NCBI RefSeq assembly: GCF_001019615.1
Contig: NZ_JNBQ01000022.1
Location: 1 to 59,211, forward strand
DNA length: 59,211 nucleotides
Reading direction: 5' to 3'
Source: Cellulosimicrobium funkei
GTDB lineage: Bacteria; Actinomycetota; Actinomycetes; Actinomycetales; Cellulomonadaceae
The number at the start of each line of letters is the position of its first letter. The stretch's first letter is position 1. The position numbers and the translations under genes are program-made. The notes under the pieces are model-generated. The model was not told the origin of the DNA, did no database searches, and worked only from the letters and a program-made list of their open reading frames with translations. This document shows positions 1 through 59,211 of the stretch, in pieces.

Positions 1-65
1 GGGGCGGGCGGCCGGGGCGGGCCGGCCGGGCCGCCGGGCGGGGCGAAGAGGTCGTCGTCGGCCAC
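1..65 (-). CDS. Partial N-terminus of a proline/glycine-rich protein (cut by window edge)
   Basis: A GTG at 63-65 opens a reading frame running leftward off the window (VADDDLFAPPGGPAGPPRPP...). It begins 2 bases after the stop of the DUF4190 gene on the same strand. The acidic start followed by a Pro/Gly run resembles the N-terminal tail of the neighbouring membrane protein. Only about 21 residues are visible and no good ribosome binding site is seen, so this is a suggestion from position and codon use. It could equally be untranslated. Confidence 0.4.
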   Translation of the reverse strand, partial: MADDDLFAPPGGPAGPPRPPA

Positions 66-67
66 GG

Positions 68-682
68 CTACGAGTCGCTCAGGGTCGCGGCGAGCACGAT
101 GAGCATCGCGAACGCCGTGCAGACGGCTCCCACGACGATCCCGGTGACGGCGAACCCGCGCCCGCGCGTCCCGTCGCGCATCACCTGGTTGAGCGCGACG
201 ATCCCGAGGACGAGGCCGACGATCCCGGGGAAGCCCGCGCAGAGCACGAGGCTCGCGATCGAGACGATCATCGACGCGAGCGCCAGCCCGTTCGTCCGCG
301 GCGGCGCCGTGTACACGGACCCGTACGGGGGCGGGTAGGCGCCGTAGCCGGGAGACCCGGGGTAGGCGGACGGATCCGACGGCGGGTACCCGCCGCCCGG
401 TGCGGAGCCGTAGGCGGGTGCGGTGCCCGGGCCGTAGGGCGACCCCTGCCCGACCGGAGCGGCGGGCGCGCCGTAGGGGGCTCCCGTCCCGGCTGCCGGT
501 GTGCCCGGGTACCCGCCGCCCGCCCCGGACGGTGCCACGAAACCGCCCTGCTCCGGCGCCGGGGCGCCGGCGTCGGTCGGCGGGTTGTACGGGGTGAGCG
601 GAGGCTGGTGCGGGCGCGGGGCGGCGTACGGGTCGACAGGTTCGTCGGGCGACCCGTACGGCGGGACGGGGGGCGTGGTCAT
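68..682 (-). CDS. DUF4190 domain membrane protein with proline/glycine-rich N-terminus
   Basis: Predicted 204-aa protein. Residues 1-125 are a low-complexity Pro/Gly/Tyr/Ala tail (repeats such as YGSAPGG and YPGSPGYGAYPPP). Residues about 130-204 hold two hydrophobic helices separated by a short basic turn (RDGTRGRG), the usual DUF4190 layout. The function of this family is unknown; it is an integral membrane protein with a long cytoplasmic tail. ATG at 680-682 is preferred because a -10 box (TACGGT at 689-694, minus strand) lies exactly 6 bases upstream and there is no Shine-Dalgarno, so the mRNA is probably leaderless. Confidence 0.8.
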   Translation of the reverse strand: MTTPPVPPYGSPDEPVDPYAAPRPHQPPLTPYNPPTDAGAPAPEQGGFVAPSGAGGGYPGTPAAGTGAPYGAPAAPVGQGSPYGPGTAPAYGSAPGGGYPPSDPSAYPGSPGYGAYPPPYGSVYTAPPRTNGLALASMIVSIASLVLCAGFPGIVGLVLGIVALNQVMRDGTRGRGFAVTGIVVGAVCTAFAMLIVLAATLSDS

Positions 683-733
683 GGACACACCGTAGCGACG
701 GGGGCGGCGCGCCGTCCGCCGTATGAACAGGCT

Positions 734-772
734 CTTGTAAGCCGTCGCAAATATTGCTACATCTTGCAGCAA
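734..772 (+). promoter_or_regulatory. Candidate operator region of the amylase gene (overlapping palindromes)
   Basis: About 95 bases before the amylase start the sequence becomes AT-richer and holds two overlapping inverted repeats: GCAAATATTGC (747-757) and TTGCTACATCTTGCAGCAA (754-772, 5-bp arms). CTTGTAAG (734-741) and CTTGCAGC (763-770) are near-direct repeats 29 bases apart. CTTGCAG-like repeats in Streptomyces amylase promoters are associated with maltose/glucose control by the LacI-family repressor MalR. Assignment to such a repressor here is inference. Confidence 0.45.
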
Positions 773-866
773 CGGTACAGCCAGGGTGCGTCCTCCACGA
801 CGGCGGCACGCGGACCGGCGGCCGACGTCCCGGCACCGACGCCGGGACAGACACGGAGGATCACGG

Positions 867-3800
867 ATGCGAACAACGAGGCTCGCAAGATCGCGGGCAC
901 GCCTGGCGGGGGCCCTGGCCCTCGCCGTCGCCCTGCCGGGAGCGGCCGGCCTGAGCGCCGTCGCGGCGCCGAGCACGACGACGACCGCGGCGACCGCGAC
1001 GACGGCCACGACGACCGTCTTCTACCCCGACCGCCCGGGCTGGACGGCGACGAACGTCCACTACGGCGTCGACGGCGCCGCGTGGACGACGGTCCCCGGC
1101 GTCCCGATGGCGGACGCCTGCGCGGGCTGGCTCACGGCCGAGATCGACCTCGGCGCGGCGTCGGGGGTGCAGCTCACCTTCAACGACGGCGCCGGGACCT
1201 GGGACAACAACCGGGGTGCCAACTACCGCGCGGGCGCGGGGACGGTCGTCGTGCGGGACGGCGCGCTCACGTCGGGCGCGTCGCCGTGCGGCACCGATCC
1301 CACGGACCCCACGGACCCCGCCGACCCCACCGCGACGATCTACTACGCGACGTCGTGGGCCGCGCCGAAGATCCACTACCAGGTGGGCTCGGGCGCGTGG
1401 ACGAGCGTCCCGGGCACGCCGATGACCGCCGCGTGCGCGGGCTGGTTCGCGCACACCATCGACCTCGGCGATGCGAGCGGCGGCCAGGTCGTCTTCAACG
1501 ACGGCGCCGGGCGGTGGGACAACAACGGGGGAGGCAACTACCGCTACACCGCGGGACCGCAGACGGTCTCGGGCGGCGTCGTCGCGCCCGTCGCGCAGAG
1601 CCCGTGCGGCCCCGACGTCCCCGAGGAGCCGGACACGCAGGCGCCCAGCGTCCCGTCCGGGATCGTCGCGACGGCCGACGGCGTGCGCGTGACGGTCACG
1701 TGGGACGCCGCGACGGACGACACAGCCGTCACCGGCTACACCCTCACCCGCACCGGGGGAGCGGGCCCGGTGACGCGGGACGTCACGACCGCGTCGGCGA
1801 CGGACGTCGGGCTGCTCGAGCGGACCGCGTACACGTACACCGTGGCGGCCGTCGACGCCGCCGGGAACCGCTCGGCGGCGAGCGCGCCGGTCGTCGTCAC
1901 GACGGGGACGAAGCCCGTGGTCGACCCGGGGACGACGGGCGAGCCGCTCGGCGGCGACCCGCGCGAGGACTCGATCTACTTCGTCATGACCGCGCGCTTC
2001 AACGACGGCGTGAGCGAGAACAACCGCGGCGGGTCCCAGCACGTGAAGTCGGGCAACGCGGCGAACGACGACCCCATGTTCCGCGGCGACTTCCAGGGGC
2101 TGATCGACAAGCTGGACTACGTCAAGGGCCTCGGCTTCTCGGCGATCTGGATCACGCCCGTCGTGCTCAACCGGTCCGACTACGACTTCCACGGCTACCA
2201 CGGCTGGGACTTCTTCCGCGTGGACCCGCGCCTCGAGACGCCGGGCGCCTCCTACCAGGACCTCATCGACGCCGCGCACGCGAAGGGCATCAAGATCTAC
2301 CAGGACGTCGTGTACAACCACTCGTCGCGCTGGGGCGCCAAGGGCCTGTTCGTGCCGACCGTGTGGGGCGCGCGCGACGGCCAGTGGGACTGGATGTACT
2401 CGGCCAAGGAGGAGGGCCGCGAGTACGACCCGATGGAGGAGAACGACGGCAACGACCCGACCCTGACCGCCGCGCAGAACGCGCTCGCGAAGGGCCGCAC
2501 GTACAACGGCGACCTGTGGTCGACGACGGCCCCGGCGGGGAGCACGTGCTCCGGGTTCGGCACGCCCACGCAGTACAAGAGCCCAGAGGGGTTTCAGATC
2601 TACCACTGCCAGTGGCCCTCGCCCACGTCGGGCATGTTCCCGAAGAGCACGTACCACCAGTGCTGGATCGGCAACTGGGAGGGCAAGGACGCGCAGGACT
2701 GCTGGCTGCACGACGACCTGGCCGACTTCAACACCGAGAACGCCGAGGTGCAGCAGTACCTCATCGACGCCTACAACCGGTACATCGACATGGGCGTCGA
2801 CGGCTTCCGCGTCGACACCGCCGTGCACGTCCCGCGCGTCATGTGGAACCGGCACTTCCTGCCCGCGATCCAGGAGCACGCCGTGGCGACGCACGGCGAG
2901 AAGGGCAAGGACTTCTACGTCTTCGGCGAGGTCGCGGCGTTCGTCAACGACAAGTGGAACCGCGGCTCCGTGAACCACTCCGCGCAGTTCTACACGTGGA
3001 AGGAGCGCAAGGAGTACTCCCTGGACGACGTCGTGGCGGCCGCCGAGCAGTTCCAGTACGAGAACCTCCTGGGCACGGGCAACCAGCCGACGTCGGACAA
3101 CGCGTTCCTCGGTGGCGCCGACGGCAACACGTACCACGCGCCCGACCACTCGAAGTTCTCGGGCATGAACGTCATCGACATGCGCATGCACATGAACTTC
3201 GGGGACGCGGGCAACGCGTACCACAACGGCAAGGACTCGGACGACTCGTACAACGACGCGACGTACAACGTCGTGTACGTCGACTCGCACGACTACGGGC
3301 CCAACAAGTCGACCGTGCGCTACGCCGGCGGCACCGACGCGTGGGCGGAGAACATGAGCCTCATGTGGACGTTCCGGGGCATCCCGACGCTCTACTACGG
3401 CTCGGAGATCGAGTTCCAGGCAGGCAAGCCGATCGACTGCGGGCCGACGTGCCCGCTCGCGACCACCGGACGCGCGTACTACGGCGACCACCTCGCGGGC
3501 GACGTCGTGGCGAGCGACTTCGGCGTCGTGGAGTCCGCGTCGGGCGCGGTCGCGCAGACGCTCCAGAAGCCGCTCGTCCAGCACGTGCAGCGGCTCAACC
3601 AGATCCGTCGCGCCGTGCCGGCGCTCCAGAAGGGGCAGTACTCGACGGTCGGCGTGCAGGGGAACATGGCGTACAAGCGCCGGTTCACCGAGGGTGCCGT
3701 GGACAGCTTCGTGCTCGTCACGGTGACGGACGCCGCGACCTTCTCCCGCGTCCCGAACGGCACCTACGTGGACGCCGTGACGGGCGACCGGAAGGTCGTG

Positions 3801-3920
3801 ACGACCGGGACCCTGACCGTCCCCGCACCGGGCAAGGGCAACCTGCGCGCCTACGTCCTCGACCTCCCGGGCAACCCTGCGCCGGGCAAGGTCGGGCAGG
3901 CGGGGCCGTACCTGAAGTAG
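867..3920 (+). CDS. Secreted GH13 alpha-amylase with two CBM25-like modules and an FnIII domain
   Basis: 1017-aa exported enzyme that should cleave alpha-1,4 bonds in starch. Order: signal peptide (about 1-35), Thr/Ala linker, two tandem starch-binding modules of CBM25 type (about 49-132 and 156-237; each has FYP/IYY, HY, W-T-x-VPG-x-P-M and W-DNN), an FnIII domain (258-347) and a GH13 barrel (about 365-1000). GH13 motifs are intact: DVVYNH (480-485), GFRVD with nucleophile Asp650, FGE with acid/base Glu688, and VDSHD with Asp809. The start is fixed by a GGAGGA ribosome binding site at 855-860. No cell-wall anchor is seen, so it is probably released. The gene is monocistronic, ending at a strong inverted repeat. 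Confidence 0.93.
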   Translation: MRTTRLARSRARLAGALALAVALPGAAGLSAVAAPSTTTTAATATTATTTVFYPDRPGWTATNVHYGVDGAAWTTVPGVPMADACAGWLTAEIDLGAASGVQLTFNDGAGTWDNNRGANYRAGAGTVVVRDGALTSGASPCGTDPTDPTDPADPTATIYYATSWAAPKIHYQVGSGAWTSVPGTPMTAACAGWFAHTIDLGDASGGQVVFNDGAGRWDNNGGGNYRYTAGPQTVSGGVVAPVAQSPCGPDVPEEPDTQAPSVPSGIVATADGVRVTVTWDAATDDTAVTGYTLTRTGGAGPVTRDVTTASATDVGLLERTAYTYTVAAVDAAGNRSAASAPVVVTTGTKPVVDPGTTGEPLGGDPREDSIYFVMTARFNDGVSENNRGGSQHVKSGNAANDDPMFRGDFQGLIDKLDYVKGLGFSAIWITPVVLNRSDYDFHGYHGWDFFRVDPRLETPGASYQDLIDAAHAKGIKIYQDVVYNHSSRWGAKGLFVPTVWGARDGQWDWMYSAKEEGREYDPMEENDGNDPTLTAAQNALAKGRTYNGDLWSTTAPAGSTCSGFGTPTQYKSPEGFQIYHCQWPSPTSGMFPKSTYHQCWIGNWEGKDAQDCWLHDDLADFNTENAEVQQYLIDAYNRYIDMGVDGFRVDTAVHVPRVMWNRHFLPAIQEHAVATHGEKGKDFYVFGEVAAFVNDKWNRGSVNHSAQFYTWKERKEYSLDDVVAAAEQFQYENLLGTGNQPTSDNAFLGGADGNTYHAPDHSKFSGMNVIDMRMHMNFGDAGNAYHNGKDSDDSYNDATYNVVYVDSHDYGPNKSTVRYAGGTDAWAENMSLMWTFRGIPTLYYGSEIEFQAGKPIDCGPTCPLATTGRAYYGDHLAGDVVASDFGVVESASGAVAQTLQKPLVQHVQRLNQIRRAVPALQKGQYSTVGVQGNMAYKRRFTEGAVDSFVLVTVTDAATFSRVPNGTYVDAVTGDRKVVTTGTLTVPAPGKGNLRAYVLDLPGNPAPGKVGQAGPYLK

Positions 3921-3934
3921 CTCGGGAGAGCCTC

Positions 3935-3975
3935 GACCGTCCCGCCCGCGTCCACGCACCGCGGGCGGGACGGTC
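3935..3975. terminator. Bidirectional terminator between amylase and xthA
   Basis: Perfect 16-bp inverted repeat GACCGTCCCGCCCGCG (3935-3950) and its complement (3960-3975) with a 9-base loop. It sits between convergent genes and ends 2 bases from the xthA stop codon. There is no T-run, as is usual in high-GC actinobacteria. Confidence 0.8.
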
Positions 3976-3977
3976 GC

Positions 3978-4763
3978 TCAGTCCTCGAGGTCGACGACGA
4001 CCGGCACGTGGTCCGACGCGCCCTTGCCCTTGCGCTCGTCGCGGTCGATCGTCACGCCGGTCACGCGGGCGCGCGCGGCGGGGGAGAGGTAGGCGAAGTC
4101 GATCCGCATGCCCTCGTTCCGCGGGAAGCGCAGCCGCTGGTAGTCCCAGTACGTGTACGTGTGCTCGGCGGGGAGCGCCTCGCGCGTGACCTCGGTGTAC
4201 CCGGCTGCCCCGAACGCGGCGAACGCGTCCCGCTCCGCGGGCGTCACGTGCGTCTTGCCCGCGAAGTACGCGACGTCCCACACGTCGGTGTCGAGCGGCG
4301 CGACGTTCCAGTCCCCGACCAGGGCGACCTGCGCCGCGGGGTCGTCCGCGAGCCAGCCCTCGGCCCGGCCGCGCAGCTCGTCGAGCCAGCGCAGCTTGTA
4401 CGCGTAGTGCGGGTCGCCGACCTCGCGGCCGTGCGGGACGTACAGGCTCCACACACGCACGCCGCCGCACGTCGCGCCCAGGGCACGCGCCTCGACCTTC
4501 TCGCCGAAGGCGGGCTGGCCCGGGAAGGAGGTCTCGACGTCGTCCAGGCTGACGCGCGAGACGACCGCGACGCCGTTCCACTGGTTCACGCCCACGTGCG
4601 CGACCTCGTAACCCGCCGCCTCGAACGGCGCGACGGGGAACTGGGCGTCGGCGCACTTGGTCTCCTGGAGCGCGAGGACGTCGGTCCCGGTTCGCTCGAG
4701 GAACGCGACCGCCCGGTCGACGCGGGCACGGACGGAGTTGATGTTCCAGGTCGCGAGGCGCAC
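3978..4763 (-). CDS. xthA: Exodeoxyribonuclease III (AP endonuclease)
   Basis: 261-aa endonuclease/exonuclease/phosphatase-fold enzyme acting in base-excision repair at abasic sites. It opens with the family signature RLATWNINSVRAR, has the metal-binding glutamate in LALQET (Glu34), the catalytic GDWNVAP segment and the C-terminal SDHVPV with the general-base histidine. The start is GTG at 4761-4763, giving the canonical MRLATWN start. A -10 box (TACGGT, 4771-4776 on the minus strand) lies 7 bases upstream, which excludes the GTG three codons earlier at 4772 and implies a leaderless message. Confidence 0.93.
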   Translation of the reverse strand: MRLATWNINSVRARVDRAVAFLERTGTDVLALQETKCADAQFPVAPFEAAGYEVAHVGVNQWNGVAVVSRVSLDDVETSFPGQPAFGEKVEARALGATCGGVRVWSLYVPHGREVGDPHYAYKLRWLDELRGRAEGWLADDPAAQVALVGDWNVAPLDTDVWDVAYFAGKTHVTPAERDAFAAFGAAGYTEVTREALPAEHTYTYWDYQRLRFPRNEGMRIDFAYLSPAARARVTGVTIDRDERKGKGASDHVPVVVDLED

Positions 4764-4835
4764 GGGCTCCACCGTACCGACGTCGGTGTCCGTGTGGCGG
4801 CGGGGTCCGGGCGCCGCCGCCCGTAGGCTGTGGCC

Positions 4836-5600
4836 ATGGCGACAGCACTCATCACCGGCGCGAGCGCCGGCCTGGGCCTGGAGTTCGCGTGGCAGCTCGC
4901 CACGGCGCGGCACGACCTCGTGCTCGTCGCGCGCGACGAGGCGCGCCTCGAGGAGGTCGCGGGCCAGGTCCGGGCCGCCGCGGGCGTGCGGGTCCAGGTC
5001 CTGCCGGCCGACCTCTCCGTGCCCGACGACGTCGCGCGCGTGGCCGAGCGCCTCGCCTCGACCGGGGGCCCGGACGAGCGGCCGGTCGGGCTGCTCGTCA
5101 ACAACGCGGGCTTCGCGACCCAGCAGCACTTCGTGGACGGCGACCTCGACGTCGAGCTCCGTGCGCTCGACGTCATGGTCCGGGCCGTCCTGGTCCTGTC
5201 CCACGCCGCCGCCGGGCAGATGACGGAGCGGGGACGCGGCGCGATCCTCAACGTCGCGTCCGTCGCCGCCCTCACCGCCGGCGGCACGTACGCGGCGGCG
5301 AAGGCGTGGGTGCGCTCGTTCACGGAGGGCCTCGCCGTCGAGCTGCACGGCACGGGGGTCACCGCGACCGTCCTGTGCCCGGGCTTCACGCACACCGAGT
5401 TCCACGACCGCGCCGGCATCGACAAGTCCGTCCTGCCGGACCTCGCGTGGCTCGACGCCGACCGCGTGGTCGCGACGGCGCTCGCGGACGTGCGGCGCGG
5501 CGTCGTCATCTCGACCCCGTCGGTGCGCTACCGCGTCGCGTCGGCCGCGCTGCGGGCGATGCCCCGCTCGGCCGTCCGGGCGATCGGCAAGTACCGGTAG
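4836..5600 (+). CDS. Short-chain dehydrogenase/reductase
   Basis: 254-aa NAD(P)-dependent oxidoreductase of the classical SDR fold. It has the cofactor-binding TGASAGLG (7-14), LVNNAGF after beta-4, the catalytic serine in NVASVAA and the YAAAK catalytic motif. The C-terminus (MPRSAVRAIGKYR) is basic, as in SDRs near acyl-chain metabolism, but the substrate cannot be read from sequence. ATG at 4836 is chosen over GTG at 4830 because a -10 box TAGGCT (4824-4829) lies 6 bases upstream, indicating a leaderless transcript. It is divergent from xthA with only 72 bases between starts. Confidence 0.88.
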   Translation: MATALITGASAGLGLEFAWQLATARHDLVLVARDEARLEEVAGQVRAAAGVRVQVLPADLSVPDDVARVAERLASTGGPDERPVGLLVNNAGFATQQHFVDGDLDVELRALDVMVRAVLVLSHAAAGQMTERGRGAILNVASVAALTAGGTYAAAKAWVRSFTEGLAVELHGTGVTATVLCPGFTHTEFHDRAGIDKSVLPDLAWLDADRVVATALADVRRGVVISTPSVRYRVASAALRAMPRSAVRAIGKYR

Positions 5601-5617
5601 GTGCGCAGCCTCGCTCG

Positions 5618-6565
5618 TCAGGAGGCGCCCGGCGCCGGGGTGAGTTGCTCGATCAGCGCGGCGTAGCTCAGCTCCGCCCGGCCGGCGGCGATCGCGCGGG
5701 CCACCACCGACCCGAACAGCCGCGGGAGCTCCGCGTCGACGCCCAGCTTCTCGCTCACCCGGACCAGGTGGGCGATCCCGCCCGCGTGGGTGGCGAGCGT
5801 CGCGTCGTCGGGCGTGAAGGAGCCGCGGTCGATCTGGGCGGCATATCCGGGCAGCCACCCGACCGTCTCCTGCGCGACCTGCGCCGCGAACGGCGTGAAG
5901 GCGGACGCGTCGACGCCGGCGGTGCTCAGCAGCGCCACCCCCTGGAGCCAGGCGTTCAGGACGCCCCACATCACGCTGAGGCCGGCGACGTCGTACAGCG
6001 CCGACAGGCCGTGGTCGTCGCCGAGGAAGGTCGCGTCTCCGAGTGCGGCGAGGAGGGACTGGTGGGTCTCGAAGGCCGCCCTCGAACCGCTCAGCAGGAT
6101 GACCGCGTCGGCGGTGCCGATGGTCGAGGGGACCGCCATGATCGCGCCGTCGAGGGAGCGGGCGCCGGCCTGGTCCGCCCACCGGGCCAGCTCGCGGGCC
6201 TGCTCCGGGTCGCCCGAGGTCAGGTTGACCAGGACCCGGCCGTCGAGCTCCCCGGAGACCGACGCGAACGCTTGCCGGAGCGACTCGTAGTCCGCGACGC
6301 AGACGATGCTCACGGGGCTCGCGAGGACCGCGCTCTCGACCGAGGCGGCGAGCCGCGCACCTCGGGAGGCGAGTCTCTCCGCCTTCGCGGCCGTGCGGTT
6401 CCAGACCGTCACCCGGTGCCCCGCCGTCAGCACCGCGTCTGCCAGAGCCCTGCCCATCAGCCCCAGGCCGACGATCGTCACGTCGGTGCTGGTCTCGGTG
6501 CTGGTCTCGGTGCTGGTCTCGGTGCTGGTCTCGGTGCTGGTCTGGGTGCTCGTGTGGTGTGCCAT
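5618..6565 (-). CDS. NAD(P)-dependent oxidoreductase of the 6PGDH/imine-reductase type, with a TSTE-repeat N-terminus
   Basis: 315-aa beta-hydroxyacid-dehydrogenase-like protein. A Rossmann domain begins at TIVGLGLMGRALA (about 29-41) and includes VTVWNRT; an all-helical C-terminal domain (about 190-315) resembles imine reductases. The first 28 residues are an unusual Thr/Ser/Glu repeat encoded by a 12-bp tandem repeat. An internal GTG at 6479-6481 would give a conventional N-terminus, but the MerR-type promoter places transcription start at the ATG at 6563-6565, so the repeat is probably translated. Expression is probably controlled by the divergent MerR gene. Substrate unknown. Confidence 0.85.
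   Translation of the reverse strand: MAHHTSTQTSTETSTETSTETSTETSTDVTIVGLGLMGRALADAVLTAGHRVTVWNRTAAKAERLASRGARLAASVESAVLASPVSIVCVADYESLRQAFASVSGELDGRVLVNLTSGDPEQARELARWADQAGARSLDGAIMAVPSTIGTADAVILLSGSRAAFETHQSLLAALGDATFLGDDHGLSALYDVAGLSVMWGVLNAWLQGVALLSTAGVDASAFTPFAAQVAQETVGWLPGYAAQIDRGSFTPDDATLATHAGGIAHLVRVSEKLGVDAELPRLFGSVVARAIAAGRAELSYAALIEQLTPAPGAS
6485..6556 (-). repeat. In-frame 12-bp tandem repeat (six units) in an oxidoreductase N-terminus
   Basis: The plus-strand unit GGTGCTGGTCTC occurs at 6485, 6497, 6509 and 6521, with one-base and four-base variants at 6533 and 6545. Read on the minus strand it encodes Thr-Ser-Thr-Glu repeats. A 12-bp unit keeps the frame whatever the copy number. 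Confidence 0.9.
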
Positions 6566-6571
6566 GGCAGC

Positions 6572-6603
6572 ATGGTCGACGTTCAGACCGGTCTGAAGGT
6601 CAA
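6572..6603 (-). promoter_or_regulatory. MerR-type promoter/operator for the oxidoreductase gene
   Basis: On the minus strand a -35-like TTGACC (6603-6598) and a -10-like GACCAT (6577-6572) are separated by 20 bp, the overlong spacing typical of MerR-activated promoters. The spacer contains a perfect 16-bp palindrome TTCAGACCGGTCTGAA (6582-6597). Transcription would start at about 6565-6566, the first base of the ATG. The site lies in the 47-bp gap between the oxidoreductase and merR genes. Confidence 0.65.
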
Positions 6604-6612
6604 GGGGGCGTC

Positions 6613-7020
6613 GTGCACATCGGAGAGCTGAGCCGTCGGAGCGGGGTCAAGGCCCACCAGCTCCGGTACTACGAGGACCAGGGGCTGCTGGAACCGGACC
6701 GTACCGCGGGCGGATACCGCCGGTACGACGAAGCCGACCTGGTGAAGGTGAGGCAGATCCGGCACCTGCTCGACGCCGGGCTGTCCACCGAGGACATCCG
6801 CTACCTGCTGCCGTGCGCCACCGGGGAGGCTCCGGAGCTCGTGGGATGCCCGGAGCTGCTGACCGCCCTGCGGGCGCGGCTGGATCGCGTGGACGACCAG
6901 ATCGACACGCTGACCCGGTCCCGCGAGGCCCTGGTCCGCTACATCGACGACGCCGAGCGGGTGGGCGGCGCGACGTACGGGCCCTTCGGCGCGAGCCCGG
7001 TGGAGCCGGTCCACGCGTGA
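6613..7020 (+). CDS. MerR-family transcriptional regulator
   Basis: 135-aa DNA-binding protein. The N-terminal winged HTH is recognisable (HIGELSRRSGVKAHQLRYYE, then GYRRYDEADL and LLDAGLSTEDIRYLLPC), followed by a coiled-coil dimerisation helix (about 85-115: LLTALRARLDRVDDQIDTLT). Two cysteines (LLPC and VGCPELL) lie at the domain junction, but there is no clear metal-sensor motif. The start is GTG at 6613 with a purine-rich AAGGGGG at 6602-6608. It is divergent from an oxidoreductase gene with a 16-bp palindrome between them, so self-regulation and activation of that gene are likely. Confidence 0.87.
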   Translation: MHIGELSRRSGVKAHQLRYYEDQGLLEPDRTAGGYRRYDEADLVKVRQIRHLLDAGLSTEDIRYLLPCATGEAPELVGCPELLTALRARLDRVDDQIDTLTRSREALVRYIDDAERVGGATYGPFGASPVEPVHA

Positions 7021-7080
7021 GGGGCCGGGAACGCCCGGGCGGTCCTGACGGGCGGCGCCCCGCCGACTACCCTGGCCGTC

Positions 7081-7668
7081 GTGACTAGTGATCTGGGCTC
7101 GACGCTCGCCGACACGCCCCGCGAGCAGCTGCTCGCCCTCATCCGTGAGCTCGCCGTCGTGCACGGCCGGGTGACGCTCTCCTCCGGCAAGGAGGCGGAC
7201 TACTACGTCGACCTGCGGCGCGTGACGCTGCACCACCGAGCCGCGCCCCTCATCGGGCACCAGCTCCTCGACCTCCTCGAGGAGCGTGGGCTCGGGACGG
7301 CGGAGGTCGACGCCGTCGGCGGGCTGACCCTCGGGGCCGACCCCATCGCGACCGCGCTCCTGCACGCCGCGGCCTCGCGCGGGCAGGACCTCGACGCGTT
7401 CGTCGTGCGCAAGGCGGCCAAGGCGCACGGCATGCAGCGGCAGATCGAGGGCCCGGACGTCGCCGGCCGCAAGGTCGTCGTGGTCGAGGACACCACGACG
7501 ACGGGCGGGTCGCCGATCACGGCGATCGAGGCCGTGCGCGCCGCCGGTGGCGAGGTCGTCGGGGTGGCGACGATCGTCGACCGCGCGACGGGCGCGGGCG
7601 AGAAGATCGAGGCGTTCGGCGTGCCGTACCACTTCCTCTTCAGCCTGGAAGACCTCGGCCTCGCCTGA
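7081..7668 (+). CDS. pyrE: Orotate phosphoribosyltransferase
   Basis: 195-aa cytoplasmic enzyme converting orotate and PRPP to orotidine 5'-phosphate in pyrimidine synthesis. It has the phosphoribosyltransferase motif KVVVVEDTTTTGGS (131-144), the family segments SSGKEADYYVDLRR near the N-terminus and FVVRKAAKAHG, and normal length. GTG 7081-7083 is 7 bases after a -10 box TACCCT (7068-7073) with no Shine-Dalgarno, so it is probably leaderless. A strong inverted repeat follows the stop. Confidence 0.95.
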   Translation: MTSDLGSTLADTPREQLLALIRELAVVHGRVTLSSGKEADYYVDLRRVTLHHRAAPLIGHQLLDLLEERGLGTAEVDAVGGLTLGADPIATALLHAAASRGQDLDAFVVRKAAKAHGMQRQIEGPDVAGRKVVVVEDTTTTGGSPITAIEAVRAAGGEVVGVATIVDRATGAGEKIEAFGVPYHFLFSLEDLGLA

Positions 7669-7690
7669 TCCCGGTCCTCCCGCCGTCCTG

Positions 7691-7723
7691 ACGACGCCCC
7701 GTGGCCACGCCACGGGGCGTCGT
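7691..7723 (+). terminator. Terminator after pyrE
   Basis: Perfect 15-bp inverted repeat ACGACGCCCCGTGGC (7691-7705) and its complement (7709-7723) with a 3-base loop, 22 bases after the pyrE stop and just before the iron-regulated promoter. Confidence 0.8.
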
Positions 7724-7763
7724 CGTGCGAGCAGCCGCGCGACGAGGCACGCGTCACACCAAG

Positions 7764-7802
7764 ATAGGTCAGGCTTACCTTGCTTTGGTGAGGCGAGCCT
7801 TA
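7764..7802 (+). promoter_or_regulatory. Two adjacent DtxR/IdeR iron boxes
   Basis: ATAGGTCAGGCTTACCTTG (7764-7782) and TTTGGTGAGGCGAGCCTTA (7784-7802) each match 14 of 19 positions of the actinobacterial iron-box consensus TTAGGTTAGGCTAACCTAA, and their starts are 20 bp apart. A -10-like TATATG follows at 7801-7806, about 85 bases before the HtaA-domain gene. DtxR/IdeR bound to ferrous iron represses at such sites, so expression is expected under iron starvation. Confidence 0.8.
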
Positions 7803-7891
7803 TATGGTCCGTCACGACGGAGCGTCAGCACGCTCCGCGTCGTCGGTCCCGCTCCCGCCGGGACCTCGCCCGGACCAGCACGGGAGACCTT

Positions 7892-10800
7892 GTGCGCACT
7901 TCATCGTCGAGACGCGTCCGCCGCGGCCTCGCCTCCTTCCTCGCCGCGGCCCTCGCCGCAGGCCTGACCGTCGCGGGAGCGGGGGCTCCCGCGCAGGCGG
8001 CCCCGACCGACGTGACGGGCGGCTCGGCCACCTGGAACTTCGTCGACTCCTGGACGTCGTACGTCACCGGCCCGATCGCGCAGGGCACGGTCACGCCGGC
8101 CCTCCAAGGGGGCCAGTCCTCCTACGGCCCGGCGTCCGGCACCTACGACGACGGGTCCGGCATCGGCTCCGTGCGGCTCGGGGGCTCCACCCGCTACCAG
8201 GGCCACCACGGCGCGCTCGACGTGACCGTCTCCGACCTGCGCCTCGACCTCACCGGCCCCACGACCGGCGTCCTCTACGCCGACTTCGCCGGCACCGTGA
8301 ACGCCGGTGCCGGCGACGACGCCAAGGTCGCGGACGTCGCCGTGTCGGCGACGCGCGACGGCGACCAGGTGACGTTCGTGGCGAACGGGACCGTCGCGGC
8401 GTCGCTCGGCGACGTCTCCTCCTACTTCTCGTCGTACGCGGGGAAGCCGATCGCGACGCTGACCGCGCGCGTCGAGTCCCCCGAGCCGGCGGCCCCGGCG
8501 CAGGCGACGACGACCACGCTCGCCGTGACGCCGGCGGGCACCTCCGTCGCGGGCACGACCGTGACGCTCGCCGCGACCGTCGCGCCTGCCGCCGCGGGCA
8601 CGGTCGAGTTCCGTGACGGCAGCGCCGTGCTGGGCACCACGCCGGTGGCCGACGGCGTCGCGCGCCTGGAGACGGCGAGCCTCGCCGCCGGTGCGCACGA
8701 GCTGAGCGCGACCTTCGAGCCGGCCGACCCGGCGGCCTTCGTCGCCTCCACGTCGGCCGGTGTCGCGCACTCCGTGACCGCCACCGCGCCCGAGCCCGAG
8801 CCGGAGCCGGAGCCCGCGGTGGACCCGAAGGTCACCGTCTCGCCGTCCACCCCGGTGGACCCGGCGGTGGAGAACACGTTCACGGTCTCGGGCACCGGGT
8901 TCGTCGGCGACGGCGCGCGGTTCGGCGCGTACGTGGTGGTCGGTGAGAAGTCGATCTGGGACGGCTCGGGCCCGCTCGTCGCGACCGGGTGGCTCCAGCT
9001 CGGCTGGGTCATGCCGCAGCAGGTGGTCGACGGCGCGTTCACGACGACGCTGACGGTCCCGGCGGGCTCGTTCGACCCGTCGAAGGAGTACGTGGTCGCG
9101 ACGTCGGCGGCGCACGGCCTCTCCGCGACCGACCGCAGCCTCGACACGTTCACCCCCGTCGCGGTGCAGCAGCCGGAGCCCCAGGAGCCTGTCAGCGCGC
9201 CCTTCCCGCAGATCGCCGAGCCGGGGACGACGCACGGCACCGTCTCGTGGAAGGTCTCCGACCGCGTCTTCTCCTACTACAACGACAAGCAGGTCACGGG
9301 CGGCGTCACCGCCGACGGCACGTTCGGCTTCCCGGTCACGGCGGTGGCGCAGTCCGGCGGCGTCACCGACCTGACGCTGTCCGGAGCGGTCCGCCTCACG
9401 TGGAAGAACACGTACGCGGGCAGCACGCCGTTCTACTGGCTCCAGCTCGAGGACCTCACCGCGCGCGTCGACCAGGCGGGGCACGGCGTGCTGTCGGCCG
9501 CGGTGTCGTGGGACAACCTCACGGACGCGGCCGACTCGTCCGCCGCGACGCGGCTCGACGTCGCGACGTTCACCGTCGACCCGGGGGCGCTCGGCACCGG
9601 CCGGGTCCTCGTGACGTCGTCGGCCCAGCAGTACACGGACGCCCTCCTCGCCTACCTCGAGCCGACGGGCCAGCGCGCGCACTTCGCCGCTAGCGGCCCG
9701 AACGACGCGAACGCCGAGGCCAAGAAGACGGCACCGGTCACCCTCGCGTTCGGCGAGGACGAGGTCACCGCGTGGGAGCCCGCCATCGACGTCTACGCCG
9801 CGGACGGCACCACGCCGCTCGGTGACACGCCCGTCCAGGTCGGCGACACGATCGTCGTCAAGGGCTCGGGCTTCGACCCGGCGGCGAACGTCGGGGGCTA
9901 CGGCATGCCGATCCCCGCGACGCTCCCGCAGGGCACGTACGTCGTGTTCGGGTCCTTCGCGGAGGAGTGGCGTCCGTCGGAGGACGCCAAGGGGTCGGCG
10001 CGCAAGGTCGGTTCGCAGTCGTGGGCACTCGCGGCGTCCGTCCTGGACCAGGTCCCGCCGCAGTACCAGGGGGCGATCCGCGCGGCCTGGACCGAGATCG
10101 CCGAGGACGGCACGTTCGAGGCGCGCCTCGTCGTGAAGAACCCCGCGGCGCTGGAGGGCGGGCGCTACGGCGTCTACACCTACCCCGCCGGCGGCGCCGT
10201 CAACGCGGACCAGGAGCTCTACGCCCCGGTCGTGTTCGACGTGCCCGCGTCGCTCTCGGTGACGCCCGCCACGACGACGGTCGAGGCAGGCGACACCGTG
10301 CGGATCGCCGTGGACGGCCTCGTCGAGGGCGACGTCGTCAAGGGCGTGACGTTCGGCGGAAAGGCTGCGACCTTCTCGCGTGACGGCGCCACGATCCTGC
10401 TCGCCGTCCCGGCCGACGCCGCCGCGGGGTCCGTCCCCGTCGTCGTGACGTCCGAGCTCGGCGTGACAGGCAGCACGACGCTCACCGTCACGGCCCCGGC
10501 TCCGGAGCCGGAGCCCGCGGTGGAGCCGAAGGTCACCGTCTCGCCGTCCACCCCGGTGGACCCGGCGGTGGAGAACACGTTCACGGTCTCGGGCACCGGG
10601 TTCGTCGGCGACGGTGCGCGGTTCGGCGCGTACGTGGTGGTCGGTGAGAAGTCGATCTGGGACGGCTCGGGCCCGCTCGTCGCGACGGGGTGGCTCCAGC
10701 TCGGCTGGGTCATGCCGCAGCAGGTGGTCGACGGCGCGTTCACCACGACGCTGACGGTCCCGGCGGGCTCGTTCGACCCGTCGAAGGAGTACGTGGTCGC

Positions 10801-12733
10801 GACGTCGGCGGCGCACGGCCTCTCGGCGACCGACCGCAGCCTCGACACGTTCACCCCGGTCGCGGTACGCCAGCCCGCGCCGGAGGCCCGGCCGACCACG
10901 ACAGCGCTCGCCTCTTCGGCGACCTCGGTCGTCGAGGGCACGGCCGTGACGTTCACGGCGACGGTCACCCCGCAGGCGGCCGGCGCGGTCCGCTTCACCG
11001 CCGGGGACACGACGCTCGGCACGGCGACGGTCGTCGACGGCGTCGCGTCGTACCGGGCGACCGGACTCGCGGCCGGGTCGCACGCCGTGACGGCGACGTT
11101 CGTCCCGTCGGACAGCACCGCGTTCGTCGGCTCGGCCTCGTCGCCCGTCACGGTGACGGTGACGGCGAAGCCGTCGGTCCCGACGACGGCGGGCTCCCTG
11201 ACGTGGGGCGTCAAGGAGTCGTTCCGCAGCTACATCGTCGGCCCGGTCGCGGGCGGCGGGGCGACGACGTCGTCCGGCGCTGCCGTGGTCGACGGACTCT
11301 TCCGGTTCGGCCAGGCCGACGGCGGAACGTGGACCGCGGCGAGCGGGCGGGGCAGCGTGAAGTACTCCGGCACGGTCCGCTTCACGGGTCACTCGGGCGC
11401 GCTGGACCTCGCGCTGACGAACCCGGTCGTCGACGTCACCGGACCCGGTGCGGGTCGCCTGCTCGTGGACGCCCGCTCGACGGGGCTCGACGGCTCGACG
11501 TTCGACCGCAAGGGCGTCGTCGTCGCCTCGCTCGCGCTCGGTGCGCCGACGACGAGCGCGGACGGGGCCGTCACGTACACGAAGGCTGCGGCGACGCTCA
11601 CGGCCGACGGCTCGCTCGCGTTCTCCGGCTTCTACCCGGCGGGCACCGCGCTCGACCCGGTGACGTTCACCGTCGGCGCGGTGTCGACCGCCCCCGGTGG
11701 CGGCGGCACCATCGGCACCCCGGGCACCGGGACGCCGGGGACGCCGACCGACCCGGCGAAGGCGACGCTCTCGGTGGCGCAGGCCCGTCCGGGGGACGAG
11801 GTCACGATCAGCGGCGTCGGGTTCGGCGCGCACGAGGCGGGGATCCGTACGGAGATCCGCTCGACGCCGCGCACGCTCGCGACGGGTGTCACGGCGAACG
11901 CGGGCGGCGCCGCGAGCTCGACGGTGACGATCCCGAAGGACGTCGCCCCGGGCGAGCACACGCTGCTGCTGATCGGTGCGGGCCACACGGCGTCCGCGCC
12001 CCTCACGATCGTCGGTGCCGGCACGACCGGCACCGGCACGGGCTCGGGCAGCGCGGCGGAGCAGTGCTTCGCGCAGGGCGTCAACGGTGCGACGCTCTCG
12101 TGGGGCGTGAGCGACCGGTTCCGCGCGTACGTGACGGGTCCGATCGCGAAGGGCTCGGTCTCGACGAGCGGCGTGCAGGACTCCGGCTCGGCGTTCGCGT
12201 GGAGCGGCGGCAAGGGCTCGTTCAACACGGACCTCGGCAAGGGGCGCGCGAGCTTCGGCGGCTCGGTGTCGTTCTCGGGCCACGAGGGCATCCTCGACCT
12301 GCGGATCAGCAACCCGCGCGTCGTCGTGGACGGGTCGTCGGGCACGCTCGTGGTCGACGTCCAGAGCAGCGACATGGAGGGCAACAAGTCCTCGTCGAGC
12401 GGCGTCGCGTTCGCGAGCCTGGACCTGTCGGGCAAGAAGTCGACGTCGGGTTCCACGATCACGTGGAGCGGCGCTCCCGCGACCCTCACGGCCGCCGGGG
12501 CGAAGGCGTTCGCCGGGTTCTACGAGGCCGGCACGGCCCTCTCGCCCGTGACGTTCACCTTCCCGGTCGGCGGCGACGTCGAGTGCGACGCGTACTCCGG
12601 TGCGCTCGCCTCGACCGGGACGGACGCGGGCAGCCTCGCGCTCCTCGCCGGGACCCTGCTCCTCACGGGCGGGGCGATCCTCACCGTGCGGCGCCGTCGC
12701 GCCGGTCGCGCGCAGGCGGTCACGCTCGCCTGA
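7892..12733 (+). CDS. Large wall-anchored HtaA-domain (heme-binding type) surface protein with LASTG sorting signal
   Basis: 1613-aa exported protein. Order: signal peptide (about 1-38), HtaA domain 1 (43-190), Ig-like domain (200-300), module A copy 1 (304-425), a diverged HtaA-like domain 2 (448-620), a further A-like stretch (620-870), module A copy 2 (871-992), Ig-like domain (1000-1091), HtaA 3 (1099-1266), an IPT-like domain (1290-1375), HtaA 4 (1397-1560), then the sorting signal LASTG (1572-1576), a membrane helix and RRRRAGR. HtaA domains bind heme in Corynebacterium, and LAxTG is the class E sortase signal of high-GC actinobacteria. Domains 1, 3 and 4 keep the GH-x-G-x-LD motif (GHHGALD, GHSGALD, GHEGILD); domain 2 does not. 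GTG 7892 follows GGGAGA. Iron boxes upstream support a heme/iron acquisition role. No transporter genes adjoin it. Confidence 0.9.
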   Translation: MRTSSSRRVRRGLASFLAAALAAGLTVAGAGAPAQAAPTDVTGGSATWNFVDSWTSYVTGPIAQGTVTPALQGGQSSYGPASGTYDDGSGIGSVRLGGSTRYQGHHGALDVTVSDLRLDLTGPTTGVLYADFAGTVNAGAGDDAKVADVAVSATRDGDQVTFVANGTVAASLGDVSSYFSSYAGKPIATLTARVESPEPAAPAQATTTTLAVTPAGTSVAGTTVTLAATVAPAAAGTVEFRDGSAVLGTTPVADGVARLETASLAAGAHELSATFEPADPAAFVASTSAGVAHSVTATAPEPEPEPEPAVDPKVTVSPSTPVDPAVENTFTVSGTGFVGDGARFGAYVVVGEKSIWDGSGPLVATGWLQLGWVMPQQVVDGAFTTTLTVPAGSFDPSKEYVVATSAAHGLSATDRSLDTFTPVAVQQPEPQEPVSAPFPQIAEPGTTHGTVSWKVSDRVFSYYNDKQVTGGVTADGTFGFPVTAVAQSGGVTDLTLSGAVRLTWKNTYAGSTPFYWLQLEDLTARVDQAGHGVLSAAVSWDNLTDAADSSAATRLDVATFTVDPGALGTGRVLVTSSAQQYTDALLAYLEPTGQRAHFAASGPNDANAEAKKTAPVTLAFGEDEVTAWEPAIDVYAADGTTPLGDTPVQVGDTIVVKGSGFDPAANVGGYGMPIPATLPQGTYVVFGSFAEEWRPSEDAKGSARKVGSQSWALAASVLDQVPPQYQGAIRAAWTEIAEDGTFEARLVVKNPAALEGGRYGVYTYPAGGAVNADQELYAPVVFDVPASLSVTPATTTVEAGDTVRIAVDGLVEGDVVKGVTFGGKAATFSRDGATILLAVPADAAAGSVPVVVTSELGVTGSTTLTVTAPAPEPEPAVEPKVTVSPSTPVDPAVENTFTVSGTGFVGDGARFGAYVVVGEKSIWDGSGPLVATGWLQLGWVMPQQVVDGAFTTTLTVPAGSFDPSKEYVVATSAAHGLSATDRSLDTFTPVAVRQPAPEARPTTTALASSATSVVEGTAVTFTATVTPQAAGAVRFTAGDTTLGTATVVDGVASYRATGLAAGSHAVTATFVPSDSTAFVGSASSPVTVTVTAKPSVPTTAGSLTWGVKESFRSYIVGPVAGGGATTSSGAAVVDGLFRFGQADGGTWTAASGRGSVKYSGTVRFTGHSGALDLALTNPVVDVTGPGAGRLLVDARSTGLDGSTFDRKGVVVASLALGAPTTSADGAVTYTKAAATLTADGSLAFSGFYPAGTALDPVTFTVGAVSTAPGGGGTIGTPGTGTPGTPTDPAKATLSVAQARPGDEVTISGVGFGAHEAGIRTEIRSTPRTLATGVTANAGGAASSTVTIPKDVAPGEHTLLLIGAGHTASAPLTIVGAGTTGTGTGSGSAAEQCFAQGVNGATLSWGVSDRFRAYVTGPIAKGSVSTSGVQDSGSAFAWSGGKGSFNTDLGKGRASFGGSVSFSGHEGILDLRISNPRVVVDGSSGTLVVDVQSSDMEGNKSSSSGVAFASLDLSGKKSTSGSTITWSGAPATLTAAGAKAFAGFYEAGTALSPVTFTFPVGGDVECDAYSGALASTGTDAGSLALLAGTLLLTGGAILTVRRRRAGRAQAVTLA
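8801..9165 (+). repeat. Intragenic 365-bp direct repeat, copy 1
   Basis: Nearly identical to 10502-10866 (offset 1701 bp). By eye there are about seven single-base differences, almost all silent, across 365 bp. It encodes residues 304-425 of the HtaA-domain protein, a secreted module running from PAVDPKVTVSPSTPVDP to DRSLDTFTPVAV. Confidence 0.9.
10502..10866 (+). repeat. Intragenic 365-bp direct repeat, copy 2
   Basis: Second copy of the module at 8801-9165, encoding residues 871-992. The copies differ by an Asp/Glu exchange (VDPK versus VEPK) and a few third-position changes, so they were duplicated or homogenised recently compared with the other repeated domains of the gene. Confidence 0.9.
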
Positions 12734-12748
12734 GCCACCGCCCACGCA

Positions 12749-12790
12749 CGACGGCGCCCGGTCACCTCACGAGGTGACCGGGCGCCGTCG
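12749..12790. terminator. Bidirectional terminator between the HtaA-domain gene and the HAD gene
   Basis: Perfect 20-bp inverted repeat, CGACGGCGCCCGGTCACCTC (12749-12768) and its complement (12771-12790), separated by 2 bases. It lies between convergent genes. Confidence 0.85.
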
Positions 12791-12810
12791 CATGTGGTGC
12801 CGGTGGAGCG

Positions 12811-13584
12811 TCAGACCAGGTCGACGAGGTCCGCGACGGAGTCGACGACCTTGCTCGGCCGGAACGGGAACCGGTCGACGTCGGACATCTTCGTCGACCC
12901 CGTCATGACGAGGTACGTGTACAGCCCGGCCTCGATGCCCGCGACGACGTCGGTGTCCATGCGGTCGCCGATCATCGCCGTCTTCTCCGAGTGCGCGTCG
13001 ATCCGGTTGAGCGCCGAGCGGAACATCATGGGGTTGGGCTTGCCGACGAAGTACGGCTTGCGGCCCGTCGCGGCCGTGATCATCGCCGCCACGGCACCCG
13101 TCGCGGGCAGCGGGCCCTCCTGGGACGGCCCGGTCGTGTCCGGGTTGGTGCAGATGAACCGCGAGCCGCCGAGGATGAGCCGGATCGCCTTGGTGATCGC
13201 CTCGAACGAGTACGTGCGCGTCTCGCCCAGCACCACGTAGTCCGGGTCCGACTCGGTGAGCGTGTAGCCCGCCTCGTAGAGCGCCGTCGTCAGCCCCGCC
13301 TCGCCGACCGCGTACGCGCTGCCGCTCGGGATCTGGTCGCTGAGGAACTGGGCGGTCGCGAGCGCCGACGTCCAGATCGACTCCTCGGGGACGTCGATGC
13401 CCGACGTCGCGAGGCGCGCGCGCAGGTCGCGCGCCGTGAAGATCGAGTTGTTCGTGAGGATGAGGAACGGGCGGCCCTTGTCGCGCAGCGCCCGCACGAA
13501 CTCCGGAGCACCGGGGATCGCGTGCCCCTCGTGGACGAGCACGCCGTCCATGTCCGTCAGCCAGCTCGTGATCTCTCGCGTCAT
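12811..13584 (-). CDS. HAD-superfamily subclass IIA phosphatase (NagD-like)
   Basis: 257-aa predicted sugar- or nucleotide-phosphate phosphatase. The nucleophile motif is DMDGV (Asp11, Asp13), motif II ILTNN, a IIA-type cap in the middle third, and motifs III/IV KPNPMM and MIGDRMDTDV. It starts one base after the dedA stop (TGA 13588-13586), so it is probably the second gene of a dedA-HAD operon. The substrate cannot be predicted from sequence. Confidence 0.9.
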   Translation of the reverse strand: MTREITSWLTDMDGVLVHEGHAIPGAPEFVRALRDKGRPFLILTNNSIFTARDLRARLATSGIDVPEESIWTSALATAQFLSDQIPSGSAYAVGEAGLTTALYEAGYTLTESDPDYVVLGETRTYSFEAITKAIRLILGGSRFICTNPDTTGPSQEGPLPATGAVAAMITAATGRKPYFVGKPNPMMFRSALNRIDAHSEKTAMIGDRMDTDVVAGIEAGLYTYLVMTGSTKMSDVDRFPFRPSKVVDSVADLVDLV

Positions 13585-13585
13585 C

Positions 13586-14398
13586 TCAGGCGTCCTTCCC
13601 GTCCTTCTCGTGCCCGACGGCGGTCGTGCCCTCGGTGACGGCGTGCTCGCCGCCGGTCCCTGCCGCGTCGGCGGCGATCTGCGCCTCGAGCGCCGCGGCG
13701 CGCTTCTCAGCGCGGCGCCCGCGCCAGACCTCCACGATCATCGGGACCACCGAGAGGAAGACGATGAGCAGGACGAGCGCCTCGATGTTGTCCTTGACGA
13801 ACGTGATGTTCCCCAGCAGGTAGCCGAGCCACGTGAGGCCCACGGCCCACAGCAGCGCGCCGAGCGCGTTGAACCCCACGAAGTGCCGGTAGTGCATCTT
13901 GCCGACGCCCGCGGCGACCGGCGCGTACGTGCGCACGATGGGCACGAAGCGCGCGATGACGATCGTCCGGCCGCCGTACTTCTCGAAGTAGGCGTTGGTC
14001 TGGTCGATGTACTTGCGCTTGAAGAACCGCGAGTCCGGCCTGTCGAACACCTTGGGCCCGACGGTGCGCCCGATGAGGTAGGCCGTCTGGTCGCCGAGGA
14101 ACGCCGCCGCGAAGAGCAGGGCCAGCAGCACGGGCAGGCTGATCTGGAGCGAGTCCTGCGCGACGAGCGCACCCGCGGTGAACAGCAGCGAGTCGCCCGG
14201 CAGGATCGGGAAGAGCAGGCCGGTCTCGACGAAGATCACGACGACGATGCCCACGAGCGCGGCGTCGCCGAAGCGCTCGATGAGCGACATCGGGTCCATC
14301 CAGTCCGGGCCCAGGGCGGCGACGGGCCCCGCGGCACCGAGGCTCGCGGCGTGCGCGGCCCCGGGCAGGGCGGAGGCGAGCTCGGCGAGGGTGTTCAC
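13586..14398 (-). CDS. DedA-family (SNARE-associated) membrane protein
   Basis: 270-aa polytopic inner-membrane protein. It has the DedA core with FVETGLLFPILPGDSLLFTAG, FLGDQTAYLIGRTVGPKVF, an amphipathic stretch FEKYGGRTIVIARFVPIVRTYAPVAAGVGKM containing the conserved R-x3-P-x-R motif, and several hydrophobic helices; the tail is charged and Glu/Ala-rich. DedA proteins include lipid-carrier flippases needed for envelope homeostasis. The start is GTG 14396-14398, 8 bases after a -10 box TACGCT (14407-14412, minus), again probably leaderless. Confidence 0.9.
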   Translation of the reverse strand: MNTLAELASALPGAAHAASLGAAGPVAALGPDWMDPMSLIERFGDAALVGIVVVIFVETGLLFPILPGDSLLFTAGALVAQDSLQISLPVLLALLFAAAFLGDQTAYLIGRTVGPKVFDRPDSRFFKRKYIDQTNAYFEKYGGRTIVIARFVPIVRTYAPVAAGVGKMHYRHFVGFNALGALLWAVGLTWLGYLLGNITFVKDNIEALVLLIVFLSVVPMIVEVWRGRRAEKRAAALEAQIAADAAGTGGEHAVTEGTTAVGHEKDGKDA

Positions 14399-14510
14399 GG
14401 GTCACCAGCGTAGTGGGGGCGGCGGTGCCGACCCCGACGCAGGGTGTGCACCGGCCGTGAAGGTCCCACGGGGCCGGAGCGGTGGAGCGGGTACCGGCAG
14501 AATGTCCGTC

Positions 14511-15353
14511 ATGGCGAGCATCGCGGTGGTGGGCGGGACCGGTGCGGCGGGTCGCGCCGTCGTGCGGGAAGCAGCCACGCGCGGCCACGACGTACGCGTG
14601 CTGTCGCGGCACGCGCCCGACGACGGCGCGCGGGTCCCCGGGACGGCGCACCACCGTGTCGACCTCCTCGCACCCGACGACGGCACGGTCGCAGCCGCGC
14701 TCGACGCGGCGCTCGCCGATGTCGACGCCGTGGTCGACGCGAGCAACGGGATGTCGCCGGGGGCGATGAAGGTCTTCACGGTCGGTGCGCAGCGGCTCGC
14801 GGAGGCAGCACGCCGCGCCGGGGTCGGACGCGTCGTCGTGCTGTCCATCGTGAACGTCGACCAGGGCGACTACGGGTACTACCGCGCGAAGGCCGAGCAG
14901 GAGCGGGTCCTCTCGTCCGGGGGCGTCCCGACGACGGTCGTGCGCGCGACGCAGTTCCACGAGTTCCTCGAGCTGTTCCTCGGGCGCGACGGGCGGCTCG
15001 GACGGTGGGCACGGCTCGGCCTGCTGCCCGTGCCGCGCGGGGTGCGGTTCCAGCCGATCGCGCTCGCCGACGTCGCCCGGGCGCTCGTCGACGCCGTGGA
15101 GGGGAGGCCGCCCGGGGGCGGCGTGCCAGGACCTGGCCCCGACGCGACGACCGTGACGATCGGCGGCCCGGAGGTCCTCGACGCGCACGACATGGCGCGC
15201 GCGTGGCGCACCGCGCACGGCTCGCGCCGCCCCGTCGTCGGGGTGCCGCTGCCCGGCCCGCTGGGCGAGTTCTTCCGTGCGGGCCACAACCTCGTGCCCG
15301 AGCACCGCTACGGGACGCTCACCTACCGCGAGTGGCTCCGGGAGCGCGCGTGA
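14511..15353 (+). CDS. NAD(P)-binding protein of the atypical SDR/NmrA type
   Basis: 280-aa Rossmann protein with GGTGAAG (8-14), VVVLSIVNVD, a YYRAKAEQE helix in place of the classical YxxxK, and VVRATQFHEF. These features match NAD(P)H-binding proteins related to the complex-I NDUFA9/NmrA group; function unknown. Two ATGs are possible: 14502 and 14511. The latter is 7 bases after a -10 box CAGAAT (14498-14503) and gives the typical MASIAVVGG start, so it is chosen. Its stop overlaps the next gene by 4 bp (GTGA), indicating co-translation with the RNA methylase. Confidence 0.85.
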   Translation: MASIAVVGGTGAAGRAVVREAATRGHDVRVLSRHAPDDGARVPGTAHHRVDLLAPDDGTVAAALDAALADVDAVVDASNGMSPGAMKVFTVGAQRLAEAARRAGVGRVVVLSIVNVDQGDYGYYRAKAEQERVLSSGGVPTTVVRATQFHEFLELFLGRDGRLGRWARLGLLPVPRGVRFQPIALADVARALVDAVEGRPPGGGVPGPGPDATTVTIGGPEVLDAHDMARAWRTAHGSRRPVVGVPLPGPLGEFFRAGHNLVPEHRYGTLTYREWLRERA

Positions 15354-16114
15354 CGCCGTCCGACGGGGTGCGCGCGGAGCCGCCCGGAACGCGACCCGCC
15401 GCCGGGTCCGACGGCGAGCGCACCGACGAGCGCACCGACGAGCGCGAGGTGGGGGTCGGGCCGTGGCCCGGCGGACCGGACGCGTGGCCGCGCGTCCCGG
15501 ACCCCGACGGCCCGCCCGGGGCGTCGCGCCTCGACCCCCGCTACGACCCCGAGCTGCTCGCGCACGGCGACCGGCGCAACGTCGTCGACGCCTACCGCTA
15601 CTGGACCGTCGAGGCGGTCGTCGCCGACCTCGACGCGCGCCGCGACCCGGGGCGGTCGCTCCACGTCGCGATCGAGAACTGGGCGCACGACCTCAACATC
15701 GGGTCCGTGGTGCGCACGGCGAACGCGTTCAACGCAGCGGGCGTGCACGTCGTCGGGCGGCGCCGGTGGAACCGCCGCGGCGCGATGGTCACCGACCGCT
15801 ACCTGCACGTGCACCACCACGCGTCCGTCGACGACCTCGCCGCCTGGGCCGCGGGGGAGGGGCTGCCCCTCCTGGGCGTCGACAACCTCCCGGGGTCCGT
15901 CCCGATCGAGGGGTACGCGCTGCCCGCGTCGTGCGTGCTGCTGCTCGGCCAGGAGTCGACCGGGCTGACGCCCGAGGCGGTCGCCGCGTGCCGCGACGTC
16001 CTGCACATCACCCAGCACGGCTCGACCCGCTCGATCAACGCCGGCGCGGCGGGCGCGATCGCCCTGCACGCGTGGGCGGCCCAGCACCTGCGGCCGGACG
16101 GCGCGCCCACGTAG
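15350..16114 (+). CDS. SpoU/TrmH-family RNA methyltransferase
   Basis: 254-aa SAM-dependent 2'-O-ribose methyltransferase with an alpha/beta-knot fold. The three family motifs are clear: NIGSVVRTANAF (motif 1), LLLGQESTGLT (motif 2) and HITQHGSTRSINAGAAGAIALH (motif 3). An N-terminal extension of about 60 residues, rich in Asp/Glu/Arg/Pro, is unlikely to be structured. It starts at GTG 15350 inside the stop of the preceding gene. The target, tRNA or rRNA, cannot be told from sequence. Confidence 0.9.
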   Translation: MTPSDGVRAEPPGTRPAAGSDGERTDERTDEREVGVGPWPGGPDAWPRVPDPDGPPGASRLDPRYDPELLAHGDRRNVVDAYRYWTVEAVVADLDARRDPGRSLHVAIENWAHDLNIGSVVRTANAFNAAGVHVVGRRRWNRRGAMVTDRYLHVHHHASVDDLAAWAAGEGLPLLGVDNLPGSVPIEGYALPASCVLLLGQESTGLTPEAVAACRDVLHITQHGSTRSINAGAAGAIALHAWAAQHLRPDGAPT

Positions 16115-16118
16115 AACC

Positions 16119-16137
16119 GTGGTCACCGGGCGACCAC
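16119..16137. terminator. Short hairpin after the RNA methylase gene
   Basis: GTGGTC (16119-16124) and GACCAC (16132-16137) form a 6-bp stem with a 7-base loop, 5 bases past the stop. A weak candidate terminator. Confidence 0.4.
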
Positions 16138-16224
16138 AGGTCGAACGGCCCTGACGCCCGCGCTGTCATCCATGCCAGACTTTGACCCGACAGTCCACCC
16201 CGCACGACTCCACAGGAGCTTCGC

Positions 16225-17247
<1,023 letters not shown>

Positions 17248-17286
17248 CGCCCGCAGGGGTCGGCGGAGAGCCGGCTCCGGGTGCAC

Positions 17287-17322
17287 CGAAGGCCCCCGGT
17301 CCGTACGGACCGGGGGCCTTCG
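17287..17322 (+). terminator. Terminator after fbaA
   Basis: A perfect 36-bp palindrome: left arm CGAAGGCCCCCGGTCCGT (17287-17304) followed directly by its complement, then TCGTGGTT. Confidence 0.85.
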
Positions 17323-17417
17323 TCGTGGTTCGTGACGCCGGGCCGTGACGTGAGGTCGTGCCGGTTGGTCGTGACCGGTGCCGGCGGGGTCGTGACCGTG
17401 CGGCGCGCGCGGCGACC

Positions 17418-17849
17418 TCAGTCCGTGGCGTCGGAGCCGTCGCCCGTGCCCGAGGGCTCGTCGAGGTCGAAGCCGGGGTCCACGTCGACGATGTCGAGCA
17501 GCTCGCCGATGCGGGTCACCTCGAGGAGGAACCGGACCGTCGGCGGGGCACGCAGGACGCGGACCCGGTGCGGGCCGCGCGAGGCGAGACGTGCGAGGAA
17601 CGCCACACCGGACGAGTCCATGAAGGTCACGTGGTGCGCGTCGATCTCGACCGGGAGCCCGGAGTCCTCCGCCGCGGCGGTCGCCTCCTGGAGGTCGGCG
17701 CCGAGGTCGGCGTCGATCTCTCCCGACAGCACGATGCGGGCGCGCGTCGTCCCCACGATGACGTGCACGCTCGCGGGGTCGCCCGCCCCAGCGGGGTCGC
17801 CGGCGACGCCGACCGGACGGTCGGCGGCCGAGGGTGTACCTTCGCGCAC
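17418..17849 (-). CDS. STAS-domain anti-sigma factor antagonist
   Basis: 143-aa protein with a STAS domain (about 30-125). The regulatory serine is in VTFMDSSGVAFLARL, the site phosphorylated in SpoIIAA/RsbV-type antagonists, and a Glu/Asp-rich C-terminal tail follows. When unphosphorylated, such proteins bind an anti-sigma kinase and free its sigma factor. The start is GTG 17847-17849 with AGGAGC 5-10 bases upstream. It is divergent from the PP2C/HATPase gene with 138 bases between, which points to a shared pathway. Confidence 0.9.
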   Translation of the reverse strand: MREGTPSAADRPVGVAGDPAGAGDPASVHVIVGTTRARIVLSGEIDADLGADLQEATAAAEDSGLPVEIDAHHVTFMDSSGVAFLARLASRGPHRVRVLRAPPTVRFLLEVTRIGELLDIVDVDPGFDLDEPSGTGDGSDATD

Positions 17850-17903
17850 CGGCGCTCCTCTCTGCGTGGTCCCGACCCGTTCCGGTCTCGGGAAGCACCA
17901 ATC

Positions 17904-17909
17904 TACGGT
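17904..17909 (+). promoter_or_regulatory. -10 box of the PAS-GAF-PP2C gene
   Basis: TACGGT at 17904-17909 predicts transcription from about 17916, giving a leader of about 70 bases before the ATG at 17988. This, together with GGAGGTGA at 17978-17985, argues against the upstream ATG at 17913 as the start. Confidence 0.45.
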
Positions 17910-17987
17910 TGAATGTCCAGTCGGGACAGTAACGCGACCGTGGCGTCCGTATCCAGACGATCGACGCACGGACCGTCGGAGGTGACG

Positions 17988-20210
17988 ATGGGCAGCTCGC
18001 CGGGGCTCGGCACCGACCTGCCCGCGCACGTCCGGGAGCTGTGCACGCGGGCGATGGAGGGTGCCGGCGTCGCGATGTTCGTCACCGGCCCGCGCTCGGA
18101 CGAGATGCCGATCGTGTGGGTGAACGCCGCGTTCGAGCGCCAGACCGGGTTCGCCGCCGCCGAGGTGCTCGGCCGCAGCCCGCGCGTGCTCGAGTCGCTC
18201 CTCACCGAGCCGGTGGAGGCCCAGGAGCTGCGCGCGGCCGTCGCGGAAGGGCGTGAGATCACGCACACCGTCCGCACGCTGCGGCGTGACGGCTCGCCGG
18301 TGTGGACGCAGCTCTCGCTGTCCCCGCTCGCCGCGCCGGACGGCACCGTGACCCACTGGGTCGGCGTGCAGGTCGACGTCTCCGAGCACCTCGAGCGGTA
18401 CGCGGCCCAGGTCGCGTCGCTCGCGCTCGAGCGGCGCGAGCGCGCGGTGCTCGACGTCGTCTCCCGCAGCTCGGACCTCCTCGCCGACCTCGACCAGCCC
18501 TACGCGCTGCGCGACATCACCGAGCTCCTCGCCGGGTACGTCGTCGACTGGGCCGGCTTCTACCTCAACGACGACGGGCTCCGGTACGCGGAGGGCGTCG
18601 ACACCGCCGCGCCTCCGAGCGGGCGCGGGCAGCGGCACGGCCGCTACACGCCCGGGGCGTTCCCCGTCGCGCCCGGCCTGCACACGACCGACGCCCTCGG
18701 TGACTCCGCCGCCGTCACCGGGTCGGTGCCGCGCGTGCGCCTCGTCGACGTGCCGGACCGCGTCCAGGACGTCCTGGACGGGCGCATCGAGGGCCCCGTG
18801 ACCCTCGACCTCTCCGCCACGTACCCGCAGTGGTCGGCCTCCGGCTGGCTCCAGCGCGACCTGCACCACCGGCTCTCGGGCCTGCCGCACCGGCCGGGCT
18901 CCGTGACGGTCACCGCCGTGCCGGGACGTCGGCGCATCCTCGGCCTGCTCGTCACGGGCGACGTCCCTGACGCGCCGCTCCACGGGCTGGGCACGGAGGC
19001 CGAGGCACGCGAGGGGGTGCGCACGCTCCTCCAGATCATCGCGCGCCGCGCCGGCACCGCGATCGACAACGTGCGGCTCTACGCGCGCGAGCACCGGCTC
19101 GCCGAGACGCTCCAGCGCGCGATGCTGCCCGAGCAGGCCGACGTGACCGGCCTCGACGTGTGGACCTACTACGCGCCCAACTCGGAGCACGCCCAGGTGG
19201 GCGGCGACTGGTACGACGTGCTCCAGATCGCGCCCGACGTCGTGGGCCTCGTGATCGGCGACGTCGTGGGCCACGACGTCGAGGCGGCGGCCGCGATGGG
19301 CCAGCTCCGCTCGGTCGTGCGGTCGTACGCCTACGAGCTCACGACGCCCGGGCCGGTGCTCGAGCGCGTCGACCAGCTCGTCCAGGGCATGCGCATCCCG
19401 CGCTCCGCGAGCCTCGTGTACGCGGCGCTCACGCAGCCGGACGCCGCGCAGCCCGAGGACGCCTGGCGGATCGAGTACTCGCGCGCCGGGCACCTGCCGC
19501 CGCTCCTGCTGCGCGACGGCACCGTGACGCAGCTCGACGACGCCGGGGGCGCGCTCGTCGGGTTCGGCGGCCGGAGCCGGTCGACGGGCGTCGCGGCGCT
19601 CGCGCCGGGCGACACGCTCGTCTTCTACACCGACGGCCTCATCGAGCGCCGCGACCGCGCGCTGCGGGTGGGGCTCGAGGCGCTCGTCGCGGCGTCGGAG
19701 GCCGTCACGGCCGTCGACGCCGCGGGCGTGGGCGAGGAGCTGCTCTCGCGCCTCGCGGACGCCCCCGAGGACGACGTCGCGCTCGTCGTCGTGCGCATCC
19801 CGGACCCGGTGCACGACGCGTCGGCCGTCGTGCTGAGCCCGCGCAGCCGCCGGTGGCTCCTGCCCAGCGAGCCCGCGTCGATCGGGCGCGCCCGGCACGC
19901 CGTCGTGCGCACGTGCCAGGCGTGGGGCGTGCGCGACAGCGCGAACGCCGAGCTCGTCGTCTCGGAGCTGGTGGCGAACGGGGTGCTGCACGGCTGGGGG
20001 CACCTCGCGCTGCGCCTCTTCGACACCGGCGACGGCATCCGCGTCGAGGTCGAGGACTCCAACCCGGCGCCGCCCGTCCCGACCGACGGGCACCCGAACC
20101 GCATGGGCGGGTTCGGCATGCAGATCGTCGAGCGCCTCGCGGACTGGGGCTGGCGCCCGACGGCGTCGGGCAAGCTCGTCTGGGCCACGCTGCGCCCGTC
20201 GGGGCGGTAG
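17988..20210 (+). CDS. PAS-GAF-PP2C(SpoIIE)-HATPase signalling protein
   Basis: 740-aa multidomain regulator. Order: PAS (about 15-140, with VWVNAAFERQTGFAAAEVLGR), GAF (about 150-375), SpoIIE/PP2C-type phosphatase (about 385-600; metal-binding GGDWYD at 405, GDVVGHD at 424 and EDDVALVVVR at about 595) and an RsbW-like HATPase (about 622-738; N-box NAELVVSELVANGVLHG, VEVEDSN and GGFGMQIV). The phosphatase should dephosphorylate STAS antagonists; the ATPase domain may phosphorylate them or sequester a sigma factor. The start at 17988 is fixed by GGAGGTGA just upstream. STAS genes lie on either side on the opposite strand, forming an apparent partner-switching set. Confidence 0.93.
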   Translation: MGSSPGLGTDLPAHVRELCTRAMEGAGVAMFVTGPRSDEMPIVWVNAAFERQTGFAAAEVLGRSPRVLESLLTEPVEAQELRAAVAEGREITHTVRTLRRDGSPVWTQLSLSPLAAPDGTVTHWVGVQVDVSEHLERYAAQVASLALERRERAVLDVVSRSSDLLADLDQPYALRDITELLAGYVVDWAGFYLNDDGLRYAEGVDTAAPPSGRGQRHGRYTPGAFPVAPGLHTTDALGDSAAVTGSVPRVRLVDVPDRVQDVLDGRIEGPVTLDLSATYPQWSASGWLQRDLHHRLSGLPHRPGSVTVTAVPGRRRILGLLVTGDVPDAPLHGLGTEAEAREGVRTLLQIIARRAGTAIDNVRLYAREHRLAETLQRAMLPEQADVTGLDVWTYYAPNSEHAQVGGDWYDVLQIAPDVVGLVIGDVVGHDVEAAAAMGQLRSVVRSYAYELTTPGPVLERVDQLVQGMRIPRSASLVYAALTQPDAAQPEDAWRIEYSRAGHLPPLLLRDGTVTQLDDAGGALVGFGGRSRSTGVAALAPGDTLVFYTDGLIERRDRALRVGLEALVAASEAVTAVDAAGVGEELLSRLADAPEDDVALVVVRIPDPVHDASAVVLSPRSRRWLLPSEPASIGRARHAVVRTCQAWGVRDSANAELVVSELVANGVLHGWGHLALRLFDTGDGIRVEVEDSNPAPPVPTDGHPNRMGGFGMQIVERLADWGWRPTASGKLVWATLRPSGR

Positions 20211-20225
20211 GAGCGCCCGGGAGCG

Positions 20226-20588
20226 TCAGGCCGGGGGCTCGACCTTCGCGAAGCCGGACGGCGGCGTCGCGGGCTCGCAGCGGTGGTCGGAGTCGATGCG
20301 GAACAGCTCGAGCGCCCCGCAGACCTCCAGCACGAACAGGTCGCGGTCGTCGCAGCCGCGCAGCACCGTGGCGCCGCCCCGCTTGCGCCCCGAGTCCGCG
20401 AGCGAGATGAGGAACGCCGCGCCGGTGGAGTCCATGAACGTCACGCGGCACATGTCGATCACGAGGAGCTGGCGACGCAGCCCGACGACGCGCGCGGCGA
20501 TCTCCGGGAACTGGTCACGCTCGGCGAGATCGAGGTCTCCGGCGATGACGAGGGTCGTCGTCGCGGGGGACGTGGCGATCTCGATCAT
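20226..20588 (-). CDS. STAS-domain anti-sigma factor antagonist (second)
   Basis: 120-aa STAS protein similar in layout to the one at 17418-17849. The phosphorylatable site is VTFMDSTGAAFLISL, with two cysteines in the C-terminal half (RGCDD and VCGALE). ATG 20586-20588 lies 7 bases after a -10 box TAGAGT (20596-20601, minus), so it is probably leaderless. It is convergent with the phosphatase/kinase gene with 15 bases between. Likely a second substrate of that protein. Confidence 0.9.
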   Translation of the reverse strand: MIEIATSPATTTLVIAGDLDLAERDQFPEIAARVVGLRRQLLVIDMCRVTFMDSTGAAFLISLADSGRKRGGATVLRGCDDRDLFVLEVCGALELFRIDSDHRCEPATPPSGFAKVEPPA

Positions 20589-20664
20589 GCCGTCGACTCT
20601 AATCGCCGCCCGGGTGGGTCGCGCGTCCACCGCCCCTGCACGGCGGTCGCGCGACCCGGGCTGG

Positions 20665-21099
20665 TCAGCGCAGGGCGCGGACCTCGTCGGCCGACGTGCC
20701 GGAGTCGCGCAGGAACTGCTCGCAGCGCTCGGCCTCCTCGACCTCGCCGAGGTACGCCGCGCACTCGGCGAGCGCGAGCAGCGCGCGCAGGAAGCCCTGG
20801 TTCGGGACGTGGTCGGCGGGGATCGGGCCCTGGCCGCGCCACCCCGCGCGGCGGAGGGAGTCGAGGCCGCGGTGGTACCCGGTGCGCGCGAACGCGTACG
20901 CGGTCACGGCGCCGCGGGACCCGTTCTCGTGGAGGAAGTCCTCCGCGAGGTACGCCCACGCGAGCGAGCTCGCGGGCGAGCGCCCGGCGATCTCGTACGG
21001 GTCGCCGTCGGCCGCGATGGCGTCGCGGACGTGCGCGAAGTCGTCGGGCAGGCGGACCGGCGCGGGGCCGTCGAGGAGGTTCGCGTGCGTGTCGCTCAT
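20665..21099 (-). CDS. DUF3151 family protein
   Basis: 144-aa soluble protein of unknown function, recognisable by YEIAGRSPASSLAWAYLAEDFL, RTGYHRGLDSLRRAGWRGQGPIP and NQGFLRALLALAECAAYLGE. DUF3151 proteins are actinobacterial; the helix-rich sequence suggests a TPR-like fold. ATG 21097-21099 lies 6 bases after a -10 box CAGAAT (21106-21111, minus), so the transcript is probably leaderless. It is divergent from purA across a 306-bp gap. Confidence 0.85.
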   Translation of the reverse strand: MSDTHANLLDGPAPVRLPDDFAHVRDAIAADGDPYEIAGRSPASSLAWAYLAEDFLHENGSRGAVTAYAFARTGYHRGLDSLRRAGWRGQGPIPADHVPNQGFLRALLALAECAAYLGEVEEAERCEQFLRDSGTSADEVRALR

Positions 21100-21405
21100 G
21101 GGCCCATTCTGCCCGCCCGGGGTTGCCGCGGCACCGGAAGGTGCCGAGCCCGCGGATGCAGGCAGGTTCGGCACGCGAACCCCTCGGTATCCCCGGGCTC
21201 GGCGGACGCGCCGTGGACGACGGACGCCCGAAAGGTCAATGGCCGGTAAACTCGGCGCCGGTCCCCGGGTGACTGCCGCCCGGGTGACGCCTCGGGCCCG
21301 CGGGCCCAGCGCCGTCGGGCACGACCTGCCCGCTCCGCTCCGGACGCCGGTGCGCCCACGACCATGACCGGCCCGAGGAACAGGCAGTGCGAAAGTGGGG
21401 ATTCC
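21100..21405. promoter_or_regulatory. 306-bp divergent intergenic region before purA with nested inverted repeats
   Basis: No gene is seen here. The region holds the minus-strand -10 of the DUF3151 gene (21106-21111) and a plus-strand -10-like TAAACT (21247-21252) that would give purA a leader of about 150 bases. Between them are hairpin CGGCACC-GGAA-GGTGCCG (21129-21146), hairpin GGTTCG-GCACG-CGAACC (21165-21181) and a 10-bp long-range stem GCCGAGCCCG (21143-21152) with CGGGCTCGGC (21194-21203). The leader also has two direct CCCGGGTGAC repeats around 21265-21288. Function unknown. Confidence 0.5.
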
Positions 21406-22692
21406 ATGCCAGGCGTGGTGCTCGTCGGTGCCCAGTGGGGCGATGAGGGCAAGGGCAAGGCGACCGACCTGCTCGGCTCCCGGGTCGACTACGTGGTCAA
21501 GTTCAACGGCGGCAACAACGCCGGCCACACGGTCGTCATCGGGGACGAGAAGTACGCGCTCCACCTGCTGCCGTCGGGCATCCTGTCCCCGGGCGTCACG
21601 CCGGTCATCGCGAACGGCGTCGTCGTGGACATCGAGGTGCTGTTCCAGGAGCTCGACGACCTCATCTCGCGCGGCGTGGACGTCTCCCGCCTGCTGGTCT
21701 CGGGCTCCGCGCACGTCATCGCGGGGTACCACCGCACGATCGACAAGGTGAGCGAGCGGTTCCTCGGCAAGCGCCGCATCGGCACGACCGGCCGCGGGAT
21801 CGGCCCGGCCTACGCGGACAAGATCAACCGCGTCGGCATCCGCATCTGGGACCTCTTCGACGAGAAGATCCTCGCGGAGAAGATCGAGGGCTCGCTCGAC
21901 CAGAAGAACCACCTGCTGGTGAAGGTCTACAACCGCCGTGCCATCACGGTCGACGAGACCGTGGCCGAGCTGCTGCAGTACGCCGACCGGCTCAAGCCGA
22001 TGGTCGCGGACACGGCGCTCGAGCTGAACAAGGCGCTCGACGCGGGCAAGAACGTCCTCTTCGAGGGCGGGCAGGCCACGATGCTCGACGTCGACCACGG
22101 GACGTACCCGTTCGTCACGTCGTCCAACGCGACCGCGGGCGGCGCGCTCACGGGCTCCGGCGTCGGGCCGACGCGCATCAGCTCCGTGATCGGCGTCATC
22201 AAGGCGTACACGACGCGCGTGGGCGAGGGCCCGTTCCCCACCGAGCTGTTCGACGCGAACGGCGAGTACCTGCTCAAGCAGGGCGGCGAGTACGGCGTGA
22301 CGACCGGCCGCGCGCGCCGCTGCGGCTGGTACGACTCAGTGATCGCGCGCTACGCGACCCGCGTCAACGGCATCACCGACATGGTGCTCACCAAGCTCGA
22401 CATCCTCACCGGGTTCGAGAAGGTCCCGGTGTGCGTCGCGTACGACGTGGACGGCGTCCGCTACGACGAGATGCCGCTCGACCAGACGGCGTTCCACCAC
22501 GCGAAGCCGATCTACGAGGAGCTCGACGGCTGGTGGGAGGATATCTCCGGCGCTCGCACGTTCGAGGACCTGCCGACGAACGCCCAGCGCTACGTGCTCG
22601 CGCTCGAGGAGATGTCGGGCACGCGCATCTCCGCGATCGGCGTCGGCCCGAGCCGCGACGCGATCATCCCGCGGCACGACCTCATCCACTGA
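21406..22692 (+). CDS. purA: Adenylosuccinate synthetase
   Basis: 428-aa GTP-dependent enzyme joining IMP and aspartate to adenylosuccinate, the first committed step to AMP. The P-loop-like GDEGKGK (12-18), NAGHT near 40, TTGRGIGP and the C-terminal [10 protein letters not shown] are all present, and the length is typical. ATG at 21406 gives the canonical [17 protein letters not shown] start; an upstream in-frame ATG at 21364 lacks family similarity. Possible ribosome binding site GTGGGG 5-10 bases before. Confidence 0.96.
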
Positions 22693-22726
22693 GCCGCCGT
22701 CCCTGAACCGACGACGCACGCCGACC

Positions 22727-22760
22727 ACGGCCCGGACGCCCCGCGGGGCGTCCGGGCCGT
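22727..22760 (+). terminator. Terminator between purA and purD
   Basis: A perfect 34-bp palindrome: ACGGCCCGGACGCCCCG (22727-22743) followed immediately by its complement. It ends 5 bases before the purD -10 box, so the two genes appear to be separate transcription units. Confidence 0.8.
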
Positions 22761-22779
22761 CTCGGTAGACTCGGCGCCC

Positions 22780-24102
<1,323 letters not shown>

Positions 24103-24151
24103 CACCCCGCCGTCGGGCCCACCGGCCCGATCCCGACGCGCCCGGGCGCCC

Positions 24152-24235
24152 GTCGAGCACGACACCCCACGCCGTCGAGCACGACATGACGGTCGCTATC
24201 ACGCTGATGGCGACCGCCATGTCGTGTTCGGCGCC
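24152..24235 (+). repeat. 84-bp intergenic hairpin element, copy 1
   Basis: Two direct GTCGAGCACGAC blocks (24152-24163 and 24174-24185) precede a long imperfect hairpin: the CGAGCACGACATG arm pairs with CATGTCGTGTTCG, then GGTCGC with GCGACC, then TATCA with TGATG, closing on a 3-base loop. It aligns without gaps over all 84 bases to the reverse complement of 33701-33784 (about 61 identities by eye). It lies between the convergent purD and protease genes. Confidence 0.8.
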
Positions 24236-24259
24236 CTGGGGTAGTTCAGGGGCGACGTG

Positions 24260-25855
24260 TCAGGCTCGGTGCCACTTCTGGGCCGCGGTGCCGTTGCACG
24301 TCCAGATCTGGAGCTGCGTGCCGTCGGTGCTGTTGCTGCCCGGCACGTCGACGCACTTGTTCGCCAGCACGGACACGAGGTCGCCCGCGCCGCTCAGCAC
24401 GAACTTCTGGGCGGGGTTGCCGCTGCAGTTCGCGAGCTGCACGGCGGTCCCGTCGGCCGTCGCTGCCCACGCCACGTCCATGCACTTGCCGCCCGCGCGG
24501 ACCGTGCCGTCGGCCTCGAACGTCCAGCGCTGCGCGCTCGTCCCGTTGCACGTCCACAGCTGCAGGCGCTTGCCGTCGCTGAAGTCCGAGCTCGGCACGT
24601 CGATGCACTTGCCCGCGAGCCCGACCAGCGCGATGCCCGACCCGCCGCCCGTCGTGACGAGCGACAGCCCGTACGCCGAGAGGATCGGGTTCACGGGCTG
24701 GTAGATGAACTTGCCCCCGTTGGAGCAGTCGTTGATGCGACCCGAGGTGACGCCCTGCGCCTGGTTGCCCGAGATCACGGAGCCGCCGGAGTCGCCGCCC
24801 TCGGCGCACGCGCTGCCGCGCACGAGGCCGGGGATGTCGCCGTTGCCGTAGTTCACGGTGATGTTCTTCTGCTCGATGACGCCGCAGCGCCAGCCCGTCG
24901 TCGCGCCGGACCGGCAGACCGACGCGCCGACCGGCGCCTCGGCGGACCCGGCGACGTCGACGGTGCCGCCCGCGTAGTTGTTCACGCGCGGGACGGGGGA
25001 GAACCCGGCGTCGACGCGCACCCAGGCGTAGTCGTGGCCGGGGAACGACGCCGCCTGGACCGTGCCCATGCGCGCCCAGCTCGCCGTGAGGACCTCCTTG
25101 CCCGCCGCGCCGCAGTGCCCGGCCGTGACGAAGCCGCCCTGCACGGCGAAGCCGATCGAGCACGCCGAGCCCGACGACGCGCCGGGGTCCCGGGTGATGT
25201 ACCGGTCGCCGCCGCGCACGTCGGCCGTGAGCTCGTACGGCGCGTCGACGACCTCGGTCCGGACGGCGGCCGCGTCGACCCCCGACGCCGCGACGAACGC
25301 CTCCGCCGCGGCCGGGTCGAGCGACTCGACGACGACCTCGTTGGTCGTCACGTCGACGTACCAGGCCTGGACGGCGTCGGGCGTCGACGCCTCGTCCAGC
25401 CCGGCGGCGACGCCGTCGAGGTCCGCGAGGCTGCGCTCGACGACGACGGCCTCGGCTCCGGCCGCCTCGACCGCCGGCACGGCGGCCGGGTCGGTGACGG
25501 CGACGACGGGCGTCGCGGCGTCGGCGTCGACCCACGTGCCGGCGTACGCCGCGCCCAGGTCGTCGCTCAGCGCCTGCTCGACGGCGCCGGTCGCGGCGTC
25601 GAGCGCGAGCCGGTCGGCGACGCCGACGGCGTCGAGGCCCAGGTCGCGCTCGAGCGCGCGGAGCTGGCCGGGGGACAGGTCGTCGGGTCCGGGGACGGGG
25701 CCGGTGAGCAGCGCCGGGGTCTCGGTCCCGATGGTCGACGGTGCGGCGAAGGGCGCGCTCGCGTTCGCCGACGTCGCGAGCCCGATGCTCGCGGCGATCA
25801 TGCCGATTCCGGTTGCTAGCGCTGTCAGGCGATGGTGCATCGTGCCGTGGTGCAT
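24260..25855 (-). CDS. Secreted alpha-lytic-type serine protease with C-terminal ricin-B lectin domain
   Basis: 531-aa pre-pro-enzyme. Signal peptide about 1-32; long acidic pro-region with an alpha-lytic-protease pro-domain (about 60-215); S1E catalytic domain (about 217-400) with TAGHC (His247), Asp275 in PGHDYAWV and GGDSGGS (Ser356), plus cysteines 232/248, 314/324 and 350/377 placed for disulfides. A ricin-B/CBM13 domain follows (410-531) with three QxW-type repeats. The layout matches Rarobacter yeast-lytic protease I, whose lectin binds mannan. The start is fixed by GAGGAGG (25861-25867) 5 bases before the ATG. A CebR-like box lies downstream of the likely -10 box. Confidence 0.92.
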   Translation of the reverse strand: MHHGTMHHRLTALATGIGMIAASIGLATSANASAPFAAPSTIGTETPALLTGPVPGPDDLSPGQLRALERDLGLDAVGVADRLALDAATGAVEQALSDDLGAAYAGTWVDADAATPVVAVTDPAAVPAVEAAGAEAVVVERSLADLDGVAAGLDEASTPDAVQAWYVDVTTNEVVVESLDPAAAEAFVAASGVDAAAVRTEVVDAPYELTADVRGGDRYITRDPGASSGSACSIGFAVQGGFVTAGHCGAAGKEVLTASWARMGTVQAASFPGHDYAWVRVDAGFSPVPRVNNYAGGTVDVAGSAEAPVGASVCRSGATTGWRCGVIEQKNITVNYGNGDIPGLVRGSACAEGGDSGGSVISGNQAQGVTSGRINDCSNGGKFIYQPVNPILSAYGLSLVTTGGGSGIALVGLAGKCIDVPSSDFSDGKRLQLWTCNGTSAQRWTFEADGTVRAGGKCMDVAWAATADGTAVQLANCSGNPAQKFVLSGAGDLVSVLANKCVDVPGSNSTDGTQLQIWTCNGTAAQKWHRA

Positions 25856-25959
25856 CGTTGCCTCCTCGGTGCGGATGTCGCCCCGCCGTCGTCGGCAGGG
25901 GCGGGACAGCGGTGCAGGCGCCCCCGAGGGGGTTGCTCCGATGCAGGCCCCCGACGGTG

Positions 25960-25973
25960 AGGGAGCGCTCCCA
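25960..25973 (-). promoter_or_regulatory. CebR/CelR-type operator upstream of the protease
   Basis: AGGGAGCGCTCCCA matches 13 of 14 positions of the palindrome TGGGAGCGCTCCCA bound by the LacI-family repressors CebR (Streptomyces) and CelR (Thermobifida). It lies 105-118 bases before the protease ATG and just downstream of a minus-strand -10-like TACTGT (25990-25995), about +10 to +23 of the expected transcript. That placement suits repression relieved by cello-oligosaccharides. Confidence 0.7.
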
Positions 25974-26102
25974 CGACCGTCCTGATGGCACAGTAGCGAC
26001 TCCGGCGGCGTTCGTCGCGCCGGCAGGGCGGGCCGGCAGGCCGACCGACCGGTCGTCGGACACGGTGCCGCGCCTGTGGAGGGCGGTGCGAGACTAGGGG
26101 CC

Positions 26103-27095
26103 GTGACCGACACCCCTCAGGACCCTGCCTCGGCCCTCTCGCTCGGCGAGGTGGACGCGCTCGACACCGCGGCGCTCGACCTGCCCGGTTGGACGCACGT
26201 GTACTCCGGCAAGGTGCGCGACCTCTACGCGCCGGACCTGCCCGCGGTCGGCGGCGTGCACCCGCTCGGCGACGTCGTGCTCGTCGTGGCGAGCGACCGG
26301 GTCAGCGCCTACGACCACGTGCTGTCGCCCGGCATCCCCGACAAGGGCGTCGTGCTCACCCAGCTCAGCCTGTGGTGGTTCGAGCAGCTCGCCGACCTCG
26401 TGCCGAACCACGTGGTGTCGACCGAGGTCTCGTCGGAGCCGGGCGACGGCCTCGTGCCCGACGTCGTCGCCGGGCGCGCGATGATCTGCCGCCGCCTGGA
26501 CATGTTTCCGGTCGAGTGCGTCGTGCGCGGCTACCTCACCGGCTCGGGGCTCGTCGAGTACCGCGCCGGGGGAGAGGTCTGCGGCGTGCCGCTGCCGGCC
26601 GGGCTGGTCGACGGCTCGCGCCTGCCCGAGCCGATCTTCACGCCCGCGACCAAGGCCGCCGTGGGCGAGCACGACGAGAACGTCTCGTTCGACGTCGTCG
26701 CCGAGCAGATCGGGCTCGACGACGCCACGCGCCTGCGCGACCTGACGCTCGCCGTGTACGCGCGCGCCGAGCAGGTCGCGCGCGAGCGCGGTGTGATCCT
26801 CGCGGACACCAAGCTCGAGTTCGGCGTCGACCCGACGACCGGCCGGACCGTCCTGGGCGACGAGGTGCTCACGCCCGACTCGTCACGGTTCTGGCCCGCG
26901 GACCAGTGGGAGCCGGGGCACGCGCAGCCGAGCTACGACAAGCAGTTCGTCCGCGACTGGCTCGTGTCGCCCGCGTCCGGGTGGGACCGCGCGTCCGACA
27001 CCCCGCCGCCGTCGATCCCCGCCGAGGTCGTCACGCGCACCCGCGCCCGCTACCTCGAGGCGTACGAGCGGCTCACGGGCTCGACGCTCGGCTGA
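26103..27095 (+). CDS. purC: Phosphoribosylaminoimidazole-succinocarboxamide synthase
   Basis: 330-aa SAICAR synthetase of purine synthesis, adding aspartate to CAIR. Motifs: YSGKVRDLY, LVVASDRVSAYDHVL, IPDKGVVLTQLS, ECVVRGYLTGSGLVEY, ADTKLEFGVD, and DEVLTPDSSRFWP with SYDKQFVRDWL. GTG 26103 lies 7 bases after a -10-like GAGACT (26090-26095) and there is no ribosome binding site. It is divergent from the protease gene and monocistronic, since an opposing gene ends 5 bases after its stop. Confidence 0.95.
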   Translation: MTDTPQDPASALSLGEVDALDTAALDLPGWTHVYSGKVRDLYAPDLPAVGGVHPLGDVVLVVASDRVSAYDHVLSPGIPDKGVVLTQLSLWWFEQLADLVPNHVVSTEVSSEPGDGLVPDVVAGRAMICRRLDMFPVECVVRGYLTGSGLVEYRAGGEVCGVPLPAGLVDGSRLPEPIFTPATKAAVGEHDENVSFDVVAEQIGLDDATRLRDLTLAVYARAEQVARERGVILADTKLEFGVDPTTGRTVLGDEVLTPDSSRFWPADQWEPGHAQPSYDKQFVRDWLVSPASGWDRASDTPPPSIPAEVVTRTRARYLEAYERLTGSTLG

Positions 27096-27099
27096 GCCG

Positions 27100-27444
27100 T
27101 CAGGCGGTCCGGGCGGCGACCGGGCGCACGTAGGTGTGCCCGCTCGGCGCGGTCCACCGGACCGAGCCGTCGGCGAGCAGGGCGGGACGCCAGCCGTCGC
27201 GCGCGCGGACGACCCGATGGTGCCGGCAGAGCGCGACGAGGTTGTCGGCCTCCTGCGCGGCGGCCGCGGCGTCGTCGTCCGCGCCCGGTCGTGGGGCCAC
27301 GAGGTGGTCGAGGTCGCAACGGAACGCCGGGACGTGGCAGCCGGGGAACACGCAGGTCTCGTCGCGCGTGAGGACGCGCGCGACGGTCTGCGGCGACGGC
27401 CGTGCCCTGCCGCGCTCCGCGGCGGGGGCGAGCGGTGCTGCCAT
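27100..27444 (-). CDS. HNH endonuclease, C-terminal part of a DUF222/13E12-type protein
   Basis: 114-aa protein made almost entirely of an HNH domain: TCVFPGCHVPAFRCDLDHLVAPRP, then ADNLVALCRHHRVV and a Trp/Pro-rich end. In actinobacteria this domain normally ends a 400-500-aa DUF222-HNH protein; here the DUF222 part is absent. ATG 27442-27444 has a strong GGGAGG ribosome binding site and lies downstream of a -10 box (TAGAGT, 27549-27554) overlapping an SOS box. The gene therefore looks complete at its 5' end and may have arisen by internal deletion. Activity is uncertain. Confidence 0.75.
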   Translation of the reverse strand: MAAPLAPAAERGRARPSPQTVARVLTRDETCVFPGCHVPAFRCDLDHLVAPRPGADDDAAAAAQEADNLVALCRHHRVVRARDGWRPALLADGSVRWTAPSGHTYVRPVAARTA

Positions 27445-27533
27445 GCGACCTCCCTGCGTCGTCGAGCCCTGGTTCGTGCGAAGGGCGGGGAAGGGGCAGG
27501 ACCCCGCCCTCGCACCGTGCCCGAGCGTGCGTC

Positions 27534-27549
27534 TCGAACACGTGTTCGA
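27534..27549 (-). promoter_or_regulatory. LexA (SOS) box of the HNH gene
   Basis: TCGAACACGTGTTCGA is a perfect 16-bp palindrome fitting the actinobacterial LexA consensus TCGAAC-N4-GTTCGA. It abuts a minus-strand -10 box TAGAGT (27549-27554), so LexA binding would block transcription of the HNH gene until DNA damage. Confidence 0.8.
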
Positions 27550-27602
27550 CTCTAGCGGCACCCTCTGACACGCGTCGAGGGCTGGCGCGATAGATCGTCG
27601 TC

Positions 27603-27614
27603 CGATATATATCG
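27603..27614 (+). promoter_or_regulatory. Palindrome overlapping the padR -10 box
   Basis: CGATATATATCG is a perfect 12-bp palindrome in otherwise GC-rich DNA, ending 3 bases before the padR ATG. It contains a -10 box TATATA (27606-27611) placed 6 bases before the start codon. Likely the autoregulatory PadR site on a leaderless gene. Confidence 0.6.
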
Positions 27615-27617
27615 ATC

Positions 27618-27992
27618 ATGGCATCGAGTCCTCCGGCGTTCCGCATGACCGAGCAGGCGTACCTCGTGCTGCTCTCGCTCAGCGCAGAGCCGCGGCACGG
27701 GTACGCGGTGATCCAGGCGGTGCGCGAGCTGTCCGACGGCCGCACCCGGCTCGGGGCCGGCACGCTCTACGGCAACCTCGACCGGCTCGTCGCAGCCGGG
27801 CTCGTGGAGCCGACCGGCGAGGAGGTCGTCGACGGCCGCCTGCGGCGCTACTACCGGGCCACCGACGACGGGCGCCGCGCGGCGCGGGCCGAGACCCTCC
27901 GCCTCGCCGATCTCGCCGAGCGCGCGCGGCGGTCCCTGGAGCGCCACGGCCCGGCAGGCACCGCCGACGGCCTCGCGGGGAGCGGCGCGTGA
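27618..27992 (+). CDS. PadR-family transcriptional regulator
   Basis: 124-aa winged-HTH regulator: AYLVLLSLSAEPRHGYAVIQAVRELS, GAGTLYGNLDRLVAAGLV and RLRRYYRATDDGRRAARAE cover the PadR domain; the C-terminal helix is short (PadR-s1 type). It probably represses itself and the downstream membrane protein through the TA-rich palindrome over its promoter. Its stop overlaps the next start by 4 bp (GTGA), so the two proteins are co-translated, a common pairing of PadR with a membrane protein. Confidence 0.9.
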   Translation: MASSPPAFRMTEQAYLVLLSLSAEPRHGYAVIQAVRELSDGRTRLGAGTLYGNLDRLVAAGLVEPTGEEVVDGRLRRYYRATDDGRRAARAETLRLADLAERARRSLERHGPAGTADGLAGSGA

Positions 27993-28561
27993 GCGCGGGC
28001 GGCGCGGACCGGTACGAGCGGTCCGCCCGGTTCTGGCTCCGCGCCTACCCGCCGCGCTGGCGCCGCCTGCACGGTGAGGAGGCGCTCGCGGTGCTGCTCG
28101 ACCTCGCGCCCGCACCCGACGACACCGGGGCGCCGCACGGCATCGGCGCGCGCGAGGCGTGGGGGCTGGTGCGCGCGGGCTGGGGGCTGCGGTGGCGCGA
28201 GCACCCGCCGCTCGGCCGGTGGCTGCTGTACCGGCTGTTCGACGCTCGGCTGCCCGCGCGCTACTGGTGGTGGGTGGCCGACGACATCCACGGGGCGCTC
28301 TACCCGTGGCGCGTGACCATGACGGGGCTCGCGACCGCTCTCGCGATCTTCTACGGCTGGCCGGTGCTGGCGCAGGTCCTGTTCTCGGACGACGTCACCA
28401 GGCCCGACCTGTGGCTGATCCTCCTGTGGTGCGGGACGTTCCTCGGCGGGGGGCTGCTCTTCCGCCGTTCGCACGTCGCGCGCGCGTGGCGCAAGCACGT
28501 GCTCGACGGCAACATCCCCGTGGACACCCCGACGGACCCGCCGCGCGCGGCCGGTGCCTGA
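27989..28561 (+). CDS. Membrane protein co-expressed with PadR
   Basis: 190-aa protein. The first 110 residues are Arg/Trp-rich and soluble (RYERSARFWLRAYPPRWRRLHGEEAL..., similar in style to proteins encoded with PadR regulators). Two hydrophobic helices follow (about 113-130 and 140-157), then a basic tail. The start is GTG 27989 within the padR stop. Function unknown; the partnership suggests an envelope-stress or efflux-related membrane factor, which is inference. Confidence 0.75.
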   Translation: MSAGGADRYERSARFWLRAYPPRWRRLHGEEALAVLLDLAPAPDDTGAPHGIGAREAWGLVRAGWGLRWREHPPLGRWLLYRLFDARLPARYWWWVADDIHGALYPWRVTMTGLATALAIFYGWPVLAQVLFSDDVTRPDLWLILLWCGTFLGGGLLFRRSHVARAWRKHVLDGNIPVDTPTDPPRAAGA

Positions 28562-28622
28562 TCCGGCGCCGCGCCGTCGTGCCAGGGTGCGGACGCCCGG
28601 CGGGACGGTCGTGCGCGCCCGG

Positions 28623-28749
28623 TAGACTGGCCGCGGAATCCCGCCGTCGGCTCCCGCTCGTCCCGTCCCACCGACCGTCCTCGACGGCCGTGACGTGGGC
28701 GGGATCCCGGAGCCCCGGCTCTCCCGAACTCTCTCGCCAAGGAGCCCCC
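28623..28749 (+). promoter_or_regulatory. purS promoter and structured leader
   Basis: A -10 box TAGACT (28623-28628) predicts a leader of about 115 bases before purS. It can form an 8-bp stem ATCCCGCC (28638-28645) with GGCGGGAT (28698-28705) and a later GAGCC-CC-GGCTC hairpin (about 28710-28721), ending in the AAGGAG ribosome binding site (28739-28744). No known purine riboswitch core is recognised. Confidence 0.5.
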
Positions 28750-29037
28750 GTGGGACGCGTCGTCGTCGAGGTCATGCCCAAGCCCGAGATCCTGGACCCG
28801 CAGGGCAAGGCCGTCGTCGGGGCGCTGCCGCGCCTCGGTTTCACCCATTTCACGTCCGTGCGCCAGGGCAAGCGGTTCGAGCTCGAGGTCGACGGCCCGG
28901 TCACGCCGGAGATCCTCGCCGCCGCCCAGGAGGCCGCGGTCAAGGTCCTGTCGAACCCGGTCATCGAGGACGTCGTCCGCGTCGCGGACATCGAGGCGGA
29001 CGCAGCGGCGACGATCACGTCCGAGGGGCTCGCCTGA
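28750..29037 (+). CDS. purS: Phosphoribosylformylglycinamidine synthase subunit PurS
   Basis: 95-aa small subunit of the FGAM synthase complex (PurS-PurQ-PurL), which bridges PurQ and PurL and aids ammonia transfer. It matches the family with [42 protein letters not shown] and [13 protein letters not shown] at 28750 follows AAGGAG by 5 bases. The stop overlaps the purQ start by one base (TGATG). Confidence 0.95.
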
Positions 29038-29756
29038 TGTCCGGCGCGACGCTCGCGACGACGCGGATCGGCGTCGTCACGTTCCCCGGCACGCTGGACG
29101 ACCGCGACGCGGCGCGTGCGGTGCGTCTCGCGGGTGGTGAGGCCGTGTCGCTGTGGCACGCGGACGCCGACCTGCACGGCGTCGACGCGGTCGTCCTGCC
29201 CGGCGGCTTCTCCTACGGGGACTACCTGCGCGCGGGCGCGATCAGCCGCTTCGCGCCCGTCATGGAGTCGATCGTCGACGCGGCCGCGGGCGGTATGCCC
29301 GTCCTGGGCATCTGCAACGGCTTCCAGGTCCTCACCGAGGCGCACCTGCTGCCCGGCTCGATGGTCAAGAACGACCACCTGCACTTCATCTGCCGCGAGC
29401 AGGTGCTCGTGGTCGAGAACGCGGACACGGCCTGGACGCGCGACTACACGGCCGGCCAGCGCATCACGATCCCGCTGAAGAACCAGGACGGCCAGTTCGT
29501 CGCGGACGACCGCACGCTCGACGAGCTCGAGGCGGAGGGCCGCGTCGTCTTCCGCTACGACGGCTGGAACCCGAACGGGTCGCGCCGGGGCATCGCGGGC
29601 ATCACGAACACCGCGGGCAACGTCGTCGGCCTCATGCCGCACCCGGAGCACGCCGTCGAGGCGGGCTTCGGCCCGGCGAACGAGGCGGGCCCGCGCGCGG
29701 GGACCGACGGGCTCGGCTTCTTCACGTCGGTCCTGGGCGCGCTCGTCAGCGCATGA
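29037..29756 (+). CDS. purQ: Phosphoribosylformylglycinamidine synthase subunit PurQ (glutaminase)
   Basis: 239-aa class I glutamine amidotransferase feeding ammonia to PurL. Triad: Cys93 in GICNGFQ, His202 and Glu204 in MPHPEH. The oxyanion-loop segment [16 protein letters not shown] is intact. It is translated with purS (1-base overlap). purL does not follow directly; an acetyltransferase gene starts 11 bases downstream instead. Confidence 0.96.
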
Positions 29757-29766
29757 CGAGGTCGGC

Positions 29767-30915
29767 GTGAGGGGCTCGCCCCCGCGCGTCCTGGCCGACG
29801 GCGCCGGGCGCCCGGGCGTGCGCGTCACCGTCGAGGCGGTGCCCGGGGACGACGCCGCGGCCGAGCTCCTGCGCACCCGTCAGCAGGCGGAGCTCGCCGT
29901 GCGCTACGGCGAGCCCGACGCGGGCACGTTCGTGCCCGACGCCTCGATCGCGAACGTCGTGGTCCGCTCGGCCGGTGAGCCCGTCGCGTTCGTCGCACTC
30001 CGCGACGTGTCGGGCACGCCCGACGGCCGCGGCGGCACCCATCCCCGGCGGACGGGCGAGGTGAAGCGGCTCTGGGTCGAGCCGGCCCACCGGGGCCGCG
30101 GGCACGCGCGCACGGCGATGCGGGCCGCCCACCGGCACGCGGTCGAGGCCGGGCTCGACCGCCTGGTCCTGGAGACCGGGACCCTCCAGCCCGAGTCGAT
30201 CGACCTGTACCTCTCGCTCGGCTACGTCCCGATCGAGTCGTACGGGCACTACGCCGGGCACCCGCTCTCGCGCTGCTTCGCGCTCGACCTGGGGGCTGCG
30301 GACCCGGGCGTCGGCACCGGCCCTGCGGACGCGACCTCGGCGACGAGCAGCGGGCGCGGGGCGCGCGACGCACGCAGGCCCGCCACCCCGAGCGAGTCCG
30401 TGACCGTCCCCGCCCCTGGGGTCGTCGAGGTTCGCGCCGTCCCGTGGGACGACCCGGCCGCGGCGGCGCTGCGGCGCGAGATGCACGAGACGTCCTCGGC
30501 GGTGCTCTACCCCGAGCTGTTCGCCGGGCTCGACGCCGCCGGAGGGTTCGAGTCTGTCGACGCCCGCGTGGGCGCCGAGGTCGTCGCGACCCTCGTCGCG
30601 TACCGGGACGGCGAGGCCGTCGGGTGCGCGTCGCTGCGCCGCCCCGCACCCGGGGCGCCCGTGGACGCGCTCGAGGTGAAGAAGGTCTTCGTCCGCGAGC
30701 GCGCACGCAGGACCGGGATCGCGCGCCGGCTCCTCGACGCCCTGGAGGCCGTCGCCCGCGAGCGCGGGGTGTCCACCCTGCTGCTCGAGACGGGCATCCG
30801 CCAGCCGGGTGCGATCGCGCTCTACCGCTCGCTCGGGTACCGCGCCGTCGAGCAGTTCCCGCCGTACGTCGGGGACAACCACGTCGCGCTCTGCTTCGCG
30901 AAGCCGCTGGTCTGA
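29767..30915 (+). CDS. Tandem (two-domain) GNAT acetyltransferase
   Basis: 382-aa protein with two GNAT N-acetyltransferase domains joined by an Ala/Gly/Arg-rich linker (about 180-215). Domain 1 has VKRLWVEPAHRGRGHARTAM and LETGTLQPESIDLYLSLGY; domain 2 has VKKVFVRERARRTGIARRLL and LETGIRQPGAIALYRSLGY. Each has the acetyl-CoA-binding R/Q-x2-G-x-G/A loop. The shared LETG-(T/I)-(L/R)-QP motif shows the halves arose by duplication. It starts at GTG 29767, 11 bases after purQ, so it may be co-transcribed with it. Substrate unknown. Confidence 0.88.
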   Translation: MRGSPPRVLADGAGRPGVRVTVEAVPGDDAAAELLRTRQQAELAVRYGEPDAGTFVPDASIANVVVRSAGEPVAFVALRDVSGTPDGRGGTHPRRTGEVKRLWVEPAHRGRGHARTAMRAAHRHAVEAGLDRLVLETGTLQPESIDLYLSLGYVPIESYGHYAGHPLSRCFALDLGAADPGVGTGPADATSATSSGRGARDARRPATPSESVTVPAPGVVEVRAVPWDDPAAAALRREMHETSSAVLYPELFAGLDAAGGFESVDARVGAEVVATLVAYRDGEAVGCASLRRPAPGAPVDALEVKKVFVRERARRTGIARRLLDALEAVARERGVSTLLLETGIRQPGAIALYRSLGYRAVEQFPPYVGDNHVALCFAKPLV

Positions 30916-30986
30916 GGGTCGCGCCGGGGTCCTCTCAGGGGTGTGCCGGATATGCCCGCGGTGTCCGGTCCCGCTAGGGTGTCCCC

Positions 30987-31298
30987 GTGATCCCCCTCGC
31001 GACCGGTGCCTACTCCGCGGCCTCCGTGATCCTCGAGCTCCTCGGCTGGGTCGCCGCGGTCGCGTCACGGGTGCCCGGCCGCGTCGGGGTGCTCGCGGGC
31101 GAGCTGCGCGAGACCGCGGTCGAGTGGGGCCTCCCGGTCGGCGAGGTGTCCGACCTCTACGCCGCCTTCCCGGTGCGCCTCGCGCTCGCCGTCGGCGCCG
31201 TCGCGCTCGTGTGCGCCGTCGTCGCCCTGGTGCACGGGCTCCGCGAGCGTCAGCGCGCCGAGGGGTCCGCGGACGCCGTGCGCGTCAGCGGTCGCTGA
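30987..31298 (+). CDS. Small membrane protein of unknown function
   Basis: 103-aa protein with an N-terminal hydrophobic segment (about 8-28), a central amphipathic part containing WGLPVGEVSDLYAAF, and a strong transmembrane helix (about 66-86), then a basic tail. No family is recognised. GTG 30987 lies 6 bases after a -10 box TAGGGT (30975-30980), so it is probably leaderless. Codon use is typical of the neighbours. Its end overlaps the convergent LLM gene by 14 bases. Confidence 0.75.
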   Translation: MIPLATGAYSAASVILELLGWVAAVASRVPGRVGVLAGELRETAVEWGLPVGEVSDLYAAFPVRLALAVGAVALVCAVVALVHGLRERQRAEGSADAVRVSGR

Positions 31299-32175
31299 GC
31301 AGCGGCACGACCTCCCGGCCCAGGAAGCGGACGAACTCCTCGACGTCCGGCTCGTCGGCGGTCGGCTGGACCGCGACGGCCGTCGCGCCCGCGTCGGCCA
31401 GCGCCTGGACGGCCGCGGCGATCGTCGCGGCGTCCCCGCCCGCGCCGATGCCCTGACCCGCCTCCTTGCCCCACAGCGGCACCTCGCGGTCCACGCGCTC
31501 CTGCGCGTCCGGCCCCGTCGCCGCGATGAGCGTCGCGTGGATGTCGACGTCGCTCCCGGCGCCGGCACCGTTCCCGTCCCGGCCTTCTCGAGCCGCTGCG
31601 GCTGCCGCCCGGACGTCGGCCGGAGTGAGCGCGTTCGCGAGGATCAGGCCGTCGCCCAGCTCGCCCGCCAGCGCGAGCGATCGCGGGCCGACGCCGCCGA
31701 GCCACAGCGGGACGGGCTCCGTGGGGGGCCAGTCGAGACGGACGCCGTCGAGCGTGACGTACCGCCCCGCCGTCGTGACCTCCTCGCCCGCGAGCAGGCT
31801 CCGCAGCGCCGTGGCGTGCTCGCGGAGCAGCGTCAGCGGTGACGCGACGCGGACGCCGGCCTGCCCCATCCACTCCTGGACCCCGTGACCCACGCCCGCG
31901 ACGAGCCGCCCGGGGAACATCCGGGCGAGCGTCGCGACCTCCATCGCGGTGATCGCCGTGCTGCGCAGCGGGGCGGGCATGAGGCCGATGCCGACGCGCA
32001 CGCGCTCGGTCCAGGCGAGCGCTGCCGCCGCCGACGCGAGGCCCGACTGCTTGAAGCAGTCCTCCCACACCCAGAGGTCGTCGAGGCCCGCCTCCTCCGC
32101 GGTCGTGGCGAGCCGTCGCAGGCTCTCCGGCGCGTGGGTGGGCACGAACGCGATACCGAGCCGTGGTGTGGTCAT
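31285..32175 (-). CDS. LLM-class F420-dependent oxidoreductase
   Basis: 296-aa luciferase-like monooxygenase-fold enzyme. Features: LGIAFVPTHAPESLRRLATTAEEAGLDDLWVWED, VRVGIGLMPAPLRS, FPGRLVAGVGHGVQEWMGQAG and PVPLWLGGVGPRSLALAGELGDG. The VGHG and LGGVGPRSL motifs match the F420-using actinobacterial subgroup more than FMN luciferases. The reaction is unknown. It stands alone, with no clear ribosome binding site at the ATG. Confidence 0.87.
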   Translation of the reverse strand: MTTPRLGIAFVPTHAPESLRRLATTAEEAGLDDLWVWEDCFKQSGLASAAAALAWTERVRVGIGLMPAPLRSTAITAMEVATLARMFPGRLVAGVGHGVQEWMGQAGVRVASPLTLLREHATALRSLLAGEEVTTAGRYVTLDGVRLDWPPTEPVPLWLGGVGPRSLALAGELGDGLILANALTPADVRAAAAAAREGRDGNGAGAGSDVDIHATLIAATGPDAQERVDREVPLWGKEAGQGIGAGGDAATIAAAVQALADAGATAVAVQPTADEPDVEEFVRFLGREVVPLLSDR

Positions 32176-32204
32176 CCCGTCATCGTGCCGGGCGCCACCG
32201 ACAC

Positions 32205-33182
32205 TCAGCCGTCGTGCCGGGGGGCACGTGGCCCCCCGTGGGCGGGCCGCCGTGCGAGCTCGTCGGACTGCGCCAGGAAGGCGAGCTGCGCCGCGACGGA
32301 CTGCCGCGCCGCCCCGAGGACGGACGGGTCGACGTCGGCGTAGACGCGCGCGACCACCTGCTCCACCGCGTCGTGGGCCCCCGCGGACAGCCCGAGCGCG
32401 GCGAGCGCCGCCCGGACCTGGGCGAGGCGTTCGAGCCGGTGCTCGCGGTACGCGCGCACCCGATCCGCGAGGTCGGCGACGACCGGCCCGTGGCCGGGGA
32501 GGCCCGTCGCCCGGCCCGTCCCCGCGGACGCGACCGCCTCGATCGCGTCGAGGCTCGCGAGGTACGCGCCGAGCGAGCCGTCGGGCTGCGCGATCACCGT
32601 CGTGCCGGTCCCGAGCACGGTGTCCCCGGTGAGGACCGTCGTGCCCGACGGCGACCCCGCGCCCCCGGTCGCGGCCTCATCCGACCGGGTGTCGCCAGGG
32701 GTCCCGTCGCCAGGGGGCGCGTCACCAGGGCGCGTGCCGCCTCCGGCGAGGTCGTCGGCCGGGGCGGGCTGGCCGTCGTCGGGCAGCACGAGGCAGACCG
32801 AGTCGGCGGTGTGGCCCGGGGTGGCGAGGACGACGACGCGCAGCCCCGCGGCCTCGATCACCTCGCCGTCGTGCAGCGGCTCGCCGCCGTGGCAGTGTGC
32901 CGGGTCGGCGGCGCGCACCGGCGCCCCGGTGCGCTCGCGCAGCCCGGGAGCGCCGGCCGTGTGGTCGGCGTGGCGATGCGTGACGAGCACGAGCTCGACC
33001 GGCCCGGCCGCGGCGAGCGCGTCGAGGTGCGCGGCGTCGTCGGGCCCCGGGTCCACGACGACGCACGTCGCCGACCCGGGCGCGTGCAGCACGTACGAGC
33101 GCGTGCCGTCGAGCGTCATCGGTCCCGGGTTGTCGGCGCGCAGCACCGCCGCGAGCCGGGTGACGGGCGTGGGCTCTGTCAT
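32205..33182 (-). CDS. MBL-fold metallo-hydrolase (LACTB2/glyoxalase II-like)
   Basis: 325-aa metal-dependent hydrolase. THRHADH (68-74) is the HxHxDH motif, followed by GEPLHDGEVIEAAG, LATPGHTADSVCLVL, LTGDTVLGTGT and GHGPVV. A variable Gly/Pro/Thr-rich insertion of about 40 residues (about 135-175) sits between the fourth and fifth metal motifs. The C-terminal helical domain (about 245-315) resembles the LACTB2 winged-helix tail. It starts 11 bases after the preceding gene's stop, so the two are probably one operon. Confidence 0.9.
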   Translation of the reverse strand: MTEPTPVTRLAAVLRADNPGPMTLDGTRSYVLHAPGSATCVVVDPGPDDAAHLDALAAAGPVELVLVTHRHADHTAGAPGLRERTGAPVRAADPAHCHGGEPLHDGEVIEAAGLRVVVLATPGHTADSVCLVLPDDGQPAPADDLAGGGTRPGDAPPGDGTPGDTRSDEAATGGAGSPSGTTVLTGDTVLGTGTTVIAQPDGSLGAYLASLDAIEAVASAGTGRATGLPGHGPVVADLADRVRAYREHRLERLAQVRAALAALGLSAGAHDAVEQVVARVYADVDPSVLGAARQSVAAQLAFLAQSDELARRPAHGGPRAPRHDG

Positions 33183-33193
33183 CGCGGGCCGGC

Positions 33194-33682
33194 TCAGGCG
33201 CGGTGGCGCAGGACCGTCGGGCGACCCTCGTCGTCCCACTGCGAGAAGCGGGCGTCGATCAGCGGGCCGACGAGGTCGTACGTCTCCCACGTGTCGGGCA
33301 CGCGGTACACGTCCTCGGGCTCGCCGTCGCCCGGGCTCACCGCGTCGACGTAGTCCTCCAGGTAGAGGCCGCCGTCGTCCTCGTCCTCCTCGTCGCCCGT
33401 GTAGTACGCGCTCGCGAACGCCGCGGCGACGTCGTCGAGGTCCTCGTCGACGAGCCTGCCGTCGCACGCGGCGAGCACGAACGCGCCGGGCGTCGTCCTC
33501 CGCTCGCGCAGCGCGGCGAGGTCGTCAGCGGCGTCCTCGGCGATCTGCTCGGAGACGTGCCCGCCGAGCACCGCCCACGCGAGGAACACGCCGATGTGCG
33601 TCGCGCCCGCCGCGGGCCCCGCCTCGGGTGGATAGCCCAGGCCCTCGGAGTGCCAGGACGCGTCGTCGAGCTTCGTCGTCAT
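33194..33682 (-). CDS. Conserved hypothetical protein (KLDDASWH...ATHIGVFLAW type)
   Basis: 162-aa soluble acidic protein. Its start, TKLDDASWHSEGLGYPPEAGPAAGATHIGVFLAWAV, resembles a family of bacterial hypothetical proteins often linked to polymorphic-toxin or immunity neighbourhoods; that link is recalled, not shown here. The centre is very acidic (TGDEEDEDDGG). ATG 33680-33682 lies 6 bases after a -10 box TAGCGT (33689-33694, minus), so it is leaderless. No catalytic motif is seen. Confidence 0.8.
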   Translation of the reverse strand: MTTKLDDASWHSEGLGYPPEAGPAAGATHIGVFLAWAVLGGHVSEQIAEDAADDLAALRERRTTPGAFVLAACDGRLVDEDLDDVAAAFASAYYTGDEEDEDDGGLYLEDYVDAVSPGDGEPEDVYRVPDTWETYDLVGPLIDARFSQWDDEGRPTVLRHRA

Positions 33683-33700
33683 GCGGCGACGCTACCCCCT

Positions 33701-33784
33701 CCCGCCGAACACGACATGAGGGTCGATATCCCGTGGATCACGACCCCCATGTCGTGTTCGACCGCGTGCCAGGTCGTGTTCGGC
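33701..33784 (-). repeat. 84-bp intergenic hairpin element, copy 2
   Basis: The reverse complement aligns base for base with 24152-24235. It has GCCGAACACGAC and GTCGAACACGAC blocks 22 bases apart, then an outer perfect 13-bp arm CGAACACGACATG/CATGTCGTGTTCG, inner GGTCG/CGACC and ATCC/GGAT stems and a 3-base loop. Inner pairs differ from copy 1 but still pair. It begins 7 bases behind the -10 box of the gene at 33194-33682. Confidence 0.8.
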
Positions 33785-33822
33785 AACGGGGCGGGCGGGT
33801 GGGCCGACGGGCGGTCGGCGGG

Positions 33823-34887
33823 TCAGGACGTCCGGGCGCCGGAGAGGGCGTCCGCGAGGAGCTCGAGCGTGCGGGCGCGGCCCGGCGTGGAGTCCAGCGC
33901 CTCGTCCGCGCGCGACGCGGCGACGGGGACGACCATCACCTCGTCGACCCCGTGGCGCTCGGCGAGCCGGCGGACCTCGGCCGCGGCGGCGTCGGGCGTC
34001 CCGACGGCCCAGCGCCGGAGGCTGTCCTCGACCATCTGCCCGGCCGTGCCGTCGAGGGGTGCCGCCTGGGCCTCCTCCACGGTCTCCAGCGCGGTGAGCG
34101 CCTGACCGGTGCGCAGCCGCGCCATCATGCGCGCCTGCGGGAGCGCGCGGGCCCGGGCCTCGTCGTCGGTCTCGGCGACGACGGCGTTGAGCGTGAGGAA
34201 CGTGCGGGGCTCGGGGAACGCCTCGCTCGGGCGGTAGCCCTCGCGGTACAGCGCGAGGATCTCGTCGATGCCCTGGCTGGAGAAGTGGTTCGCGAACACG
34301 TACGGGAGCCCGAGCTCGGCCGCGAGGCGCGCGGAGTAGTCGCTCGACCCGAGGAGCCAGACGGTCGGTGCGGCGTCGGCGGCGGGCGTGGCGTGCACGT
34401 CGTAGACCTGGCCGCTCGTGAGGCGCAGCGTCGCGCCCTGCGGGCTCATGAGCGCGAGGATGTCGGTCACGTGCTGGGGGAACCGGTCGACGTCGGCCGT
34501 GGGGCCGGTGATCCGCAGGAGCTGCGTGACGACGGGGTCGGAGCCCGGCGCACGGCCGATCCCCAGGTCGACGCGCCCCGGGGCGATCGCCTCGAGCGCC
34601 GCGAACTGCTCCGCGACGACGAGCGGCGCGTGGTTCGGGAGCATGACCCCGCCCGAGCCGACCCGGATGCGGTCGGTCACCGACGCCGCGGCGGCGATCA
34701 TCACGGGCGGCGTCGACGCCGCGACCGCGGGCATGTTGTGGTGCTCGGCGAACCAGTACCGCTCGTACCCGAGCCGGTCCGCGAGGCGGACCAGGTCGAG
34801 CGACGCCCGCACCGCCTGGGTGCTGGACTGGCCCGAGCGGACGGGCACGAGGTCGAGGACGGACAGGCGGGGGGTCTGGGTGCTCAC
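33823..34887 (-). CDS. LLM-class flavin-dependent oxidoreductase (luciferase-like)
   Basis: 354-aa bacterial-luciferase-like protein of the group with LSVLDLVPVRSGQSS, YERYWFAEHHNMPAVAASTPPVMIAA, VGSGGVMLPNHAPLVVAEQF, GRVDLGIGRAPGSDP and LLGSSDYSARLAAELGLPYVFANHF. The AEHH motif and the GSSDYSA motif are characteristic. FMN is the likely cofactor; substrate unknown. The start is GTG 34885-34887, giving the standard N-terminus. Confidence 0.9.
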   Translation of the reverse strand: MSTQTPRLSVLDLVPVRSGQSSTQAVRASLDLVRLADRLGYERYWFAEHHNMPAVAASTPPVMIAAAASVTDRIRVGSGGVMLPNHAPLVVAEQFAALEAIAPGRVDLGIGRAPGSDPVVTQLLRITGPTADVDRFPQHVTDILALMSPQGATLRLTSGQVYDVHATPAADAAPTVWLLGSSDYSARLAAELGLPYVFANHFSSQGIDEILALYREGYRPSEAFPEPRTFLTLNAVVAETDDEARARALPQARMMARLRTGQALTALETVEEAQAAPLDGTAGQMVEDSLRRWAVGTPDAAAAEVRRLAERHGVDEVMVVPVAASRADEALDSTPGRARTLELLADALSGARTS

Positions 34888-34959
34888 CCTGGTGCCAACC
34901 GGCGACCCCCGAGCCTCATTCCCCTGGGGAGTCGGGGCACGCCTGTCAGGATGGTCGCC

Positions 34960-35082
34960 ATGGACGTCCCCTCGATGATCATGGGCGCCGCGATCGCGTC
35001 CGTCGCCTGGATCGTGCTCGTGCCCTGGAGCCGGCTGAAGGAGCTGCGGGAGAAGGATCAGGCGGGGCGCGCGGAGGACTGA
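34960..35082 (+). CDS. 40-aa single-pass membrane peptide
   Basis: Encodes a 40-residue peptide with one hydrophobic helix (about 5-24: SMIMGAAIASVAWIVLVPW) followed by a charged tail (SRLKELREKDQAGRAED). ATG 34960 lies 7 bases after a -10-like CAGGAT (34947-34952), the same leaderless arrangement as at neighbouring genes. Codon use has C/G third positions. It overlaps the 3' end of recD by 25 bases on the other strand. No family is recognised. Confidence 0.6.
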   Translation: MDVPSMIMGAAIASVAWIVLVPWSRLKELREKDQAGRAED

Positions 35083-37073
35083 CCGCCGGGCAGCGGGGTG
35101 CGCAGCCCGCTCGCCCGGTGGACCGGGCTCCTCACCGCGGTGCGCACGGCGTCCTCGGAACCGACGACGCGCACGAACGACTGTGCCCGCGTGACCGCGG
35201 TATAGAGCAGCTCGCGCGTGAGCAGGGGCGACGTCGCGGGCGGCAGCACGAGGGTGACGCGGTCGAACTGGCTGCCCTGCGCGCGGTGGACCGTCATCGC
35301 GTGCACGGTCTCGACCGGCGGGAGGCGGTGGGTGCGCACCCGCAGCGGGGCGCGCGGGTCGCCGAACACGGCGACGACGCCGGCGCCCCCGGGTTCCGCG
35401 ACGAGCACACCGGTGTCGCCGTTGTAGAGACCCACCTCGGCGTCGTTCGTCGTGACGAGCAGCGGCCGGCCGGCGACCCACGGCGAGTCGGTCGCGTGGT
35501 GCCCCGTGGCCTCCTCGACCCACGCCTCGACCTGCGCCGCCCACCGGCCCCGACCCGCGGGGCCGCGCCGGTGCGCGACCATGACGCGGTGCCGGGCGAG
35601 GGCGTCCAGAGCCGCGGTGGCGTCCCCCGCGCGGGCCGCCTCGACGAGCGCCGTGCCTGCCGTGACGGCGTCGGCGCGCACGGCGGCGAGCACCGCGTCG
35701 TCCGGGACGTCGTCGGGCGTCTCGAGGAACTCCACCGAGCCGTGGCCCGCGCGCAGGAGCGCGAGCGTCGCCTCCGCGTCCCCGGTCCGGATCGCCGCTG
35801 CGAGCGGCAGGATCTCGGAGTCGCGGTCCTGGCGGTGGACGGTGCGCAGCCGCACGACGCCGTTGCCCAGCACGGCGCGGTCGTCCACCTCGCCGTCGGC
35901 GGGCGGCGGGGAGGCGGCGAGCGCGACGTCGGCCGTCGCGACCACGACGGCCGACGTCGCGGGCGCGGCGACCGGCTCCCGGTGCACGAGGTCCCCGAGC
36001 ACCGCGCCGGCCTCCACGGACGCGAGCTGGTCGGGGTCGCCGACGAGCACGAGCCGTGCGTCGGGCCGCAGCGCCTCGAGCAGCCGCGCCATGAGCGGCA
36101 GCGCGACCATCGACGTCTCGTCCACGACCACCACGTCGTGCGGCAGGTGGTGGTGCGCGTCGTGCCGGAACCGGGTGCTGCTGCCCGGCCGGTAGCCGAG
36201 CAGCCGGTGCAGCGTCGTCGCGACGGGGGCGCCGACGCGCTCGCGGTCGGCCGGGTCGCCGAACCCGGCGACGACCTCGCGCACCGCCTCCTGGAGGCGC
36301 GCGGCGGCCTTGCCCGTGGGCGCGGCGAGCGCCACGCGCAGCCCCGCGCCGGACGCGGGGGCGGCGGACGACGAGGACGGGAGGGCTGCGTCGTGCAGGA
36401 CGGCGAGCAGCCGCGCGACCGTCGTCGTCTTGCCCGTGCCCGGGCCGCCCGTGAGCACGGTGAGCCGGCGCGTCGCGGCGTGCGCGGCGGCGAGCCGCTG
36501 CCGGGTGTCGTCCGCCGCGGGGAAGAGGCGGGACAGCGCGGCGTCGAGGCGGTCGCGGTCCACGGGCAGGTCGTCCGAGGCGAGCCGCGCGTCGACGTCG
36601 TGCCGGACCGCGAGCTCGTCGCGCCAGTACCGGTCGAGGTAGAGGGCGCCGCCCACCCAGCGCGCGGGGCGGTCGGCCGGCCCGTCGACGCCCGCCGCGA
36701 CGAGCGGGCTGCGCGCGACCGCGTCCGCCCACGCGGAGCGGTCCGGCCAGGGCAGGTCCGTGGCGACGGTGCGCGCCGCCTCCTCGTCCTCGGGCAGCTC
36801 GAGCGACCCGAGGTCGTCCAGGCGCACGCACACCGACCCGCTGCGCACCGCGCGCACGGCGAGCGCCACGGCGAGCAGCACCTCGTCGTCGTGCTCGCCC
36901 GTGAGCCGGCCGAGCCGCAGCGCGACGCGCAGGTCGGCCGCGGAGACGACGCGCGCGGCGTTGAACGCGCCGAGCCGGGCGGGCACCCCGACGGCGAGGC
37001 GCGGGTCGCCCTCGTCCACGGGGGGAGCCGGCGGCGCGACGGGCGTCGTCGAGCCGAGAGGGGCCGTGGTCAT
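35058..37073 (-). CDS. recD: Exodeoxyribonuclease V subunit alpha (RecD helicase)
   Basis: 671-aa 5'-3' helicase subunit of RecBCD. Walker A GGPGTGKT (209-216), motif Ia LAAPTGKAAARLQEA, Walker B VVVVDETSM (Asp318, Glu319), VLVGDPDQL, and the C-terminal VHAMTVHRAQGSQFDRV and LLYTAVTRA. The N-terminal half has the usual weakly conserved domain that docks to RecC. ATG overlaps the recB stop by 4 bp (ATGA), so it is the last gene of a recC-recB-recD operon. Confidence 0.95.
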   Translation of the reverse strand: MTTAPLGSTTPVAPPAPPVDEGDPRLAVGVPARLGAFNAARVVSAADLRVALRLGRLTGEHDDEVLLAVALAVRAVRSGSVCVRLDDLGSLELPEDEEAARTVATDLPWPDRSAWADAVARSPLVAAGVDGPADRPARWVGGALYLDRYWRDELAVRHDVDARLASDDLPVDRDRLDAALSRLFPAADDTRQRLAAAHAATRRLTVLTGGPGTGKTTTVARLLAVLHDAALPSSSSAAPASGAGLRVALAAPTGKAAARLQEAVREVVAGFGDPADRERVGAPVATTLHRLLGYRPGSSTRFRHDAHHHLPHDVVVVDETSMVALPLMARLLEALRPDARLVLVGDPDQLASVEAGAVLGDLVHREPVAAPATSAVVVATADVALAASPPPADGEVDDRAVLGNGVVRLRTVHRQDRDSEILPLAAAIRTGDAEATLALLRAGHGSVEFLETPDDVPDDAVLAAVRADAVTAGTALVEAARAGDATAALDALARHRVMVAHRRGPAGRGRWAAQVEAWVEEATGHHATDSPWVAGRPLLVTTNDAEVGLYNGDTGVLVAEPGGAGVVAVFGDPRAPLRVRTHRLPPVETVHAMTVHRAQGSQFDRVTLVLPPATSPLLTRELLYTAVTRAQSFVRVVGSEDAVRTAVRSPVHRASGLRTPLPGGQSSARPA

Positions 37074-40000
37074 GCGCGACCTCCGTCGAGCAAGGCGGAC
37101 AGGGCGACGACGAGCCCCGGCGGCGGCGTCCAGGCGACGACGCCGTACGGCGCGCCGTCGGGACCGGTCGGGGTCTCCGGGCCGGCCATGCCGCGCACGA
37201 ACAGGTAGGCGCCGCCCGCGAGGTCGCGGTCGGGGTCGTAGTCGCGCACGCGCCAGCGCAGGTAGCGGTGCAGCGCGACGAGGTAGAGCACGAGCTGGAG
37301 GGGGTAGTGCGAGGCGAGCATCGCGTCGCGCGTCGCGTCCGGGTGGTAGTCGCCGACGGCGAGCGGCACGCCGGGCGGGCCGACGCGGTTGGTCTTGTAG
37401 TCGACGACGAGGTACCGCCGGCGGCCGGCGGGGTCGGGACGACCGTCCGGGCCCGCGACGGGCACCCGCAGCACCGCGTCGATCGAGCCGGTGAGGTACC
37501 CCCGCAGCGGGACCCCGCCGTTACCGCCCGCCGGCCCGCCCTCGCTCTCGTCGGCCAGCGCCGCGAGCAGGTCCGGGTAGCGGGCGAACGGGTCGTCGGC
37601 GGACAGGTGGGCGCGCAGGACGTCGGCGAGGTCGCGCAGCGTCGACGGCCGGACGCCCCCGGTCTCGTCGCCGCCCGCGAGGGGGAGCTCGAACTCGAGC
37701 TCGGGGAGCCGGTCACGCGGGTCGACGTCGGCGAGGGTGAGCCCGCCCGCGATCGGTCCGAGCGGGGTGCGCAGCGACAGGCCGAGCGCCGCGGCGAGCG
37801 ACACGGGCTCCACGCCGGGCACGCGGACCGTCGCCGCCTGGGCGCACCGGGCGCGCACCTCGGCGTCGAGGTCGTCGGCGGCCGTGTCGACGTACTCCAG
37901 GATCTCGTGCACCAGGGTGCCGAACGCGGTGCCTCCCGGCTGCCCCTCGTAGGGCGAGGGGGCGTCGGCACCGGGACGGGCGGCCGGGGTCTCGGTCGGC
38001 GCTCCGGACGGCACGGCGCCGGTCTCGTCGGCGTCCGGCGACTCCTCCGGCTCGTCCTGGATGCCCGGGTCCTCGGGCTCGCTCTCGATCCCGCCGACCG
38101 GACCGTGGTGCGCCGCCGCCGTGAGCGCCGAGTACGACGCGCGTCGCCACTCGCGGTCCGGAAGGTGCGCGGTGGTCGCGAGCGCGAGGTCCGCGGCGGC
38201 CCGACGCCCGGGAGACCAGCGGACTCCCTTCGGCCGGCTCTCGACCTGCTCGACGACGACCGTCCCGCCCGAGCGCGCGGCGAGCGCCTCGAACGCGGAC
38301 CGGACGGCGTCGTCGCGCATCGCGTCGGGGCGGGCATGACGGCCGGGCTCGCCGCCGAGCATCCGGTCCGCGAGGAGCAGCCGCGTGAGCGGTCCGGAGC
38401 CGGTGCTGCGCTTGGTCGGCGTCCAGTGCACCACCACCTGGTGCCGGGCGCGCGTGAGGGCGACGTACAGCAGGCGCAGGTCCTCGCCCAGCTCCTCGTC
38501 GCGCCAGCGCGCCTTGGCGTCCACGAAGCCGGGGGAGCCCACGCCGCCCAGGTGCAGGACGCGCTGCCCGTGGTCGTCGTGGAACGCGAACAGCTCCTGG
38601 TCGTCCGACTCGAACCGCTCCCAGCCGAACGGGACGTAGACGACGCCGAACTCCAGGCCCTTCGCGGCGTGCACCGTGACGACCTGGACGGCCGCGGCGT
38701 CCGTCTCGAGGCGCCGGGTGCGCTCGTCGGTGAAGACGCTCCCGACCTCGGCGATCCGGGCGCGCAACCACGCGGTGAGCGCGGCCGTGCCGAGCCCTTC
38801 GGTCACCGCGGCCTCGTGCAGGGCCTGCGTGACGTGGCGCAGGTCGGTGAGGTAGCGCTCGCCGTCGACCCGGGCCATGACCCGTGCGGTCGCACCTCCC
38901 CGGGCCGCGACCTCGGCGACCGCGGCCACGCCGCGGTCCGCGAGCAGGCGCGCCCAGGTTCGGACGGTGTCGCCGAGCTCGTCGTGGTCCGCGTCCCCGG
39001 CCGTCGCGAGCCGCTGCGCGTCCCAGCCCACGAACGGTGTGAGCGCGAGCGCGGTCGCGCGGCGGTGCAGGCCGGGCTGCTCCAGCGCGGCGAGCAGCGT
39101 GAGCCAGTCCTGGGCCGCTGCCGAGCCGAACACGCTCGACGGCCCCGACACCACCGCGGGGACGCCCAGCGCGACGAGCGCCGAGCGCACCGCCTCGGCC
39201 TGGGCGTTCGTCCGGGTGAGCACGGCGACGTCCCGCGGCTCGAGCGCCCGCCATCGGCCGGCGGCGCCCGCGTCGTCGGCCGGCGCCGCGAGCCCGTCGT
39301 CGCGCACGCGGTCGCCGCCGCCGTCCGCGGTCCCGAGGCGGCCCGCGACGTCCGCCGCGACGTCCTGTGCGAGCAGGGTGCGCGCGTCCGGCGCCGACGG
39401 CGCCGACGATCCCCCGAGGCGGTAGGCGCGCCGCGTGACCTGCCGCAGCCGCACCGGCGCGCCGCCGGAGAAGCGCGGCTCGGGGTGGGCCGCGTCGACG
39501 GGCCGGACCACGATGCGCGGGTCGCCCAGCGCCGTCTCGCCCAGGAGCGCGTGCAGGCCCGTGAGGAGCGGGCCGTCGCTGCGCCAGCTCGTGCTGAGCG
39601 TCGCGGTGTCCGCCGCGTCCTCGACCGCGCGGAGATACGTCACGACGTCCGCGCCGCGGAAGGCGTAGATCGCCTGCTTGGGATCGCCGATGAGCACCAG
39701 CGTGCGGCACTCCTCGGGGTGCCCGTGGAACGCCGTGCGCAGGATCTCCCACTGCTCGGGGTCGGTGTCCTGGAACTCGTCCACCATGACGACGCGGAAC
39801 CGCGACCGGACCCGCCGCGCCGCCGTCGCGCCGTGCTCCGGGTCCGTCAGCGCGCGGCGCAGCAGCACGAGCAGGTCGTCGTAGTCGAGCAGGTGCATCG
39901 CCCGCTTGCGCGCCTCGACCTCGCGGCGCGCGGCGACCGCGGCCTCGTACCGCGCCGCGGCCACCGACCCCTCGGCCGCGTCCGACGGCGCGATCACCGC

Positions 40001-40642
40001 GCCGTGGTCGCTCACCGCCGCCCGGGCGACGTCGCGCACGTCGCGCGGCGACAGGATCGGCTCCGGCTCGTCCGCGAACCTCCGCACGTACAGGTCGTCG
40101 GTGACCTCCTCGACGAGGTCCGCGACGTCGGGCAGGAAGCTCGTCGTGAGGTCGACGTCAGCCGCCGTGCCGAGCGCCGTGAGCATCTGCTGGCAGAAGC
40201 CGTGCGTCGTCGTGATCGTCGCCGCGTCGAGCTGGGACAGCGCGACGCGCAGGCGCTCCCGGCGACGGGCGAGCTCGTCGTCGTCGACGGCGGCGAGGAA
40301 CGCGACGAGGGGCTCCGGGTCGTCCGCGGGAGCGGGCCCGCGCAGCGCGCGCTCGGTCGCGACGAGGCGCTCGCGGACGCGGTCGCGCAGCTCCGACGTC
40401 GCGGCGCGGCCGAAGGTCACGAGCATGATCTCCGGCAGGGCGGCCACGCCCTCGGCGACGTACCGCGTCGTGAGGGTCGCGATCGTGTGGGTCTTGCCCG
40501 TGCCGGCGCTCGCCTCGAGCACGACCGTCCCGCTCGGCAGGTCGCCGAACGGGTCGAAGCGCCGCGGGGTCCCGCTCCTCCCCACGTGGCCCGCGTGCGG
40601 GGCGGCGCCGTCGGTCGCGGTCCGGGACGTCGCGCCGTTCAC
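37070..40642 (-). CDS. recB: Exodeoxyribonuclease V subunit beta (RecB helicase-nuclease)
   Basis: 1190-aa UvrD-type 3'-5' helicase plus nuclease. Walker A EASAGTGKTH (43-52), Walker B MVDEFQDTD (about residue 290), LIGDPKQAIYAFRGAD, and VVTVHAAKGLEFGVVYVP with LLYVALTRARH. The C-terminal nuclease has VVDYKTN (about residue 1080). It is unusually rich in acidic and Gly/Pro linker sequence between helicase and nuclease (EPEDPGIQDEPEESPDADET). GTG 40640-40642 overlaps the recC stop by 4 bp and follows GAGGTG. Confidence 0.95.
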   Translation of the reverse strand: MNGATSRTATDGAAPHAGHVGRSGTPRRFDPFGDLPSGTVVLEASAGTGKTHTIATLTTRYVAEGVAALPEIMLVTFGRAATSELRDRVRERLVATERALRGPAPADDPEPLVAFLAAVDDDELARRRERLRVALSQLDAATITTTHGFCQQMLTALGTAADVDLTTSFLPDVADLVEEVTDDLYVRRFADEPEPILSPRDVRDVARAAVSDHGAVIAPSDAAEGSVAAARYEAAVAARREVEARKRAMHLLDYDDLLVLLRRALTDPEHGATAARRVRSRFRVVMVDEFQDTDPEQWEILRTAFHGHPEECRTLVLIGDPKQAIYAFRGADVVTYLRAVEDAADTATLSTSWRSDGPLLTGLHALLGETALGDPRIVVRPVDAAHPEPRFSGGAPVRLRQVTRRAYRLGGSSAPSAPDARTLLAQDVAADVAGRLGTADGGGDRVRDDGLAAPADDAGAAGRWRALEPRDVAVLTRTNAQAEAVRSALVALGVPAVVSGPSSVFGSAAAQDWLTLLAALEQPGLHRRATALALTPFVGWDAQRLATAGDADHDELGDTVRTWARLLADRGVAAVAEVAARGGATARVMARVDGERYLTDLRHVTQALHEAAVTEGLGTAALTAWLRARIAEVGSVFTDERTRRLETDAAAVQVVTVHAAKGLEFGVVYVPFGWERFESDDQELFAFHDDHGQRVLHLGGVGSPGFVDAKARWRDEELGEDLRLLYVALTRARHQVVVHWTPTKRSTGSGPLTRLLLADRMLGGEPGRHARPDAMRDDAVRSAFEALAARSGGTVVVEQVESRPKGVRWSPGRRAAADLALATTAHLPDREWRRASYSALTAAAHHGPVGGIESEPEDPGIQDEPEESPDADETGAVPSGAPTETPAARPGADAPSPYEGQPGGTAFGTLVHEILEYVDTAADDLDAEVRARCAQAATVRVPGVEPVSLAAALGLSLRTPLGPIAGGLTLADVDPRDRLPELEFELPLAGGDETGGVRPSTLRDLADVLRAHLSADDPFARYPDLLAALADESEGGPAGGNGGVPLRGYLTGSIDAVLRVPVAGPDGRPDPAGRRRYLVVDYKTNRVGPPGVPLAVGDYHPDATRDAMLASHYPLQLVLYLVALHRYLRWRVRDYDPDRDLAGGAYLFVRGMAGPETPTGPDGAPYGVVAWTPPPGLVVALSALLDGGRA

Positions 40643-43600
40643 CGTGCACCTCGCAGCTCGTTCTCCAGCAGGGGCTCCCACACGCGGCGCGCGAGCGCGC
40701 CGAGGCGGGTCGGGTCGTCGGGGAAGCGGACCAGGTCGGCCGTGGTGGCGAGCCCCGCGACGTCGGGGAGAGCCGGGTCCTGTCCCCACGCGAGGACGAC
40801 GTACGGGTCCTTGCGCTCGAAGCCCTTGTTCCACGCCCAGCCCGCGCGCATCAGGGCGTCGCGCGCGTCGCTCGTGCTCCGCTCCTCGGTGTAGCGCAGC
40901 GACACCTCGGGGAGCACCGGCAGCGGCTCGCGCGCCGCCTCGTCGCGCAGCGCCACGAGGTCGGCGAGGACCCGCGTCGCGGTGTCGTGGTCCGGTGGCG
41001 TGAGCGTCGACCAGGCGACGCCCGGACCCCGGGACGAGCGGCCGATCGCGACGGCGTCCCACGGGCGCCCGGGGTCGCTCGCCGTGAGCGCGAGCGCCTG
41101 CACCCAGGCGCGCAGCCGGTGCTTGGGACCGAGGCGGGAGTACTCGGTGCGCACGACGCGTGCGCCGTGCACGCCGGGGACGCTCCCGACGAGGGTGCGG
41201 CCGTCGGGCAGCACGGCGCGGACGTCGACCGTCTCGGCCGAGCTCAGCACGTCCTGGCTCACCGGACGGCCGGCGGCGAGGTCGGCCTCGCGCGCGGCCT
41301 CCACGGCGGTGACACGCAGCGGGCCGACGGCACGGACCACCTCCTGGAGCGCCGTGCGTCCCAGCTCGCGCGGCGGGACCTGGCCCCGGCGCCACTCGGC
41401 CTGCATCGCCCGGTTCGGGTCGACGCCGGAGAGCGCGGCCCGCAGCACGCGGTCGCCCACGCCCCAGCCGGAGAGCCCCGTGAGCGCGAGCGGGAGGCGG
41501 TCCTCGACGTCGTCCTCCTCCAGCACGAGGCCCACGTCGAGCGTGTGCTGGGCGAACCACCTCGGCGCGTTCTCCAGCAGGCGGGCCAGGTCGTCGAGCT
41601 CGACGTCGCCCGGGGCGCCCGGCGACCCGGCACCGCCCGCGGCACCCGCGGGGAGGTCGAGCGGTGCGCCGACGAGCGCGCCGACGGGCCGGCGCTCGCG
41701 ATGCAGGGCTCGGGCCCCGGCGAGCGCGGCGTCGTCGTGGCTGAACGGCCCCGGCGCACCCAGGGCACCCGGGACGAAGTTGCGCTCGTCCACGGTCTGG
41801 AGCGGGTGCTGCACGACCACGTGCTCGCGCGCCGGGCGGCCGTCGACGGTCGTCGCCACGCGGTCGAGCGCGTCGAGCAGCTCCGCGACGGGAACCGCGG
41901 GCGGCCGGACGGCACCCGTGCGCTCGTCGGCGCCCGTGTGCACGACGACGAGGTGGTCGCCCGCCGCGGCGACGGCGTCGAGGAAGATCTGCCGGTCCTC
42001 GCTGCGCGCGTCGCGCTCGCCGATCTCGGGGTGCCGGGCGAGCAGGTCGTCGCCCGCGGGCGCGGCGGTGCGGGGGAACACGCCGTCGTCGAGCCCCAGG
42101 AGGCACACCACCCGGTGCGGCACGGAGCGCATCGGCTCGAGCGAGCACACGGTGAGCGCGCCCGTGCGGAACCCGGCGCGGGTCGGGCGACCCGCGAGAC
42201 GGTCGTCGAGCAGCGCGCGCACGTCCGCGAGCCGCAGCGCGACCCCGCCGTGCGCCGCCCCCGCCGCGCGGACGTCGCCCAGCACGCGGCGCGCGGAGCC
42301 GATCTGCCACGCCTCCGTGGGCGGGGCCTCGGCGAGCAGCGTGAGCGCGCGGTCGAGCGCGTCGAGCCAGTGCGCGAGCGGGTGCACCCCGTCGAGCGCG
42401 CGCAGCGTCTCCGTCAGGCGCGCGACGAGCTCCGCGAGGCGGCCCGCGAGGTCCACGTCGGTCGAGCCGACGTCGTCGAGCGGCAGCGCCGGCCCGACGA
42501 ACCGCGCGTCCTCGTCGGCCATCGCCGCGCCGAGCAGGAGGCGGTCGAGCGCCGCGTCCCACGTGCCCTGCCGCACGTGCCCGTCGATCCCGAACCGCGC
42601 GCGGCGCTCGCCGTCCTCGCCCCAGTGCACGCCCGCCTCGACGGCCCACTGACGCAGGCGGTCGACGTCGTCGTCGGAGAACCGGAACCGGCGGCGCACC
42701 GGCGCGCTCGCGGCGAGGTCGAGCACCTCCGACGCCGTGACGCGGCCGTCGGCGAGGCGCAGCAGCGTGGCGAGCAGCGCGAGCACGGGGTTGGTCGTCC
42801 CGGCGCCGCGGTCGGCGAGGCTGACCCGCAGGCGCTGGCCGGGGTGCGCGTCCTCGCCGAGCTCGGGGACCGCTCCGAACGTCGCCGTGACGAGCGGGGC
42901 GAACGTCTCGACGTCGGGGCACAGCACGATGACGTCGCGCGCCTGGAGCGTCGGGTCGGCGGAGAACAGCCCGACGAGCGTCTCCCGCAGCACCTCGACC
43001 TGCCGCGCCCGGCCGTGGCACGCGAGCACCTGCACGGACCGGTCCGCCGGGTCCAGCACGTGCGCGCCGTCCGGCTCGTCGGCCCGCAGCGCGGACTGCA
43101 GCGCGCCGAGCAGGGTCGGCGGCGGGGGCGCCGCCTCGTGGTGGGTCTCACGAGCCTCGCCCGCGGCGAGCCGGAGCTGCAGCTCGACCGCGTCCCGGCC
43201 GGTGGACGCGAGGAACGGGTGCCGCGCGAACGTCGGCAGGTCCGCTCGACGCCGGACGGGCGCACCCGTGCGGTCCGCGCCCGGGTCCGCGCCGCCCCTG
43301 GCGGGGTCGCCGTCGTCGGACGCGGCGACCGTCGCCCACAGCGCCGGCGAGGGGTGCACGAGCCACAGGTGGACGTCGCGGTGCTCGGCGAGCGCGCGCA
43401 GGACCCGGAGCTCGTCCTCCGGGACCCGCGTGGGCCCGAACACGGACAGCCGCGGCGGCAGGTCGACGGCCGCCGGGTCCGCGCGCAGCGCCGTGACCGC
43501 CTCCGTGACGCGCCGCGCCGGGTCCGTCGCCGGGACGCGCTCCACCAGGCGGCGCCACAGCTCGGGCTGCCACGCGAGGTCGTCCGGGGCGGCGGCGGTG

Positions 43601-44094
43601 CCCGTGACCGGGGACGCGGCCGACCACGCGAGCACGACCTCGGGCCGCTGGCGCGCGTAGTCGACCAGGAGGTCCGCGAGCCGCCGGGCGAGCGTGAGCC
43701 GACGCCCCCGGCGCACCTCGTCGCCCGGGTCGCCGACGTACCGCGCGAGCGGTGCCGCCCACGGCTCGGCGAGGTGCGCGTCGAGCACCTCGAGCACGGA
43801 CCACGCGAGCCGCTCGGGCCGCCACGGGTCGTCGTCGGGGTCGAGGTCGGTGAGGTCCGCGACGACCTGCTCCACGAGCCGGCGCGGCCCGCGGAAGTCG
43901 ACGTTCGCGCAGATGCCCGACGTCTCGCCCGCGCCCAGGTGGTGCGACAGCCGCTGCGCGAGCCACCGCTCGACCCCTCGCGTCGGGACCGCGACGACGT
44001 CCGGCGTGAACGGGTCCTCCGGCGCCTCCGCGAGCACGGCGGCGAGCGGCGCCACGAGCGCCTCGGCACGCTCGGAGCGGTGCACGTGCAGCAA
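40639..44094 (-). CDS. recC: Exodeoxyribonuclease V subunit gamma (RecC)
   Basis: 1151-aa scaffold and Chi-recognition subunit of RecBCD, an inactive helicase/nuclease fold. Typical stretches: LHVHRSERAEALVAPLAAVL, VVAVPTRGVERWLAQRLSHHLG, GICANVDF, VIVLCPDVETFAPLV, VCLLGLDDGVFPR and PWDAVAIGRSSRGPG. The likely start is TTG 44092-44094, giving MLHVHRSERA, the family's usual start; the next in-frame GTG, three codons on, would cut into it. First gene of the operon; its promoter is not obvious. Confidence 0.93.
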   Translation of the reverse strand: MLHVHRSERAEALVAPLAAVLAEAPEDPFTPDVVAVPTRGVERWLAQRLSHHLGAGETSGICANVDFRGPRRLVEQVVADLTDLDPDDDPWRPERLAWSVLEVLDAHLAEPWAAPLARYVGDPGDEVRRGRRLTLARRLADLLVDYARQRPEVVLAWSAASPVTGTAAAPDDLAWQPELWRRLVERVPATDPARRVTEAVTALRADPAAVDLPPRLSVFGPTRVPEDELRVLRALAEHRDVHLWLVHPSPALWATVAASDDGDPARGGADPGADRTGAPVRRRADLPTFARHPFLASTGRDAVELQLRLAAGEARETHHEAAPPPPTLLGALQSALRADEPDGAHVLDPADRSVQVLACHGRARQVEVLRETLVGLFSADPTLQARDVIVLCPDVETFAPLVTATFGAVPELGEDAHPGQRLRVSLADRGAGTTNPVLALLATLLRLADGRVTASEVLDLAASAPVRRRFRFSDDDVDRLRQWAVEAGVHWGEDGERRARFGIDGHVRQGTWDAALDRLLLGAAMADEDARFVGPALPLDDVGSTDVDLAGRLAELVARLTETLRALDGVHPLAHWLDALDRALTLLAEAPPTEAWQIGSARRVLGDVRAAGAAHGGVALRLADVRALLDDRLAGRPTRAGFRTGALTVCSLEPMRSVPHRVVCLLGLDDGVFPRTAAPAGDDLLARHPEIGERDARSEDRQIFLDAVAAAGDHLVVVHTGADERTGAVRPPAVPVAELLDALDRVATTVDGRPAREHVVVQHPLQTVDERNFVPGALGAPGPFSHDDAALAGARALHRERRPVGALVGAPLDLPAGAAGGAGSPGAPGDVELDDLARLLENAPRWFAQHTLDVGLVLEEDDVEDRLPLALTGLSGWGVGDRVLRAALSGVDPNRAMQAEWRRGQVPPRELGRTALQEVVRAVGPLRVTAVEAAREADLAAGRPVSQDVLSSAETVDVRAVLPDGRTLVGSVPGVHGARVVRTEYSRLGPKHRLRAWVQALALTASDPGRPWDAVAIGRSSRGPGVAWSTLTPPDHDTATRVLADLVALRDEAAREPLPVLPEVSLRYTEERSTSDARDALMRAGWAWNKGFERKDPYVVLAWGQDPALPDVAGLATTADLVRFPDDPTRLGALARRVWEPLLENELRGAR

Positions 44095-44276
44095 GAGGAC
44101 CCCTGTCGGTGGTGGCGGACCGGTCGTCGCGCCCTGCCGGTCGGCCGAGCGCTACGAGGAATCTACGAGGTGCGTCCCACACCGTCGAACCGCCGTCCAC
44201 AGGTCGCCGGGGACTACGGTGTCCGCACCGCACGTGCGCGCATGCCCCGGCGGAACCGGCACCCGAGGGAGGCCTG

Positions 44277-44762
44277 ATGCGGCAGCGGAGGACGACGGCC
44301 GTGCTGTGCACGATCGCCGACGGCGCCGCGCCGGGCACCGTCGCGGCCGCGTGCCGCGGCGCGCTCCTGGCGCTGCGCGACCGGGTGGCACGGCTCCAGG
44401 TCGACGTGTACTCCGACGAGCCGTGGCCACCGGACGCGACGCACGCGGTGCACGCCTTGGACGAGCTGCGCCGCGCACGACGCGGACGCCTGGCCCGGCG
44501 CTTCGGGTGGGAGCCCCCGATCTCGCTCGCGCTCGACCCGCGCGACGACCGCGAGCTCGACCTCGCCCTCGCCGTCGCCCCCTCCACGATCTGCGGCTCG
44601 GGCTTCGACGAGCACTGGACGCTGCTCTGGGACGTGAACGACACCGGGACGTCGGTGACGTTCTCGCTGCTGCCGCACGAGCTGGACGCGGTCCGGTCGC
44701 ACGTCGCACGGTCGGGCGGGCGCCCGGAGGATGTCGTCGTGCTGGGCGACCGTCGCGGCTGA
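44277..44762 (+). CDS. Hypothetical protein
   Basis: 161-aa soluble protein, no family recognised. The N-terminal half is rich in Arg/Ala (TTAVLCTIADGAAPGTVAAACRGALLALRD); the middle reads FGWEPPISLALDPRDDRELDLALAVAPSTICGSGFDEHWTLLWDVNDTG. ATG 44277 is supported by GGGAGG 5-10 bases upstream and a -10 box TACGGT at 44215-44220. It is divergent from recC and convergent with a methyltransferase gene. The predicted mixed alpha/beta composition gives no function. Confidence 0.75.
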   Translation: MRQRRTTAVLCTIADGAAPGTVAAACRGALLALRDRVARLQVDVYSDEPWPPDATHAVHALDELRRARRGRLARRFGWEPPISLALDPRDDRELDLALAVAPSTICGSGFDEHWTLLWDVNDTGTSVTFSLLPHELDAVRSHVARSGGRPEDVVVLGDRRG

Positions 44763-44786
44763 CGCGCGTGGGAGCGCTTCGCGCGC

Positions 44787-45509
44787 TCAGCCGCGCCGTG
44801 CGACGAAGACCCACTCGCGACCCGGACGGTCGGGCGCGTCCCGGACGTCCACGACCTCGAACCCGCACGCCACGAGCGACGTCTCGACCTCGTCGCGCTC
44901 CCGGAAGCGCAGCGTCGAGTCGGTGTGGAGCGTGGTGCCGTCGGGCAGCACGGTCGTGTCGTGGAAGGACACGAAGGGGAGCGACACGTCGGTGAGGTCG
45001 GTCCACGACTCGACCGGGCCGACGTCGGACACCTCCACGCGCGTGGTCGTCACCTCGCGGACCCACCCCTCCCAGGCCCGGCGGGCGGGGACACGGGTCT
45101 CGAGCACCAGCCATCCGCCCGGCACGAGCACGTCGTGGACGCCCCGAAGCGTCGCGGTCCACGCGTCGTCGGTGAGGAACACCTGCGCGACGTTCGCCGT
45201 CATCGTCGCGAGGTCGACCTGGAGCGGGGGGAGCGCCGTCGCGTCGCCGTGCAGCCAGCGCACGCGCTCGGCGCCCGGCTTCGTGCGGGCGACGTCGAGC
45301 GACGCGCCCGCCGGGTCCACGCCGACCACGTCGAGCCCGCGCTGCGCCACGAGGCACGCGAACGTCCCGGTGCCGCACCCGATGTCGAGCACACGGCGCG
45401 CACCGAGCTCGTCGACGATCGCGACGTAGGCGTCGAGGTCGCTGCGGTCGGGGTCGAGCGGGTCGTAGAGAGCCGCGAGGCGGGGGTCGTCGAAGATCGC
45501 GTCGGGCAC
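44787..45509 (-). CDS. Class I SAM-dependent methyltransferase
   Basis: 240-aa protein with the SAM-binding motif I VLDIGCGTGTF (40-50), VVGVDPAG (acidic loop), WLHGDATALPPL, MTANVAQVF and VLVPGGWLVLETR. The first 20 residues (FDDPRLAALYDPLDPDRSDLD) match small-molecule methylases of the UbiE/BioC-like type. GTG 45507-45509 lies 6 bases after a -10 box TAGCGT (45516-45521, minus), so it is probably leaderless. Substrate unknown. Confidence 0.9.
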   Translation of the reverse strand: MPDAIFDDPRLAALYDPLDPDRSDLDAYVAIVDELGARRVLDIGCGTGTFACLVAQRGLDVVGVDPAGASLDVARTKPGAERVRWLHGDATALPPLQVDLATMTANVAQVFLTDDAWTATLRGVHDVLVPGGWLVLETRVPARRAWEGWVREVTTTRVEVSDVGPVESWTDLTDVSLPFVSFHDTTVLPDGTTLHTDSTLRFRERDEVETSLVACGFEVVDVRDAPDRPGREWVFVARRG

Positions 45510-45610
45510 CCTCCGACGCTACGAAGGGTCGGCGCAGCCGGTCCACGCCTTTGCCGAGCGCCACGTGTCGACGATGCACCCGCTGCCCGCTGCCCGCTGA
45601 GCACGTGGTC

Positions 45611-45640
45611 GTGGCCCGTCCCGACGCCGGGACGGGCCAC
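45611..45640 (-). terminator. Terminator after metZ
   Basis: Perfect 13-bp inverted repeat GTGGCCCGTCCCG (45611-45623) with its complement (45628-45640) and a 4-base loop, 25 bases beyond the metZ stop on the minus strand. Confidence 0.75.
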
Positions 45641-45664
45641 CACCGCATGCTCGGCGGGAAAGGG

Positions 45665-46915
45665 TCAGGCGTTCAGCGCCTGCTCCACGTCCTCGATGAC
45701 GTCGAGCGGGTCCTCGAGGCCCACCGACAGGCGCACGGTCGTCTCCGCGATCCCGACGGCGGCGCGGCCCTCGGGGCCGAGCTTGCGGTGCGTCGTGGTG
45801 GCCGGGTGGGTGACGAGCGACTTGGCGTCTCCGAGGTTGTTCGAGATGTCGACGACCTGGAGCGCGTCGAGGAACGTGAACGCGCGCTTCTTCGCCGTCT
45901 CGGGGTCGGTGCCCTCGGGGACGGCGAGGTCGAACGTCACGACCGTCCCGCCGCCGCTCTGCTGCGACTGCGCGAGCTCGCGCTGCGGGTGCGACGCGAG
46001 GAACGGGTACCGCACACGGCCGATGCCGGGGAGCTGCTCGAGCGCCTCGGCGACCTGCGCCGCGGCGGCGTTCTGCGCGGCGACGCGCACGGGCAGCGTC
46101 TCGAGGCCCTTGAGCAGGACCCACGCGTTGAACGCCGAGAGCGAAGGCCCCGTGTTGCGGATGAACGTCTGCACGGGCCCGGTGACGTACTCCTCGGTCC
46201 CGAGGATCGCGCCGCCGAGCACGCGACCCTGGCCGTCGATGTGCTTGGTCGCCGAGTACACGACGACGTCCGCCCCGAGCTCGAGCGGCTTCTGGAGCAG
46301 CGGCGTCGCGAACACGTTGTCGAGGACGACGACCGCGCCCGCGGCGTGCGCGAGCTCGCTCACGCGCCGCGCGTCGACGATGTCCTGCATGGGGTTGGAC
46401 GGCGTCTCGAAGAACACGACGTCCGCGGGCGTCGAGAGCGCCTCCTCCCACTGGGAGAGCACGTGCCCGTCGACGTAGTCCGTCCGCACGCCCCACTTGG
46501 CGAAGATCTCGTCGAAGATGACGATGCTCGACCCGAACAGCGCGCGCGCCGCGACGATCCGCGACCCGGAACCCACGAGGGCGGCGAGCGACGTGAACAC
46601 CGCGGACATGCCCGACGCCGTCGCGTAGCACGCCTCGGCGCCCTCGAGCAGGCGCAGGCGCTCCTCGAACGCGTGCACGGTCGGGTTGCCGTAGCGCGAG
46701 TAGACGAACCGGTCGAGCTCGCCCTTGAACGCGGCCTCGGCGTCGGCGGCGCGGTCGTACGTGTAGCCCTGCGTGAGGAACAGCGCCTCGGACGTCTCCT
46801 GGAACTCCGTGCGGTGGTGCCCGCCGCGCACGGCGAGCGTCGCGGGGCGAGCGCTCGCGGGCAAGGGCTTGCGGCCGGAGCCGCCGGGCACGCTCCCGGG
46901 CTGCGCGGCGCTCAC
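45665..46915 (-). CDS. metZ: O-succinylhomoserine sulfhydrylase
   Basis: 416-aa PLP enzyme of the Cys/Met-metabolism family, adding sulfide to an activated homoserine to make homocysteine. PLP-lysine Lys224 in SATKHIDGQG; the following GRVLGGAILG is typical of MetZ rather than MetB or MetY. Other motifs: YSRYGNPT, ASGMSA, FFETPSNP, VVVLDNVFATP and VRLSVGLED. GTG 46913-46915 overlaps the rhodanese stop by 4 bp, so the two are translated together. Confidence 0.93.
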   Translation of the reverse strand: MSAAQPGSVPGGSGRKPLPASARPATLAVRGGHHRTEFQETSEALFLTQGYTYDRAADAEAAFKGELDRFVYSRYGNPTVHAFEERLRLLEGAEACYATASGMSAVFTSLAALVGSGSRIVAARALFGSSIVIFDEIFAKWGVRTDYVDGHVLSQWEEALSTPADVVFFETPSNPMQDIVDARRVSELAHAAGAVVVLDNVFATPLLQKPLELGADVVVYSATKHIDGQGRVLGGAILGTEEYVTGPVQTFIRNTGPSLSAFNAWVLLKGLETLPVRVAAQNAAAAQVAEALEQLPGIGRVRYPFLASHPQRELAQSQQSGGGTVVTFDLAVPEGTDPETAKKRAFTFLDALQVVDISNNLGDAKSLVTHPATTTHRKLGPEGRAAVGIAETTVRLSVGLEDPLDVIEDVEQALNA

Positions 46916-47403
46916 CGGGCGGCCTCGTCGTAGGTCGTGGTGGGCAGGCCGCGGACCTTCCAGCCCTCGACGTCGCGCAGACCGGAGAAGCCCTGGGCGC
47001 CCTCGAAGCCCTCGAGCACGTTGTACGACGGCCCGAGCCCGGCGGCCGTGGCCGCGCGCGCGGCGCCGATCGAGCGCTGGCCCGAGCGGCACAGGAACAC
47101 GACGGGACGCTCGTCGCCGGGGGTGAGCCCGGCCTCGACGAGCTGGTCCAGGAAGCGCGGGTTGGGCCCGGCCGGGGTCACCCACTCGTCGAACACGACG
47201 TCGCGGGCGAGGTCCGAGGCGTCGGGGACGCCGATGGTGCGCCACTCGCCCTCGGTGCGGACGTCCACGAGGACGGCGCGCTCGTCGCTCGTCAGCAGGT
47301 CCCACGCCTGCTGGGGGGTGAGGTCGCCGGCGTAGCCGACGGCGGGTCGCGCGTCGGGCGGCGCCGGCCGGGATGCCGACTGCTGCTGGGACTGGTCGCT
47401 CAT
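46912..47403 (-). CDS. Rhodanese-domain sulfurtransferase
   Basis: 163-aa single-domain rhodanese. Active-site Cys105 lies in VVFLCRSGQRS; the domain starts at LTPQQAWDLL, with AVLVDVRTEGEW. The N-terminal 25 residues are Gln/Ser/Pro-rich. It could supply persulfide sulfur to the MetZ reaction encoded downstream. ATG 47401-47403 follows a very strong GGAGGAGG ribosome binding site and an unusual structured leader. First gene of the rhodanese-metZ operon. Confidence 0.93.
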   Translation of the reverse strand: MSDQSQQQSASRPAPPDARPAVGYAGDLTPQQAWDLLTSDERAVLVDVRTEGEWRTIGVPDASDLARDVVFDEWVTPAGPNPRFLDQLVEAGLTPGDERPVVFLCRSGQRSIGAARAATAAGLGPSYNVLEGFEGAQGFSGLRDVEGWKVRGLPTTTYDEAAR

Positions 47404-47421
47404 GAGTCCTCCTCCATCGAT

Positions 47422-47493
47422 CGTGGCAGTAGCACCCTGCGCCCGGCCGTCTCGCGACGGACCGGGGGGTTGCTGCGGCGTCGACGTGCCACG
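47422..47493 (-). ncRNA. Structured 5' leader of the rhodanese-metZ operon (unclassified)
   Basis: On the minus strand 72 bases fold into a compact rod: P1 CGTGGCA/TGCCACG (47487-47493 with 47422-47428, 7 bp); P2 GCAGCAACCC with GGGTGCTAC (47467-47476 with 47429-47437, 9 pairs and one bulged base); P3 CCGG and CCGTC arms with one bulge closed by a GCGA tetraloop (47443-47465). A 10-base internal bulge (47477-47486) lies between P1 and P2 on one side. It ends 8 bases before the ribosome binding site. A minus-strand -10 TACGAT (47524-47529) precedes it. I do not recognise it as a named riboswitch. Confidence 0.6.
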
Positions 47494-47668
47494 TCACTCG
47501 GCCGCTCCGGATGGTTGCTCGGGATCGTACGCCACCCGTCCGACGCGCGGAACGCCCGTCTCGCCGAGCGGCCCGTGGGCTGGGTGCCCGACGTCGGACG
47601 GTCGCGCTAGCGTGGCCGCGCGGCCGGGCGGGGGTCCCGGCGGGCAGGGCGACGGGCAGGGGAACCGG

Positions 47669-48250
47669 ATGTGGACCAGCCGGCGACGGGTGCTGGGTGC
47701 GGTCGTGGTGGCGGGCGTCGTCGCCGCGGGCGCCTGGCTGTGGGTAGCGACCGGCGACGAGGAGCCGCCGCCGCGCGTGGCGAGCGTCCGTCCCGTGGAG
47801 GACGACGCCCTCGACCCGGCCGGGAGTGCGCGCATCGTCCTGGTCGAGCCGGACGTCGGCTCCCCGGCGCCGCTCTCGCCCCGGTCGGCACCCGCCGACG
47901 TGGCGACCGTGGGCGAGCCGGTAGACCTCGCGGAGCTCACCGTCGGCGGCTACGAGGGGTGGTGGAGCGGCGACGGCGACGGCGCCGCCTGCGACGCGTT
48001 CGCCGTCGCCCACCCCGAGGTGGTCCTGGTGAGCACGCGGTCGGCGCAGCCGCTCGAGGCGTTCGTGAACGGTACGAGGCTCCAGGGCGTCCCGAACGGC
48101 ATGCTCGGAGAGCCCGCGGAGTGGCCTGCCGACTCCGTCGTCGTGCTCGACGCCCGCACCGGCGAGGTGCTCGACGCGTTCGAGGTCGACGAGTCGGGGT
48201 GGCGCCTCGAGGTGCCCGTGGACTGTGTCCCGCCATCCGAGACGCCCTGA
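47669..48250 (+). CDS. Membrane-anchored or secreted hypothetical protein
   Basis: 193-aa protein. A short basic start (MWTSRRR) and one hydrophobic helix (8-30, LGAVVVAGVVAAGAWLWVA) form an uncleaved anchor or signal peptide. The external part is Val/Pro/Asp-rich with two cysteines (AACDAFAVAHPEVV and VPVDCVPPSE) that could form a disulfide. No family is recognised. A -10 box TAGCGT at 47608-47613 predicts a leader of about 50 bases. It is divergent from the rhodanese operon. Confidence 0.75.
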   Translation: MWTSRRRVLGAVVVAGVVAAGAWLWVATGDEEPPPRVASVRPVEDDALDPAGSARIVLVEPDVGSPAPLSPRSAPADVATVGEPVDLAELTVGGYEGWWSGDGDGAACDAFAVAHPEVVLVSTRSAQPLEAFVNGTRLQGVPNGMLGEPAEWPADSVVVLDARTGEVLDAFEVDESGWRLEVPVDCVPPSETP

Positions 48251-48257
48251 CCACCGG

Positions 48258-48287
48258 TTGACACGGCGCGTCCCGCGCGCACATCCT
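48258..48287 (+). promoter_or_regulatory. Promoter of the SAM-IV riboswitch gene
   Basis: -35 TTGACA (48258-48263, consensus) and -10-like CATCCT (48282-48287), 18 bp apart. Transcription would start at about 48294, just where the riboswitch sequence begins. Confidence 0.6.
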
Positions 48288-48295
48288 GGGACGCA

Positions 48296-48420
48296 GGTCA
48301 TGAGTGCCAGCGTGAAACCCCGGTTTGCTGGCCGGCAACCCTCCTCTCGCGGCGGGGTGCCCCGGGTGACGACCAGGCCGTACGCCGACCGGCGCGCGGC
48401 AAGCGCGGGGATCACCGTCC
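48296..48420 (+). ncRNA. SAM-IV riboswitch
   Basis: GGTCATGAGTGCCAGCG, then a CCCCGGTTTGCTGG stem, CCGGCAACCCTCC, GGCGGGGTGCCCCGGGTGAC and GACCAGG follow the actinobacterial SAM-IV riboswitch in order and spacing. The outer stem is GGTC (48296-48299) with GACC (48371-48374). The downstream CGACCGGCGCGCGGCAAGCG segment (about 48385-48405) fits the pseudoknot part. It should lower expression of the downstream gene when S-adenosylmethionine is plentiful. Confidence 0.88.
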
Positions 48421-48446
48421 CCGGACCGCCCTCGGAGGACTGTGCC

Positions 48447-49883
48447 ATGACTGCTCTCGCCGACGTCTCGTGTCCGACCGAGGTCTCGGGAGCCCCCGAC
48501 CTCGCGGCGGTCGCCGACGCACCCGCCCTGCTGCTCGTCGTCGGCGCGGACACGCTCGTCCCGCTCGTCGACGGCCGTAGCGTCCCCTACGCGAACCTCG
48601 ACGTCGCGGCCTCGGCCCCGGCGCTGCGCTCGGTCGCGGACCGCGTGACCGAGGTGCTGCCGCTCTACGCGAGCGTGCACCGCGGTGCGGGCTACCTCTC
48701 GCAGGTCTCCACGGCGCTCTACGAGGCGTCGCGACGCACGATCGGCGCGTTCGTCGGCGCCCGCGAGGACGACGTCACGGTCGTCACGCGCAACACCACC
48801 GACTCGCTCAACCTGCTCGCGGGCTGCGTCCCGGCGAACGCGGACGGGACTCCCGGGCGCGTGCTCGTCCTCGACGTCGAGCACCACGCGAACCTGCTGC
48901 CGTGGCAGCGCGCGGGCGGCGCGACGGTCCTCGCCGGCGGCGCGTCCGTCGCGGAGACGCTGTCCGGCTTGCGCACCGAGCTCGCGCGCTTCCCGTACGC
49001 CCTGGTCGCCGTGACCGGCGCGTCGAACGTCACGGGCGAGTCGCTGCCCGTCGCGGACGTCGTGCGGATCGCGCACGACGCCGGGGCGCGCGTCGTCCTC
49101 GACGGCGCCCAGCTCGTCCCGCACCGCGGCTTCTCGCTCGCCGCCTCGGACGTCGACTACGTCGCGTTCTCCGGCCACAAGACGTACGCGCCGTTCGGCG
49201 CGGGCGCGCTCGTGGGCCGTCGCGACTGGCTCGACGCGGGCACGCCGTACCTCGCCGGGGGCGGCGCGGTGCGGCAGGTCGCCGTCACGGGGACGCAGTG
49301 GCAGACGGCGCCCGCGCGCCACGAGGCCGGGTCGCCCAACGTCGTGGGTGCCGCGGCGCTCGCGGCGGCGTGCGACGCGCTCGCCGCGCTCGACCCCGCC
49401 GACCTCCACGTGCACGAGGCGACGCTCCGCGCGGCGCTCGTCGCCGGGCTGGAGGCGGTCCCCGGCGTGCGGGTCGTGCGGGTCTGGGAGGACGCCGTCG
49501 ACCCGGTCGGGGTCGTCACGTTCTCCGTCGACGGTCACGACCCGGGCCTCGTCGCCGCGTACCTCTCCGCCGAGCACGGCATTGGGGTGCGCGACGGCCG
49601 GTTCTGCGCGCACCCGCTGCTCGCGCGCCTCGGCTACGACGCGGGCGCGATCCGCGCCTCGGTGGGCGTCGGGACGACGGGTGCGGACGTCGTCCGGCTC
49701 GTCGAGGCCGTGCGGTCGTACGTGGAGCAGGGCCCTGCGACGCGCTACGAGGTCGTCGACGGCTGCTGGGCCGTGGCCGACGACCCGCGCCCGGTGCCCG
49801 TGGGCTCGGGTCTCGAAGGCCTCTTCGCGACCGCCGCGGCGGGCTTCCTCGCCGACGCCGCGGGGTGCGGCCCCGCCGTCTGA
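48447..49883 (+). CDS. Class V PLP-dependent aminotransferase (cysteine desulfurase-like), SAM-IV controlled
   Basis: 478-aa fold-type I PLP enzyme of the NifS/SufS superfamily. The PLP-lysine is Lys245 in AFSGHKTYAPFGAGALVG; LDVEHHANLLPW, VTGASNVTGESLPV and VVLDGAQLVPH are family segments. FCAHPLLARLG near the C-terminus holds the only plausible active-site cysteine, in line with group II desulfurases or selenocysteine-lyase-like enzymes. GGAGGA at 48433-48438 supports ATG 48447. Control by a SAM riboswitch places it in methionine/sulfur metabolism; the exact reaction is not known. Confidence 0.9.
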   Translation: MTALADVSCPTEVSGAPDLAAVADAPALLLVVGADTLVPLVDGRSVPYANLDVAASAPALRSVADRVTEVLPLYASVHRGAGYLSQVSTALYEASRRTIGAFVGAREDDVTVVTRNTTDSLNLLAGCVPANADGTPGRVLVLDVEHHANLLPWQRAGGATVLAGGASVAETLSGLRTELARFPYALVAVTGASNVTGESLPVADVVRIAHDAGARVVLDGAQLVPHRGFSLAASDVDYVAFSGHKTYAPFGAGALVGRRDWLDAGTPYLAGGGAVRQVAVTGTQWQTAPARHEAGSPNVVGAAALAAACDALAALDPADLHVHEATLRAALVAGLEAVPGVRVVRVWEDAVDPVGVVTFSVDGHDPGLVAAYLSAEHGIGVRDGRFCAHPLLARLGYDAGAIRASVGVGTTGADVVRLVEAVRSYVEQGPATRYEVVDGCWAVADDPRPVPVGSGLEGLFATAAAGFLADAAGCGPAV

Positions 49884-49997
49884 CCCGGCGCCGGCGGGAC
49901 CGCCGGGACAGCCGTTCACCGAGCCGTCGACGAGCGTTGTCCACGACGTCGACGAACCCTCTTGGCGGCGTCGTCCGCGTGTGCTCTGATATGCGCT

Positions 49998-50645
49998 GTG
50001 CTGCACGACGTCGTCCTCTCGGGGCACGGTTTCCGCCTGGAACCGCTGGCCCTGGAGCACGCTGAGACACTGGCCGGCCTCGTCGACGAGGCGATGTGGT
50101 CAGGCATGAGCATCCCCATGCCCTTCGGGGTCGCGGGGATGGCCGAGCTGGTGGCCGCGACACGCGCCGCCCCCGACCTGACGGGCTTCGTCGTGCGCGC
50201 CGCCGGACCCGACGGGGCCCCCGGTGACGTCCTCGGCAGCACGGCGTTCCGCGACCTGTCGCTCGTCGACCGCCGGGTCGAGGTCGGCCGGACGTTCTAC
50301 GCCCGCTCCACGTGGGGGAGCCTCGTCAACCCCGTGACCAAGTGGCTGCTGCTGCGGCACGCGTTCGAGACGTGGGACGTGCACCGCGTCGGCTTCCGCG
50401 TCGACACGCGCAACACGCGCTCGCTCGGGGCCATGCGCCGGCTCGGGGCGTACGAGGAGGGCGTCATGCGCGGCCACCGCACCGCCCCGGACGGGACGCG
50501 CGCCGACTCCGTGATGTTCTCGATCCTCGCGCCCGAGTGGCCCACCGTCGAGGTCGGACTGCTGGAGCGGATCAACGCCCCGCGCGTCGTGCCCGTGCTG
50601 GCGCCACCGCTGCCGCGGGTGGACCTGCCGCTCGCGGCGTCGTGA
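49998..50645 (+). CDS. GNAT-family acetyltransferase (RimJ/RimL-like)
   Basis: 215-aa acetyltransferase with RLEPLALEHAETLAGL, VEVGRTFYARSTWGSLVNPVTKWLLLRHAFE, VGFRVDTRNTRSLGAMRRLGAYEEGVMRGH and SVMFSILAPEWP. This is the RimJ/RimL subgroup, which acetylates protein N-termini, amino acids or antibiotics. The start is GTG 49998, 5 bases after a -10-like TGATAT (49987-49992). It is closely related to the protein at 50995-51648, with a CsbD gene between them on the other strand. Confidence 0.88.
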   Translation: MLHDVVLSGHGFRLEPLALEHAETLAGLVDEAMWSGMSIPMPFGVAGMAELVAATRAAPDLTGFVVRAAGPDGAPGDVLGSTAFRDLSLVDRRVEVGRTFYARSTWGSLVNPVTKWLLLRHAFETWDVHRVGFRVDTRNTRSLGAMRRLGAYEEGVMRGHRTAPDGTRADSVMFSILAPEWPTVEVGLLERINAPRVVPVLAPPLPRVDLPLAAS

Positions 50646-50677
50646 CCGGGCGGTCCGCGAGCAGGCCCCGAGAACGC

Positions 50678-50709
50678 CGCGAGGGCCCCGCCGCAGCGGA
50701 GCCCTCGCG
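50678..50709. terminator. Terminator between an acetyltransferase gene and the CsbD gene
   Basis: CGCGAGGGC (50678-50686) pairs with GCCCTCGCG (50701-50709); inside, CCGC and GCGG extend the stem. It lies between convergent genes. Confidence 0.65.
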
Positions 50710-50728
50710 AGCAGATCAGGGGCGGTGA

Positions 50729-50902
50729 CTAGCGGTCGAACGCGTCCTTGACGTCGTCGCCCGCCTGCTTCACGTCGGCCTTGGCCTGGTCCTTCTTGCC
50801 CTCGGCCTCGAGCCGCTCGTTGTCCGTGAGCTTGCCCGCGCCTTCCTTGAGCTTGCCACCCGCCTCCTCGGCGGCGTGCTTGGCCTTGTCTCCGAGTCCC
50901 AT
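50729..50902 (-). CDS. CsbD-family stress-response protein
   Basis: 57-aa hydrophilic protein with the CsbD pattern GLGDKAKHAAEEAGGKLKEGAGKLTDNERLEAEGKKDQAKADVKQA. It is rich in Lys/Ala/Asp/Glu, probably disordered or helical, and stress-induced in other bacteria; molecular role unknown. ATG 50900-50902 has GAGGAG 5 bases upstream. Confidence 0.92.
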   Translation of the reverse strand: MGLGDKAKHAAEEAGGKLKEGAGKLTDNERLEAEGKKDQAKADVKQAGDDVKDAFDR

Positions 50903-50994
50903 GAGTGCTCCTCTCGTCGGTACGTGCTCGACCGTAGGCACGTGCCGGGTCACTCGCACGCGGTCGGGCACCCGGCGTGTGGTGGGATGTGCGG

Positions 50995-51648
50995 GTGCAG
51001 CACGACACCACTCTCGAAGGCTTCGGCGTCCGCCTCGTCCCGCTCGACGAGAGCCACGCCCCCGCGCTCGGCGCGCTCGTCGACGACGGCATCTGGGCCG
51101 GCATGTCGAGCCGCGTGCCCGCTGGGACCGACGCGATGAGCGGCTACGTCCGCGACGCCGTCGCCGCCCCCGGTCGGCTCGCGTTCGCCGTCGTCGGCGC
51201 GGGGTCCGGTGACGCGTCCGACGGCGCGGAGGTCGTCCGCGGCTCGACGTCGCTCTACGAGTGGGTGCCGTCGCAGGGCAGGGTCGAGCTGGGCTCGACG
51301 TTCTACGCGCGCGAGTGGTGGGGCGGCGTGACGAACCCGGCGTGCAAGTACCTGCTGCTGCGGCACGCGTTCGAGGACCTCGGCGTCGCGCGCGTCGCGT
51401 TGCGGGCGGACGCCCGCAACAGCCGCTCCATCGGCGCGATCCTGCGCCTGGGCGCCGTGCCCGAGGGCGTGCTGCGCAGCCACCGCGTCGCACCCGACGG
51501 GTCGCGCCAGGACACCGCCTACTTCTCGATCCTGCTCGACGAGTGGCCGACCGTCCGCGACGGCCTGCTCGCGCGCCTCGACGCGCTCGTGGGCTCCGCA
51601 CCGACGGAGCCTGTGGACAACGGTTCGGGGAGGCCCGTGCACCGCTAG
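50995..51648 (+). CDS. GNAT-family acetyltransferase (RimJ/RimL-like), paralogue
   Basis: 217-aa protein aligned along its length with the acetyltransferase at 49998-50645 (shared HD-x2-L-x-GFG/HGF-x-RL-x-PL, VELGSTFYAREWWGGVTNPACKYLLLRHAFE, RNSRSIGAILRLGAVPEGVLRSH and FSILLDEWPTV). GTG 50995 lies 6 bases after a -10-like TGGGAT (50983-50988), so it is probably leaderless. Substrate unknown. The pair probably arose by local duplication. Confidence 0.88.
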   Translation: MQHDTTLEGFGVRLVPLDESHAPALGALVDDGIWAGMSSRVPAGTDAMSGYVRDAVAAPGRLAFAVVGAGSGDASDGAEVVRGSTSLYEWVPSQGRVELGSTFYAREWWGGVTNPACKYLLLRHAFEDLGVARVALRADARNSRSIGAILRLGAVPEGVLRSHRVAPDGSRQDTAYFSILLDEWPTVRDGLLARLDALVGSAPTEPVDNGSGRPVHR

Positions 51649-51699
51649 CGTGCGACACGCCCCGAGCGTCGAGGGCGTCGACGAAGGGGGCCGCACGCC

Positions 51700-51930
51700 A
51701 TGCACCACGAACCGCCCGACCTCGGTGCCGTCGCGTGGCTCACGATGCTGCTCCCCGTCGCGAGCCCGTACTGGGCCGCAGCCGTTCTCGGGTCGCTGTT
51801 CGCGGCCGCCGTCGAGGTCACGTCGGTGTGCGCCGCGCTGGGGCGCGACGTGCGTGACCACGCCCGGGCCGTCCGGCAGGCGCGCCGGTCGGCCCGGGCG
51901 GCGACGCGACTCGTCAGGAGCGAGGCGTGA
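51700..51930 (+). CDS. Small membrane protein of unknown function
   Basis: 76-aa protein with one long hydrophobic stretch (about 11-45, VAWLTMLLPVASPYWAAAVLGSLFAAAVEVTSVCAAL) and a basic amphipathic tail (RDVRDHARAVRQARRSARAATRLVRSEA). C/G-ending codons dominate and AAGGGGG lies 12-18 bases before the ATG. Its end overlaps the convergent MaoC gene by 17 bases. No family is recognised. Confidence 0.65.
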   Translation: MHHEPPDLGAVAWLTMLLPVASPYWAAAVLGSLFAAAVEVTSVCAALGRDVRDHARAVRQARRSARAATRLVRSEA

Positions 51931-53014
51931 CCCGACCCGAGAGGTGCAACCGGCCCTTGCCGTCCCACGCCTGGTAGACGACGCCCGTCGTCGGGTCGCC
52001 CGCGCCGTCGGGCTCGGCCGGGGCGACCTGCCCGACGGCGTCCCGCACCGCGGCAGGAACGTCGCCCGCGGGGCGCAGCGCCACGTCGACCGTGCTCGGC
52101 AGCAGGACCGGCTTCGCGAACGTGACGGTCCAGTCGTACGTGTCGCCACGTCGCGGCCCCGCCTCGGCGAGCGCCCGCGCGGCGGTGTACATCCCGTGCG
52201 CGATGGGGCGCGGGAACCCGAACGCCTTGGCACCGAGCCCCGACGTGTGGATCGGGTTGCGGTCGCCCGAGACGGCCGCGTACGCGCGACCGGTCCCCGC
52301 GCCGAGCGACCAGCGCGCCGTCGGGAGCGGGGGGACGAACGCCTCGGTGCCCGACGCCGCGGTGGCGTCCTCGTCCACCGGGCCGCCCGGGAGCGTGACG
52401 CCCTTCGCGAGGTACGTCGAGACGCCCCGGTAGGCGAGCGTCGTCGCCGACAGCCCGCTCCCGGACGCGCGCTCCTCGTCGGTGCGCTCGACGGCGACCT
52501 CCGTGACCAGGTCCACCTGGACCCCGCGCCGGTGCGGACGCAGCCGCTCGGCCCAGGCGCGCACCTCGAGCGTGTCCCCGAGCCGCACCGGACGCAGCAC
52601 GGACACCGAGTTCGCGAGGTGCACCATGCCGAGCAGCGGCAGCGGGAAGTCGGTCCGGACCATGACGGCCGTCGCGAGGGGGAAGCCGAGCACGTGCAGG
52701 TACCCGGCGGGCAGGACCTCCGACGGGGCCTCGCCCACGAGCCGCGCGTACCGCGCGAGGTGCGCGGCGCTGCCCACGTGGCCGGGCGCGGCGGCGTCGC
52801 CCGTCGGCACGCCCGCGACGCGGTACGTGACCTCGGGCAGCTCCAGGTCACGACGCCCGCCGCCCGCGGGGAGGCGGTGCGCCGCCGCGATCCGGCCCGA
52901 CGCCGCGAGCCCGCGCACGTACAGGCCGCCGAGCCCGGGGATCGTGGGCAGGGTCTCGACGCGCGCGGGCGCGACGCGCGCCGGGCCGGCCGCGGTGCCG
53001 TCGGGCGCCGTCAC
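51914..53014 (-). CDS. MaoC-family (R)-enoyl-CoA hydratase, HtdX-like
   Basis: 366-aa two-hotdog-domain hydratase or dehydratase. The C-terminal active domain has AVSGDRNPIHTSGLGAKAFGFPRPIAHGMYTAARAL with the catalytic Asp/His pair; the N-terminal half is a degenerate hotdog (HVLGFPLATAVMVRTDFPLPLLGMVHLANS). It hydrates trans-2-enoyl-CoA/ACP. GTG 53012-53014 overlaps the fabG stop by 4 bp. With FabG4-like and thiolase genes upstream it mirrors the mycobacterial htdX-fabG4-fadA2 cluster. Confidence 0.9.
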   Translation of the reverse strand: MTAPDGTAAGPARVAPARVETLPTIPGLGGLYVRGLAASGRIAAAHRLPAGGGRRDLELPEVTYRVAGVPTGDAAAPGHVGSAAHLARYARLVGEAPSEVLPAGYLHVLGFPLATAVMVRTDFPLPLLGMVHLANSVSVLRPVRLGDTLEVRAWAERLRPHRRGVQVDLVTEVAVERTDEERASGSGLSATTLAYRGVSTYLAKGVTLPGGPVDEDATAASGTEAFVPPLPTARWSLGAGTGRAYAAVSGDRNPIHTSGLGAKAFGFPRPIAHGMYTAARALAEAGPRRGDTYDWTVTFAKPVLLPSTVDVALRPAGDVPAAVRDAVGQVAPAEPDGAGDPTTGVVYQAWDGKGRLHLSGRVTPRS

Positions 53015-54447
53015 CGGCCCACCACGTTCTGCCCGCACACGCGCAGCACCTGCCCGTTCACGCCCGCGGCCGCGGGCGACGCGAGGAACGCGATCGCCTC
53101 GGCCACGTCGACGGGCTGACCGCCCTGCTGGAGCGACGCGACGCGCCGCGCGACCTCGCGCTGGACGAACGGGATCGACGCCGTCATGTCCGTCTCGATG
53201 AACCCCGGCGCGACGGCGTTCGCCGTCCCGCCCGGACCGCCCGACGCCGCGAGCCGGCGCGCGAACGCGCGCGTGTGCCCGATGACGCCTGCCTTCGAGA
53301 ACGCGTAGTTCGCCTGGCCGCGGTTGCCCGCGATGCCGCTCGTCGACGCGAGCGACACGATGCGCGGCGCGGAGGAGAACCCGTTCGCGCCGAGGAGGTA
53401 CTCGGTGATCCGGAGCTGCGCGGCGAGGTTCACCGCGACCACCGCGTCCCACTTGTCCGCCGACATGTTGGCGAGCAGCTTGTCGCGCAGGATGCCCGCG
53501 TTGTGCACCAGGATGTCGAGCCCGCCGTGCCGCGCGCGGGCGTGCTCGAGGATGCGCGCGCCCGCGTCGTCGGCGGTCACGTCGAGCTGGAGCGCCGTGC
53601 CCTTGATCTCGTTCGCGACCTTGGCGAGCGCCTCGCCCGCCGCGGGCACGTCCACCACGACGACCTTCGCGCCGTCGCGCGCGAGCGTCCGCGCGACCTG
53701 CGCCCCGATCCCGCGCGCCGCGCCCGTGACGACTGCGACCTTGCCGGCGAGCGGCTGGTCGGACACGCCGGCGTGGGTGCTCGGGTCGGCTCCGGCGGCC
53801 GTCTCACCGGCCGAGGTGGAACCCTGGTCTGCCGAGGGTGAACCCTGGGCGCTCGGTGCGCCGGCGTCGACCTGGAGGAGCTGGCCGTCGACGAACGCGG
53901 ACCTGGCGGACAGGAAGAAGCGGAGGGTCGCGAGGACGCTCGGGCTGTCGACCGGGGCGTCGTCGGTCACCTGGATGCCGTTGCCGGTCGCGCCGTAGCG
54001 GAGCTCCTTGGCGACGGAGCGCAGGAACCCGTCGACACCCTCGCGGGCGGCGGCGAGCTCGGGGGAGTCGCTCTCGGCGGGGGCGCGCGAGATCGTCACG
54101 ACGCGGCCGTTCGGCGCGAGCCGCCGGAGCGTCGCGGAGAGCGCCATGACGGGCGCGGACGCGTCCTCCGGACGCTCGATCCCGCTGAGCACGACGACGA
54201 CCGCGCCCCAGCGGGTCGTGTCGTCCGGGGTCTGGCGGACGTCGAGGTCCCAGGCGAGCAGGGCCTCGGCGACGCGGTCGGCGTCGTCGCGCACCCCCGG
54301 CGTGCCGCCGAGCACGAGCACGGGCCCGACGGTGAGGGGGTCGCCCGCACGGAAGCGGCGCAGGACCGCGGGGCGCGGGAGGCCGAGCTTCTTGGCGAGC
54401 GTCTTCGTGAAGCCGGAGTTGACGGCCTGGACGTAGGAGTCGGTCAC
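53011..54447 (-). CDS. fabG: 3-oxoacyl-ACP/CoA reductase, high-molecular-weight FabG4 type
   Basis: 478-aa reductase with two SDR-like domains, about twice normal FabG size. The N-terminal domain (about 40-200, VLVLGGTPGVRDDADRVAEALL) lacks a canonical nucleotide motif. A Ser/Ala/Gly-rich linker (about 200-230) leads to the active domain: VVTGAARGIGAQVA, LVHNAGILRDKLLANM, SLASTSGIAGNRGQANYAFSKAG (catalytic Ser, Tyr, Lys) and PGFIETDMT. It interconverts 3-oxoacyl and 3-hydroxyacyl thioesters. GTG 54445-54447 has AGAGGA upstream. Middle gene of the thiolase-fabG-maoC operon. Confidence 0.92.
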   Translation of the reverse strand: MTDSYVQAVNSGFTKTLAKKLGLPRPAVLRRFRAGDPLTVGPVLVLGGTPGVRDDADRVAEALLAWDLDVRQTPDDTTRWGAVVVVLSGIERPEDASAPVMALSATLRRLAPNGRVVTISRAPAESDSPELAAAREGVDGFLRSVAKELRYGATGNGIQVTDDAPVDSPSVLATLRFFLSARSAFVDGQLLQVDAGAPSAQGSPSADQGSTSAGETAAGADPSTHAGVSDQPLAGKVAVVTGAARGIGAQVARTLARDGAKVVVVDVPAAGEALAKVANEIKGTALQLDVTADDAGARILEHARARHGGLDILVHNAGILRDKLLANMSADKWDAVVAVNLAAQLRITEYLLGANGFSSAPRIVSLASTSGIAGNRGQANYAFSKAGVIGHTRAFARRLAASGGPGGTANAVAPGFIETDMTASIPFVQREVARRVASLQQGGQPVDVAEAIAFLASPAAAGVNGQVLRVCGQNVVGR

Positions 54448-54474
54448 GGTGGTTCCTCTCGGGTCGTCGGGCCG

Positions 54475-55893
54475 TCAGGCGGGGGCGTCGGTCGCGGGGA
54501 CGGACTCGAGGATCGCGGCGACGCCGAGGCCTCCCGCGGCGCACACGGAGATGAGCGCCCGCGCCGGGGCGCCGGTCTCGGCGGTCTTCGCGGCGAGGAG
54601 CTTGGCCGCCGTCGCGACGATGCGGCCGCCGGTCGCGGCGAACGGGTGGCCCGCGGCGAGCGAGGACCCGTTGACGTTGAGGCGCGAGCGGTCGATCGAC
54701 CCGAGCGCGCCGTCGAGACCGAGCTCGGTGCGGCAGTACTCGTCGTCCTCCCAGGCCTTGAGCGTCGTGAGGACCGTGGAGGCGAACGCCTCGTGGATCT
54801 CGTAGAGGTCGAAGTCGGCGAGCGCGAGGCCGTTGCGCGCGAGCAGGCGCGGGACGGCGTGGGCCGGCGCCATGAGCAGGCCCTCGTGACCGTGCACGAA
54901 GTCGACGGCCGCGGTCTCGGCGTCGACGACGCGCGCGAGCAGCGGGAGGTCACGCTCGCGCGCCCACTCGGCCGAGGCGAGGAGGACGGTCGAGGCGCCG
55001 TCGGTGAGCGGGGTCGAGTTGCCCGCCGTCATGGTCGGCTCGGCGTCGTCGGCGCTGCCCGAGAGGCGCTTGCCGTACACCGGCTTGAGCGCGGCGAGCT
55101 TCTCGAGCGACGAGTCCGTACGGAGGTTGTCGTCGCGCACGAGCCCGCGGAACGGGGTGACGAGGTCGTCGAAGAAGCCGGCGTCCCACGCGGCCGCGAG
55201 GTGCTCGTGGCTCGCGAGCGCGAGCTCGTCCTGCGCCTCGCGCGTGATGCCCCAGCGCGCCGTCGTGATCGCCTGGTGCTCACCCATGGACAGGCCGGTG
55301 CGCGGCTCGTCGGTCGCGGGGGTCAGGGGGGCGAGGTCGGAGGGGCGCACCTTGGTGAACGCCTTGACGCGCTGGCCGAACGTCTTGGCGTGGCTCGCCT
55401 CGAGCAGCGCCCGGCGCAGGCCCTCGCTCACGGCGATCGGCGCGTCGGACACGGTGTCGGAGCCGCCCGCGACGCCCGACTCGATCTGGCCGAGGCGGAT
55501 CTTGTTCGCGACGGTGATCGTCGCCTCGAGGCCGGTCGCGCACGCCTGCTGCAGGTCGTACGCGGGGGTCTCGGGGGAGAGGGACGAGCCGAGCACCGAC
55601 TCGCGGACGAGGTTGAAGTCGCGCGAGTGCTTGAGCACCGCGCCACCGACGACCTCGCCGAGCCGCTCTCCCTGGAGGCCGAAGCGCGCGACGAGGCCCT
55701 CGAGCGCGGCCGTGAACATCTCCTGGTTGCTCGCCGAGGAGTACTTCTTGCCCGCGCGGGCGAACGGGATGCGGTTCCCGCCCACGACCCACGCGTCGCG
55801 GGGGGCGCCGGGGGCGCTGGTCGTCGGAGCCTGCTCGGGGGCCCTCTCGGAGGACTGCTCGGGGGTCTGGCGGGGGCTGGTGCGGTTGGCCAC
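54475..55893 (-). CDS. Acetyl-CoA acetyltransferase / 3-ketoacyl-CoA thiolase (FadA2/FadI-like)
   Basis: 472-aa thiolase. Nucleophile Cys118 in QQACATGLEA; LYEIHEAFAS, NVNGSSLAAGHPFAATGGR (His) and Cys451 in SVCAAGGLG complete the active site. An extra N-terminal stretch of about 30 residues is low-complexity. It catalyses the last step of beta-oxidation or the reverse condensation. GTG 55891-55893 is used. First gene of the operon, divergent from tetR with a palindromic operator between. Confidence 0.93.
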   Translation of the reverse strand: MANRTSPRQTPEQSSERAPEQAPTTSAPGAPRDAWVVGGNRIPFARAGKKYSSASNQEMFTAALEGLVARFGLQGERLGEVVGGAVLKHSRDFNLVRESVLGSSLSPETPAYDLQQACATGLEATITVANKIRLGQIESGVAGGSDTVSDAPIAVSEGLRRALLEASHAKTFGQRVKAFTKVRPSDLAPLTPATDEPRTGLSMGEHQAITTARWGITREAQDELALASHEHLAAAWDAGFFDDLVTPFRGLVRDDNLRTDSSLEKLAALKPVYGKRLSGSADDAEPTMTAGNSTPLTDGASTVLLASAEWARERDLPLLARVVDAETAAVDFVHGHEGLLMAPAHAVPRLLARNGLALADFDLYEIHEAFASTVLTTLKAWEDDEYCRTELGLDGALGSIDRSRLNVNGSSLAAGHPFAATGGRIVATAAKLLAAKTAETGAPARALISVCAAGGLGVAAILESVPATDAPA

Positions 55894-56032
55894 TGTGCCT
55901 CACTTCCTGTCCGTGCTCGCTGCGCTGCGTCGGTCCCGGCCCGGGGAGGGAGCCCCTGCGCGAGTTCGACGGCGATGCCGCAGTCGATGCCGCGCGGAGG
56001 CGAGGGAGAGGGCCGGCTGGTGTCCAATACCA

Positions 56033-56049
56033 AGAGTACCTGATACTCT
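56033..56049. promoter_or_regulatory. TetR operator over divergent -10 boxes
   Basis: AGAGTACCTGATACTCT is an inverted repeat of 6-bp arms around 5 bases in the thiolase-tetR gap. Each arm contains TACTCT on one strand, a plausible -10 box, so one dimer site could cover both divergent promoters. Confidence 0.6.
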
Positions 56050-56148
56050 CGGTTTCGTGAGTCGGGTCACAGGGCCGTGCCCTGCCCCGACACGGTGCCG
56101 GAGGACCAGGCACCGACGACATCGAGGTCGGGCGCAACGGAGGGCGAC

Positions 56149-57003
56149 GTGAACACAGGTGCCGACGCGCGAGCGGCCACCCGAGGACGGGTGCAGCCGG
56201 GCGCGGCGGTGGACGGCCGGTCGACCCGCTGGGACGAGCACCGGGCGGCACGCCGCGCGGAGCTCATCCGGGCGGCGAGCAAGGCCGTGCACCGCGGAGG
56301 TCCCGGGGTCTCCATGGACGAGATCGCGGCGGCGTCGGGGACGTCGAAGTCGATCATCTACCGCTACTTCGACGACAAGACCGGCCTCCAGGTCGCGCTC
56401 GGCTCCGCCGTCGTGGGGCAGATGCACGACGCGCTGACCCACGCGGCCGAGTCGGCCGAGACGCCCAAGCGCGCGCTGCGCGCGATGGTCGGCGTCTACC
56501 TCGAGATGATCGAGAGCTCGCCCAACGTGTACTACTTCGTCACCCGGACGAGCGCCGTCGCGGGGACGGAGGAGCCCGCCGCGCAGCTCGCCGCGAGCGG
56601 CATCACCAACGGGGCCGCCGGCGCGAGCCGCGCGCCCCTCGCGGCGTTCCTCGACTCGGTGATCGAGCTCGTCGCCGAGCCGTTCGCGCGCGTCACCGAC
56701 GTCTCGCCCGCCGACGCCGCGGCGTGGGCCGCGGGTGCCGTCGGGTTCGTGCGCGGCGCCGGCGAGTGGTGGCTCGGCCACCGCGACCGGGCCGACGTCC
56801 CCGACCGTGAGCAGCTCACCGAGCGCGTCGCCGCCTGGCTCTGGGCCGGGCCCGTCGGCGTCCTCTCCCACAACCCGGGTACCCCCCGCTCCCACGACGA
56901 ACGGCCCACGGCGCCCGCGACCCGTCGCGACGGCGTCCACCGCCCCGTCACCGACCGCCCTGAGCACCCGGCGACCGCCTCAGACCTCAAGGAGATCCCA
57001 TGA
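56149..57003 (+). CDS. TetR-family transcriptional regulator of a lipid-metabolism module
   Basis: 284-aa regulator. HTH at about residues 54-80 (VSMDEIAAASGTSKSIIYRYFDDKTGL) inside a typical TetR DNA-binding domain; a ligand domain follows (about 90-235), with a Pro/Arg-rich tail of about 50 residues. GTG 56149 follows GGAGGG. The last four bases overlap the acyl-CoA oxidase-like gene (ATGA), so regulator and enzyme are co-translated. It probably senses an acyl-CoA and represses both divergent units. Confidence 0.9.
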   Translation: MNTGADARAATRGRVQPGAAVDGRSTRWDEHRAARRAELIRAASKAVHRGGPGVSMDEIAAASGTSKSIIYRYFDDKTGLQVALGSAVVGQMHDALTHAAESAETPKRALRAMVGVYLEMIESSPNVYYFVTRTSAVAGTEEPAAQLAASGITNGAAGASRAPLAAFLDSVIELVAEPFARVTDVSPADAAAWAAGAVGFVRGAGEWWLGHRDRADVPDREQLTERVAAWLWAGPVGVLSHNPGTPRSHDERPTAPATRRDGVHRPVTDRPEHPATASDLKEIP

Positions 57004-59132
57004 CCGCCACGTCCGACCGTCCCGCCCTCGTCCAGCGCGCGTCGACCACGGGTGACGCGAGCACGACGCCGCAGGGCGACGCCCGCGTCGACGTCGCCTC
57101 CCTCGAGAAGCTCCTGCTCGGCCGGTGGGCCGACCTGCGCGCGACGGCGCGCGCCACCGCGGGCGAGGAGGCGTTCCAGCGCATCGAGGGCCTGACCCTG
57201 CGCGAGCACCGCGAGCGCGTGCTGGAGCAGATGCGCCTGCTCGTCGGCAAGGGGCAGGTCTGGCGCGGGTATCCCGAGCGCCTCGGCGGCGCCGACGACG
57301 CGGGCGGCAACCTCGCCGGGTTCGAGGAGCTGGTCGCGGCCGACCCGTCGCTCCAGATCAAGGCGGGCGTCCAGTGGGGCCTGTTCGGTGCGGCGATCCT
57401 GCACCTCGGCACCCCCGAGCAGCAGGACCGCCTCCTCCCGGGCGCGATGGACCTCTCCGTGCCCGGCGCGTTCGCGATGACGGAGATCGGCCACGGGTCC
57501 GACGTCGCGAGCATCGCGACCACGGCGACCTACGACCCGGAGACCGAGGAGTTCGTCATCCACACCCCGTTCCGCGGGGCGTGGAAGGACTACCTGGGGA
57601 ACGCGGGCGTGCACGGCGTGGCCGCGGTCGTGTTCGCGCAGCTGATCACGCAGAACGTCAACCACGGCGTGCACGCGTTCTACGTGCCGATCCGCGACAC
57701 CGCGGGCGAGCGCGACGAGCTCGGTCGCCTGCCGTTCCTGCCCGGCGTGGGCGGCGAGGACGACGGGCAGAAGGGCGGGCTCAACGGCATCGACAACGGC
57801 CGCCTGCACTTCGACCACGTGCGGGTCCCGCGCGCGGACCTGCTCGCCCGCTACGGCTCGGTCGATGCGGACGGCACGTACTCGAGCCCGATCGAGAGCC
57901 CGGGACGCCGGTTCTTCACGATGCTCGGCTCGCTCGTGCAGGGGCGCGTGTCGCTCGACGGAGCCGCGGTCACCGCGTCGAAGCTCGGCCTCGCCATCGC
58001 CGTGCGGTACGCGAACGAGCGCCGTCAGTTCACGGGCGCGAGCGCGACCGAGGAGGTCGTGCTCCTCGACTACGGCACGCACAAGAGGCGCCTGATCGTG
58101 CCGATCGCCGAGACGTACGCCGCGCACTTCGCGCACGACCGCCTGCTCGACCTGTTCCACTCCGTGTTCTCGGGCGAGGAGGACACCCCGGAGCAGCGGG
58201 AGGACCTCGAGACGACGGCCGCCGCGCTCAAGGCCACCAGCACGCGGTTCGCGCTCGACGTGCTCCAGGAGACGCGCGAGGCGTGCGGCGGGGCGGGCTT
58301 CCTCACGACCAACCGCATCACGAGCCTGCGCGCGGACCTCGACGTCTACGCGACGTTCGAGGGCGACAACACGGTCCTGCTCCAGCTCGTCGCCAAGCGC
58401 CTGCTCGCCGACTACGGCAAGCAGTTCAAGGGCATCACCCCGGGCCAGATGGCGCGCGTCGTCGTCGAGCGCGCGGGCGACATGGCGCTGCACCGCACGC
58501 CGCTCAAGCGCGCGGCGCAGGCGCTCGCCGACGTCGGGGACCCGCGCCGCGCCGCCGGCCACCTGCGCGACCCCGAGACGCAGCGCGCGCTGCTCACCGA
58601 CCGGGTCGAGACGATGGTCGCCGACGTCGCGCAGGCCCTGCGCCCCGCGCAGAAGGCCGACCCCGAGACGGCGACGAACCTGTTCAACGCCCACCAGGTC
58701 GAGCTCGTCGAGGCCGCCCGCGCCCACGCGGAGCTGCTGCGCTGGGAGGCCTTCACGCAGGCGCTCGAGACGATCGAGGACGCGGGCACGCGCGAGGTCC
58801 TCACGACGGTCCGCGACCTGTTCGGCCTGAGCCTCGTCGAGCGCCACCTCGCGTGGTACCTGCTCAACGGCCGCCTCTCGGCGCAGCGCGCCCGGACGGT
58901 CACGAGCTACCTGGACCGCCTCATCGACCGGCTGCGCCCCCACGCGCAGGACCTCGTCGACGCGTGGGGCTACGGCCCCGAGCACCTGCGCGCGACGATC
59001 GCGACCGGCATCGAGAAGGAGCGCCAGGACGAGGCGCGCGACTACTACCGGCGCCTGCGCGCGAGCGGCGACGAGCCGCGGAGCGAGAAGTCGCTGCGCA
59101 AGGCCGCGAAGGGCGGCCCGCAGGCCCGCTGA
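57000..59132 (+). CDS. Acyl-CoA oxidase/dehydrogenase family flavoenzyme
   Basis: 710-aa FAD enzyme with acyl-CoA oxidase-like length. Order: alpha domain (about 30-140), beta domain with GAFAMTEIGHGSDVASIATTATYD, flavin/substrate helices (SLVQGRVSLDGAAVTASKLGLAIAVRYANERRQF), CGGAGFLTTNRI, YATFEGDNTVLLQLV with the catalytic-base glutamate (about residue 454), and a long C-terminal ACOX domain (480-680). It introduces the 2,3 double bond of acyl-CoA. AAGGAG 5-10 bases before ATG 57000. With the divergent thiolase, FabG and MaoC genes, a full beta-oxidation-type set is present. Confidence 0.93.
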   Translation: MTATSDRPALVQRASTTGDASTTPQGDARVDVASLEKLLLGRWADLRATARATAGEEAFQRIEGLTLREHRERVLEQMRLLVGKGQVWRGYPERLGGADDAGGNLAGFEELVAADPSLQIKAGVQWGLFGAAILHLGTPEQQDRLLPGAMDLSVPGAFAMTEIGHGSDVASIATTATYDPETEEFVIHTPFRGAWKDYLGNAGVHGVAAVVFAQLITQNVNHGVHAFYVPIRDTAGERDELGRLPFLPGVGGEDDGQKGGLNGIDNGRLHFDHVRVPRADLLARYGSVDADGTYSSPIESPGRRFFTMLGSLVQGRVSLDGAAVTASKLGLAIAVRYANERRQFTGASATEEVVLLDYGTHKRRLIVPIAETYAAHFAHDRLLDLFHSVFSGEEDTPEQREDLETTAAALKATSTRFALDVLQETREACGGAGFLTTNRITSLRADLDVYATFEGDNTVLLQLVAKRLLADYGKQFKGITPGQMARVVVERAGDMALHRTPLKRAAQALADVGDPRRAAGHLRDPETQRALLTDRVETMVADVAQALRPAQKADPETATNLFNAHQVELVEAARAHAELLRWEAFTQALETIEDAGTREVLTTVRDLFGLSLVERHLAWYLLNGRLSAQRARTVTSYLDRLIDRLRPHAQDLVDAWGYGPEHLRATIATGIEKERQDEARDYYRRLRASGDEPRSEKSLRKAAKGGPQAR

Positions 59133-59151
59133 CCGGCCCGACCCCGAACGT

Positions 59152-59187
59152 CCTCGGCACAGTAGCGGAGCGGTACCGCCGCCGAGG
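59152..59187 (+). terminator. Possible terminator after the acyl-CoA oxidase-like gene
   Basis: CCTCGGC (59152-59158) and GCCGAGG (59181-59187) form a 7-bp stem around a 22-base loop that can fold further. Weak, and close to the window edge. Confidence 0.35.
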
Positions 59188-59211
59188 TCAGGCCCGGGCG
59201 GCACGACGTCC

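Follow-up and report, generated by a model that had tools for sequence, protein, structure and literature searches.

A REP-like family of gene-end hairpins, seemingly inherited in place, in Cellulosimicrobium and two or more further genera of the same family

The window, i.e., the whole stretch of DNA analyzed here, comprises 59,211 nucleotides of Cellulosimicrobium funkei and contains two copies of an intergenic hairpin element. Bit scores refer to two covariance models, R1, built from 13 copies with exact arms, and R2, a broader model built from 71 copies; both copies of the window are rows of R1 and R2, so their scores are those of training members. The features concerned are the following:

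22780–24102, + strand: purD, ending before copy 1 (Pfam GARS N, A and C domains)
24152–24163, + strand: side word of copy 1, repeating the arm word in direct orientation 22 bases ahead of the hairpin arm, found at the same alignment place in 71 copies
24174–24232, + strand: 59-base hairpin of copy 1 (94.7 bits with R1, 91.8 with R2)
24260–25801 (start approximate), − strand: alpha-lytic-type protease with ricin-B lectin domain, convergent with purD (PF02983, PF00652)
33194–33682, − strand: DUF7832 gene, starting 21 bases after copy 2 (PF25191)
33704–33762, − strand: 59-base hairpin of copy 2, of opposite polarity in the window (91.8 bits with R1, 91.1 with R2)
33773–33784, − strand: side word of copy 2, a repeat of the arm word
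33823–34887, − strand: luciferase-like monooxygenase gene, ending before copy 2 (PF00296)
45596–45655, − strand: possible degenerate third copy, or unrelated gene-end hairpin (38.6 bits with R1, 36.5 with R2)

The first-pass annotation had described an 84-bp element behind purD with a gapless reverse-complement partner, and this was confirmed: copy 1 (24152–24235, +) and copy 2 (33701–33784, −) share 61 of 84 positions in an ungapped alignment. Apart from this alignment, high ungapped matching of copy 1 within the window was limited to palindromic cross-matches of the two copies (61 identities at 33682–33765 on the + strand, 59 at 24171–24254 on the − strand), and the next best match reached 46 of 84. 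The repeated block and the long hairpin were recovered as well. The 12-base block of copy 1 starts at 24152 and recurs 22 bases on, at 24174, and the outer block of copy 2 is GCCGAACACGAC, not GTCGARCACGAC. On the strand of the element, the hairpins have energies of −54.2 kcal/mol (copy 1) and −53.6 kcal/mol (copy 2), and both fold far better than dinucleotide shuffles (z = −8.8 and −6.9, respectively). The position between convergent genes, also proposed for the element, holds for copy 1 (purD on the + strand, protease on the − strand); it fails for copy 2, whose neighbors are co-directional and both run on the minus strand (one stopping at 33823, the other starting at 33682). The third, far weaker match of R1 in the window spans 45589–45685. 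Elsewhere in the window, an open frame at 27100–27561 (− strand) resembles by eye the C-terminal part of a DUF222/HNH protein, with no Pfam match in the two frames tested.

A pattern with exact arms found 13 copies in the genome of the strain (26 strand matches), and its reversed control none. With R1, a genome-wide search gave at least 121 both-strand matches at E up to 10 among the best 150 candidates; when the fetched stretches were searched locally, 126 both-strand matches reached an E of 0.001 or less, and these make up at least 67 distinct places. In the complete genome of a relative, G011, R1 gave 146 both-strand matches corresponding to at least 76 distinct places; the weakest are doubtful in both genomes. 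As the model searches scored only the best 150, 107 (39-genome set) or 18 (221-genome set) candidates per genome, all these copy numbers are lower bounds. In the 39-genome set, R1 matched 19 genomes, namely all 17 of Cellulosimicrobium together with G018 and G032 (best 107 candidates each). At the level of the family, R2 matched at E up to 1e-5 in at least 61 of 221 genomes and at least 11 of 25 genera; matches were strong and numerous in 17 of 17 Cellulosimicrobium genomes, seven genomes of genus g34 and one of genus g35, and weaker in the rest (best 18 candidates each). The copies inspected in g34 and g35 align with the model, side word included.

Several other identities were considered for the element. 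When the copy 1 region was compared with Rfam, the best hit was a microRNA model at 21.6 bits, for a gathering threshold of 100, and a known RNA family was therefore rejected. Over the whole window, Rfam recognized only a SAM-IV riboswitch (48296–48411, + strand, 113.2 bits), located elsewhere than the element. Phage or plasmid cargo was also rejected: the exact pattern was absent from viral contigs, and a distant blastn of copy 1 against phage and plasmid records gave no match. Some of the 97 stretches that matched the pattern lie outside the genus, in Rhodococcus, Streptomyces and others; by eye, these look like unrelated single hairpins. In G018, which belongs to another genus, a hairpin with CGAGAACGTCATCAGGTGCCGCTACC arms (L060, 1501–1592) is possibly a distant relative of the family. 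G019, of another genus than Cellulosimicrobium, carries two identical 48-base palindromes with GAATCGTTGG arms, one behind purD (L309) and one at G019:C7:78214; this pattern has only two copies in G019, and the hairpin behind purD was not retained as a second genus family. Searches of the open-access literature brought up no description of the Cellulosimicrobium hairpin family.

The element is usually a 59-base hairpin of 28 pairs with the word CGARCACGAC in both arms, and a third copy of this word, outside the hairpin, precedes the 5′ arm by 22 bases. Paired cells make up 88.8% of the 71-copy alignment against 79.2% after shuffling, double changes occur at 16 of 28 pairs (11.8 in shuffled and 7 to 14 in slid alignments), and double-change cells amount to 192 against 77 in shuffles. 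Inner arm bases outside the word also covary. Between species, we compared the own genome (G000) with G011 over 40 of 61 orthologous pairs, those of equal polarity and equal length that are in register. Pairing is kept, imperfectly: a standard pair is maintained in both species at 64 double and 48 single differences, 88 single differences leave a standard pair in one species only, and another 18 double and 15 single differences involve non-pairs. The hairpin overall is no better conserved than its surroundings, with divergences of 13 and 11% in the outer arms, 16 and 14% in the inner arms, 17% in the 5′ flank and 10% in the 3′ flank; certain single positions are. In the same 40 pairs, the side word shows 35 differences in 400 positions against 88 in 400 for the adjacent ten-base spacer (P = 2e-7), and 15 in 320 when two variable positions, chosen after looking, are set aside.

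Genes were called with a home-made codon-usage caller seeded with five genes of the window. The 67 places of the own genome comprise 25 convergent and 29 co-directional gaps, 3 divergent gaps, 8 overlaps with predicted genes and 2 contig edges; for the 76 places of G011, the figures are 32, 27, 8, 9 (in predicted genes) and 0. Four of the eight own "intragenic" copies are weak (27–29 bits) and probably false, and one strong copy (L212), like its counterpart in G011, is located within a predicted gene. Among co-directional copies, polarity runs with transcription in 12 and against it in 17 cases in the own genome, and in 11 and 16 cases in G011; the polarity of the element is unrelated to transcription. 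A stop codon lies within 75 bases in 53 of 62 own places and 62 of 74 in G011, at a median of about 19 bases, i.e., the stable hairpin shortly behind the stop that is a feature of intrinsic terminators. This count omits shorter matches (4 of the 67 own places, 2 of the 76 in G011) and one own place without a stop in its stretch. For random intergenic positions in a G011 block, 34% are within 75 bases of a stop and the median is 166. In an unselected 400-kb block of G011, among gaps of 40 bases or more, a copy is present in 9 of 27 convergent, 5 of 131 co-directional and 2 of 54 divergent gaps (convergent 9/27 versus other gaps 7/185, P = 1.5e-5). Of the convergent gaps devoid of the element, 44% and 53% in two G011 blocks contain another strong hairpin (excess beyond −10 kcal/mol); the figures are 16–19% for co-directional gaps and 4% and 12% for divergent ones, as would be expected if a hairpin were generally needed between convergent genes. 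Thus, the covariance-model search proposed in the first-pass annotation revealed many intergenic copies whose pairing covaries, both in the own genome and in related ones. The outcomes that it had named against its own proposal, i.e., only two unconserved copies or copies without intergenic preference, were checked and neither was found.

Copies are mostly found at the same sites in different species. For 51 of the 67 own copies, both flanks and the element occur together in G011, in stretches that had been picked for holding copies; of the remainder, 11 match by one flank only, 4 by none, and 1, a weak intragenic match, has both flanks without the element. Polarity is the same in 55 of 61 comparable pairs. 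A fairer test is given by the contiguous, unselected 400-kb block of G011, where 17 of 17 strong copies with both flanks, from the own and other genomes and representing 12 sites, were occupied; these are the 19 two-flank copies minus one duplicate (same site, same genome) and one weak intragenic match, and two copies whose flanks mapped more than 4 kb apart were left out. In that first block the element was near every one of 13 one-flank matches; in the second block, the weak own match L284 is opposite a different hairpin, and no element lies near 7 one-flank matches (77–92% identity). Homologues of purD were found in 37 of 39 genomes. Within the genus, 11 of 16 genomes carry an element at the purD site (G000, G002, G004, G005, G006, G008, G009, G011, G013, G015, G016), and G003, G007, G010, G012 and G014 do not. 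Thus, copies are gained or lost over longer times, though they were not seen moving.

The mobile or MITE-like nature suggested at first is not supported by these data, given the 17 of 17 occupied sites and the transposase search. The latter covered the Y1 family: PF01797 had no match in 19 genomes (the own genome, 12 others of the genus and 6 of the order), while a control set was positive in 5 of 14. Inverted repeats, a MITE feature, are present, and as no clean empty site was available, a target-site duplication was not readable. The elements form a REP-like family that extends from Cellulosimicrobium to no fewer than two further genera and seems to be vertically inherited in place.

The distribution along the chromosome is uneven. 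In G011, whose dnaA lies at 2.825 Mb, the interval from 0.9 to 2.5 Mb (1.6 Mb, a third of the chromosome, chosen after looking) holds 2 of 71 places against about 23 expected (P = 3e-10, best 150 candidates scored). The contiguous 400-kb block at 1.2–1.6 Mb contains no match above 39 bits, and the block at 2.9–3.3 Mb contains 17 copies of 65 bits or more. In the 1.2–1.6 Mb block, another gene-end word was found, CGAGGTAGAGCC, which occurs both inverted and as direct repeats spaced by about 21 bases; 39 ten-base words were counted here and 14 in the block at 2.9–3.3 Mb. This is a second gene-end word family of the genus, unrelated to the CGARCACGAC family. With up to one mismatch, CGAGGTAGAGCCNTGGTC occurs 128 times in G000, 201 times in G011 and 109 times in G008, and its reversed control 0 times. 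Repeat sites of CGAGGTAGAGCCNTGGTC at gene ends were observed at L343 and L351 (G011:C1 near 1.313 and 1.465 Mb) and in L362 (1716–1779 and 2383–2465); its direct copies are about 21 bases apart and reach a run of eight at one site, and it also occurs inverted. In G008, the listed places of the second word are scattered over many parts of the chromosome, so a strict chromosome division by word is not supported. A third small hairpin family, with the word CGAGATCGACCC, was seen as four copies in L347, L350 (two places) and L352 (G011:C1 at about 1.397, 1.441, 1.442 and 1.489 Mb). It might be imagined that several unrelated word families, all built alike (a word of 10–12 bases that recurs after about two helical turns and once more in inverted form), mark the gene ends of the genus and are partly split by chromosome region since CGARCACGAC is nearly missing where CGAGGTAGAGCC is frequent, each read by its own putative DNA-binding protein that sets gene or domain boundaries; we regard this as rather a long shot.

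Among known systems, the REP and REPIN sequences associated with RAYT transposases (the GTAG-tagged superfamily) are also numerous short extragenic palindromes, in which inverted word pairs form hairpins, often near the ends of coding regions (Ref. PMC3116915, PMC3733652). High-copy extragenic palindromes are equally what the Cellulosimicrobium family presents, and the REP-like label proposed in the first-pass annotation is appropriate for its look and placement, with many intergenic copies, covarying pairs and gene-end position. It does not extend to the transposase or to the tag. PF01797 is absent from the 19 genomes, 13 of them of Cellulosimicrobium, and a RAYT-driven REP was rejected in the absence of any Y1 family match. 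No constant unpaired GTAG motif was found in the 71-copy alignment; CGTC is found in 30 of the 71 copies, at the base of the 5′ arm in columns that are mostly paired, and is missing from the other 41. The 28-pair stem, the extra direct word 22 bases before the hairpin and the in-place conservation are further differences from REP and REPIN sequences. The family thus looks like REP/REPIN yet fails two tested features, the transposase and the constant tag. The CGTC-tagged REPs resemble it in being palindromic repeats without a dedicated transposase (PMC3733652), whereas its own CGTC is neither constant nor mostly unpaired. Five phyla are given for the CGTC repeats, Actinobacteria not included, and the word "actinobacteria" is absent from the main text of that survey (PMC3733652). 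Integron attC sites were considered and dropped in view of their general anatomy. DNA uptake sequences of Neisseria and Haemophilus double as terminators, a short word being used twice in inverted order behind genes, as in our family. They are dispersed as hundreds to thousands of single words, and a DNA uptake word was rejected as the 14-base word TCGARCACGACATG has only 16 copies in the 4.66 Mb of the own genome.

The likeliest role of the element is that of a two-way transcript end whose word is read by a putative protein. More broadly, a gene-end element that ends or protects transcripts, together with a word-reading protein, has in our estimation about an even chance of being the right explanation. 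The long hairpin would form the end of transcripts coming from either side, either as a two-way end devoid of U-tract or as a 3′-end stabilizer. The word CGARCACGAC would be kept because a sequence-specific protein reads it, and the family would have spread in an ancestor of these genera and from then on been mostly inherited in place. The gene-end position, the strong stem and the preference for convergent gaps fit a two-way transcript end. Structured ends without U-tract also count in its favor: in Streptomyces clavuligerus, they are a large class (353 of 1427 mapped transcript ends), and bidirectional ends have longer and stronger stems (PMC8269248). Such U-tract-less (I-shaped), bidirectional terminators of high-GC actinobacteria share with our element a strong stem without U-tract, at transcript ends in their case (PMC8269248) and behind stop codons here; they need no common sequence, whereas the Cellulosimicrobium copies have both their sequence and their side word in common, each partly conserved. 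That a plain terminator could do without a common sequence and without a side word argues against that reading. The specialised terminator suggested by the first-pass annotation may be right, as it agrees with the placement, but a U-tract is missing: the ten bases after either arm contain 0.8 to 1.0 T against a background of 1.25, and a pattern scan found no U-tract at copy 1. RNA-level selection was examined through wobble tolerance, leaving out two polarity-marking pairs, and the mismatch counts gave no support, as G-T versus A-C mismatches do not follow transcription (same-direction 12 versus 15, opposite 17 versus 26, convergent 22 versus 47). In view of the missing U-tract and of this result, the function is one that we infer. 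Other observations also count against a transcript end: the polarity of the element is unrelated to transcription, and the hairpin overall is no better conserved than its surroundings. In 10 of 56 co-directional placements of the two pooled genomes, copy 2 and its ortholog included, the next predicted start is less than 30 bases from the hairpin, which leaves little room for a promoter behind a terminator; and part of the chromosome manages without the family.

The wobble result and the regional distribution would also be understandable if the element acted at the DNA level, a putative chromosomal protein binding the three words at gene ends chosen because supercoils meet there and promoters are avoided. 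BIMEs of enterobacteria, which bind protein, are the model for such a site. The conservation of word positions outside the hairpin as well, and a polarity that is fixed whatever the direction of transcription, point the same way; however, inner arm bases that do not belong to the word covary, which would be superfluous for binding to double-stranded DNA, and we consider a DNA-level binding site a possible but less probable explanation. It is unlikely, in our view, that the copies are functionless relics of a past non-autonomous transposition (REPIN- or MITE-like), left where insertion was least harmful. Relics would account for a sequence common to unlinked sites, for an inverted-repeat anatomy like that of REPINs (PMC3116915), for a purD site gained or lost within the genus and for a hairpin conserved as a whole no better than its flanks. 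They would not account for position-specific conservation between orthologous copies, for a near-constant length (exactly 59 bases at 116 of the 143 places of the two genomes together, by model boundaries) or for the occupation of 17 of 17 sites, and the Y1 transposase family is without match in the 19 genomes. Finally, the symmetry of the arms could be kept by template switching at replicating palindromes instead of selection for pairing. Bacterial quasi-palindromes are known to be perfected by mutation, which would yield double changes like those counted; nevertheless, a T-G pair persists near the stem base in 50 of 71 copies and the side word is conserved though it lies outside the hairpin, which makes this explanation very unlikely.

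REP-like repeats are usually discussed in connection with the RAYT transposase as their possible means of spread, and the main text of the survey of these repeats names no actinobacteria (PMC3733652). A large gene-end family in a high-GC actinobacterial genus, with no match to the RAYT transposase family, with the same sites occupied across species and with conservation of single positions, lends itself well to the question of whether repeats of this kind are selfish relics or do useful work. Also, the family would supply candidate two-way transcript ends in Cellulosimicrobium.
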